Source: Candidatus Omnitrophota bacterium (GTDB taxonomy: Bacteria; Omnitrophota; Omnitrophia; Omnitrophales; Aquincolibacteriaceae). Taken from it: a DNA stretch of 40,832 nucleotides. The notes below the pieces were generated by a model, which was not told the DNA's origin, made no database searches, and saw only the letters and a list, made by a program, of their open reading frames with translations. Made by a program: the position numbers and the translations under genes. This document shows, piece by piece, positions 1 to 40,832 of this stretch (position 1 is the stretch's first letter; the number at the start of each line of letters is the position of its first letter). The stretch is taken from NCBI GenBank assembly GCA_023247035.1, contig JAHFHG010000016.1:1-40832 (forward strand), written 5' to 3'.

Positions 1-369
1 CTGCGGGTCAAGCTCCGAAGCCGCCCCTTCCACCGCCACAACATCGATCCCGTATTCCTTCTCAAAATATCCGATGATCTTCCGAATATTCCTCTGCGCC
101 TCAGGGATCGAGTGCGCGTCTTGAATGAGGGCCACAACCTCTCGCCCCTTTCCTTGAAAAAATTCCTGGACTTTTCCAATAGGGCCGGGGACTTGAATGG
201 CGGCTAAATCATTCGGAAGAGTTTTCGGATTCCCGGAAGTCTGTGCCGCATCAGCGGCATAAGAAGGAATGGAAATGCCGTTAGAAAAAATAAAAGCCGC
301 TAAAACAAAAAAAGAAATGACGCGGTTTAAAAAAAAGTTTTTCCGTCCGGCAGGAAGTTTCTTTTTCAT
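1..369 (-). CDS. Secreted protein of unknown function, N-terminal part only
   Basis: This frame is open from an ATG at 369 to the left window edge, so 123 residues are visible and the C-terminus is missing; it is not in the ORF track because it has no stop. The N-terminus is a clear export signal: a basic start (MKKKLPAGRK), a hydrophobic stretch of about 18 residues, and a likely signal peptidase site near SYA-AD at residue 38. The mature part contains VALIQDAHSIPEAQ followed by a helix and VAVEGAASELD. That pattern (a strand ending in an acidic-x-His, a helix, then a strand ending in a Glu) loosely resembles the EreA/ChaN/Tiki-like fold, but this is only an impression from the motif. The upstream 370-596 stretch is AT-rich and holds no gene. 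Confidence 0.65.
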   Translation of the reverse strand, partial: MKKKLPAGRKNFFLNRVISFFVLAAFIFSNGISIPSYAADAAQTSGNPKTLPNDLAAIQVPGPIGKVQEFFQGKGREVVALIQDAHSIPEAQRNIRKIIGYFEKEYGIDVVAVEGAASELDPQ

Positions 370-499
370 AAGTCTCTTTTGTGAAACTTTTATAAAGTAA
401 AAATTAACATGCAAAATACGCAAAAGCAAATAAGCTTAATTCTTAAAATAACTCTTTCTAACATTGATGAATTTCTCAAGGCAAAAGGGAACAGGCTTT

Positions 500-559
500 T
501 TTAACAAAAACGCCCGAGTTCTAAGGACGAAAAGAAGTCTATCTCAACCTAATGGGCGC
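500..559 (-). terminator. Possible terminator downstream of uvrC
   Basis: Reading the minus strand beyond the uvrC stop, GCGCCC (559-554) can pair with GGGCGT (515-510), giving six pairs including one G-U, and is followed directly by TTTTGTT. The loop of about 38 bases is long for an intrinsic terminator, so this is weak. Nothing else in 370-596 looks like a gene or RNA. Confidence 0.25.
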
Positions 560-596
560 ACTTATCCCTTGAATTCAGGTTCCTAAAATATTTTCT

Positions 597-2036
597 TTAG
601 GGATGAAAATATTCCCGAACCCGGCGGGCGACGGCGAGATTCATTCCCGGAAGTCCGGCAAGCTGGTCCACCCCGGCGCGTTTTAATTCCGCCAGGGAAT
701 CAAATTGCTCAAGGAGAACCCGTTTACGCTTCTCCCCTATCCCGGGAATTTCGTCCAGCGCCGACCGCCGGAGGGACTTTTCTTTTAAGAAACGGTGGTA
801 AGTGATTGCAAAACGGTGGGCCTCGTCTCTAACTTTTTGAAGAAGGTGAAGCGCGGGAGAGTCGCGCGGAATCTTCAAATCCCCGCCGGTTTTTGCGGAA
901 AACACGGTTTCAAAGCGCTTGGCGATCGAGATCAGTTCCGTATTTTCAAATTCTTGCTCGCGAAGGACCTCCCAGGCTGCATTCAGATGGCCCTTCCCGC
1001 CGTCCATCATGATCACATCAGGGATAAAACACTCCCGGCCTTCTTTGATTCCGACAAGCATCCGCCGCAGCGCTTCCTGGATCATCGCGTAATCGTTGAT
1101 CCCTGTGACGCCGCGAATTTTGTACCGGCGGTATTCGATTTTGTCCGGAAGTTCGCGGTAAAAACTGACCTTCGAAGCCACGGCCGCGTCGCCCTGAATA
1201 TTGGAAACGTCAAAACAAACGACTTTTTCCGGCAGCTTCTCCATTCCCAAAATTTTCTTGAGTTCCAAAGTCGCCGACAGCGCAATCGCTCCGTCGGGCT
1301 TCTTCAATGAAAATCTTTTTTTACGGAGCCGGCTCAAGGCCTCGATTTGTTGCTTGAAAAATTGGGCGTCTTCAAAGCGGAGTTCGCGCGACGCTTCTTC
1401 CATCCGCTCCGTGAGGTATTCGATAAAACTCTTTTTACCGCCGCCGAGAAAATCCCTCACCTCTTTGACGATGTTTTGATAGCCCTCTTCCACTTCGGGC
1501 TTGATGCAAGGGGCCAAGCACTGCCCGATGTGATAATAGAGGCAGGCGGTCTTGGGAAGGCGCCGGCATTTCCGCAGCGGAAACAGAGTGTTGATCAGCG
1601 TAACGGCCTCGCGCAAAAGTTTCGCATCCGTGTAAGGCCCGTAATAAACGGCCTTTTTGTCATTTTTATTCCGCGTGAGGTGGATTCGCGGAAAACGCTC
1701 GGCGGTGATTTTCAATAAAGGAAAACTCTTGTCGTCTTTTAATTCTTTATTGAAATGAGGCCGGTACTTGCGGACGAGCTGGGCCTCGAGGAGCAGCGCG
1801 TCCACCTCGGTCGGCGTTTCCACATAATCGATGTCCGTGACTTTGCTCATCAAAACGGCGGTCTTGGCGAGCACAGCGAGCGCCTCCCGGTTGACAAAAT
1901 AAGAACGCACCCGGTTTCTCAAGACGCCGGCTTTTCCGATATAAAGGATTTCTCCCTCCCGGCCTTTCATCAGATAAACGCCGGGCGCAAACGGCAGTTG
2001 ATTGATTTTTTCACGCAATGAAGCGGAGGAGTTCAT
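597..2036 (-). CDS. uvrC: Excinuclease ABC subunit C, compact form
   Basis: UvrC is the nuclease of bacterial nucleotide excision repair, cutting on both sides of a lesion marked by UvrA/UvrB. The order of parts is canonical: GIY-YIG nuclease at residues 13-95 (GVYLM, YIGKAG), a four-cysteine cluster at 157-177 (C157, C165, C173, C177), a UVR helix pair near 203-238 that contacts UvrB, an RNase H-like nuclease, and a tandem helix-hairpin-helix at 428-477. The second nuclease keeps its expected acidic and histidine residues in FDVSN (D276), DGGKGH (D345) and RDEAH (H407). At 479 residues it is well short of the usual 590-620. The missing part is the roughly 120-residue stretch that normally joins the UVR segment to the RNase H core. 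The start is an ATG 18 bases after the murJ stop, without a clear ribosome binding site. Confidence 0.95.
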   Translation of the reverse strand: MNSSASLREKINQLPFAPGVYLMKGREGEILYIGKAGVLRNRVRSYFVNREALAVLAKTAVLMSKVTDIDYVETPTEVDALLLEAQLVRKYRPHFNKELKDDKSFPLLKITAERFPRIHLTRNKNDKKAVYYGPYTDAKLLREAVTLINTLFPLRKCRRLPKTACLYYHIGQCLAPCIKPEVEEGYQNIVKEVRDFLGGGKKSFIEYLTERMEEASRELRFEDAQFFKQQIEALSRLRKKRFSLKKPDGAIALSATLELKKILGMEKLPEKVVCFDVSNIQGDAAVASKVSFYRELPDKIEYRRYKIRGVTGINDYAMIQEALRRMLVGIKEGRECFIPDVIMMDGGKGHLNAAWEVLREQEFENTELISIAKRFETVFSAKTGGDLKIPRDSPALHLLQKVRDEAHRFAITYHRFLKEKSLRRSALDEIPGIGEKRKRVLLEQFDSLAELKRAGVDQLAGLPGMNLAVARRVREYFHP

Positions 2037-2054
2037 CGCCGGCGATTTTTTAGA

Positions 2055-3806
2055 TTAGGCCTGCTCTTGAGAAGCGGGTGGCTGAATCTTTTTGCGCAAG
2101 GCCCATTCAAAAGCCTGGCGCATTTCGGGAACGCGGAAGATCAGACAAAAGGCGGCGTAAGCCAGAGTGGAAAGTAAAATGCTTCCGAAGACCTGAAGCG
2201 CCAACCGCCCCGCGCTTAGGCCCGGAACAGAGTGTTCTAAAAACCGAAAGCTAAGGATACAACATACGGCCATCACAAGCGAGGCAAGCAAGATCCGCGC
2301 AAAGGATCCCGCCATTTCGCGGAAAGGAAAGCTCGCGATTTTGCGGTGGTAGACATAGATCAAAAGTAAAAATTGCAGGATCCCGGAAAGGGAGGTCGCC
2401 AGCGCAAGCCCGGCCTCTTTTAAAGGAATCATCAGGATGAGATTTAAGAGGATATTGGAAATCAACGCAACGATCCCGAGTTTTACGGGCGTCCTCGTAT
2501 CCTGGACCGCATAAAAACCGGAGACGATAATTTTCTGGCCGGAATAAGCAAACAGGCCGATGGAATAGCAGACAAGCACGGCCGCGGTCCGCGCGGTCGA
2601 GACGGCGTCAAATTCGCCGCGTTCGAAAAGAAGCCGGACGATCGGTTTGCTCAGAATCATCAATCCGATCGAGCACGGGATAATAATCAAGAACACGCTG
2701 CCCAGCGCAAAAGTGAGCGTTTTCTTCAGGGCTTCGAATTCCTTGCGCGCGGCCTGCTGGGAGACAGCGGGCAGGAGCGCGGTTCCCATCGCGACCGCGA
2801 AAACGCCCAAAGGAAACTGCATCAAGCGCGTGCCGTACCACAGGCTTGAATTCGCGCCCGCTCCGAGCACAAATCCTAATGTCATATCCACCAAAAGATT
2901 GATCTGCACGACGGCAAAGCTCAAAATGGCCGGCAAGATAAGCTGGAGAGTCTTTTTCAGCCCCTGATCCCAAAATTCCAATATCCATCTCGGCCTGAAC
3001 CCGATCCGGTAAAGCGGCGGAATATCCACAGCGACCTGTACGATGCCCGAAATAAGGATCACAAGGGCAAGGATTCGGAGCTGATCCTGCGGAAGTCTGC
3101 CTGCCAGCGGGATGCACCAGAGCACTCCTGCAATCCAAAATAAATCCAGGATCACCGGCCCCAGCGAAGGAGAAAAAAAGTGCCCGTGGCAGTTCAGAAC
3201 TCCCATCGCGAGGGCAAAAAAAGAAATAAAAAAAAGATAGGGAAACAAGAACCTCAAAAGGTCGAAGATGAGATGGACGCGCGGCGAAAAATTTCCGAAG
3301 TGAAAAAGGGCGTTCAACCCTCCTTCGAGGAGCAAAAAAAAGCCCAGCAAAACGACGCATAAAACCGTGGCCATCACATTGGCGAAACGGAACGCCTGGG
3401 CGCGGCCGTGTTTTTCGAGGATTTCGCTGTAAACGGGAATGAAGGCATTGGAGAGGGCGCCTTCCCCGACCAGGCGGCGGAAAAAATTGGGAAGCATAAA
3501 GGCATAAATAAAGGCGTCCCACTGCCAGCTCGTTCCAAAAGATTTGGCCGTGATCATGTCCCGGATCATTCCTAAAATCCTGCTGGCGAGGGTCATCAGA
3601 CCGACAATGCCCGCCGCGCGGACGAGATGTTTCTTGGAGTGGGCTTGGGCCGGCGCGGACGCCGCACGAGCCTTGGCCGGGCCGGGTGAGGAAAAATTTG
3701 GGCTCGGTTCCGTGCCTTGAGTATCCCGATTGACAGGACCCGCGCCCTGTGTTAAAGTGTCCGCACTTTTTTCCAAATGAAGATTATCTGAGGTTAGTTT
3801 ATCCAT
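2055..3806 (-). CDS. murJ: Lipid II flippase MurJ (MviN family) with N-terminal extension
   Basis: MurJ moves lipid-linked peptidoglycan precursor across the inner membrane. The protein is highly hydrophobic with about 14 membrane segments and shows the family N-terminal signature SRILGMIRDM. About 70 residues precede it, rich in Ser, Pro, Ala and Gln (DTQGTEPSPNFSSPG); most family members start shortly before the first helix. The ORF track begins at a TTG (3812); the ATG at 3806 is preferred. No other ATG or GTG occurs before the Met inside the first helix, so the extension is probably translated. The ATG overlaps the divergent rpsT start codon by two bases, which forces each promoter into the other gene's coding region. 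The C-terminus is followed 18 bases later by uvrC. Confidence 0.93.
   Translation of the reverse strand: MDKLTSDNLHLEKSADTLTQGAGPVNRDTQGTEPSPNFSSPGPAKARAASAPAQAHSKKHLVRAAGIVGLMTLASRILGMIRDMITAKSFGTSWQWDAFIYAFMLPNFFRRLVGEGALSNAFIPVYSEILEKHGRAQAFRFANVMATVLCVVLLGFFLLLEGGLNALFHFGNFSPRVHLIFDLLRFLFPYLFFISFFALAMGVLNCHGHFFSPSLGPVILDLFWIAGVLWCIPLAGRLPQDQLRILALVILISGIVQVAVDIPPLYRIGFRPRWILEFWDQGLKKTLQLILPAILSFAVVQINLLVDMTLGFVLGAGANSSLWYGTRLMQFPLGVFAVAMGTALLPAVSQQAARKEFEALKKTLTFALGSVFLIIIPCSIGLMILSKPIVRLLFERGEFDAVSTARTAAVLVCYSIGLFAYSGQKIIVSGFYAVQDTRTPVKLGIVALISNILLNLILMIPLKEAGLALATSLSGILQFLLLIYVYHRKIASFPFREMAGSFARILLASLVMAVCCILSFRFLEHSVPGLSAGRLALQVFGSILLSTLAYAAFCLIFRVPEMRQAFEWALRKKIQPPASQEQA
3730..3758 (+). 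promoter_or_regulatory. Candidate sigma70 promoter for rpsT, inside murJ
   Basis: A perfect TTGACA at 3730-3735 is followed after 17 bases by TAAAGT at 3753-3758, which is a 4/6 match to the -10 consensus. The start of transcription would fall about 40 bases before rpsT. A GAGG at 3790-3793 is the likely ribosome binding site. The whole element lies within the 5' codons of murJ on the other strand. Confidence 0.5.
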
Positions 3807-4074
3807 GCCCAATATTAAATCAGCCGCAAAACGGATGCGCAGTGACGCTAAAAAGCGTGCGCGGAATCAAGGCGTCCTCTCTGAGCTTAAAACACTCTGG
3901 AAGAAGCTCGTCCTTCTCGAAAAAGAGCCTGCCAAGGCCGAAGAATTTTCACGGGTCGTGATCTCGCATTATGACTGTGCGGTTTCGCAGGGGATCATGC
4001 CTCGCGGCCGCGCAGATCGAAAAAAATCCCGCATTGCGCAATTTCTTAAAAAATTAAATCAAACCCAGAAGTGA
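3805..4074 (+). CDS. rpsT: 30S ribosomal protein bS20
   Basis: This is an 89-residue, Lys/Arg/Ala-rich helical protein beginning MPNIKSAAKRMRSDAKKRARN, the standard start of bS20, which binds the 5' domain of 16S rRNA early in small-subunit assembly. The length matches the family (about 85-90). It is the only plus-strand gene in the first 27 kb and is divergent from murJ, with overlapping start codons, and convergent with holA. bS20 and MurJ genes are neighbours in many Gram-negative genomes, which supports both calls. An upstream TTGACA-type promoter inside murJ can account for its expression. Confidence 0.97.
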   Translation: MPNIKSAAKRMRSDAKKRARNQGVLSELKTLWKKLVLLEKEPAKAEEFSRVVISHYDCAVSQGIMPRGRADRKKSRIAQFLKKLNQTQK

Positions 4075-4100
4075 GCGGCAGGGAAAAAGCAGGGGTCGGC

Positions 4101-4121
4101 AACCTTCTTTTTTTAAAGGTT
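4101..4121. repeat. Inverted repeat between convergent rpsT and holA
   Basis: AACCTT (4101-4106) and AAGGTT (4116-4121) are separated by nine bases (CTTTTTTTA), sitting in the 57-base gap where rpsT and holA converge. A bidirectional terminator would be expected here, but neither strand has a T run after the stem, so the terminator reading is weak. Confidence 0.25.
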
Positions 4122-4131
4122 CTTACTTCGT

Positions 4132-5094
4132 TCAAGGAACCGTCTGCAATATCCAGCGTTCGATCCCCAGCCGTTCGTCCACCCGGCCGCTTTTGAGTCC
4201 CCAATCAAGCTGGAACAATCCTTCCAGCGCCTCTTCTAATTTGCTGCGTGAAAGCCCCCTGACCTGACGCATCAAAAAGCCGCTTTGTTTAAATGAAATC
4301 CGGCACTTTTTACAGATAAGCGTTTCGGAAACCCCTTCCTCAAGCAGCGCCCTTGCCTGCCAGAGCCTGCGGATTTGCCAATGCAAAAGGCCGATGAGCG
4401 AGGCCGAGTCATGGGCCTCTTCCTGGAAGATTCTTTCAAACAAAACAAGGGCGTTTTCTCTTTTCTTCGAGGCCAAAGCGTCTATAAATTTAAAAACCGA
4501 GGTCTCCTGCCATTTTTCCTCAAAGGCCTCCACCATTGATTCCTGAATTTCACTTTGATCGCCCGTGCAAAGGATCAATTGATCGAGGACGGAATCCAAA
4601 AAAGCAGGGGCTTCAGCCATTTGCTCTTCAAGCCGCCTTAAGGCCTCGGGAGAAATTTTTTTGCCTGCACGCGTCAATTTTTCCCGGATCAAGCGCGCCC
4701 CTGCGCTCTTTTTCTCGACGGGATCTAAAAAATAAACCTTGCCTTTCTGAAGGATCAGGCTGCCTAAAGCAGCGCCCTTTTCCAAAACAGCAGTTTTAAA
4801 AATAAGGAACGAAGCGGCAGGCGGATTTGAAAGATAGTGTTCGAGGACTTCAATACTTTTCTCTTTTAGGCTGTCGGCATTGTGAAGAAAAAAAACCTGC
4901 CCGCCGGCAAAGAAAGGAAGGGTTCTGGCTTCAGTCAAAATCGATTCAAGAGAGGTCTGGGCAAGGTCGGCATTTTTTACAGCCACTTCCCCGGCAAGGG
5001 TCTTGCGGATTTCTTCAGTGAGGGATTCAGACTTTTGCGCGACAAGAAAAGGATCGCCGACAATAAGGTAAACGAAAGGCAGGCCGTGGCCCAT
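4132..5094 (-). CDS. holA: DNA polymerase III subunit delta
   Basis: The delta subunit of the clamp loader opens the sliding clamp. The N-terminus (VYLIVGDPFLVAQKSESL) matches the HolA start, where the protein reads like a P-loop-type fold without nucleotide binding. The middle contains the typical EKWQETSVFKFIDALASKKRENAL followed by the helical collar domain with LLHWQIRRLWQA and a terminal LDWGLKSGR. The length of 320 residues is typical. The ORF track starts at a TTG; I prefer the ATG at 5094, which shares its A with the TGA stop of lptE (TGATG), a common translational coupling arrangement. The lptE-holA order is conserved in many Gram-negative bacteria. Confidence 0.92.
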   Translation of the reverse strand: MGHGLPFVYLIVGDPFLVAQKSESLTEEIRKTLAGEVAVKNADLAQTSLESILTEARTLPFFAGGQVFFLHNADSLKEKSIEVLEHYLSNPPAASFLIFKTAVLEKGAALGSLILQKGKVYFLDPVEKKSAGARLIREKLTRAGKKISPEALRRLEEQMAEAPAFLDSVLDQLILCTGDQSEIQESMVEAFEEKWQETSVFKFIDALASKKRENALVLFERIFQEEAHDSASLIGLLHWQIRRLWQARALLEEGVSETLICKKCRISFKQSGFLMRQVRGLSRSKLEEALEGLFQLDWGLKSGRVDERLGIERWILQTVP

Positions 5095-5630
5095 CACCAA
5101 TCTTCGACAATTCGATCGACGACATTCCGCGCAAGGCGTTCCACGGCGCGCTGGGCGGCTTCTTCGCGGGAAATGGACCGGACCGTATTCACAAAATATT
5201 CGGCGTCCCCTGAAAAATTAGGTTCCTGCCAGAAGATATCCCCCGTCTTGCGGTTGACAAGTTTCATCGACAAAACGACAAAAAATCGGTACTCTTCAAC
5301 GGATTCGAGGCTGGTAAAACGCAGGCCCTCCTGTTCAAAATTGGTAAGAGAACTTTCAAGGACGGCATCGGCCTGTTCTTCCGGAACGACTTTCAAATTT
5401 CCGTCCCGCTCGAGCCGGCGCGTCACGGCATTGGTGATCATCATCTCCAAGCCGGGCTGATAAACATTGACCCGTTCAATAGGGATTTCATTCTTAACCG
5501 TCGCGACGTAAATGGTCTTGATTCCTTGCGGCAGGACGGATTGACGGGTATAGCCGCATCCCGATCCGCCGAAGGCCAGGAAAAGACATGCGGAGGCAGC
5601 CAGAATCCTATTAAGAAATAATTTCATCAT
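5094..5630 (-). CDS. lptE: LptE-type lipopolysaccharide assembly lipoprotein
   Basis: The N-terminus is a lipoprotein signal: MMKLFLNRILAASACLFLAF followed by GGSGC, where the Cys would be lipidated; the residue at -3 (Gly) is less usual. The mature start CGYTRQSVLPQGIKTIYV and the later NAVTRRLERDGNLKVV are characteristic of the LptE family, in which the protein plugs and assists the LptD outer-membrane translocon. The end (ERLARNVVDRIVEDW) is also typical. The gene overlaps its upstream TPR neighbour by four bases (ATGA) and is coupled to holA. LptD itself is not in the window. Known family role: outer membrane; here the assignment rests on motif pattern and gene order. Confidence 0.85.
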   Translation of the reverse strand: MMKLFLNRILAASACLFLAFGGSGCGYTRQSVLPQGIKTIYVATVKNEIPIERVNVYQPGLEMMITNAVTRRLERDGNLKVVPEEQADAVLESSLTNFEQEGLRFTSLESVEEYRFFVVLSMKLVNRKTGDIFWQEPNFSGDAEYFVNTVRSISREEAAQRAVERLARNVVDRIVEDW

Positions 5631-8600
5631 GCCCGGGCGGCGGATTCGACAGGTTCAAAGCGTTGGAGTTCTTTGATGAGGAAGTCCCGGCGCGACTGGA
5701 GCTGCGAAAGCCGGCTCTCCATCCGCTCCCGCTCCGTAAGCAAATCTTGCGAGAGCATCCTGGAATGCACCTTGGGAATCACTTGGTCTATCTTTTGTAT
5801 TCTCTTTTCCAGGATCCCGTATTCCTGATTCTCAAGTTTCTTTTCCTTCTCGATCAATTCCACGAGATCACTTTCAATCTCCTGAAGTTCTTTATGGAGC
5901 TTCTTCTCGCGCCCGGCCGGAACCCATTTCAGCGGCTCATACCTTTTAGACAAGCTCTCAATCGTTTTAAGGCCGGTCTGCGAAATCACTTTCTCGCTCT
6001 CCAGCGTTTTTCTTTTGATCTCCAAAGTCTCGCTCAGAGCTTCTATTTCTTTTTTCAAGGTCGCCTCATCCGGCGCCGGCGCGGCCGAATCTTCCCGGGG
6101 AGAAACCGCAGCGGACGCCTGGGTTTTACGCGCTCGTCCGGAGGCCGGCCCGGCCCCCGATTGATCAATTTCTTTTTCGATCTCTTTGAGTTCCGCTTTG
6201 AATTCTTCAAGCCTTTGCGTTTCCCTGTGGAGCCTGTTAATGAGAATTTCAGCTCTATTTTTCCGAGGGATGATACGCTTCGCGCTGTCAATGGCTTCCC
6301 CGATAAAAAGGTAGGGAACGCGGACTAAAACCGATCTGAACTTGTATCCTCCCGCCAGCGAGGCTTTGGTTTTCAAAATTTCCAGCTCCCTTTGGCGGTT
6401 GACGATATTTTTGCTTTTGCCTTCGATCAAAAGCCCCTCAAGTTCTATTTCTTGACGGATTTTTTTGATCTCCTCAGTATTGGGTTTTTCAGTCAACTCT
6501 CTGGCGGCTTCGGTCAGCTCGACCTCGCGGTGCGGAAGGCCGAAAAGAAAAGACCGCACTAATTTCGCCCCGGCGAGGGCAGGCGCACCGGCCGTTTTTC
6601 CAGCCCGCCGGAAAAAAGTATCCTGGGATTTTCTTTCCTTAAGCAAGCCCTCAAGCTCGTCAAGAAGCTGCTTCTGGCGCCGGTGCCGGTCCTCGATTTC
6701 TTCATAGCTTGACCGGACCTCTTTTTCCAGCGTTTTAATCGCTTTACGCAGTTCCATCAAATTAACTTGGTCCCTGCTTTCCAATTTGAAAAGGAGGCGC
6801 CGGCGTTCTTCAAAGGCCAGCTGGGCGTCGAAAGCCTCCGTCAATGTTTGAACAATATTTTGCTGGCTTGCGGTCTTCTCTTTCAGGTGCATACGGCTTT
6901 CCAAAAGCCGCTGCTGCCTTTCCTCCCCTTGGGTTCCGGACCGGTCGAAAGGATTCAGGATTTCCCAAGATTTATCGATCGATTTTGTAAAAGCGTCCGC
7001 CGAGACATTGACCACTTGCGAAGGAATCCGCTTCCACGAAAAGCCGGCCGCCTTTCCGTAATGGGAACGGTAAGAAGCCGTCTTCTGATCCAGCTTCTTC
7101 TGGAGGTTGGCAATCTCTTGGCCCGCCTCTTGAAACATTTCTTGTTCCTTTTTAGAAATTTCCTTTTGCGGCTCTTCCCCGGCTTTCTTTTCCGATGGGC
7201 TCATGCCCTCCATTTCGATCTGCTTCAGAAGAGCGGCGCCTTCACCGTAGCGCTTATAAAGAAATTCTTTTTCTTCGAGAAGAGACTTTTTCTGTTTGGA
7301 TAATTTGTAAAGATTCTTGGCTTGCATACGCCTGACCTTTTCCAGCTCCGTAGACCTCTCGCCCAGGAAAGGCACGAAATCAGGCACCCGGCTTTTATCC
7401 CGGACTCCCAATTCCTGCTGCCAGCCGGCAAGCTGCTCTTTTTCTTTATAAAGAGAGTCCTGCTCGCTCATCAGCGAAGCGTGCCATCTCTCCATCGCCC
7501 TTTTGAAATCTTCGGATTGATTTTTTGCCATTAGCTTCTTTTTCTTCCCGAGATTTTTAAACTTTTCCTTAAGCTCCCTCTGCCGGCGTGCAAGGTCATC
7601 TTTCCGGATTTTGAAGGTTTCCTTTTTACTTTTCTCAACAATCTTCTGGCGCTCTTTGAGGATTTTTCGCTCGGCCTCCAGCCCTTCTTTCCCGGTCTTT
7701 TCCGATTCCTTCTTCAATTCCGTATCGAGGGCCTGAAGCCGCTCGGACAATTCCTTTTCCTGATCGGAAAAATATTTTTCCGGCTCTTTAAGGGTTTTTA
7801 ACTTCCGCGAAGATTTTTCGCCCCACTGAGTATTGGGATAACGGGTAGAAACGTCATTGTAGTAAATCAACGCGCTTTGCACATAGTTTTGCTTTTCGTA
7901 ATAAGCCGCGATCCGATAATTCTTTTCCGCATTTTTTTCATCAATCGCCTGACGGAGTTTGGCGGCCTTTTCGGAGATATTGGAATCCGGATAACGGGTC
8001 AGGAATCGATTCACTTCGGTGGAGGCTTCATCCAGCGCGCGCTGATTGCGGAATTCCGTGGCCGACCTTAAATAAGAAGTCTCGGCAAGCTGATAACGCG
8101 CTTGAGAAACCAGCTCACTCTGAGGGTATTGATCAATCACTTCTTGAAACGCCTTGAGGGCCTCCGCGTAATGGCTCCATTTTCGATAAGTCACGCCGAG
8201 TTGAAATTGGGCCTTGCCGCCGTATTCGCTAAAAGGGGCCTGCGTTCCGATATGCTGGAAAACTTCAGCCGCGCGCGGCAACGAAGGAAGGATCTCCAGA
8301 CCCGCGAATTTCCCTTTCTTGCCGGAGAGAAAAAGATTGCCGATGCGGAATTCCCGCTCGATGACTTCACTGAACCGATCGCTTTGAGGGTAACTTTCAA
8401 CTAATTTTTTATACGCGCGGAAGGCCTTCAGATAATCCCCTTTTTCTTCATAAATGGTCCCGATCCGGTACTGCGCTTCCGGCGCGGTTTTCGAATTCGG
8501 GAATTTCTTCACGATATTCTTAAGCTGCTCGAAGGCCTCATCCAGGTTCTTGTCCTTATAGAATTTCATTGCGTAGTTGTATTGTTCTTCGGCGGAATCC

Positions 8601-8722
8601 TGCCCCTGGCTCTCCGGGTTGACGAACTTTCCGGCCTCCGGGGACCAAACCCAATATCCAAAACCCGTCAAGGAAGGCGCAAAGGCAATCAGGAGGGTTA
8701 TCAAAACTATTTTGATTTTCAT
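5627..8722 (-). CDS. BamD-like TPR protein fused to a long coiled coil
   Basis: This is a 1031-residue protein starting with an export signal (MKIKIVLITLLIAFAPSLTGFG) without an obvious lipobox Cys. Residues about 40-310 are tetratricopeptide repeats of the BamD/YbgF type, with repeated patterns such as YNYAMKFYKDKNLDEAFEQL, FPNSKTAPEAQYRIG and YPQSELVSQARYQLAE. BamD-family proteins support outer-membrane beta-barrel insertion and are usually 240-300 residues long. Residues about 315-1020 are almost entirely Lys/Glu/Arg/Leu-rich heptads, predicted coiled coil, with a few short non-helical breaks (for example RIPSQVVNVSAD). It is first in an apparent operon with lptE and holA, behind a strong promoter. 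The TPR part is secure; assigning it to the BAM complex is inference, since no BamA is present here. Confidence 0.75.
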   Translation of the reverse strand: MKIKIVLITLLIAFAPSLTGFGYWVWSPEAGKFVNPESQGQDSAEEQYNYAMKFYKDKNLDEAFEQLKNIVKKFPNSKTAPEAQYRIGTIYEEKGDYLKAFRAYKKLVESYPQSDRFSEVIEREFRIGNLFLSGKKGKFAGLEILPSLPRAAEVFQHIGTQAPFSEYGGKAQFQLGVTYRKWSHYAEALKAFQEVIDQYPQSELVSQARYQLAETSYLRSATEFRNQRALDEASTEVNRFLTRYPDSNISEKAAKLRQAIDEKNAEKNYRIAAYYEKQNYVQSALIYYNDVSTRYPNTQWGEKSSRKLKTLKEPEKYFSDQEKELSERLQALDTELKKESEKTGKEGLEAERKILKERQKIVEKSKKETFKIRKDDLARRQRELKEKFKNLGKKKKLMAKNQSEDFKRAMERWHASLMSEQDSLYKEKEQLAGWQQELGVRDKSRVPDFVPFLGERSTELEKVRRMQAKNLYKLSKQKKSLLEEKEFLYKRYGEGAALLKQIEMEGMSPSEKKAGEEPQKEISKKEQEMFQEAGQEIANLQKKLDQKTASYRSHYGKAAGFSWKRIPSQVVNVSADAFTKSIDKSWEILNPFDRSGTQGEERQQRLLESRMHLKEKTASQQNIVQTLTEAFDAQLAFEERRRLLFKLESRDQVNLMELRKAIKTLEKEVRSSYEEIEDRHRRQKQLLDELEGLLKERKSQDTFFRRAGKTAGAPALAGAKLVRSFLFGLPHREVELTEAARELTEKPNTEEIKKIRQEIELEGLLIEGKSKNIVNRQRELEILKTKASLAGGYKFRSVLVRVPYLFIGEAIDSAKRIIPRKNRAEILINRLHRETQRLEEFKAELKEIEKEIDQSGAGPASGRARKTQASAAVSPREDSAAPAPDEATLKKEIEALSETLEIKRKTLESEKVISQTGLKTIESLSKRYEPLKWVPAGREKKLHKELQEIESDLVELIEKEKKLENQEYGILEKRIQKIDQVIPKVHSRMLSQDLLTERERMESRLSQLQSRRDFLIKELQRFEPVESAARA

Positions 8723-8765
8723 AACTTATTTTTTTAGCTTCACTTAGAGGAATTTAAGGAGGCCC

Positions 8766-8795
8766 AATATATCACGTCCCGACTTGGCCTGTCAA
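8766..8795 (-). promoter_or_regulatory. Strong sigma70-type promoter for the TPR-lptE-holA operon
   Basis: On the minus strand TTGACA (8795-8790) is separated by 18 bases from TATATT (8771-8766). Both boxes are near consensus, and the predicted transcript would have a leader of about 35 bases before the ATG at 8722. It lies in the 104-base gap after cutA. Confidence 0.65.
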
Positions 8796-8826
8796 TCTCG
8801 ATTTGGGTTCAAAAAATGCTTGGATT

Positions 8827-9156
8827 TTACTTCTTTTTGCCGAGAGCCTGCTCCATCCAGCGAAGATAAGAAACGCTTCCGCTGCGGATCGGAAGAACAA
8901 TGATTTCCGGGACCGAATAAGGGTGGCGCTGGCGAATGGCTTTTTCCAACTCTTTGAGGCGCGCGGCCTTTGTTTTAATAAAAAGAAGATGTTCCCGGGA
9001 CTTTTGCTTCTTCCCCTCCCACCAATAAAGCGAATCAACGGCAGAAGAAATATTGATACAGGCCGCGAGCTTTTTATTTAAAAGGAGGGAAGCGATCTGG
9101 AACGCAGCTTTGCGGGAGGGGGCGGTCGAAAGGACTAAAGCGTAAGCAATGTTCAA
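8827..9156 (-). CDS. cutA: CutA1-type divalent cation tolerance protein
   Basis: The 109-residue protein matches the small trimeric CutA1 family: an N-terminal strand ALVLSTAP, then LNKKLAACINISSAVDSLYWWEGK, a central LLFIKT strand and the conserved HPYSVPEIIVLPI. CutA1 was linked to copper tolerance in E. coli, but its biochemical role remains unclear. There is no ATG near the family start; the start is a TTG one base after the TAA of the winged-helix gene, with no visible ribosome binding site, suggesting translational coupling. The length agrees with the family (about 100-115). Confidence 0.93.
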   Translation of the reverse strand: MNIAYALVLSTAPSRKAAFQIASLLLNKKLAACINISSAVDSLYWWEGKKQKSREHLLFIKTKAARLKELEKAIRQRHPYSVPEIIVLPIRSGSVSYLRWMEQALGKKK

Positions 9157-9157
9157 A

Positions 9158-9361
9158 TTAGCGGCGCGTTAAAGAAGCGCGGTAACCGGATTCAGGGCCG
9201 CTTAAGGTCACGTGCCCTTCTCGTGCCAGCCATCCGAGGCTCATTAAAAGAAGTTCGCGCGGTTTTCCGATCCCCTTGGTCAATTGGTCTAAAGTCGCGC
9301 TCCCTTTTTCATCCAGATAATGCCAAATATCGCCTGCGGCAATGCCTATTTCTGTGATCAT
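9158..9361 (-). CDS. Small winged helix-turn-helix protein (DUF2582-like)
   Basis: This is a 67-residue protein that looks like a single winged helix: GDIWHYLDEKGSATLDQLTKGIGKPRELLLMSLGWLAREGHVTL, then a short beta wing. The pattern fits the DUF2582 winged-helix family, whose members are short stand-alone proteins of unknown target. The ATG at 9361 has a good AAAGGGG ribosome binding site, and a promoter lies 50 bases upstream. It is followed immediately by cutA, so it could regulate or simply accompany it; nothing in the sequence decides this. Confidence 0.75.
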   Translation of the reverse strand: MITEIGIAAGDIWHYLDEKGSATLDQLTKGIGKPRELLLMSLGWLAREGHVTLSGPESGYRASLTRR

Positions 9362-9411
9362 CTTTTGTCCCCTTTCTACATTTCGTGCCGCCAGAAGGAT
9401 ACACCGCTTAA

Positions 9412-9440
9412 ACTATAACAAATCAATTCCAGGCTTTCAA
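9412..9440 (-). promoter_or_regulatory. Candidate promoter for the winged-helix gene and cutA
   Basis: On the minus strand TTGAAA (9440-9435) and TATAGT (9417-9412) are 17 bases apart, a good sigma70-type pair in the 91-base gap after uvrA. The leader to the ATG at 9361 would be about 45 bases and contains the AAAGGGG binding site. Confidence 0.55.
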
Positions 9441-9452
9441 ACATTTTCATTC

Positions 9453-12254
9453 TTACCCTCCGGCTGCCTTAGGTTCCGCGTCTAAATATCTCCGTAAGAA
9501 CCTGCCGGTATAGGATTCTTTCACCGACGCGACCTCTTCGGGGCTTCCGCAAGCCACAACCCTGCCGCCGTCAGGCCCTCCTTCAGGCCCGAGGTCGATA
9601 AGATAATCCGCCATTTTGATGACCTCGAGATTGTGCTCAATAATGAGGATCGTATTCCCCTGATCCCGCAGGCCCAAAAGCGCGGAAAGAAGATTTTGAA
9701 TATCTCCGAAGTGGAGCCCTGTTGTCGGCTCATCAAGCAGATAAAGGGTCTTTCCGGTTGCCTTTTTACTTAATTCCGCTGCCAGCTTGATCCTCTGGGC
9801 CTCGCCTCCGGAAAGCGTGGTGGAAGGCTGGCCCAGCGTTAAATAGCCCAGCCCGATGGATTTCAGAAGGATAAGCCTATCCTGGATCATCGAAAAGCTT
9901 GAAAAGAAATCGATCGCCTCTTCGACCGTCATCTCCAGCGCTTCGGCGATATTTTTGTCCTTATAACGCACTTCAAGCGTCTGCTCATTGTAACGCCTTC
10001 CGCGGCAATTTTCGCAAAGCACGTAAATATCCGGCATAAAACTCATCTGCAACTTTTCGCACCCTTCTCCGCGGCAATTCTCGCAGCGCCCGCCTTTCAA
10101 ATTAAAGCTGAAACGCGACGGCGAGTAATCCCGCAGCTTGGATTCCGAAAGCGAGCTGAATACTTTGCGGATGAATCCGAAAAGGTCCGTATAGGTTGCG
10201 GGATTCGAGCGAGGCGTTCGGCCGATCGGCGACTGATCGATTTCAAGCACCTTGTCAATCTGTTCAGCCCCCGCAATCGCGCGGAATTTTCCAACGTGAT
10301 CGTGGGTCTTCCAAATCCGATTGTGGAGTTCCTTATACAGGATGTCGTGAACCAGAGTGCTTTTGCCGGATCCCGAAACGCCCGTCACGCAAACCAGGAG
10401 CCCCAAAGGAATCGCGACGTCTATTTTTTTCAAATTGTGCTCTTCGCAGCCCTTGAGGATTAATTTTTTCGCCTTCGAACAATTTTTCCTTTCTTTCGGA
10501 ACAGGAATCGTAAGCCCCCCGGATAAATATTGAACGGTTAAAGAGCGTTGATCAGATCCGTACCGGCCTTCAGAACCTTCGGCGACGATTTCCCCGCCCT
10601 GCCGGCCCGCTCCCGGGCCCAGGTCGATCAAATAATCCGCGCGCCGCATCGTTTCTTCGTCGTGCTCGACGACCAAGACCGTATTCTTCAGATCGCGCAG
10701 CTGCTCGAGGGTATTCAAAAGTTTTTCGTTGTCGCGCGGGTGCAGGCCGACACTGGGTTCGTCGAGGACGTAAAGAACTCCCGTCAGCCCGACTCCGATT
10801 TGCGCGGCCAGCCTGATGCGCTGCAATTCCCCGCCGGCCAGCGTTGCGACAGTCCGGTCCAGCGTCAGATAGCCCAGCCCGACATTGGATAGAAATTTCA
10901 AACGCGAGCGCACTTCTTTGAGAAGCGGGCCCGTAACCGGTTCTTTGCCGGGAAATTCAAGGGTATTAAAAAAACCGGCCGCGTCTTCAACCGACTGTTC
11001 GGTCATTTCAATGATATTTTTTTGCTGAATACGAACCTCCAAACTCTCTTTCTTGAGGCGCCTGCCTTGGCATTCAGGACACGTCTCCTCGCGCAGGAAT
11101 TTCCGCACTTTGCGGCGCACTTCTTCGGAAGCGGTCTCGTGGAATAACCGGTTCAACTCCTCGATCAATCCCGACAAATCATTGTCTCCCCAGAAGAAAG
11201 CCTCTCGAGCTTCTTCGGGCCAGTCTTTCCACGGCGCGTTCCATTCAAAACGATATTTCTTTTTCAGATCGTAAAGCAGATCCTCGATAAAATATTTGTT
11301 GAAGGAAAAAAAAATCTCCTCATTGAGCGCCCCGCTCATCAAGGGCTTTGTCTCATCGCGAATCAATCCGTCCATTAAAATCTGGGAGAGCTTGCCGAGC
11401 CCCCTGCATTTCGCGCACGCGCCGTAAGGGCTGTTGAAGGAGAATACGTTCGGCGTAAGATCCGGCAGGCTCATCTGGCATTGCGGGCAGCTTCGTTTCG
11501 TGGAAAAAAAACGGACGGTATTCTTGCCGGCCTTGGAAAGCGGAAGGATCGAAAGAAAACCTCCCGCGAGATCGAGGGCCGTGTCCAGAGACTGCGTTAA
11601 AAGTTTTTGTTTTTTGGGATCAACCCGAAGATGATCCACAAGGACTTCAATATCGTGGCGCCGGTTTTTGGGAAGCTTCCATTGAGGCTCGATGCGCCGG
11701 AATACGCCGTCAATCCGGGCCTGGCTGAATCCTTTCTTAAGCGTTTCTTGAAATAGTTTCTGGAACTCCCCTTTGCGGCCGCGCACAAGCGGCGCCAGAA
11801 TTTTAATTTCTTCCGCCGCATAAGATTTCAGAACCTCTTTAAAGATTTGCTCCCGGCTTAAGGATTCCAGCGCAATGCGGCACTGAGGGCAGTGCGGCGT
11901 GCCGGCCTTTGCGTAAAGGAGCCGCAGGTAATCGTAAATTTCGGTGACGGTCGCAACGGTCGAACGCGGATTGTGGGTGACCGATCTCTGTTCGATCGCA
12001 ATGCTGGGGGAAAGCCCGGAAAGATAATCGACGTCGGGTTTTTTCAGTTTCTCAAGAAACTGGCGGGCATAAGAAGAAAGGCTCTCAAGATAACGCCTTT
12101 GGCCTTCGGCATAAATCGTATCGAAGGCGAGCGAAGATTTTCCGGATCCCGAAAGTCCGGTAATGACGACCAGCTTATTGCGCGGAATGCTCAAGCTTAA
12201 ATTTTTGAGATTGTGCTCGCGCGCCCCGCGGATTTCAATCGTCGTGCTGGCCAT
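9453..12254 (-). CDS. uvrA: Excinuclease ABC subunit A
   Basis: UvrA is the damage sensor of nucleotide excision repair, a dimeric ATPase with two ABC modules that loads UvrB. Both Walker A motifs are present (GLSGSGKSS near residue 33 and GVSGSGKST in the second half), as are both ABC signatures ([12 protein letters not shown] and [12 protein letters not shown]) and both LDEP Walker B motifs. The zinc modules show CPQC/CAKC in the first half and CENC/CENC in the second. At 933 residues it is full length. The ATG lies three bases after the nadX stop. UvrC is encoded in the same window but 7 kb away in a different apparent operon; UvrB is not seen. Confidence 0.98.
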
Positions 12255-12257
12255 CGC

Positions 12258-13067
12258 TTAGGTTCCGATCCGCACGTTCGAGAGAATTTTTCTCAAAGTG
12301 GCCACGGCCGAGCAGACCGCTAAAAGGCTCGTCTTGGGATTCCCGGGCGAGGGGACATTTTGTGTCAGCGTGCGGATCTCTCCGAAATCCCCTTTTAAAA
12401 TAACCTCGTGCTGGTTGCTCAAGTAACGCTTGGAAGTCCAGATTTCGACCTGCGTCCTCTCAGGCCCGAGTCCGGCAAGACTGAGGATTGCGGCCACGTT
12501 AATATTTTGAGGAAATCCGCGGACAGCCTCAAGAGCGGATCCTTTAAAAACGCAAGCCTCTTTTCGCCCTTCTAAAGGAGGAAATTTTCTTTCGATAAAA
12601 TAAGGCGCCCCGCGCAATCCCAGCGGCGGCTTTCGCGTGATCAGCCGGACCTGCCTGAGTCCGCCTTCCCTGGCCGCCAAAAGGGCGTCGATACCCGCAA
12701 TCGCGCCGGAAGGGATCCAGAGCCTCCCGCGGCTTGGTTTCAGCGCATCTTTGACTTGATTCAATAAACCTCCGACACTCATAATCAAAACGTCTTTGTT
12801 TTGAGATAACCCTTGCTTTGCCGCTTCTGCCGCCACCGGCGGGGCGGCGGCTTCAACCACAATATCCGAAGCCTCGATCAATTTGGAGAGCCCGACGACC
12901 GGGAGGGATTTATTTTTTAATAAATATTTCAGCCGTTCGGCTTTTTCGGGATTGGGGTCGCATAAAAAAGACAATCGCGCTTGACGCGCAAACTGCCCAG
13001 CGACGGCTTGGGCCAAAGCAGAACCGATCACCCCGCAGCCGATGATGCCGACCTTTTGTTTTTTCAT
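12258..13067 (-). CDS. nadX: L-aspartate dehydrogenase (NAD biosynthesis)
   Basis: The protein has an N-terminal Rossmann motif ([14 protein letters not shown]) and then the family signatures [14 protein letters not shown], the RKPP segment, FPQNINVAA, a conserved His in [14 protein letters not shown] (H220), and the end [16 protein letters not shown]-aspartate dehydrogenase oxidises L-aspartate to iminoaspartate, the substrate of quinolinate synthase NadA. At 269 residues it matches the family. It stands between panD and uvrA in the same direction. NadA and NadC are not in the window. An alternative reading as a general aspartate/homoserine dehydrogenase is unlikely given the C-terminal signatures. 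Confidence 0.93.
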
Positions 13068-13112
13068 TGAGTTCTATGATTTTATTTCAGGGCAGGTTCA
13101 ATCTTAGACAAG

Positions 13113-13463
13113 TCAACGGACTATGCGGTTATCGGCATCCACGCGGACAATGCGGGGCTTGTGCTGTTGAACCTCTTCGCCGTTCAAAACCACAAACGTC
13201 ATAATAATGACAAGGTCCCCTTTTTTGCCGTATTTGGCCGCGCCGCCGTTCAAGCAAATTTCTCCCGAACCGGCCGCGCCTTCAAGGGCGTAACTTTCGA
13301 TCCGGGATCCGTTGGTCAGATTGGCAATGAGGACCTTTTCGCCGGGCAGAATATCGGCGTGGCGCAAAAGATCGCCGTCAATCGTAATACTGCCTTCATA
13401 ATCGATCCGGGCATCGGTCACCGTGGCCCGGTGGATTTTCCCGTGCAAAATTTGCCGCTGCAT
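13113..13463 (-). CDS. panD: Aspartate 1-decarboxylase proenzyme
   Basis: PanD makes beta-alanine from L-aspartate for pantothenate synthesis. The 116-residue protein carries the self-cleavage site Gly24-Ser25 within YEGSITID, where Ser25 becomes the pyruvoyl group, along with Lys9 and Tyr22 of the active site. The ANLTNGSRIESYALEGAAGSGEICLNGGAA stretch is typical. The ATG at 13463 is preceded by GGAG at a suitable distance. It is 21 bases downstream of panC, the enzyme that uses its product. Confidence 0.98.
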   Translation of the reverse strand: MQRQILHGKIHRATVTDARIDYEGSITIDGDLLRHADILPGEKVLIANLTNGSRIESYALEGAAGSGEICLNGGAAKYGKKGDLVIIMTFVVLNGEEVQQHKPRIVRVDADNRIVR

Positions 13464-13484
13464 CTGAAATCTTCTCCGCTCTTT

Positions 13485-14336
13485 CTATTTTGAAATTCGA
13501 ATTATAACATTATCGATAAGTCTTGTCTTGCCCACAAAACACGCGGCCAAAGCGACCATTTTCCCCTGAACTATTTTACAGGGTTCAAGAGTTTCCGGAT
13601 CTGCAATTTCAAAATAATCCACCCGGTCCACCTTGGATTTGAGCCGGCGGAATGCTTCTCTTTTCAGCCGCCGGAGATTTTTTCTTCCGAACCGGATTTC
13701 TTTTCGAATCCAAAAAAGCGTTTGGGAAATATGCGAAGCCCTCCGGCGTTCCTCCGCGCTTAAATAAAGATTCCTGGAGCTTAAAGCCAATCCCTCCCGC
13801 TCGCGGGCCGTCGGAATGAAACGCAGGCGGAGGGGAAAATTCAGGTCGCGGACCAGGCGGCGCACAACCGCGCATTGTTGAAAATCTTTGAGCCCGAAAT
13901 AGGCCGTATCCGGGCGGACGATATTAAAAAGTTTCGTGACGACGGTCGCTACTCCGCGGAAATGTCCGGGGCGGAATTTTCCGCACAGAACGCCGGTAAG
14001 CTTCGGATCCATATCCACAAAAGTCGAAAAACCCGGAGGATAAATTTGGCGGGCCGACGGAATAAAAAGATAATCCGCTCCGCCGGCTCGAAGGAGCGCC
14101 TTGTCTTTTTTCAAAGGCCGGGGATATTTTTTAAAATCCTCGTGAGGCCCGAACTGGGCTGGATTGACGAAGATACTCACCACAAGAATATCGTTTTCCT
14201 GAACCGCCTTGCGCACCAGAGCGAGATGCCCCTTGTGCAAGGCGCCCAGGGTGGGGACAAAACCGATCCTTTTATTTTTTTGTCTTAAGCGGGTTATTTC
14301 CCGCTTCAGGACTTCGGAGCTTCGTATCTCTTTCAA
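13485..14336 (-). CDS. panC: Pantothenate synthetase (pantoate-beta-alanine ligase)
   Basis: PanC joins pantoate and beta-alanine using ATP. The sequence has the class I nucleotidyl-transferase motif in PTLGALHKGH, then SIFVNPAQFGPHEDFKKYPR and the conserved FRGVATVVTKLFNIV and FGLKDFQQ segments. At 283 residues it is full length. The start is a TTG at 14336: it places PTLG at residue 28, as in E. coli PanC, whereas no ATG occurs before that motif. This start lies 65 bases inside the end of folK, so the two genes overlap in different frames. PanB is not seen in this window. Confidence 0.96.
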   Translation of the reverse strand: MKEIRSSEVLKREITRLRQKNKRIGFVPTLGALHKGHLALVRKAVQENDILVVSIFVNPAQFGPHEDFKKYPRPLKKDKALLRAGGADYLFIPSARQIYPPGFSTFVDMDPKLTGVLCGKFRPGHFRGVATVVTKLFNIVRPDTAYFGLKDFQQCAVVRRLVRDLNFPLRLRFIPTAREREGLALSSRNLYLSAEERRRASHISQTLFWIRKEIRFGRKNLRRLKREAFRRLKSKVDRVDYFEIADPETLEPCKIVQGKMVALAACFVGKTRLIDNVIIRISK

Positions 14337-14823
14337 ATTTTGACCAGACCTGCGCCTCGCTTCGCGCGCAAATCTCCTCCCAAAGAAATTTTATTGTTTT
14401 TCCTAACTCAGGGTGTATCCAATCCGGCGCAATGTCCGCAAGCGGCTTTAAAACAAAGGCCCTCTGGTGAAGCCGCGGATGAGGGACCTCCAGCCCGGGC
14501 TCATGAATCACTTGATTTCCATAAAAGAGCAAATCCAGATCGAGCGTCCGCGGAGCGTTTTTTTCTTTTCGCCTGCGCCCCAGCAAAATTTCGACTTTGA
14601 GAAGTTCCCCAAGCAGCTCGCGGGGCTTTAACCCGGCCGCGATCTCCCACACCGCGTTCAGGTATTTGCCCTGCGGCGGCCCTCCGACCGGCTCGGTCTG
14701 GTAAACGGGAGAAAGTTTCACGACCTTGATCCGCCTGTTTTTTTCAAGCCAACTTTTCGCGCTGCTGAGATTGCCCGATCGATTGCCCAGGTTGGAGCCG
14801 ACTGCGATAAAGGCACGAATCAT
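14272..14823 (-). CDS. folK: HPPK: 6-hydroxymethyl-7,8-dihydropterin pyrophosphokinase
   Basis: FolK transfers pyrophosphate from ATP to hydroxymethyl-dihydropterin in folate synthesis. Family signatures are AFIAVGSNLGNR, the YQTEPVGGPPQGKYLNAV loop, RTLDLDLLFYG with the metal-binding Asp residues, and PHPRLHQRAFVL. At 183 residues it is about 20-25 longer than the usual 160. The extra C-terminal tail (SPEAGNNPLKTKK) is the part that overlaps panC in another frame, so the tail may simply reflect a stop codon lost into the neighbouring gene. FolB and FolP are not nearby. Confidence 0.96.
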   Translation of the reverse strand: MIRAFIAVGSNLGNRSGNLSSAKSWLEKNRRIKVVKLSPVYQTEPVGGPPQGKYLNAVWEIAAGLKPRELLGELLKVEILLGRRRKEKNAPRTLDLDLLFYGNQVIHEPGLEVPHPRLHQRAFVLKPLADIAPDWIHPELGKTIKFLWEEICARSEAQVWSKFERDTKLRSPEAGNNPLKTKK

Positions 14824-14857
14824 AGAACGGAAATTTCAAAAACCGCTGGATGTTGAA

Positions 14858-16054
14858 TTATTTTTTGTGAGGATGCGTGTGGCTTTTGGCGATCCGCCCA
14901 ACGGCTTCTTCCAGACGGGTTTCGGAAATCGTAAGTGAGATCCTGAAATACCCTTCCCCGTGAGGGCCGAAACCGTTGCCCGGCGTGACCACAATACTCA
15001 TCTGTTCAAGAAATTGAAGGGCCAGTTCTGCGGACGTATAGCCGGGCGGAACGGGAATCCAGCAATAAAACGTGGCCGGCGGCGGAGCGAAATTCCAGCC
15101 GATATTCCGGAAACCTTGGACTAAAGTATCCCGCCTCTTTTGATAAATCTTTAAAAGCGCCTGATGCGCGCGCTCGCCCTCATCGAGGGCCTTTTTGGCA
15201 GCCCACTGAATGGCCTGAAAAATGCCGGAGTCCACATTCGACTTCACCTTTGCAAGGAGCGCTAAAGCCTCGGTATTGCCGGCCGCAAAACCAACCCGCC
15301 AGCCCGTCATATTGAAGGTCTTTGAAAGCGAATGAAATTCTACGGCGATCTCTTTGGCGCCTTCGATTTCCAGAATACTCGGCGCCTCATACCCTTCGTA
15401 GCCGACTTCGCAATAGGCGGCATCTTGAGCCACGAGGAGCTGATGTTCGTACGCAAAGTCGATCACATCCTCAAAGAACGCCTTGGAGGCAACCGCGGAG
15501 GTCGGATTGTTCGGGTAGTTCATATAAATAAGTTTGGCCTTCTTCAAAATATCGGAAGGGATCGCCCCGAGGTCAGGCAGGAAATCATTGGATTCCAGAA
15601 GGGGCATAAAATAAGGGACGCCGCCGGCAAAAAGGGTTCCCGACCTGTAGGGAGGATAGCCGGGATCCGGGATCAGCGCCACATCCCCGGAATTTAGAAT
15701 CGCAAGCGGGAGGTGCGCAATGCCCTCCTTGGAGCCGATGAGCGGCAGGATTTCTTCGGCCGGATCGAGCCGCGCCCTAAAACGTTTCTGAAAAAAATCC
15801 GCAATGCTTTCCCGGAAAACAGGCATACCGGTGTCCAAAGCATACCGGTGATTTTTGGGATCCTTCGCCGCTTCAGAAAGGGCCTCGACGATAAAATCCG
15901 GCGTCGGCAGATCCGGATCGCCGACTCCCAGATCAATCACGTCCCTGCCCTTTGCGATCAGCTCGCGTTTTTTCCGGTCGATTTCCGCGAAAAGATAGGG
16001 AGGCAATTGCTTCAACCGTTCGGGAGGCTCAAAACGAATGATTTTCTTTTGCAT
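14858..16054 (-). CDS. dapL: LL-diaminopimelate aminotransferase
   Basis: This is a class I/II PLP aminotransferase of 398 residues. The catalytic lysine is K245 in HSLSKTFNMTGWRVG; the cofactor is further held by the NYPNNPTSAV, QDAAYCEV (D211, Y214) and GYFRIS elements. The start PPYLFAEIDRKKRELIAKG and the PTPDFIVEAL stretch resemble the DapL group, which converts tetrahydrodipicolinate directly to LL-diaminopimelate for lysine and peptidoglycan. A related aspartate or alanine aminotransferase role cannot be excluded by motif alone. The gene has its own promoter with the -10 box only ten bases before the ATG and no ribosome binding site, so the mRNA may be nearly leaderless. Confidence 0.88.
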   Translation of the reverse strand: MQKKIIRFEPPERLKQLPPYLFAEIDRKKRELIAKGRDVIDLGVGDPDLPTPDFIVEALSEAAKDPKNHRYALDTGMPVFRESIADFFQKRFRARLDPAEEILPLIGSKEGIAHLPLAILNSGDVALIPDPGYPPYRSGTLFAGGVPYFMPLLESNDFLPDLGAIPSDILKKAKLIYMNYPNNPTSAVASKAFFEDVIDFAYEHQLLVAQDAAYCEVGYEGYEAPSILEIEGAKEIAVEFHSLSKTFNMTGWRVGFAAGNTEALALLAKVKSNVDSGIFQAIQWAAKKALDEGERAHQALLKIYQKRRDTLVQGFRNIGWNFAPPPATFYCWIPVPPGYTSAELALQFLEQMSIVVTPGNGFGPHGEGYFRISLTISETRLEEAVGRIAKSHTHPHKK

Positions 16055-16064
16055 AGGAGCGGCG

Positions 16065-16093
16065 ATTATAACAGAGGAAATTAAATTTGAAAA
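16065..16093 (-). promoter_or_regulatory. Promoter for dapL
   Basis: On the minus strand TTTTCA (16093-16088) is followed after 17 bases by a perfect TATAAT (16070-16065). The ATG of dapL (16054) begins ten bases after the -10 box, so the transcript would have a leader of only a few bases. The -35 box overlaps the end of the preceding small gene. Confidence 0.6.
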
Positions 16094-16275
16094 GAGAAGC
16101 CGGGGTTCAAAAGACGGAGTTCGTAGGCCTTTAATCTTACTTCTTCTCTGACCCAGGAGCAGCGCGTGGAAATGTAGAGGGAATAAACGTCTAAAAACTC
16201 ATCCTGCTTTTTTTGTATTTCTTCTCTCAGATCTTCTTCGTCCTGAATCTTTAAAATAAGGTACGGCGTTTTCAT
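16081..16275 (-). CDS. Small unknown protein, third copy of a tandem module
   Basis: This 64-residue protein is not a family I recognise. Its C-terminal half, FLDVYSLYISTRCSWVREEVRLKAYELRLLNPGFSF when read in short pieces, parallels the tail of the 273-residue protein and the 58-residue protein encoded just upstream: all share a FLxLYxxw-xT core, a charged helix, then an E-L-x2-L-x-P-x-F-x-F end. No signal peptide or membrane segment is visible, so it is probably cytoplasmic. The ATG is preceded by GGGGA at a fair distance. Confidence 0.6.
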   Translation of the reverse strand: MKTPYLILKIQDEEDLREEIQKKQDEFLDVYSLYISTRCSWVREEVRLKAYELRLLNPGFSFQI

Positions 16276-16299
16276 AGGAATGTCCCCAGACCTTATCTG

Positions 16300-16476
16300 T
16301 TAAAAAGCCTTCTGAAATTCCCGACGCAGGCTGAAATGCGGCTCCGCGGCTAAAATCTCACCCAGAAGATTGAGGCACCGGCGCTGGACATCTTCCCGGT
16401 GGGTTTCGTGCCATAAGGAGTAAAGCTGCAAGAGCTTCTTTGCCTTGATACGGAATCTACGCGCATTTCCTCTCAT
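16300..16476 (-). CDS. Small unknown protein, second copy of a tandem module
   Basis: The ORF track gives a longer 120-residue frame here, but its first part lies antiphase over the 273-residue gene. The likely start is the ATG at 16476, ten bases after a GGGAGG ribosome binding site, giving 58 basic residues. It overlaps the upstream stop by 20 bases. The sequence KLLQLYSLWHETHRED and the end PHFSLRREFQKAF closely parallel QFLDLYAQWLETKNP and PAFGFDPDREFQRG at the end of the upstream protein. Function is unknown; the relationship is visible directly in the residues. Confidence 0.6.
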   Translation of the reverse strand: MRGNARRFRIKAKKLLQLYSLWHETHREDVQRRCLNLLGEILAAEPHFSLRREFQKAF

Positions 16477-17278
16477 CGGTTCCAAACCTCCCGCGTTGAA
16501 ATTCCCGGTCCGGATCAAAACCGAATGCCGGATCCAGGTTTTTGAGTTCCCCAACCAGAGCCGTAATTTTCCTTTCCAAGACTGGATTTTTAGTCTCCAG
16601 CCATTGGGCATAGAGATCCAAGAATTGATCCATTTTGCTCTTTTTTTGATGCTCGACTTCATACTGCCTGAACTCGCCCATAAAGTGATGAAAGACCTGA
16701 TCGCGGAAATTCGTCACAAAGTCAAAATATTCCCGGCGAACGGTCCGGAGCAGCTCCTGGTAGGCGTCAAAATACCGCGAAAGCTTTTCAAGCACGTCGC
16801 CGACCCCGGTTTTTTTGCGGTAAATGCGGTTGTGGTACACGGCCGCTTGATCGTAATAAAGCTGGGCAAGCTCGCGAAAGTGCCTGCCGGAACGCTTGAA
16901 GAAAGCCTGTCTGGGTCTGCGGGTTAAATCATCAAACACGCCGGTGTGGATAAGGATGTGATCGGCATTGACCTTGAAGATAAAATAACGGATGGTACGA
17001 TCTTCGGTTGCTCGCACCCATTTCAAAATATCGCTTGTATCAAGAGACAAATAGGGTTCGGCCATTTCGTGGTATTCAGGCAGCGAAACGGCAAACAGCA
17101 AGTGCGCCAAATAAACGTTTACGTCTTCATCAAAGGTGTAATAGTTGGAGGGAAAATTAGAATCACGGCGGCATTTAATGATCGCCCCTAACAGATAGCG
17201 GATCGCAGAATCCCTTTCCTGCTTTGTCATATCAAAATATAAGCTGTTTTCTTTTAAATTTTCTTTGGGATTGCTCAT
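16457..17278 (-). CDS. Unknown protein carrying the first copy of a tandem module
   Basis: This 273-residue, mostly helical protein has no signal peptide or membrane segment and matches no family I know. The N-terminal 120 residues include YLAHLLFAVSLPEYHEMAEPYL and RTIRYFIFKVNADHILIHTG, which look like a compact alpha/beta or helical domain. Residues 128-210 are charged helix. The tail at 213-262 is the module repeated in the two small genes downstream. The ATG at 17278 follows an AT-rich gap with a possible promoter. It is separated from recO by a plausible terminator, so the three module genes form their own unit. Confidence 0.7.
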   Translation of the reverse strand: MSNPKENLKENSLYFDMTKQERDSAIRYLLGAIIKCRRDSNFPSNYYTFDEDVNVYLAHLLFAVSLPEYHEMAEPYLSLDTSDILKWVRATEDRTIRYFIFKVNADHILIHTGVFDDLTRRPRQAFFKRSGRHFRELAQLYYDQAAVYHNRIYRKKTGVGDVLEKLSRYFDAYQELLRTVRREYFDFVTNFRDQVFHHFMGEFRQYEVEHQKKSKMDQFLDLYAQWLETKNPVLERKITALVGELKNLDPAFGFDPDREFQRGRFGTDERKCA

Positions 17279-17361
17279 TTTCGTTCTCTACCCACGTTAT
17301 TATTTTACTTAATACTTTTAAAAATATTTAGAAAAACTTTACAATTAAAGAGTCTCCAAAA

Positions 17362-17390
17362 ACCTTAACATGATAACTTTATTCTGTCAA
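17362..17390 (-). promoter_or_regulatory. Weak candidate promoter for the three-module operon
   Basis: A perfect TTGACA (minus strand 17390-17385) lies in the AT-rich gap upstream of the 273-residue gene, but the best -10 at 17 bases (TAAGGT) matches only 3/6. Other AT-rich -10-like boxes closer to the gene exist, so the exact pair is uncertain. Confidence 0.3.
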
Positions 17391-17423
17391 ATTAGGGACG
17401 GATATAGTTAAAAATAGTTTTGA

Positions 17424-17458
17424 ATAAAAATTGATATAGAAATATAGCTTTATATATC
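17424..17458 (-). terminator. Possible AU-rich terminator after recO
   Basis: On the minus strand downstream of recO, GATATA (17458-17453) pairs with TATATC (17438-17433), with an inner ATATA/TATAT stem, and is followed by AATTTTTATT. The stem is weak because it has few GC pairs, but its position at the end of a long operon and before a TTGACA box fits. Confidence 0.35.
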
Positions 17459-17536
17459 TCTTTATCATTGAACTTGGGCTGGATTACTGAACAGGAGAGT
17501 ATGCTTTTGGGCGATCGAATTTCTTAAGAGAAAAGA

Positions 17537-18298
17537 TTAAAGCTGGGAAAAGGCGGGTTTTAACTTCTTCAAAAAAACCTTACTCTTGAGCGGCCTTGAT
17601 ATCCTTTCCAGGAAAAATCGGTCCATCATAGTTTCAAGCTCCGCGCCCGCACTCGTCTTGACTAAAAACCGGCTCGACATTTCAAGATCATGCCGCGCGT
17701 AATAACGGATTGCGGCCAAAGTTTCTCGCTGGATCCGGAAGGCATCGGAATAGCGTCCTGCGCAGGCCGGGCACAAAAGAGCGCCTTGGCGGGGGGAAAA
17801 AAATCCCTCCTCCAAATGAGGGTTTGAGCAACCCAGGCAGCGGTCGAGGTACGGGAGCCAGCCGATCTCGTTTAAGAGTTTAATCTCAAAAAGCCGGGCG
17901 ATCCGCCGCCCTGAAAGAGAAGCGAGGTAGCGGAAACAAAAATCAAGCAGGCTGAAGATGTTTTCGTGCGGATCATGGACCTCGCTGAGTTGATCCGCGA
18001 GCTCGGAAAAATAACTGGCGTAGGCAATCGACTCAAGCCGCGAGTGAAGGGACGGGTAACTCTCGAGCAAAAAGGCCTCGGAAATCAAATGCAAATCCGA
18101 GCGCGTTTTTTCGTAATAGACAATTTCAACCAGGGTGAATAATTCATAAAGCGCCCCCCGCGTTTCGCCGGCCTGCCTGACTCCTTTGACCAGCCCGCGG
18201 ATTTTGCCGAAATCCCGGGTAAAAAAAGTGACGATCAGCGAGGTGGAGCGGAAAGGCTGGGTTTTTATAATGATTGCGTGGGTTTTTTGAATCGCCAT
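17537..18298 (-). CDS. recO: DNA repair protein RecO
   Basis: RecO helps load RecA at single-strand gaps, together with RecF/RecR. The N-terminal OB fold reads HAIIIKTQPFRSTSLIVTFFTRDFGKIRGLVKGVR, the family start. The middle has a helical domain and a zinc-binding CLGC...CPAC pair (residues about 154-177), as in many RecO proteins. At 253 residues the length is normal. It follows ybeY in the same direction, an order (phoH, pgpH, ybeY, recO) widely found in bacteria, which supports both the identity and the reading of this run as one unit. Confidence 0.93.
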   Translation of the reverse strand: MAIQKTHAIIIKTQPFRSTSLIVTFFTRDFGKIRGLVKGVRQAGETRGALYELFTLVEIVYYEKTRSDLHLISEAFLLESYPSLHSRLESIAYASYFSELADQLSEVHDPHENIFSLLDFCFRYLASLSGRRIARLFEIKLLNEIGWLPYLDRCLGCSNPHLEEGFFSPRQGALLCPACAGRYSDAFRIQRETLAAIRYYARHDLEMSSRFLVKTSAGAELETMMDRFFLERISRPLKSKVFLKKLKPAFSQL

Positions 18299-18340
18299 TT
18301 TCTATAAACTTTGGGCGCGCTTTTTGAAGATGCCTAAGGA

Positions 18341-18430
18341 CAAATTTCCAAACTCCGAATCAATCCCTCAATTCCAAATCAAAAAAAACCCTTAAAATTT
18401 TTTTCTGATTTGTCATTTCGTGATTCATGG
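18341..18430. repeat. Imperfect palindromic intergenic repeat between ybeY and recO
   Basis: CAAATCA(G)AAAAAAA and TTTTTTTTGATTTG form a stem of about 15 pairs with one G-U (18375-18412). The flanks continue the symmetry imperfectly: one arm reads TGATTTGTCATTTCGTGATTCAT, in pieces, and the other TGATTTG-GAATTG-GGATTGATTC. Both arms are built from degenerate AATTTG/GATTTG-like units of about seven bases. It is AT-rich, lies in the 133-base gap and codes for nothing. Confidence 0.5.
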
Positions 18431-18431
18431 C

Positions 18432-18935
18432 TCATTGGGACTTCCTTGCCGAATTCAATTTAATTTTTCCAAATCCAATCTTTTCTAACACAGCCTTTTG
18501 CCTGCGTTCCATCCGGAGGGCCTGTTTTTTCGTTTGATCCGAATGTCCCATCAAATGCAAAATCCCGTGGCAAAGATAAAAGGCCAGCTCATAAAAAAAG
18601 GGATTCCCATATTCCGGGGCCTGCCGGGCCGTTGTGTCCAATGAAATGACAATATCGCCTAAAAAAACAGCGCCGGCCGCCGGGGCCTTCAGTTTCTTTC
18701 CTTCCAACTGGCTGAAAGCAATCACATCGGCGGAGCGATCGTGTTTCAAGTGTTGTTGATTCAGTCTTCGGATTTGTCTATCTCCTACAAGCCAAAGGCT
18801 GAGGGCCGCTTTTTTCCACCCGAGCTCTTCAAGAATTTTCCCGGCTGTCATTCGAAGATGCCGCATCGAAAAAGGATATTTTTCTTTCAGAGTTTTTGCG
18901 CAGCGGATTTGAATATCAAAAGGAAGCTTAGCCAT
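18432..18935 (-). CDS. ybeY: Endoribonuclease YbeY
   Basis: YbeY is a metal-dependent RNase involved in 16S rRNA maturation and ribosome quality control. The protein has LSLWLVGDRQIRRLNQQHLKHDRSADVIAFS, the family core, and GDIVISLDTTARQAPEYG. The metal site normally reads HGxLHLxGxDH with three His ligands; here it is HGILHLMGHSD, so the first two His are kept but the third ligand position holds Asp, and a His sits two residues earlier. Length (167) is normal. It lies between pgpH and recO, in the expected order. Confidence 0.92.
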   Translation of the reverse strand: MAKLPFDIQIRCAKTLKEKYPFSMRHLRMTAGKILEELGWKKAALSLWLVGDRQIRRLNQQHLKHDRSADVIAFSQLEGKKLKAPAAGAVFLGDIVISLDTTARQAPEYGNPFFYELAFYLCHGILHLMGHSDQTKKQALRMERRQKAVLEKIGFGKIKLNSARKSQ

Positions 18936-18976
18936 TAAATCCGTTCAAGCGTGACTCGAGCGGCCGGCATCCTAGA

Positions 18977-21265
18977 TTAAAAATGCCGTTTTGGAAATCC
19001 TACGCGGAACTTTTCAAATTGATCTTCTTCAAAAAGATCCGGTTTGTTGAAGTCCGGCGGAGCAGGGGGGTAGCTGACGCGGGTATGGAAAATGGCCATC
19101 AGGTTATAAACAAAGCTTTCTTGGATCCTGTGAAGGTCTCCGAGCGTCAAGCCGCATTCGTCAAGCTGGCCGTCAATAAACCGGTCATTAATAATTTTCC
19201 GCACCAGCCGGCGGATGCTTTCAGGGGAGGGATCCTTGAGCGAACGTGAGGCCGCCTCGGTGGAATCCGCCAGCAGGGCGAGCGCCGTTTCGCGGCTCTG
19301 CGGCTTCGGTCCGGGATAGCGGAAATCGTCCGGGCTGATCCGCTCCCCCGGCTTGGCGTGATCCAGCGCCTTGCGGTAGAAATAATAAATAATGCCGGTT
19401 CCCTGGTGCTCCGGAATAAACTGCAGGATAGGCCTTTTGAGTTTGTATTGCCGCCCGAGCGCAATCCCGTCCTTGACGTGATTCATAATCACAAGCGAAC
19501 TCATCGTGGGCGCCAGCTTTTCGTGCTTGTTGGAAAATTTGAGGTTTTGATTCTCCGTAAAAAATTCCGCCCGGGGGATTTTCCCGATGTCGTGGAAATA
19601 ACATCCGACGCGGGCCAGGAGCGCGTTGGCGCCGATCGCTTCGCCGGCCGATTCGGCCAGCGTGCTCACGACCAGGCTGTGATGATAAGTCCCGGGCGCT
19701 TCCACAATCATGCGCTTCAGAAGAGGGTGATTCAAATCCGAGAGTTCAAGCAGCGTAATGTCTGTGGTCAAATCAAACACCGATTCCAGAAGCGGGAGTA
19801 AAAGAAAACAAAGGGGCATCGTAATCAAAAGGCCGCTGCCGAGTCCGAGCGCGCTGATCTGAAATGAGTCGACGAGCGGATAGTCGTGGAAAATACGGTA
19901 ACTGAAAAGAACAAAGAAGGCGGCAAGGCCGACCGAGGAACCCGCTTTAAGGAAGTGAATGCGCTTTCTCACCTGCAGGGCGCCAAAGACCCCTGCCATT
20001 CCGGAAATCAAAACCGATAAAAGCCAGTCCCCTTGAAATTCCGCAAGCGGAGCGGCTAGAATCGTCATCATCGCGGCGCTCAAAAATCCGGCCCGGGCAT
20101 TGACGAGAAGGCACATTAAAAGCGGCGCCAGGGCGGCGGGCATCAAGTAAATGGAAGAACCGGGCCAAATCGCGGTCACTTTGGAAAGGATCAGCGTGAG
20201 AGAAAAAATCGTATGGATAAGGATAACCATCCTCAAGGAAGAAATAATTTTCTTCTGAAACTGGGCCAGGTAAATAAAGCAAAGAAAATAAGCCAGCCCC
20301 GCAAGAATCGCCGTCCCAAGCCATTGGCTGAGAACCTTGCGTTCGGTCAGTTTTTTTTGAATGCGGTCCAGATGTTCTTTTGCCGCGGGAGTAATCAGCA
20401 TTCCGTGCTGCACCAAGAGTTCGTTTTTTTTCACCTTCTCCTGCACCGGAGCCGCGGATTCCGCCGCCTTCTTGCGCCGGGATTGCGTCTCTTCTTCAGC
20501 AGGAACGAGGTTCGAGGCAATCACCGCATTGAAAATATCCAGGATTGAATTTTTTAAATGACGATTTTTATTCAACCTTTCCGGCAACATTTGAGCGATA
20601 AACTCACGCGTTTCGCCGGGAGTGATAAGCGTCGCAACTTGAACATTGGACTCTTCTCCGTCCAGCGCGCGGAGGAGCGTAATTTCGTGAATTCTCGTTC
20701 CCAGCAGCTCAAGCTTTTTGCGGTAATCAATCACTCCTTGGGAGGATACGCGCCTCAGAAGGGCCCGCACGGTTTCGCGGATTTGGAGGATATTCGCATC
20801 CTCAAGCAGGAATTTCAAAGACGGCTCGGAAACTTCAAAGGGAAGCTGGCCCGCCTCCGCCGGGCTTCCTTCTCGCCGGCTTTTGCGGACGTCTTGGACA
20901 GCCTCAAAAAAATGGGCGATTTTTTCCTCGGCGTTTTTGAAAACCGACGGATCAATAGAAAAAACCGGCGGGACGTTTTGCGCCTTCTCCTGCTGAAGAG
21001 ACTCCGTGGCCCCCTCATTGACATAGGTGAGTTCAAAGGGAGAAAATAAAGTCCGCGGCGCAGGCTCTCCCACTATAAATTCACGGCCTTCCATTCCCCG
21101 GCTCCACTCCAGGCCCAAAACGGCCGTGGCTAAAATCCACGAGAAGACAAAAATCCCGGACACGGCCCAGGGGACCGGGCCGAAACTTCCCGCCTTCCCC
21201 TGATCCGGATCCCTGCCGAAGGATTGGATAACTTTAGTCCTGATTTTTGCGGCTGTATTTTTCAT
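18977..21265 (-). CDS. pgpH: Membrane HD-domain phosphohydrolase (PgpH/YqfF family)
   Basis: PgpH-type proteins hydrolyse cyclic di-AMP in the bacteria where they have been tested. This 762-residue protein has one membrane helix at about 33-52, a large extracytoplasmic domain (60-310) with [20 protein letters not shown], seven membrane segments at about 315-495, and a cytoplasmic HDIG-type HD domain: [25 protein letters not shown] (H558, D559) and the later NHVKDG and EHQGTG. The ATG lies inside the end of phoH, overlapping by 32 bases. The phoH-pgpH-ybeY order is conserved widely. Whether c-di-AMP is used by this organism is not shown here. Confidence 0.92.
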
Positions 21266-22157
21266 AGGCCTTAATAATTTCCTGGACCAAGGGGTGCCTC
21301 ACCACGTCAGTCTCATCAAAATAGATAAACTTCATGCCGCGCACGCCGGAGAGCACGTCCCGGGCTTCAATAAGCCCGGACTTTTTACCGCCGGGAAGGT
21401 CGATCTGGGTTATGTCGCCGGTCGCCACGGCCTTTGAGGACTGGCCCAGGCGCGTCAGGAACATCTTCATCTGGATGTGCGTGCAATTCTGAGCCTCGTC
21501 CAAAATCACAAAAGAATCGTTCAACGTGCGCCCCCTCATATAGGCCAAAGGTGCCACTTCGATGACGCCCCGGTCAATGAGCTTGGCGACTTCTTCATAA
21601 TCCATCATATCGTATAAGGCATCGTAAAGGGGACGCAGGTAAGGATTGACCTTCGCGTAAAGATCCCCCGGCAGAAAACCCAAATTTTCTCCCGCTTCCA
21701 CCGCCGGACGGGTGAGGATGATCCGCTGGACCTGTTTTCTTTTCAAATAATCAATCGCCGCGGCCATTGCCAGGTAGGTTTTTCCCGTGCCGGCCGGGCC
21801 GATGCCGAAAACGATATCAAAATCGCGGACAGCCTCCAAATAATCCGATTGATTTTTGCTTTTGGCTTGAATGACCTTGCCGCGATGAAAATAACGGACA
21901 GCGGAGAGCGGCTTTCGTTCAGGCTTTTCATCCGATCCCTTGAGGCCGACCGTGCGATCCCGTATCTCTTGAAGATGGTTGAGAAAGTACCGGTAGGCCT
22001 TTTCAATATTCGCCTTTTCCCCCACTATTTTGAGGCGGTAATTCCGGGCCGAAATCCGGACGTGGTATTCTTTTTCCGCAAAGCGGAGATTTTCATCAAG
22101 GCTTCCGTAAAGCGCGATCGCCTCGTCATTCGAATTCAATTTAAGTATTTTTTCCAA
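21234..22157 (-). CDS. phoH: PhoH-like ATPase (YbeZ family)
   Basis: PhoH-like proteins are RNA-linked ATPases usually encoded beside ybeY. The Walker A motif reads [11 protein letters not shown] and the Walker [27 protein letters not shown] and [11 protein letters not shown] are family signatures. An N-terminal domain of about 100 residues precedes the ATPase. The ORF track starts at a GTG (22202), but a TTG at 22157 has GGGGAGG at an ideal eight-base distance, so I prefer it (307 residues). The 3' end overlaps pgpH by 32 bases. Confidence 0.92.
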
Positions 22158-22246
22158 GGATATTGCCTCCCCATCCTCAAGAGCAAGGGCGCGCAGGCGC
22201 ACCCTTACCGGAAATTGCCAAGAAACCTTTTAATCTGGGCGCGGCT

Positions 22247-24010
22247 TTAAGTTCGTATATTTAAATTCAATTCCTTCAACTGCCTCGGGCTGACACTCGA
22301 AGGCGCCTCCGTCATCAAGCAAGCGCCCTTTTGCGTTTTGGGGAAGGCAATCACTTCCCGTATCGATTCGCGGCCCAGCAAAAGCGTCACGAACCGGTCC
22401 AGCCCGATCGCCAATCCGCCGTGAGGAGGGGCGCCGAAACTCAATGCTTTCAAGAGAAACCCGAATTTTCCCTCCGCCTCTTCGGGCCCGATGCTGAGCG
22501 CTTTGAAAACTTTCTCCTGAATCTCCCGGGAATGAATACGGATACTCCCTCCACCGATTTCCGTGCCGTTCAGCACAAGATCGTAGGCGCGCGCCCTTAC
22601 CCTTAAAGGATCCGTTTCCAGAAATTCCATATCTTCCGGTTTGGGAGAAGTAAAGGGATGATGAAGAGCCTGATACCGCTTGTCTTCCTCGTTCCATTCC
22701 AGCAGAGGAAAATTTTTGATCCACAAGATCTCAAATTTTCCGGGCGGAAGCGCAAGATACTCCTCCGCCAGGCGGACGCGGAGCGCGCCGAGGGAAATCG
22801 CCGACGTGGAAACGTCGCTGGCGACCAAAAACAAAATATCGCCGGCCTTCGCGCCAAAGGCATTCACCATTTTTGCAATCCGCTCCTCCTCGAAAAATTT
22901 TTGGATGGGCGATTCCACTTTGGCCGGCCCTGCGACCCGGAACCACGCCAGCCCTTTGGCCCCGTAATTTTGGATCCACTGCGTCATCTCCTCAAAATCT
23001 TTGCGCGAGAATTCCTGTTTGTTGGGCGGAGTAAAACAGAGGCCGCGAATTTTTCCTTTTTGGGACAGGCAATCCTCGAAAATCTTGAACTTGCTGCCTT
23101 CAAAAACAGGGTTCATGTCCCGGAGTTCCATTCCGAAGCGCATATCCGGCTTGTCGGAACCAAAACGCGAAAGGGCCTCGTCATAATTTAAGGAGCGGAA
23201 AGGCCGTTCCAATCGAACCTGAAGGGCCTTTTCAAAGACCTCGGCCACCATTCCTTCGACAATTTTCATCACGTCGTCCTCGTCCACAAAGGACATTTCC
23301 AGATCAATTTGGGTGTGCTCGGGCTGCCGGTCGGAACGGAGGTCTTCATCACGGAAACAGCGGGCGAGCTGAAAATAGCGGTCGTAGCCGGCGACCATCA
23401 AAAGCTGCTTAAAAAGCTGCGGCGACTGGGGAAGGGCGTAAAAACTTCCGGGATTAAGCCGGGAAGGAACGAGAAAATCGCGCGCGCCTTCGGGCGTGCT
23501 GCGCGTCAGATAAGGCGTTTCTATTTCAAGGAATTCCTGGCGGTCCAGATAATCGCGGACGATTTTTGAAACGCGGTAGCGAAAACCGAGCGCCTCGACC
23601 ATTTCCTTGCGCCGGAGGTCAATAAACCGGTACCTCAGGCGCAGCTCCTCGCTGACCAGCTTTTCACTGAGTTCAAAAGGCGGCGTGGGGCAGGGATTCA
23701 AAATTTTCAGCTCGCTTACCAAAACTTCCATTTCCCCTGTCTTGAGTTTTTTATTCACCGTCCCTTCAGGCCGTTTGCGCACGACTCCCTTGATCTGGAT
23801 CACGTATTCGGAACGCAAATGCTTGCCTCTCCGGTGCGCTTCCGGCTTTTCCGAGGCGCTGAAAACAATCTGCGTCACTCCCCAGCGGTCGCGCAAATCG
23901 ATAAAAATAAGATCGCCGTGATCCCGATAAGTGTCCACCCAGCCCGCCAAGATCACCTCTCGGTCCAAAGATTTCAAGTCGAGCTGGCCGCAATTCGAAG
24001 TCCGCATCAT
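22247..24010 (-). CDS. aspS: Aspartyl-tRNA synthetase
   Basis: This class II synthetase charges tRNA with aspartate. It starts with an anticodon-binding OB fold (VILAGWVDTYRDHGDLIFIDLRDRWG), then the catalytic core with motif 2 in FRDEDLRSDRQPEHTQID, the bacterial GAD insert in the middle (about 290-420), and motif 3 in GLAIGLDRFV. At 587 residues it is the bacterial type. Its ATG overlaps the hisS stop (ATGA) and is preceded by GGAAGGAG. The hisS-aspS pair is a common arrangement. Whether it also charges tRNA-Asn cannot be judged from the sequence. Confidence 0.98.
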   Translation of the reverse strand: MMRTSNCGQLDLKSLDREVILAGWVDTYRDHGDLIFIDLRDRWGVTQIVFSASEKPEAHRRGKHLRSEYVIQIKGVVRKRPEGTVNKKLKTGEMEVLVSELKILNPCPTPPFELSEKLVSEELRLRYRFIDLRRKEMVEALGFRYRVSKIVRDYLDRQEFLEIETPYLTRSTPEGARDFLVPSRLNPGSFYALPQSPQLFKQLLMVAGYDRYFQLARCFRDEDLRSDRQPEHTQIDLEMSFVDEDDVMKIVEGMVAEVFEKALQVRLERPFRSLNYDEALSRFGSDKPDMRFGMELRDMNPVFEGSKFKIFEDCLSQKGKIRGLCFTPPNKQEFSRKDFEEMTQWIQNYGAKGLAWFRVAGPAKVESPIQKFFEEERIAKMVNAFGAKAGDILFLVASDVSTSAISLGALRVRLAEEYLALPPGKFEILWIKNFPLLEWNEEDKRYQALHHPFTSPKPEDMEFLETDPLRVRARAYDLVLNGTEIGGGSIRIHSREIQEKVFKALSIGPEEAEGKFGFLLKALSFGAPPHGGLAIGLDRFVTLLLGRESIREVIAFPKTQKGACLMTEAPSSVSPRQLKELNLNIRT

Positions 24011-25278
24011 AGGCCTAGGACTCCTTCCAAATAGGAAACAAGCCGTGCTTTTTCCACTTCAACTTGTTTTTTTTCATTCAGATCTTTAACCGCCCATTTG
24101 CCTTTTTGAAACTCCTCCGCGCCGAGGATTAATGCAAAACGAATGCCAAGCTGATTGGCTTTCTTCAAATGCCGCGACAAAGAATTCTCCCCGTGCAAGG
24201 TCTCAATCCGGATGCCTTTTGCCCTCAATTCCAGAGAAGCTTTTTGGCATAATCCGAGAATCTCACAACTGGATTCAAGCGGCGCCAGATAAATTCTCCG
24301 GCTGTCTAAAATTTTGGAAAAGGCCCCGCCGCTTTTTTCAAGGGCCGCCAGCAGGCGTTCGATTCCGATACTAAAACCCGTGCAAGGCGTCGGCGCCCCG
24401 CCCAATTCCTCATAAAGCCGGTCGTAGCGGCCGCCGCCGGCGACGGCGTCCTGCGCGCCCAGGCCTTCGGCCGACGCTTCGAAGACGCTTCCGTTATAAT
24501 AATCCAGGCCGCGGACAAGGCGGCGCTTGATCTCAAAAGGAATGCCGTGGGTTTGCATCTGGTCTTTAAGATGATTGAAGTTTTCACTTTGAGGCGCGAT
24601 TTTTTCCCAAGGAGCGGATTGAATGACCGGCTGGCAGCTCTCATTTTTGCAGTCGAAAATCCGCAGGACATTTTTTTCCAACCGCCATCGGCAATCCTCG
24701 CAGAGTCTTGATTTTTCGCCTTGAAAATAATCTTTCAGCGCCGCCGCCCTTTTCCCCTGATCTTCAGGAGCTCCCAAATCATTCAGCCGGAGCATTGGAT
24801 TTTTGATGCCTGCGTAATTCAAAAACCGGTAAAGGAGCGCGACCGCCTCAAAATCTGCAGAAACCCCCGGCTCATTGATGATTTCAATCCCGATCTGATG
24901 GAACTGCCGTTTTCGTCCGGCCTGCGGGCGCTCGGCGCGGAACATAGGCCCCAAATAATAGAGCCGCAAAGACTTGGCCTGGCGGAGCAGGCCTTTTTCA
25001 ATTACGGCGCGCGCGACGGAGGCGGTCATTTCCGGGCGAAGCGAGACATTCCGCTCACCGCGATCTTGGAAACTGAACATTTCCTTATGAACAATATCGC
25101 TCGACTCTCCTACCGAGCGGACGAAAAGATCGGTCAATTCCAGGACGGGAGTGCGGATTTCCTTAAAGCCGGCGGCCTCGAAATAAATGCGGGCCTTTTC
25201 TTCAATCCACTGCCATTTTTCCACCTCGCCGGGAAGGATATCTTCCATTCCGCGAAGGGCTTCGTATTTCTGCGCCAT
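24007..25278 (-). CDS. hisS: Histidyl-tRNA synthetase
   Basis: HisRS charges tRNA with histidine. The start EALRGMEDILPGEVEKWQWIEEKAR is the family's, with motif 2 at SLRPEMTASVARAV, the histidine-binding segments RGLDYYNGSVFE and AGGGRYDRLYEELGG, and motif 3 at GFSIGIERLLAAL. A C-terminal anticodon domain runs from about 330 to 423. A CEDCR/FDC/ESC cysteine group in the insertion domain may bind zinc. The gene begins one base after the ArsC-like stop and runs into aspS. Confidence 0.98.
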   Translation of the reverse strand: MAQKYEALRGMEDILPGEVEKWQWIEEKARIYFEAAGFKEIRTPVLELTDLFVRSVGESSDIVHKEMFSFQDRGERNVSLRPEMTASVARAVIEKGLLRQAKSLRLYYLGPMFRAERPQAGRKRQFHQIGIEIINEPGVSADFEAVALLYRFLNYAGIKNPMLRLNDLGAPEDQGKRAAALKDYFQGEKSRLCEDCRWRLEKNVLRIFDCKNESCQPVIQSAPWEKIAPQSENFNHLKDQMQTHGIPFEIKRRLVRGLDYYNGSVFEASAEGLGAQDAVAGGGRYDRLYEELGGAPTPCTGFSIGIERLLAALEKSGGAFSKILDSRRIYLAPLESSCEILGLCQKASLELRAKGIRIETLHGENSLSRHLKKANQLGIRFALILGAEEFQKGKWAVKDLNEKKQVEVEKARLVSYLEGVLGL

Positions 25279-25279
25279 T

Positions 25280-25636
25280 TTATCTTAGGATTTCACGGAT
25301 TCGTTCGGCGGGGCGGGCCAAGATTGCCTTGGAGCCTTTTTCCACAATCGGACGCTGAATGAGGTCAGGATGCTTGGTCATCAGATCAATGATCTCGCTT
25401 TCGGAAAGTTTTTTCTTGGCCAGATTGAGTTCCTTATAGAGGGGCTCCTTGGCACGCAGAAGCTCGGCGGCTGGAATTCCCATTTTCCCCAGGAGTTCTT
25501 TAATTTTGGCCTTGGGCAAAGGATCGAGGTAATAATTCACGCTGTCAAAATCCACGCCGCTTTCTTTGAGGACATTGAAAACGGTGCGGCAGGCGGTGCA
25601 CGTTGGTTTTTGATAGATCGTTATTTTCGTCATCAT
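25280..25636 (-). CDS. ArsC/Spx-family thioredoxin-fold protein
   Basis: This 118-residue protein has the ArsC fold: ITIYQKPTCTACRTVFNVL with a CTAC pair (C13, C16 from the first ATG), then YYLDPLPKAKIKELLGKMG and the C-terminal QRPIVEKGSKAILARP, whose arginines correspond to those binding oxyanion in arsenate reductases. Many members of this family are not arsenate reductases, and nothing nearby concerns arsenic. Two ATGs are adjacent; the first follows directly on the stop of amrA, the second is better spaced from GGAG. Substrate left open. Confidence 0.8.
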   Translation of the reverse strand: MMTKITIYQKPTCTACRTVFNVLKESGVDFDSVNYYLDPLPKAKIKELLGKMGIPAAELLRAKEPLYKELNLAKKKLSESEIIDLMTKHPDLIQRPIVEKGSKAILARPAERIREILR

Positions 25637-26179
25637 TTACTCCGAAAATTTTTCAACTTCGTAACGGTAAACTTCCGCCCGCGCGCATTCGTCAGGATCA
25701 AGCCCCGCTTTTCCCTTCGCGCAATAGGTCACGAATTCAGGAACGGTCCATTTTTGTTCGACCGCCACTTCAGGAAGAAAAGTCCCAACACGCGAGTCCA
25801 GTTTAACATAAATGCCATGCCTGCCTATTTCTATTTCTTCTAAAGAACGGGCCTTCTCCAGCGCTCCCAGCACGGAAATTTCAATCCGGATCTGATCTAA
25901 TTCCTGCTTCACGATCGGAGAAAAGCGGAGGTCCTGAAACGCAGCGGCAATCGCCATCCGGATGAGATTTTGGGAAAGAGGAAACTGGGTATCAAACGTT
26001 CCCACGCAGCCCCGCAACGCCCCGTTTTTCTTCAGCGTGACAAAACACCCTCGTTTAAAATTGCATTCCGGCGATTCCGTTTGGAAAGCAAGATGATCTC
26101 CCGTTTCAAGGTAGTTTCCAATCGCCTTTCGGGCGAGTTCCAGAAGTGATTTTTTGCTATTCGAAGATAAATCCGGCAT
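25637..26179 (-). CDS. amrA: AMMECR1-domain protein (AmrA)
   Basis: The AMMECR1 fold is recognised by KSLLELARKAIGNYL, the strongly conserved GCFVTLKKNGALRGCVGTF (LRGCIG motif), the DLRFSPIVKQELDQIRIEISVL stretch and GRHGIYVKLDSRVGTFLPEVAVEQKW. Human AMMECR1 is of unknown function; in bacteria it is commonly encoded beside Memo and a radical-SAM protein. The ORF track start at 26236 would run far into amrB; I chose the ATG at 26179, which overlaps amrB by 23 bases and starts just before the domain (180 residues). No radical-SAM partner is present in this window. Confidence 0.9.
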   Translation of the reverse strand: MPDLSSNSKKSLLELARKAIGNYLETGDHLAFQTESPECNFKRGCFVTLKKNGALRGCVGTFDTQFPLSQNLIRMAIAAAFQDLRFSPIVKQELDQIRIEISVLGALEKARSLEEIEIGRHGIYVKLDSRVGTFLPEVAVEQKWTVPEFVTYCAKGKAGLDPDECARAEVYRYEVEKFSE

Positions 26180-26963
26180 ACCCGACAACCCGCTCCGTAT
26201 CTCCTGTAGCGTCCGCACTGGTGGTGTAATCCACAAGGGTTGCGCTTTTGATCCCCAGCGCCTCCTTCATCACAAGAAGCATATAAACCGGCACAAAACC
26301 GCACATCGTAACGCGGTATTTCTTGACCGCTTTCACGAGAGCTTCCTCATCCAAATTTTCAATAGCGTCCAAGGCATACCGGTCTTTTCTCCGCGTGGCC
26401 TCGTCGGATTCATAATGGCTCATATCATTGGAAATGACGGCGAGAAATCGTTCCTTTCTGACGGCAAGCATCGTCCCGATCGCCAAAGCCGCTTCACGCG
26501 CAAGACCGAGATCCAGGGTTCCCACAATCAAAGGCGCAATTTGAGCCGCAGGATTTTTGAATTGCAGGAAAGGGATCAGGACCTCCAAAGAATGCTCAGA
26601 ACCGTGCGCCTGCTCGTCATTTCTCAAATCGTGGGAGGCTTCAAGAAGCGACATTGCAAGATCGCCGGCTACCGGCGCCTTTCCCAGAGGAGTCTGCCAT
26701 TCTCCGCGGCAGAAGAGCGCAAAATCCGATCCCGATCTTTTATGATTAGGCCCGATCAAAATATTTTTTTCCGGCACGGCGACGCGCGAAAGGACCCGGC
26801 AGGCCGTCTGCCCGGAATAAACATATCCGGCGTGAGGCAGAATCACGGCTTTGGCGTGAACCTGCTTCGAAGACGTCTCAAGATAAGTCCGGCAGAACTG
26901 AAACAACTCTTCGCGGCTGGAAGGATAAAAGCTACCCGCTGCGCAAGGATTGCGGATGAGCAT
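26157..26963 (-). CDS. amrB: MEMO family protein (AmrB)
   Basis: Memo proteins resemble extradiol dioxygenases. The sequence starts with MLIRNPCAAGSFYPSSREEL and shows LPHAGYVYSG (H44), GPNHKRSG (H74), EHSLEVLIPFLQ, SNDMSHY and TMCGFVPVY (C221); the two His and the Cys correspond to the copper-binding residues of human MEMO1. At 268 residues the length is typical. It is 26 bases from rpsU and overlaps amrA. In bacteria the three-gene AmmeMemoRadiSam set is known by co-occurrence, with uncertain chemistry. Confidence 0.93.
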   Translation of the reverse strand: MLIRNPCAAGSFYPSSREELFQFCRTYLETSSKQVHAKAVILPHAGYVYSGQTACRVLSRVAVPEKNILIGPNHKRSGSDFALFCRGEWQTPLGKAPVAGDLAMSLLEASHDLRNDEQAHGSEHSLEVLIPFLQFKNPAAQIAPLIVGTLDLGLAREAALAIGTMLAVRKERFLAVISNDMSHYESDEATRRKDRYALDAIENLDEEALVKAVKKYRVTMCGFVPVYMLLVMKEALGIKSATLVDYTTSADATGDTERVVGYAGFIFE

Positions 26964-26989
26964 GGAGAGAACCTGAGGGTTGAGACGCG

Positions 26990-27169
26990 CTAGAATCTTT
27001 TCTTTTTATTCTTTGAGGAGCGCTGCTTGCGGCGTCGTTTTTCGCTGGGCTTCTCGTAATGTTTTCTCTGTTTGAGAATCTTCAAAATGCCTTCGCGTTC
27101 AAGTTTTTTCTTTAAACGCTTCAGGGCTTTATCTAAAGGTTCGTTTGCGGTAACCTCGACTCTCGTCAC
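26990..27169 (-). CDS. rpsU: 30S ribosomal protein bS21
   Basis: This gene is missing from the ORF track because it is short (59 residues) and starts with GTG. Reading from 27169, the product begins MTRVEVTANEPLDKALKRLK, the standard bS21 opening, continues with KLEREGILKILKQRKHYEKPSEKRRRK and ends in a Lys/Arg-rich tail before a TAG. bS21 joins the small subunit near the anti-Shine-Dalgarno end of 16S rRNA. AAGGA stands seven bases before the GTG. A near-consensus promoter precedes it, so this gene probably heads the amrB-to-recO run. Confidence 0.95.
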   Translation of the reverse strand: MTRVEVTANEPLDKALKRLKKKLEREGILKILKQRKHYEKPSEKRRRKQRSSKNKKKRF

Positions 27170-27214
27170 TCGGTATCCTTTCGGTTGAGTTTCATCCCTT
27201 GTAAATCAGGCCGT

Positions 27215-27242
27215 ATTATACGTTATTCAAAGTCAGGGTCAA
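27215..27242 (-). promoter_or_regulatory. Near-consensus promoter for rpsU
   Basis: On the minus strand TTGACC (27242-27237) is followed after 16 bases by a perfect TATAAT (27220-27215). It lies 46 bases before the GTG of rpsU and is the best promoter in the window, as expected for a ribosomal protein gene. It sits back to back with comF. Confidence 0.7.
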
Positions 27243-27267
27243 GCGAGAGATGGATTTGCTTTTTTCC

Positions 27268-27296
27268 TTTGCAGCCGCCAGATTATTCCCTAGAAT
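27268..27296 (+). promoter_or_regulatory. Candidate promoter for comF
   Basis: TTTGCA (27268-27273), a 17-base spacer and TAGAAT (27291-27296) precede the ATG at 27304 by only seven bases. If used, the mRNA would begin at or next to the start codon, so comF would be read without a leader. Confidence 0.4.
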
Positions 27297-27303
27297 AGCC
27301 GTC

Positions 27304-28005
27304 ATGATAAAGTCCTTTGCCGGCTTGAACCTTTACACTGAAGCTTTTCTAAGGTTGATTTATCCTGCAGCGTGCGGCGTTTGCCGGGCGCCGCTTGAGC
27401 TTGAGGAAAAAGGGATATGCTCCGGCTGTAAAATAACTCTCAAGGCCCTTCGCTTTTCACCGGAAGAAGCCGCGATCAGCCAAAATTTTGAATTCCTAGA
27501 CGGCGCCTGGGCCCTTTATCCTTACAAGTCGCCTGTCAAAGAAATCATTTCCGGCATCAAGTTTTTAAAAAAAAGGTGGCTTGTTTCTGTCTTCGCCGAA
27601 GACATCTCCGAAATGGCGCTCCGGATTACGGGCGACACTTCTTATCACGCTGTGATTCCCGTTCCCATCCACCGGAGCCGGCTCATTGAGCGGGAGTTTA
27701 ATCAATCCGAATTGATTGCGGCAAGGATTGCCGAATCTTCGGGGGTTCCGCTCAGGTCCGGCAGGCTCCGAAAACGGTTTCAAACGCCTCCGCAGAATCA
27801 GCTTTCCCGCCAGGAAAGGAAAACGAATCTTTATAGGGCTTTTGAGCTTTTAAAATCCCAGGCTGCCGAAGGAAAACAGCTGCTCCTGGTCGATGATATC
27901 TTCACCACCGGAGCTACCGCCGAAGAAACTGCGCGCGCTCTGAAGGAACACGGCGCCCGCCGCGTGGATCTTTTTACGCTGGCCAGGACGGAGATCCGTT
28001 CATGA
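27304..28005 (+). CDS. comF: ComF-family phosphoribosyltransferase-like protein
   Basis: ComF proteins are needed for uptake of DNA in naturally competent bacteria and have a phosphoribosyltransferase fold. The sequence has an N-terminal zinc ribbon (YPAACGVCRAPLE, CSGC), VIPVPIHRSRLIEREFNQSE, and the PRPP-binding loop LLLVDDIFTTGATAEETARAL. The track starts at an ATG at 27250; I prefer the ATG at 27304 because it begins just before the conserved region and lies next to a promoter-like element, giving 233 residues. It overlaps the following permease by four bases (ATGA). Confidence 0.88.
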   Translation: MIKSFAGLNLYTEAFLRLIYPAACGVCRAPLELEEKGICSGCKITLKALRFSPEEAAISQNFEFLDGAWALYPYKSPVKEIISGIKFLKKRWLVSVFAEDISEMALRITGDTSYHAVIPVPIHRSRLIEREFNQSELIAARIAESSGVPLRSGRLRKRFQTPPQNQLSRQERKTNLYRAFELLKSQAAEGKQLLLVDDIFTTGATAEETARALKEHGARRVDLFTLARTEIRS

Positions 28006-29099
28006 AGGTGCTCGACCGCTACCTTACCCGCGAACTTGCAGTCCCCGTTTTTTACTCCAGCATTGCTTTAGTTTTTCTGATCCTGATTGCCGATCTTTTC
28101 GACAACCTGGACGAACTGTTGCGCTACCAGGTCGAATTCAAAACTATTTTGACCTACTACCTCGCGCTCATCCCCTTCGCCTTTAGCGAAACCATTGCCT
28201 GGGCGGCGTGGCTCGGCGCTCTTTTTCTCCTTGTCAACCTTGGATTTCACAATGAAATTACGGCGATGAAGACTGCGGGGCTTAAAATTACGACGATTAT
28301 TAGACCGGTCATTTTCTTTGGATTCCTTCTGGGCGTGGGCACTTTTCTTGTCAACGACAGGATCGTCGCCAAAACTTTCCGCACGGCTTATGAGATCAGG
28401 GAAATTCACATTGAAAAAAAGAAAAGCAGCGCCCTCGAAAAAACGCTTCAGAATGTCACCTATCACTCTAAAGACAGCGAACTTTATTACTTCCAGACTT
28501 TCTCAAAGGGCAAAGAGGAGGTGCAGGGCGTGGTCGTGCTTTGGCTGGATCCAAAGGATGGCAAAACACGGAAAAAAATGGTGGCCAGACGCGGCGTTTG
28601 GAAAGACAACCTTTGGGAGTTTGAAGGCGTCAGCGAGTATTTGATGGACTCGAGCGGGAGAATCCTGGGCGAGCCGAAAAGTTTCGCTAAAAAAATTTAT
28701 CCTGAAATTAATGTCCCGCCGCTTGAGCTGGCCTTGGCCTCAATGGAAAGCAGCTTTCTGACCTATCGAGAGCTGAAAGGCTCCATCCAGAAGCTGAAGC
28801 AAAACGGCGTCAATGTTTCTTCGGAAATCGTGGATATGCACGAACGCTTGGCCGTTCCCTGGAAAGGCCTTGTGATGATGTTTATTACGGTGCCGATTCT
28901 GGCCCGGACCACCTCCCGCAAACTTATCGCCGTGAATGTCCTGCTTTGCGTGGGTTTAGTCTTTCTTTATCACGTCGTCGGCGCAATCGGGCTTGCGCTT
29001 GGAAAGGCGGGAAAGCTTTTCCCGTTCTTTAGCGCGTGGGGCACAAATATTATTTTTGCCGCCGGGTCCCTGATCAGGCTTGAAAGAGCCAATCATTAA
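28002..29099 (+). CDS. LptF/LptG-family permease (YjgP/YjgQ)
   Basis: The LptB2FG complex extracts lipopolysaccharide from the inner membrane. This 365-residue protein begins VLDRYLTRELAVPVFYSSIAL, the family's first helix, then two more helices, and contains the NDRIVAKTF region, a periplasmic beta-jellyroll of about 190 residues, and three C-terminal helices (LVMMFITVPILARTTSR). Which of LptF or LptG it is cannot be settled from this one copy; a second gene, if present, is outside the window. It completes the LPS-transport theme with lptE at 5094. It is translationally coupled to comF, a combination with no obvious functional link. Confidence 0.9.
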   Translation: MKVLDRYLTRELAVPVFYSSIALVFLILIADLFDNLDELLRYQVEFKTILTYYLALIPFAFSETIAWAAWLGALFLLVNLGFHNEITAMKTAGLKITTIIRPVIFFGFLLGVGTFLVNDRIVAKTFRTAYEIREIHIEKKKSSALEKTLQNVTYHSKDSELYYFQTFSKGKEEVQGVVVLWLDPKDGKTRKKMVARRGVWKDNLWEFEGVSEYLMDSSGRILGEPKSFAKKIYPEINVPPLELALASMESSFLTYRELKGSIQKLKQNGVNVSSEIVDMHERLAVPWKGLVMMFITVPILARTTSRKLIAVNVLLCVGLVFLYHVVGAIGLALGKAGKLFPFFSAWGTNIIFAAGSLIRLERANH

Positions 29100-29205
29100 G
29101 CGTCTATCAGAAAATTCCGGATCTCGCCTTCGTATAACACGGCAGGTGAGGGACTGAAATTCCACGCCATTTTTTGGGGATTGCGGAAGCCGGCCCCTAA
29201 TAGGA

Positions 29206-29871
29206 TTATCCCTTAAGAACAACCACCTTCTTCATCGTCACGGGCTCCAGCGGTTTATCCCATTCATTCCGCGGCACGCGGGCGATCCTCTTAACAATCT
29301 CGAGGCCTTCCGTCACCTGCCCGAAGATGGAATGAAGCCCATCCAGCCAAGGCGTTGGAGCTTCCGTAATGAAAAACTGGCTGCCGTTGGTGTTGGGGCC
29401 GGAATTGGCCATTGAAAGGCTTCCCGCTTTGTCGTGTCTTAATTGAGGTGAGAACTCATCGGCAAAACTATAACCGGGTCCCCCGCTGCCGGTCCCCGTC
29501 GGATCCCCGGTTTGAATCATAAAACCGGGGATGACGCGGTGGAAAATGAGCCCGTCATAATACCCTGACTTCGCCAGTTGTAAGAAATGCTCAACTGTTT
29601 TAGGGGCCTCCGTAGGAAAAAGATCTGCGTAAATATCGCCTTGGCTGGTATCAATTTTTATCTTCACGACGGCCGTGTCCCTTTGTTCGGGTTGGGGAAG
29701 TCGGGGCGTTGAGGCTGCTTCCGGCGCAGCTTTAGATTTCGTCTCTCGAGAAGCGGCTTGCCGGCCCGAGTCTGTATCCTTTGCCGCGGACGAATCTTTC
29801 ACGGCGGCGGATTTTGAGGCGCAGCCGTTAAGCAAAATCAAAAAAATAAAAAAGCAGCTTTTTAAAATCAT
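29206..29871 (-). CDS. Lipoprotein peptidyl-prolyl isomerase (cyclophilin type)
   Basis: The track starts 32 codons earlier, but the ATG at 29871 is preceded by a perfect AAGGAGG and begins a lipoprotein signal, [19 protein letters not shown], with the lipid-bearing Cys after LNG. A Ser/Ala/Lys-rich linker of about 45 residues follows, then a cyclophilin domain with [42 protein letters not shown] and [11 protein letters not shown]. The catalytic Arg, Phe and Gln are in place. It should catalyse proline isomerisation in the periplasm, attached to a membrane. It lies downstream of glgC, separated from the convergent permease by 106 bases in which I see no clear terminator. Confidence 0.95.
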
Positions 29872-29896
29872 TGCTCCTCCTTTTAGGCAATGAAAA

Positions 29897-30184
29897 TTAT
29901 TTTTCCGGATCCGGCGAGACCTTCTTTTTTTTCTGCGAAGGACCGCTCGCCCAAGCAGGAATTTCAAGGGTCTGATTCAAAACCGGGAGCTCGGGCATCT
30001 TGTCCAAACTCCGGGAAAGCTCCTGCATCCGGCTCACGATCATTTCCAGGCCGTCGCTTGACTGCTCCGCTTCGCGTTTCAAAACATCTCCGGCAAACGC
30101 GGCGGAGGCGTAAAAAATCGAAAGCAAATACGGAATCCCCGCGGCCATGAGGAAAAACCACGGCCGGAATTTCAGAGGCTGCAC
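29897..30184 (-). CDS. Small exported or membrane-anchored unknown protein
   Basis: This 95-residue protein begins with a GTG one base after the glgC stop. Its start [32 protein letters not shown] is a signal peptide or membrane anchor with a possible cleavage after AFA-G. The rest is a short helix ([28 protein letters not shown]) and a Pro/Lys-rich tail. An internal ATG at 30148 would give a shorter version with the same hydrophobic stretch. No family recognised. It is probably co-transcribed with glgC and the cyclophilin. Confidence 0.55.
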
Positions 30185-30185
30185 T

Positions 30186-31451
30186 TCAGATGACCGCCCG
30201 GTCGGGAATCACGGTCCCTTTCGGGATAATCACAACGCCGTCCCGGATGCAGTAATTCTTCCCGTTTTCTTCGCGAACGCCGCGGCGGTTTGAAATGACA
30301 ACGTCATTGCCGATGCAAACATTCTTGTCGAGGATACAGTTTTCGATCCGGCAGTCCCGGCCGATTCCCAGCCGGCCCCGCGAGCCGGGCTGTTCCAGCC
30401 TGTAAAAATCATTGCCCATCAGAACGCTTCGCCGGATCACCGTGCCTTTCGAAATCACAGACCGGAGTCCAATGACCGAGTTTTCAATCGTCGCGCCTTC
30501 GAGAATGCAACCTTCCGCGATTAAGGCGTTTCTCAGTTTCGCATCGATGATTTTGGAAGGAGGAAGAAAACGGGCGCGCGTAAAAACAACGCCCTTCGGG
30601 GTAAAGAAATTAAAAGAAGGGTTGTCCTTCGTTAAATCAATGCTTGCCTCATAAAAGCTCTTGATCGTTCCGATGTCCCGCCAATAGCCGTTAAAAATGT
30701 AGCCGTATACTTTGTGCTTGTGAATGGCCTTGGGAATGACTTCCTTGCCGAAATCCGCCTCGCGCCCGGCAAGCGCTTCAATGAGCACCTTGGCCTTGAA
30801 AACATAAACCCCCATGGATGCCAGATAAAGTTCTTTGGGGCCGCGGACCTTGAACGTGCTGCGGATCGTTTCCGGGATAATGAAAGAGTGAATATTTTCC
30901 TTCGGCGAAGGTTTTTCGCGGAATGCCGTGATTTGGCCGCTCGTGCGCACCTGCATGATCCCGAAATGCCTGACTTCTTTTTGAGTCACAGGCGCCGTCG
31001 ATACCGTCACATCCGCTCCCCTCTCCTCGTGGAAGCGGAGAATATCCCGGTAATCCATCCGGTACAAATGATCTCCCGAAAGAATCACAACCGTATCCGC
31101 CTCTTCCAAATGATAATGAGGGATGTGCTTGCGGACGGCGTCTGCGGTCCCCTGAAACCAATCCGTCGTCGAAGGAGTTTGCTCGGCCGCCAGGAGCTCG
31201 ACGCTGGTTTGATGAAAATATTCGTAAGGATAGGTCCGGTGAATATGCCGGTGAAGGGAAGTGGAGTTAAATTGCGTCAGCACAAAAATGCGCCGGAATC
31301 CCGAATTGATCGAGTTGGAAATCGGAATGTCCACCAGGCGGTACTTTCCGCCCATCGGAACCGCGGGTTTCGAACGGTAACTTGTCAAAGGAAAGAGGCG
31401 CTTGCCCTGGCCGCCTCCGAGAATCAAAACAGTGACATTATTATTATTCAT
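30186..31451 (-). CDS. glgC: Glucose-1-phosphate adenylyltransferase
   Basis: GlgC makes ADP-glucose, the donor for glycogen. The N-terminal nucleotidyltransferase has LGGGQGKRLFPLT, the YRLVDIPISN block, LSGDHLYRMDY with the metal-binding Asp, FREKP, and YLASMGVYVF; the C-terminal half is a left-handed beta helix ending in a repetitive hexapeptide (GCILEGATIENSVIG, DCRIENCILDKNVCIG). At 421 residues it is full length. The TTG in the track is passed over for the ATG at 31451, which overlaps the upstream stop by eight bases. GlgA and GlgB are not seen nearby. Confidence 0.96.
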   Translation of the reverse strand: MNNNNVTVLILGGGQGKRLFPLTSYRSKPAVPMGGKYRLVDIPISNSINSGFRRIFVLTQFNSTSLHRHIHRTYPYEYFHQTSVELLAAEQTPSTTDWFQGTADAVRKHIPHYHLEEADTVVILSGDHLYRMDYRDILRFHEERGADVTVSTAPVTQKEVRHFGIMQVRTSGQITAFREKPSPKENIHSFIIPETIRSTFKVRGPKELYLASMGVYVFKAKVLIEALAGREADFGKEVIPKAIHKHKVYGYIFNGYWRDIGTIKSFYEASIDLTKDNPSFNFFTPKGVVFTRARFLPPSKIIDAKLRNALIAEGCILEGATIENSVIGLRSVISKGTVIRRSVLMGNDFYRLEQPGSRGRLGIGRDCRIENCILDKNVCIGNDVVISNRRGVREENGKNYCIRDGVVIIPKGTVIPDRAVI

Positions 31452-31761
31452 CGAAGGCAAACGTCCTCGTGACGACGTGTTCGCTTTGAACGTGATTCCA
31501 CAATACCTTTCGGAAGGTGTCGTTTTCTTCCATTAAAAGCTCAAGCCGCCTGCGGATTTTATGGATAAAAACCGCATGCCCCGGATAACGCTCCTTGTTG
31601 ACCAGCAGATCCAGGCGCGACACATATTGATTGATCAAGGAAGAATTCTGGCGGATCTGGCGCTTCAAAATCCGGATTTCCTCTGAAGTCAAATCGGGAG
31701 AATCGCTGTTAAGTTCAGTGGAAACTTTCACGGGAAGTTCAAAACCGAAATGGAAGATCAT
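31444..31761 (-). CDS. Small unknown helical protein upstream of glgC
   Basis: This 105-residue protein has no family I recognise, no signal peptide and no membrane segment. Residues 25-90 look helical and charged (SEEIRILKRQIRQNSSLINQYVSRLDLLVNKE, then IRRRLELLMEENDTFRKVLW). It overlaps the upstream receiver-like gene by four bases (ATGA) and the downstream glgC by eight, so the three are surely translated together. A role with one of the neighbours is inferred only from the coupling. Confidence 0.6.
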   Translation of the reverse strand: MIFHFGFELPVKVSTELNSDSPDLTSEEIRILKRQIRQNSSLINQYVSRLDLLVNKERYPGHAVFIHKIRRRLELLMEENDTFRKVLWNHVQSEHVVTRTFAFDE

Positions 31762-32240
31762 TGAGCGTACCGCGTTAAAATATCATTTAAATTTTTGAGA
31801 AAATCCGATTTGGAATAAACCCTGTGGCAGCCTGCTCTCTGGGCGTCCTCCTTGAGCGCGATTTTGGCTTGCGAAACGTAACCTACGGTCGGCAGTTTTT
31901 TCATGCCCTCATCGTGTTTGATTTTTTCGAGCAGCTTGAATGCCTCGGCCTCGCGCTCGTCCCAATCTAAAACAATCAAGACCGGAAGCTTTTGTTTGCT
32001 GTGGGCAAGCAGGGGCTCGGCTTGGTCAAAATTGTGAATCGAGAGGTGACAGTATTTCGCGGATTGAGCGATTTTAGAAGCGACCAGAAGATTGGAGACC
32101 AGGCCGAAGACTGCGCCGCCCTGCCGCGCCCCCTCCCGTACCTCCGAAAAGTTTTTATCCAAACTCTCAGCCCGTCGGTAGGGCCTCAAGCTCGCTTTCA
32201 TCTGAATCAGTTTGTTTTGACGATTGTCGATTTCCTTCAT
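31758..32240 (-). CDS. Degenerate CheY-like receiver protein
   Basis: The 160-residue protein has the receiver fold from about residue 43: GAVFGLVSNLLVASKIAQSAK, LPVLIVLDWD (D92 at the phosphoacceptor position), LPTVGYVSQAKIALKEDAQRAGCHRVYSKSDF, and a final helix. The acidic pair that binds Mg2+ in ordinary receivers is absent from the first strand, where GLVSN is found instead, so normal phosphorylation is doubtful. The first 40 residues are basic and unlike a receiver. It resembles pseudo-receivers that act as protein-protein modules. AAGGG stands nine bases before the ATG. Confidence 0.7.
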   Translation of the reverse strand: MKEIDNRQNKLIQMKASLRPYRRAESLDKNFSEVREGARQGGAVFGLVSNLLVASKIAQSAKYCHLSIHNFDQAEPLLAHSKQKLPVLIVLDWDEREAEAFKLLEKIKHDEGMKKLPTVGYVSQAKIALKEDAQRAGCHRVYSKSDFLKNLNDILTRYAQ

Positions 32241-32291
32241 CGCAGAAACCCTTCAAAGTTCAGCAAAGCTTAACCGGATTTTTGCGCCAAA

Positions 32292-33632
32292 TCAAGCGTC
32301 CGGCGTTTTTTGAAGCTTCTTGAGAATCCTTATTTTATGCTCGGCGTCTTCCGCCAGGGCAAGAGGAAGATCCACGCCGCGAAGTTTTTTTTCAGCCTCC
32401 GCCCACTCGCTGCGCTGAATGTGATCCCGCGCTTCATTATAAACCTCTTGTACAGCGTGAAGACGTTCCGGGATAAAACTCTCAAGGACTTTTCGTTTGG
32501 CCAGGATATCCGCGTGCAGCGGTTCGGCGTCCGCAAGGGCCGGAGGCGGCACCTGCAAAAGCTCAAAAAGCGTCGCCGCGATGCCTTCATCGGCCTGATT
32601 GACGGAAGCCGGATAAGGCGCTGGCGCTCCGGCGATGCGCTCCGGCCTCGCCAATTCGTCCAGCCCTTTCTCGATTGCGGCAATCGCGTTTAAAGCCTCT
32701 TTCCACGACTTTTTTTCGACAAGCGAGAGGAGGCGTTCGTAGCTTTCGCTGATGTTTTTTTCTTTCTCCCTTATTTTCTGCTCGATCAAAATTCCGTTTA
32801 TGACCCCGATCTTCGACAAGGTGTCGGTAATAAAAGGACGGAGCATCGTCAAAACCACGCCGCGGTGTTTCTCAACATTGTTTGCATAAATCGGAAAGGC
32901 TAGAGATTCCACCCAAAGGTTGCGCGCTTGAAGCAGGTCCCCGTTTTTAAATGCCTCAGCCCCCGGCGCATATTTTTTTTCGAAGTGATCGTAAAGCTTG
33001 TTTTTGTAACTGCGGGGAAGCGGGACTTTATAAAATTTTTCCTGCTCGGCAAGCCTTTCTTTAAAGGATTGGATCGTCCAGGCCTGGGAGGGAAGTTTTT
33101 CAACCCATCCGGTCTGAAAGGAGGCGCGTTTCCCCAGCACTTTTTTTTCTTCCTCGGAAGGCGGACGGCCGGGATCAAACTCGAGCCTGCGCTCTAAAAG
33201 ATTCTTTTCCTCCGGAGTCAAAGGATCCTGGAGGGCTGCGGCGGACGGTGAGGCCTTTTGCGCCTTGCCTTTTCCTTTTAACGAAATCCCCTCCGGTTTT
33301 ACACGCGGCAATTTTTCAATCAACCGGACGGCCCAATCCTTTTGGATTCCTATCAAATTTTTAATTCCGGGCCGGAAAAAAATCGCCGCGAACGCGAAAA
33401 GGGCGAGAGTCAATACGGCAGAAACAAATTGGATGAAACCCGGCGCGAGGGAAAACCGGCGGGAAGTTTCTTTTTTCGAAGGAACCTCCGGCGCACGGCT
33501 TAGTTCGGATTGGAGATCTTCTTCCTTTTTTACGGAAGTACTCCAAAAACAGCCCGGGCATTCGAGGATTTCCCGTTCCTCAGCCTCGAAACGCCGTCCG
33601 CAATGAGTACAAACGTAGCGTGTCGCTTGCAT
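32292..33632 (-). CDS. Zinc-ribbon membrane protein of unknown function
   Basis: The 446-residue protein begins with a zinc ribbon (YVCTHCGRRFEAEEREILECPGC; C8, C11, C25, C28), a linker, one membrane helix at about 67-87 (FIQFVSAVLTLALFAFAAIFF) and a long soluble region that is Lys/Glu-rich and largely helical. In that region YEDRLLSLVEKKSWKEALNAI-like stretches suggest irregular TPR-type helices. The zinc ribbon should lie in the cytoplasm and the rest outside, or the reverse; topology is not decided. No family known. A candidate promoter ends eight bases before the ATG. Confidence 0.7.
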   Translation of the reverse strand: MQATRYVCTHCGRRFEAEEREILECPGCFWSTSVKKEEDLQSELSRAPEVPSKKETSRRFSLAPGFIQFVSAVLTLALFAFAAIFFRPGIKNLIGIQKDWAVRLIEKLPRVKPEGISLKGKGKAQKASPSAAALQDPLTPEEKNLLERRLEFDPGRPPSEEEKKVLGKRASFQTGWVEKLPSQAWTIQSFKERLAEQEKFYKVPLPRSYKNKLYDHFEKKYAPGAEAFKNGDLLQARNLWVESLAFPIYANNVEKHRGVVLTMLRPFITDTLSKIGVINGILIEQKIREKEKNISESYERLLSLVEKKSWKEALNAIAAIEKGLDELARPERIAGAPAPYPASVNQADEGIAATLFELLQVPPPALADAEPLHADILAKRKVLESFIPERLHAVQEVYNEARDHIQRSEWAEAEKKLRGVDLPLALAEDAEHKIRILKKLQKTPDA

Positions 33633-33640
33633 AGGGTTTA

Positions 33641-33669
33641 ATTATGGCCTTTGAACTAAAAAATTTCCA
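33641..33669 (-). promoter_or_regulatory. Candidate promoter for the zinc-ribbon gene
   Basis: On the minus strand TGGAAA (33669-33664), a 17-base spacer and CATAAT (33646-33641) stand eight bases before the ATG at 33632. As for dapL and comF, the transcript would be almost leaderless. The match is moderate (4/6 and 5/6). Confidence 0.35.
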
Positions 33670-33719
33670 CTAAAATGCTTGGGCTTTCTTTCGTCCCTCT
33701 TGCGGCAAGCCGACTTTGT

Positions 33720-34097
33720 TCAGGCGGCGTCGGGAGGAGGCGGGGCGAGGAGCTGATCGATCTCGTCCTTGAGGCGGGTCAGGTCAAAGGGCTTGGTAAG
33801 GAAGGCGTCGCGGCCGAGTCTTTCAGCCTCGTCAATCAGATGCTGGTCCACGTAGCCCGTATTGACAATGACCTTGATCCAAGGGTAAGAGGCCTTGCAC
33901 ATTTTGAGCACGGCCAGGCCGGACATATCGGGTAGTTTCATATCCAGGAGCACGAGGGCGGGCTTGAGTTTTTCGATAAGCTCGATTCCCATTTTGGCCG
34001 TGTCCGCGGTGTGGACCTCGTAGCCCTCCTCTTCGAAAAAAGATTTTATTTCTTCGACAATTCCCGGCTCGTCGTCAATGATGAGTAACTTCTTCAT
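33720..34097 (-). CDS. CheY-like single-domain response regulator
   Basis: The 125-residue protein is a complete receiver with all functional residues: acidic pair D8/D9 in LLIIDDEPG, phosphoacceptor D52 in VLLDMKLPD, T80 in VIVNTGY and K102 in LTKPFDL. There is no output domain, so it acts by protein contact or in a phosphorelay. The ATG at 34097 has GGAG seven bases upstream; the TTG in the track is rejected. It lies 44 bases from the histidine kinase, its probable partner. Confidence 0.93.
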   Translation of the reverse strand: MKKLLIIDDEPGIVEEIKSFFEEEGYEVHTADTAKMGIELIEKLKPALVLLDMKLPDMSGLAVLKMCKASYPWIKVIVNTGYVDQHLIDEAERLGRDAFLTKPFDLTRLKDEIDQLLAPPPPDAA

Positions 34098-34114
34098 TCC
34101 CAGCTCCAAGCTTC

Positions 34115-34137
34115 AAGCTGCCTGTGGCCTGCAGCTT
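34115..34137. repeat. GC-rich hairpin between histidine kinase and regulator
   Basis: AAGCTGC (34115-34121) and GCAGCTT (34131-34137) form a seven-pair stem with a nine-base loop, directly upstream of the regulator's GGAG binding site on the minus strand. More AAGCTT/AGCTTG-like units follow. No T run follows the stem on the minus strand, so it is not a simple terminator. Confidence 0.4.
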
Positions 34138-34141
34138 CTTT

Positions 34142-36472
34142 TCAGCTCGACACGCTTATCGGCGGATAAGCGCTCGTTCCCTCGCCTGCCGTATCTTCAT
34201 AGGCCGGCAGGGTCACGGTGAAGGTCGTGCCCTCTCCCACTTTGCTTTTCACCGTAACGTCGCCGCCGTGAAGCTCAATAATGTATTTGCACATATAAAG
34301 GCCCATTCCTGAGCCGCGGCCGGGCGGTTTTGTCGTAAAGCCGTAATTGAAAATTTTTTTCATAATCTCTTCGGGCATCCCGCAGCCGTTGTCGGAAAAA
34401 TGGACGGCGACACGGGTCGAATTCTGGGGATCGGGTTCTGCCGTGACACGAATCCTGCGGTTGCGGCGGCCCGTCATTGCGTGGTAGGCGTTGATAAACA
34501 AATTCAGGAAGACTTCCTGCAGGCGTTCGAGATCGCCGCGAACGAGCGGGATGCCGCCCGGGACATCGAACTCCACCTCCGTGCCGCTCAGGTTGTCGAG
34601 ATAAGTTTGAAATTGAACAAGCGGAAGCGTTTCTTCGAGGATCAGTTTGAGTGAAAGCGGCTCAAATTTTCCTTTCTCAGAACGCTTCAAAAGTCCCGTT
34701 AAAGTGTTCACAACAGCTTTGATCCGGCCGATATTTTGCTCCATTTTCTGGAAAAGTTCGAGGACTTCGGCGACCTTGAGGTCGGGATTTTTGCGGTATT
34801 TTAAAATCGCGCGCGACACGTTCATCGAAAGAATCGTTAAGGGATTATTCACCTCGTGGCCGACCGAGGCCGCAAGCCGCCCGAGCGTGGCCATTTTCTG
34901 TTCGTGAATGAGCTGGACCTGGGTGTCCTGGAGCTGCTTGTTGGCGATTTCCGTTTCGTGGAGGGCATTCATCAAAAGGTTTTTGGAATACTCAAGCTGC
35001 TCGTTGATTTTTTCAAGCTGTTTCGATTTGTTGACCGCTTCGTCAAAGAGTTTGGCGTTCTCGATCGCGATTGCGGATTCCTGGGCCAGGGTGAAAAGGA
35101 TATTGAGGTCGTCGGTGGTGTAGTAGTCGCCTGATTTTTTTTCGCCCAAAATCAGAATATTGCGCAGCTCGGGGCCAAGGAAGCTCGGCACGCAGCAGGC
35201 CGATTCAAGCTCCTGCATTGTCAGCAAGATAGCCTGAAAGTCGTAGTGGCGCGGCTCCTGGCCGCGGACTTTCTTCTTATTGCCAGCCTCCATATATTCC
35301 TTGGCGCGCTCGAGGTCGATCGCCTCTTTTTCCCGGATCAGGTACATAATGAGCGGGTTGGCGTCGTCGAGCCGGTATTCCAGAAAATTTTTCGTATACC
35401 CGCGCTGGTAGCCGAGCTCGTACTCTCCGGCTTCCTTGACCTTGATCATGACCGCCGCGTTGCGCACGCGCATTTTCATCGTGATAAAGTGGACGACCAG
35501 GCCGAGGAGGTGGCGCAGGCTCTCGATCTTCGACATTCCCCGCGTGGCGTCTTTCAGGAGCTGCTGGTAATTGTATTTTTTCTGGAAGAGAAAGCGGTCC
35601 GTGAGATTGACGAGGAGGTTGCGTATCGGATCATATCCAAGGACGATCAGGAAAAGCGATATCGCGTACGTCCAAACATTGCTCGCGCCGAAGTAGACAT
35701 TCAGCACTTCGCGGACTAAAAATGTAGCTGCCGAAAAAACCCCGAACACAAATGCCAAAATACCAGCGAATACAAGGGTTTTCTTAATAATAAATTCGAT
35801 ATCGAACTCGCGATAACGAACAATCGTATAACTCATCACAAAAGGGTAAAGCACGATCAATGTGCTAGCATATGGAGGAAAAGGAATGTTGAAAATTAAC
35901 AAGAAAAGGGAAATCCCACCTACAAATCCCAAGAATGAAGAAAACATAAAGAAAAGGATACGCTTGCGATAATTTTCTTTAGCAGACGCGAAAGCTTTAA
36001 ATAAATAAAAGTTAGCGAAGCTGATTGCAAAAACAAAATATAATGCGACATAGAATGGATAGAGCACCCCCTTTTCTGGATAAAAGCGCATATCCATTTT
36101 AGGAAGGAGATCACTCACTACCAGAGGTGTTAATGCCGCCAAAAACATTAGAGTCGAAATAATGTAAGAAAAAATTAACAACTTCCGGCGCCGCCGATCA
36201 TGGCGATGAGTGAATGCAAGTGTCATGTGAAGAAAAATGACAGGGATATAAGCTCCGACAGCATGCGAACAACGGCTCGCGATGATTGCTATTTGATAAT
36301 TTACGATAGGAAGAAGAGTAAGAAAATAGCCGAAAGCCCAAAGTGCAACGGCTGAACAAAACAGCATGAAAATCTGATGAAGGAATTGGCTACGGTTATG
36401 CGAAAAAACAAAAAAACCCAAACAAAAATAGGATATTGTAGTTAAAAAAGTAACAACTATATAAAATGTCAC
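34142..36472 (-). CDS. Multi-pass membrane sensor histidine kinase
   Basis: The 776-residue kinase has about eight membrane segments at residues 1-285 (a 7TM-type sensor region), a GAF-like domain at about 305-472 (ending AQESAIAIENAKLFDEAV), a coiled coil, a dimerisation helix with the phosphorylated His in GHEVNNPL (H539), and an ATPase domain with N box LNLFINAYHAM, G1 DNGCGMP and G2 GSGMGL. The GTG start has GAGGA ten bases upstream. The 3' two thirds use the GC-richer codons of the neighbouring genes, whereas the membrane part is visibly AT-richer, like the genes upstream. It most likely phosphorylates the CheY-like protein beside it. Confidence 0.93.
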   Translation of the reverse strand: MTFYIVVTFLTTISYFCLGFFVFSHNRSQFLHQIFMLFCSAVALWAFGYFLTLLPIVNYQIAIIASRCSHAVGAYIPVIFLHMTLAFTHRHDRRRRKLLIFSYIISTLMFLAALTPLVVSDLLPKMDMRFYPEKGVLYPFYVALYFVFAISFANFYLFKAFASAKENYRKRILFFMFSSFLGFVGGISLFLLIFNIPFPPYASTLIVLYPFVMSYTIVRYREFDIEFIIKKTLVFAGILAFVFGVFSAATFLVREVLNVYFGASNVWTYAISLFLIVLGYDPIRNLLVNLTDRFLFQKKYNYQQLLKDATRGMSKIESLRHLLGLVVHFITMKMRVRNAAVMIKVKEAGEYELGYQRGYTKNFLEYRLDDANPLIMYLIREKEAIDLERAKEYMEAGNKKKVRGQEPRHYDFQAILLTMQELESACCVPSFLGPELRNILILGEKKSGDYYTTDDLNILFTLAQESAIAIENAKLFDEAVNKSKQLEKINEQLEYSKNLLMNALHETEIANKQLQDTQVQLIHEQKMATLGRLAASVGHEVNNPLTILSMNVSRAILKYRKNPDLKVAEVLELFQKMEQNIGRIKAVVNTLTGLLKRSEKGKFEPLSLKLILEETLPLVQFQTYLDNLSGTEVEFDVPGGIPLVRGDLERLQEVFLNLFINAYHAMTGRRNRRIRVTAEPDPQNSTRVAVHFSDNGCGMPEEIMKKIFNYGFTTKPPGRGSGMGLYMCKYIIELHGGDVTVKSKVGEGTTFTVTLPAYEDTAGEGTSAYPPISVSS

Positions 36473-36490
36473 CCGACGGGTTTCCTCGCT

Positions 36491-37153
36491 TTAGCAGGTG
36501 AGTATTTTTTCATATTCCTCTGTAAAATCAAGATGCAGATCCAACGTTTTTAAAAATTCCAATATGTTATGCGCAATAATTCTATGTCCTTCATTGTTGG
36601 GGTGAAGGCCGTCGGGCGCCATAACCTTATCCATCTTCTTTTCAAGATCAGTTCGAATATCTATCCATTTAAATTTCATTTCAGTAGCAACATTCTCAAT
36701 CTCATCATTATATTGTTCCTGAAGAAGAACGGAGTTGGGGTAGCCGGATTCTTGGCATTGTTTGAGATCGGGCCGTGCCTTAAACAATCTGACCGAATCG
36801 ATCGGTTGGAGATTACAAAAAATAGGCGTTTGGTTATTATCATTTATGCGAAGCCCCATCTCCATTAAATTCTTCTTCATTTGTTCAAGAGTAATTTGCG
36901 GGTGTCCTTTTGGACTAAACCAACAATCATTATTTCCAAACAAAATTAAGACGTGTGAAAATTCATGTTGCATAATTACATCGTTTTCTAGACGCCTTAA
37001 CCCATCCTCGCTAGTATTCCAATTTCTTGCTCGCAAGGAAATGGGTATTGTTAATGCGCTTTTAATAAGTTTCGCACAGCAAAGATGACGATCGGAAGCA
37101 CCGGTCCCCGCCAGAATGCTATCACCAAATAAAATTAACCCTTTAATTGCCAT
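36491..37153 (-). CDS. SGNH/GDSL hydrolase
   Basis: The 220-residue protein shows the SGNH hydrolase blocks in order: GDSILAG with nucleophile S12, a block II Gly near 51, GNND (N74/N75) and DGLHPNNEGH with D181 and H184. No signal peptide is seen, so it is probably cytoplasmic. Enzymes of this fold cleave esters or thioesters, including acyl-CoA and acyl-ACP. Its position directly after enoyl-CoA hydratase, ACP and ketosynthase genes suggests release or transfer of an acyl chain made by them. The codon usage is AT-rich like those neighbours. Confidence 0.85.
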   Translation of the reverse strand: MAIKGLILFGDSILAGTGASDRHLCCAKLIKSALTIPISLRARNWNTSEDGLRRLENDVIMQHEFSHVLILFGNNDCWFSPKGHPQITLEQMKKNLMEMGLRINDNNQTPIFCNLQPIDSVRLFKARPDLKQCQESGYPNSVLLQEQYNDEIENVATEMKFKWIDIRTDLEKKMDKVMAPDGLHPNNEGHRIIAHNILEFLKTLDLHLDFTEEYEKILTC

Positions 37154-37162
37154 AAAGCTACT

Positions 37163-37972
37163 CTATCGATTCTTATATTGTGGAATCCGTTTTTCTTTAT
37201 AGGCTTTAAGTCCTTCTTTCATATCTTCTGATCTACAAACCTCTTGAAAACATTCAATCTCTTTCCTCAACCCTTCCTCAAGAGAGCCGCTCTTCAATCC
37301 CTCGCTAATTGCCCTTTGAGCCATTCTCACACAAATCTGACTATTTCGTAAAATCTTCTCTGCCAACTCCAAAGCAACCTCAGCAAGTTTTTCAGGTTTT
37401 GTAATTATGTCAATTAGTCCAATCTCTAAAGCTTCCTGCGCCGAAATTAGATCTCCTGTTAAGATTAATCTTCTAGCCCTTGAAGAGCCGATAAGTCGCA
37501 CTAGTCGTTGTGTACCGCCAAATCCAGGAATTATGCCTAAGTTAACTTCTGGTTGCCCAAATTTTGCCCGTTCAGAAGCTAGTCGTATATGACAAGCCAT
37601 CGCTATCTCATTTCCACCTCCAACACATAACCCATTAATAGCTGCAATTATAGGTTTGTCTAGATTTTCGATTTTGTCGCATAGTTTTTGACCGCCCCGT
37701 GCCAAGATGGCTCCTTCATTTGGCGAAGAGATTGCCATAATTTCATTGATATCGACGCCTGAAGAGAAAGCTCTTTCACCCGTTGCCGTTATGATAAGAA
37801 TCTTTGCACTTTCATCACAGTTAAAATTATCAATGGAGCAATCCAATTCATTAAGAAGGTCCATTCTAAGGGCATTTACTGGCGGGTGATCAATAACCAA
37901 AAGCCAGGCATTTCCATTTTTTTGTTTTTGTATTTCTAAATATTTGAGTTTTGATTTAGCAATTAAGTCCAT
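37163..37972 (-). CDS. Enoyl-CoA hydratase/isomerase family (crotonase)
   Basis: The 269-residue protein has a crotonase fold with both oxyanion-hole segments (AFSSGVDI and GLCVGGG) and both catalytic glutamates at the proper spacing of 20 (E122 in GGGNE and E142 in GQPE), followed by GIIPGFGGTQRLVR. It should add water to, or isomerise, an enoyl thioester. The end ETCRSEDMKEGLKAYKEKR-like pattern, MKEGLKAYKEKRIPQ, is typical of the family. It starts five bases after the ACP stop. Housekeeping beta-oxidation partners are absent here, so action on an ACP-bound chain is plausible but inferred. Confidence 0.92.
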   Translation of the reverse strand: MDLIAKSKLKYLEIQKQKNGNAWLLVIDHPPVNALRMDLLNELDCSIDNFNCDESAKILIITATGERAFSSGVDINEIMAISSPNEGAILARGGQKLCDKIENLDKPIIAAINGLCVGGGNEIAMACHIRLASERAKFGQPEVNLGIIPGFGGTQRLVRLIGSSRARRLILTGDLISAQEALEIGLIDIITKPEKLAEVALELAEKILRNSQICVRMAQRAISEGLKSGSLEEGLRKEIECFQEVCRSEDMKEGLKAYKEKRIPQYKNR

Positions 37973-37977
37973 TGGAC

Positions 37978-38247
37978 TTATTTTCCAATCTCAATAATAT
38001 AATCGACTATTTGACTAATTTTTCTCTTTGTATTGGCTTCGCTTATATTTGGGTTAACTTGAAATTCCTCTTCAATTGCATTTAATAAATCTAACGTTTC
38101 AACAGAATCAATTCCCAGATCATCGACAATGTCAGTTCCCCAATCGATTTTCGGCTGGCTATCAATACTCTTTTCATGAAATACTTTTAACAAATTCATC
38201 AAAACTTTCCTAAGACGTTTGAAGACTTCTTCTCTATCGAATGCCAT
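37978..38247 (-). CDS. Acyl carrier protein
   Basis: The 89-residue protein from the ATG at 38247 (the track uses an upstream TTG) has the phosphopantetheine site DLGIDSVETLDLLNAIEEEF with Ser48 and the four-helix pattern of ACP. It is a little longer at the N-terminus than the housekeeping ACP and differs from the usual LGADSLDTVE, which suggests a dedicated carrier for this cluster. Upstream, GGGGAAGG lies about eleven bases before the ATG. The 99-base stretch before it is purine-rich on the minus strand and holds no gene. Confidence 0.88.
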   Translation of the reverse strand: MAFDREEVFKRLRKVLMNLLKVFHEKSIDSQPKIDWGTDIVDDLGIDSVETLDLLNAIEEEFQVNPNISEANTKRKISQIVDYIIEIGK

Positions 38248-38346
38248 TAGTATATTGACCTTCCCCAATCCAGTGGACGTTTTGTTAAGCAGAAATAGTA
38301 GCCGTGTTTTCTCTTTCTTTTTTTGCTGCTTTTTTTCTTTCTCCTA

Positions 38347-39159
38347 TTATTTCCTTACTGTAAATAAATTGTACATACCCCATTGATCAGTATTAATATT
38401 AATATTTTTGAACCCGGCTGCGATTAACCATGTCTGAAGAATATTTGGTAATCGATAGTGAAGAATCCATGCTCCTTCTCTTGTCGTACAAACTTTCTCC
38501 ATTAATTTTTTGCTTGGATTATTTTGTTGGTTAACAAAAAGAAATAAGCCCTCATCATCAAGCCCTTCGTAAATCTGTCTAAAAGCGTCTCGAACTTTAT
38601 CATCTTCTAAATATTCAATTAATCCAGATGCAATTATAATATGAGGACGCCAATCAATCTTATTACCAAATTTTTTTAAATGCCCAAGGCGGAATACATT
38701 TCCTTTAAAAAAACGAAGCCTTGTTTCCGAAATTTCATAAGCCTTGGCAATGGACCGCCCCAATTCTAATGATTTATTATCATAATCTACCCCTATGATT
38801 TCAATTCCATCTTGATTAAAAATTGCTTCTAATTCCGCCAAATATCTTCCAGCACCACAAGCAACATCTATTATTCTCATTGTTTTTCCTTCATTTTTTC
38901 TTTGTCGGATTTTTTCTCCAACAATTCTAAGTATATTTTGCTTTCTCGACTGAGTAGCCTTAACTGCGGGTAATCGTAATAAGAAGTAGTCAATGATCTT
39001 CCCAACGCCATAGTATCCCTCTGCTTTCTTTACATACATATGATCAAAATTATACCCTGTTGAAGCTTCTCCCAATACGCTTTGCCTACCCAACTTACTC
39101 ATAAGCAATATCCTTCGAATGATTTTCTTATAGATAAAATCTTCTAATGACTGCTTCAT
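38347..39159 (-). CDS. SAM-dependent methyltransferase (class I)
   Basis: The 270-residue protein has a class I methyltransferase core with motif I IIDVACGAGRYLAEL (96-110), IEIIGVDYDNKSLELG as the acidic-loop strand, GNVFRLG, and HIIIASGLIEYLEDD. An N-terminal part of about 90 residues (STGYNFDHMYVKKAEGYYG) precedes it. It reminds me of the methyltransferase domain sometimes joined to an alpha/beta hydrolase, but I am not certain. The substrate may be the chain on the adjacent ACP. It begins directly after the ketosynthase stop codon. Confidence 0.85.
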   Translation of the reverse strand: MKQSLEDFIYKKIIRRILLMSKLGRQSVLGEASTGYNFDHMYVKKAEGYYGVGKIIDYFLLRLPAVKATQSRKQNILRIVGEKIRQRKNEGKTMRIIDVACGAGRYLAELEAIFNQDGIEIIGVDYDNKSLELGRSIAKAYEISETRLRFFKGNVFRLGHLKKFGNKIDWRPHIIIASGLIEYLEDDKVRDAFRQIYEGLDDEGLFLFVNQQNNPSKKLMEKVCTTREGAWILHYRLPNILQTWLIAAGFKNININTDQWGMYNLFTVRK

Positions 39160-40398
39160 CTAATCGACCTTTCTAAAAACTAAGACGGAATTATTTGAAC
39201 CGAAACCAAAGGAATTGGACATTGCGTAGTCGATCTTACATTCTAAGGCTTTTTTTCTTACAACATTAATGTCGCACTCTTCATCAAGCTCGTCACAGTT
39301 AATAGTGGGTGAAATAATCTGATCTCTAACGGATAAAACTGTCAATATTGCCTCGATAGCCCCAGCTGCCCCTATCATGTGCCCTGTTTGTGATTTCGTA
39401 CTGGATACATAGGGTGTTTTATTACCAAATACTTTTCGAATAGCTTTCGCTTCTGCAATATCATTCATTTTCGTCGCTGTTCCATGTGCATTTATGTATT
39501 GCACTTGATCTTTAGCTATGTCACTTTTTTTTAGGGCATTTTCAATCGCAATCGCCGCATCCTCACCATTAGGCTCTGGGATTGCCATGTGATAGGCTCC
39601 GCAGTTGCTTGAATATCCACTGAGTTCTGCATAAATTTTGGCTTTGCGAGTAACGGCATTTTCATAAGTCTCGAGTATCAAAATACCTGCACCTTCCCCT
39701 AATACAAAACCGTCTCTCTTCTTGTCAAAAGGTCTGGGCGTATTAAAACCTATTTTACCGTTGCCTTTCGAAAGCACTCGCAATGATTGATAAGCTGCAT
39801 AAGTAAACGGTGTAATCGGACATTCAACGCCACCCGTAACAACAACATCAGCTATTCCCAATTCTAAAAGCTGGGCAGCTGTTGCTATTGCATTTCCTCC
39901 GGACGAACAAGCGGTTGAAATAGTTAAGTTTTCTCCTTTCAGCTTGAACTCCATAGCAATATATGCAGACACGGCATTGGGTGCAATTCTCAGCACTGAA
40001 CTCGACAAAACACGGCGCGGATCCTTGCCTCCAATGAGTTTAAAGATCTGTTCCTCATGAAAAAGGCTTCCACCCAGTCCAGAACCTATTACAACAGGCA
40101 CCTGATCGTGTTTCGCTTCAAGATATGAGTTTATATCTGCATCTTCAACGGCCATTCGTGCAGCAGCGATTCCCATTTGTGCAAACCGGTCTGTTTTTCT
40201 AAATAGTTCAGAAGACATGAAATTTTTAGGATCAAAATTCTTGACCTCGGCTGCAATGTTTGTCTCATAATTTGTAGCATCAAAAAGCGTGACGTTACCC
40301 ACCCCTGACTTTCCGGCTAAAGAGGACTGCCAAGTTTCTTCAATTCCAATGCCGATGGGTGTAATGGCCCCTAAACCTGTGACAACAATTCTCTTCAT
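39160..40398 (-). CDS. Beta-ketoacyl-ACP synthase (FabF/KAS II type)
   Basis: The 412-residue condensing enzyme has the Cys-His-His triad: C164 in TACSSGGNA, H305 in NAHGTATKMND and H340 in TGHMIGAAG, with Lys335. The ending SNSFGFGSNNSVLVF is typical. The NAHGTATKMND segment differs from the usual GTSTPLGD of housekeeping FabF and is nearer to ketosynthases of specialised pathways. No acyltransferase or chain-length factor is present. It extends an acyl chain by two carbons on an ACP, plausibly the one encoded 1 kb downstream. I do not give a symbol because housekeeping fabF may be elsewhere. Confidence 0.93.
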   Translation of the reverse strand: MKRIVVTGLGAITPIGIGIEETWQSSLAGKSGVGNVTLFDATNYETNIAAEVKNFDPKNFMSSELFRKTDRFAQMGIAAARMAVEDADINSYLEAKHDQVPVVIGSGLGGSLFHEEQIFKLIGGKDPRRVLSSSVLRIAPNAVSAYIAMEFKLKGENLTISTACSSGGNAIATAAQLLELGIADVVVTGGVECPITPFTYAAYQSLRVLSKGNGKIGFNTPRPFDKKRDGFVLGEGAGILILETYENAVTRKAKIYAELSGYSSNCGAYHMAIPEPNGEDAAIAIENALKKSDIAKDQVQYINAHGTATKMNDIAEAKAIRKVFGNKTPYVSSTKSQTGHMIGAAGAIEAILTVLSVRDQIISPTINCDELDEECDINVVRKKALECKIDYAMSNSFGFGSNNSVLVFRKVD

Positions 40399-40437
40399 AA
40401 TGGCACTTGCTATATTCCTTAATTAGGCAGCTCTATT

Positions 40438-40832
40438 TTATTGAGATTTAGAATTTACATTTACAATTTGTGCTTCTTGGCTTCTAGAAGAAAATAGGTT
40501 GTCCCATTTATAAGTCAAGCTGATAGTGAATTCCTGAAGGAAAGTAAAATAGTTACCGTCCACAGATTGACCCAAAGCTTCTGAAGTCGCACTTTTAATT
40601 TTTCTACGAAGATTAAAAAGCGAGAGATGTGATATATCCAAGACTAAATTTTTATTGATCTGATAGCCTAATCCAAGACTAAAACCTAAACGGTTGCTGT
40701 CTGGTACTGCAGGAATAAAATGGTCCGCCGGCACAACAAAGGTGTAAAATAAGCTTCCCGCGCGCAAAGAAATTTTATCCGTCAGTTTGTGATTTCCGCC
40801 AAGATGCATACTAAAACTATTGGAGTAATCTT
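40438..40832 (-). CDS. FadL/OmpP1-family outer-membrane protein, C-terminal part only
   Basis: The track ORF starts at an internal ATG (40809), but the frame is open to the window edge (DYSNSFSMHLGGNHKL), so the gene continues outside. About 131 residues are visible, with beta-barrel strands such as KISLRAGSLFY, PDSNRLGFSLGLGYQI and LVLDISHLSLF. These match the C-terminal end of FadL-type channels, which carry hydrophobic substrates across the outer membrane. A short tail (SSRSQEAQIVNVNSKSQ) follows the last strand. It lies 39 bases before the ketosynthase and probably belongs to the same unit. Confidence 0.75.
   Translation of the reverse strand, partial: DYSNSFSMHLGGNHKLTDKISLRAGSLFYTFVVPADHFIPAVPDSNRLGFSLGLGYQINKNLVLDISHLSLFNLRRKIKSATSEALGQSVDGNYFTFLQEFTISLTYKWDNLFSSRSQEAQIVNVNSKSQ

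Follow-up and report, generated by a model that had tools for sequence, protein, structure and literature searches.

Exodeoxyribonuclease VII has a small helical accessory subunit (XseB; PF02609, NF002139). In the CRISPR Cas8/Cas11 systems, the small, all-helical subunit is related to the large subunit's C-terminal part and is made separately (PMC7684278, PMC11899642, PMC3150331); in type I-C, the gene for the large subunit encodes it within its own 3′ end (PMC7684278).

We analysed a 40,832-nucleotide stretch of DNA (the window) from an uncultured Omnitrophota bacterium; its nearest relatives in a collection of named genomes all belong to Omnitrophota. In this stretch, three consecutive genes, here called C, A, and B, encode a longer protein and two mini-proteins (Table 1). 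The initial annotation had proposed that all three carry one short module and that two of its copies exist as separate mini-proteins that overlap or adjoin the longer protein. The open reading frames and their positions confirmed the second proposal, and BLASTP, profile-profile comparison, and an HMM built from the C tail all bore out the first.

Table 1. Features of the C-A-B locus, with positions in the window
Feature	Position	Strand	Basis
C, 273-aa all-helical protein	16457..17278	-	ORF list; present in 45/58 relatives
C-terminal hairpin module of C, residues ~207-258	16505..16660	-	BLASTP, profile-profile, AF2
A, 58-aa stand-alone module	16300..16476	-	ORF list, BLASTP, profiles, conservation
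B, 64-aa stand-alone module	16081..16275	-	ORF list, BLASTP, profiles, conservation
C/A overlap, 20 nt; codes both C tail (DERKCA) and A start (MRGNARR)	16457..16476	-	
AT-rich gap between recO and C, 258 nt, 24-29% GC	17279..17536		
recO, upstream neighbour	17537..18298	-	Pfam RecO_N/RecO_C
DapL-like class I/II aminotransferase gene, downstream neighbour	14858..16054	-	Pfam Aminotran_1_2

The ATG of A lies 20 nt within the 3′ end of C and has GGGAGG upstream, while B starts 24 nt 3′ of A, leaving a natural spacer of 8 codons. In the window, the open frame of A is 120 aa long and A begins at an ATG within it; it is the start yielding 58 residues that is conserved in relatives. Purine-rich stretches precede the starts of both A and B. 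Much of the window's family shares the DERKCA end of C, which may be conserved simply because its bases also code for the start of A. The neighbourhood contains ybeY, recO, the dapL-like gene, folK, panC, and panD, and the AT-rich gap before C stands out in this otherwise tightly packed run of genes. The gap is likely to be the promoter region of C-A-B. A simple promoter and terminator scan of the locus, the gap included, detected nothing clearly above chance, and an Rfam scan over the locus gave no match.

Pairwise comparison of the three proteins revealed similarity between the C tail and each mini-protein. BLASTP aligned C with A over 49 residues (35% identity, E=8e-8) and with B over 42 residues (31% identity, E=1e-6), and the A/B match was weak (E=0.026). 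The BLOSUM62 local scores behaved in the same way: those of C-A and C-B, 73 each, were reached by none of 5000 shuffles, and that of A-B, 35, was reached by 58 of 5000. Profile-profile comparison of the family alignments, which the initial annotation had suggested as a check, was significant for all pairs (C/A, 4.6e-9; C/B, 1.7e-10; A/B, 5.6e-6). Since iterated searches mix the three families, we excluded them as evidence of homology. An HMM made without iteration from the C tail alone recognized 26/26 A proteins at 14-35 bits and 31/31 B proteins at 17-43 bits, with every one scoring above the best shuffled control (9.7 bits, from 20 shuffles per sequence). The alignments gave a module pattern of FLDxYxxWLxTKxPxL...ELxxLDPxFxF in C, RLLRLYSxWHETH...L...PxFxLRxEFQxAF in A, and DEFLDVYSLYLxT...KAYELHLLDPxFxFxI in B. 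The module is short and helical, as would be expected if amphipathic helices had converged and there were no homology. We rejected convergence, which we judge very improbable, because position-specific conservation (FLDxY, W/Y, LDPxFxF) spans families and phyla and the cross-family profile scores exceed those of all composition-matched shuffles. C, A, and B almost certainly have one homologous module of ~45 residues in common.

Structure prediction points to a helical hairpin as the form of this module in C, A, and B. The AF2 model of C (44 sequences; pLDDT 89.1, pTM 0.72) is all helix; its last part consists of a ~60-residue helix (170-229) and, after it, a return helix (232-248). The module comprises the end of the long helix, a turn, the return helix, and PxFxF. 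A and B were modeled as one read-through chain, in which the TAA of A was read as Gly and the 8-codon spacer was translated, purely as a computational linker. This model (pLDDT 86.5, pTM 0.47) contained confident hairpins at 2-25/28-44 and 80-104/107-123 and no confident packing of A against B.

The initial annotation knew no named family for the module, and none fits the proteins: Pfam, NCBIfam, PHROGs, and PADLOC contained no acceptable match to C, A, or B. A and B had nothing in Pfam or NCBIfam, the PHROG and PADLOC matches for the window's proteins were absent or had E >= 0.012, and 27 distant relatives of C gave no acceptable match in Pfam or NCBIfam. The best Pfam match of C, TSNAXIP1_N (PF15739), falls on its long helix; however, it covers a helical stretch only, and its score of 17.4 bits falls short of the cut-off (27). 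At E <= 0.001, C matched nothing in the PDB (profile search and Foldseek) or among BFVD viral folds (Foldseek), and the joined A-B chain had no fold match in the PDB. A plasmid collection yielded no match, and a literature search on this locus found nothing relevant.

We next consider how the genes are distributed. C is present in 45 of 58 related genomes. At these 45 loci, A occurs in 27 and B in 32; both are found in 24, A only in 3, B only in 8, and neither in 10. The initial annotation had called for a search for the trio in related genomes, and the 24 complete loci answer it, with the small ORFs conserved. Gene order is always C-A-B, nearly always after recO, which lies upstream at 42 of the 44 other loci; a DapL-like gene lies downstream at 32 of 44, and several of the missing recO or DapL-like neighbours are contig ends. 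A sensitive frame-by-frame search downstream of C detected no decayed remnants of A or B in the loci that are without them. The overlap of C and A is also conserved: across most of the window's family, and in the neighbouring family f3, A starts 20-26 nt before C ends (at -20 in 10 further loci and at -23 in 2), and several other loci have an overlap of 4 nt. In one genome (G017), C and A form one open frame across a short run of unknown bases (L042:941-1945, G017:C68), which probably reflects a gap in the assembly and not a fusion.

All three genes are under purifying selection, with pN/pS of 0.17-0.30 for C, 0.21-0.42 for A, and 0.06-0.34 for B, although synonymous sites are near saturation for most pairs. 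It is accordingly very improbable that A and B are spurious ORFs or that they are fragments left to decay after a tandem duplication. Such a reading could draw on the shortness of both proteins and on the longer open frame that contains the 58-aa frame in the window. However, intact frames are kept in several families of the order, pN/pS is well below 1, purine-rich stretches precede the starts, and each protein forms one clade. On the strength of conservation, purifying selection, and clade structure, we rejected this reading.

In a tree of 148 modules, weakly resolved because it rests on few columns (52), A formed one clade (SH-aLRT 96), as did B together with the B protein of G030, a genome without C (SH-aLRT 96). 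A and B thus qualify as families, each being one clade, adjacent to C, and under purifying selection, with B of G030 the exception to adjacency. Because A and B are each one clade and under purifying selection, C-A-B is an ancient gene set rather than the product of a recent duplication at the locus. Outside Omnitrophota, C is found, module included, in Eisenbacteria, Krumholzibacteriota, and Latescibacterota. Across these phyla and Omnitrophota, the C family is marked by the N-domain motifs DEDVNxY and YxIxKxNAD and by the C-terminal hairpin, all of which the window's C possesses. Residues D50, D52, H59, K102, N104, and D106 of C are invariant. No A- or B-like ORF was found beside C in the three other phyla, within flanks of up to 4 kb (many contigs being shorter). 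The interpretation offered by the initial annotation is partly upheld, with tandem duplication supported as an ancient event. Partial copying of the C tail at the locus fits, because C that carries the module is what is widely distributed and A and B are one clade each; we infer the direction of copying. In the simplest history, C would have come first, A and B would each have arisen once from its tail, and repeated losses would have followed.

The neighbourhoods in Eisenbacteria, Krumholzibacteriota, and Latescibacterota offered no functional clue, as C is usually alone on its strand. This is the case at seven Latescibacterota and Krumholzibacteriota loci (L120, L122, L134, L138, L145, L147, and L152), where the flanking genes on the opposite strand recur, one appearing nitrilase-like and one IMP-dehydrogenase-like by eye.

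Elsewhere in Omnitrophota, the module stands by itself or is preceded by just a portion of the long helix of C. Family f43 has ORFs of ~90-127 aa that consist of the end of the long helix and the module, without the N-domain (L157:4878-5156, L159:4575-4898, L160:549-896, L162:4631-4942, L163:4857-5186, L164:1725-2045, and L174:2842-3222). In most of these loci, the large gene next to the ORF was recognized by eye as that of a UvrD-type helicase. Further single cases were found in G100, G191, G216, G048, and G112. In G112, a 64-aa stand-alone module (L169:3029-3220 and L175; G112:C18) has AAA_5 (GvpN-like), Hsp20, and CDC48-type AAA genes as neighbours, resembling a gas-vesicle cluster, and a relative of C lies elsewhere in the genome. 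A C relative in G125 has the N-domain without the hairpin module (L167:303-947, - strand; G125:C63), and the next ORF appears by eye to be of the NYN/YacP type. The hairpin module is a movable unit.

This mobility is the main argument for a rival view, in which the hairpin is a general adaptor and A and B bind partners of their own, having only ancestry and genome position in common with C. In other Omnitrophota families, stand-alone modules beside the UvrD-type helicase, the gvpN-like/CDC48 cluster, and further genes fit such a role, as do the independent losses of A and B and the presence of B without C in G030. That genome is 91% complete and has no detectable C; its B (L165:4794-5099, G030:C72) lies between recO and the dapL-like aminotransferase gene. 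Against a general adaptor, in 285 genomes sampled across the phylum, all 27 strong A matches and 32 of 33 strong B matches were at C loci, with G030 as the single exception, and the overlapping start of A suggests that A and C are synthesized in a coupled manner. We regard the adaptor view as possible, though somewhat doubtful. That selection has kept the C-A-B arrangement in many related bacteria suggests that the mini-proteins cooperate with C or modulate it.

Rates of change in C bear on the same question. In the window's family, identity to the window's C averages 66% in A-bearing genomes and 46% in the clade that lacks A, whereas control genes do not differ between the two groups (DapL, 71% and 69%; PanC, 55% and 56%; PanD, 70% and 69%; AspDH, 55% and 54%). 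On a fixed six-gene control tree with FastTree topology, the C/control ratio on the stem of the A-less clade was 6.7, the highest of all branches, compared to 1.16 overall. However, A was lost one branch before this fast stem, on a branch with a ratio of 1.5, and members of a second fast stem (ratio 4.0) mostly keep A; for these reasons, the link between the absence of A and the divergence of C is suggestive only. Distance correlations controlled for species divergence were weak (A-C, 0.05-0.30; B-C, 0.34-0.40; A-B, -0.03).

In the most likely mechanism, to which we give about an even chance, A and B would be small subunits or regulators and pair with the hairpin of C; the initial annotation had suggested a complex with the longer protein or its regulation, which is plausible. 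The constant adjacency, the overlapping start of A, and the rate link speak for this mechanism, whereas the joined A-B model without confident packing and the weak distance correlations speak against it. C is predicted to have a helical N-terminal domain leading into the ~60-residue helix, which turns back at its end to make the two-helix hairpin, and A and B are stand-alone, diverged copies of that hairpin whose genes lie immediately downstream. The three genes would be carried on one transcript, with translation of A coupled to that of C through the overlap. The amphipathic hairpins of C, A, and B could then pair with each other. A and B would thereby serve C as small accessory subunits, or cap its C-terminal hairpin, and may set its oligomeric state or choice of partner.

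A and B could also regulate C negatively: as free hairpins, they would compete with the one in C itself and block self-association of C without being lasting subunits. Such a role would suit proteins that hold little beyond the common module, overlapping synthesis would fix the ratio, and the losses show that C can persist without A and B. However, self-association of C is an assumption, and the mini-proteins have conserved signatures of their own (YSxWxET and the AF end in A; DEFLDVYSLY and KAYEL in B), which suggest distinct partners for A and B. We consider negative regulation improbable. Returning to A and B as partners of the C hairpin, it is tentatively possible that C, A, and B form an undescribed Omnitrophota hetero-oligomer, in which three homologous hairpins, one part of C and two contributed by the adjoining mini-genes, assemble via the same fold and from which lineages may drop hairpins. 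The partners are unlikely to form an obligate 1:1:1 complex, given the independent losses of A and B and the retention of B in G030 without detectable C.

Together, our results define an unnamed C family that spans at least four uncultured phyla and, with it, two mini-protein families that had gone unnoticed; how these relate to C provides a testable hypothesis. The locus is a clean case in which a terminal module gave rise to independent genes that were long retained, and it should be useful for annotating very small genes, which gene finders tend to drop.

How does C-A-B compare with the described systems? Like XseB, A and B are small and helical. However, the window's C, A, and B give no match to the XseB models, and single members among the 27 distant relatives of C match them (PF02609/TIGR01280) weakly, with E values of 0.018-0.089. 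The likeness to Cas8/Cas11 lies in the homology of A and B to the C-terminal helical part of C, an analogous arrangement without Cas homology. C, A, and B have no sequence or fold match to those proteins, and the C-A-B neighbourhood, which was the region covered, contains no CRISPR gene. Moreover, the Cas small subunit arises from an internal start in the same frame, whereas here two separate small genes stand beside C. The comparison with Cas8/Cas11 is thus best read as an analogy, a likeness of design rather than of membership.
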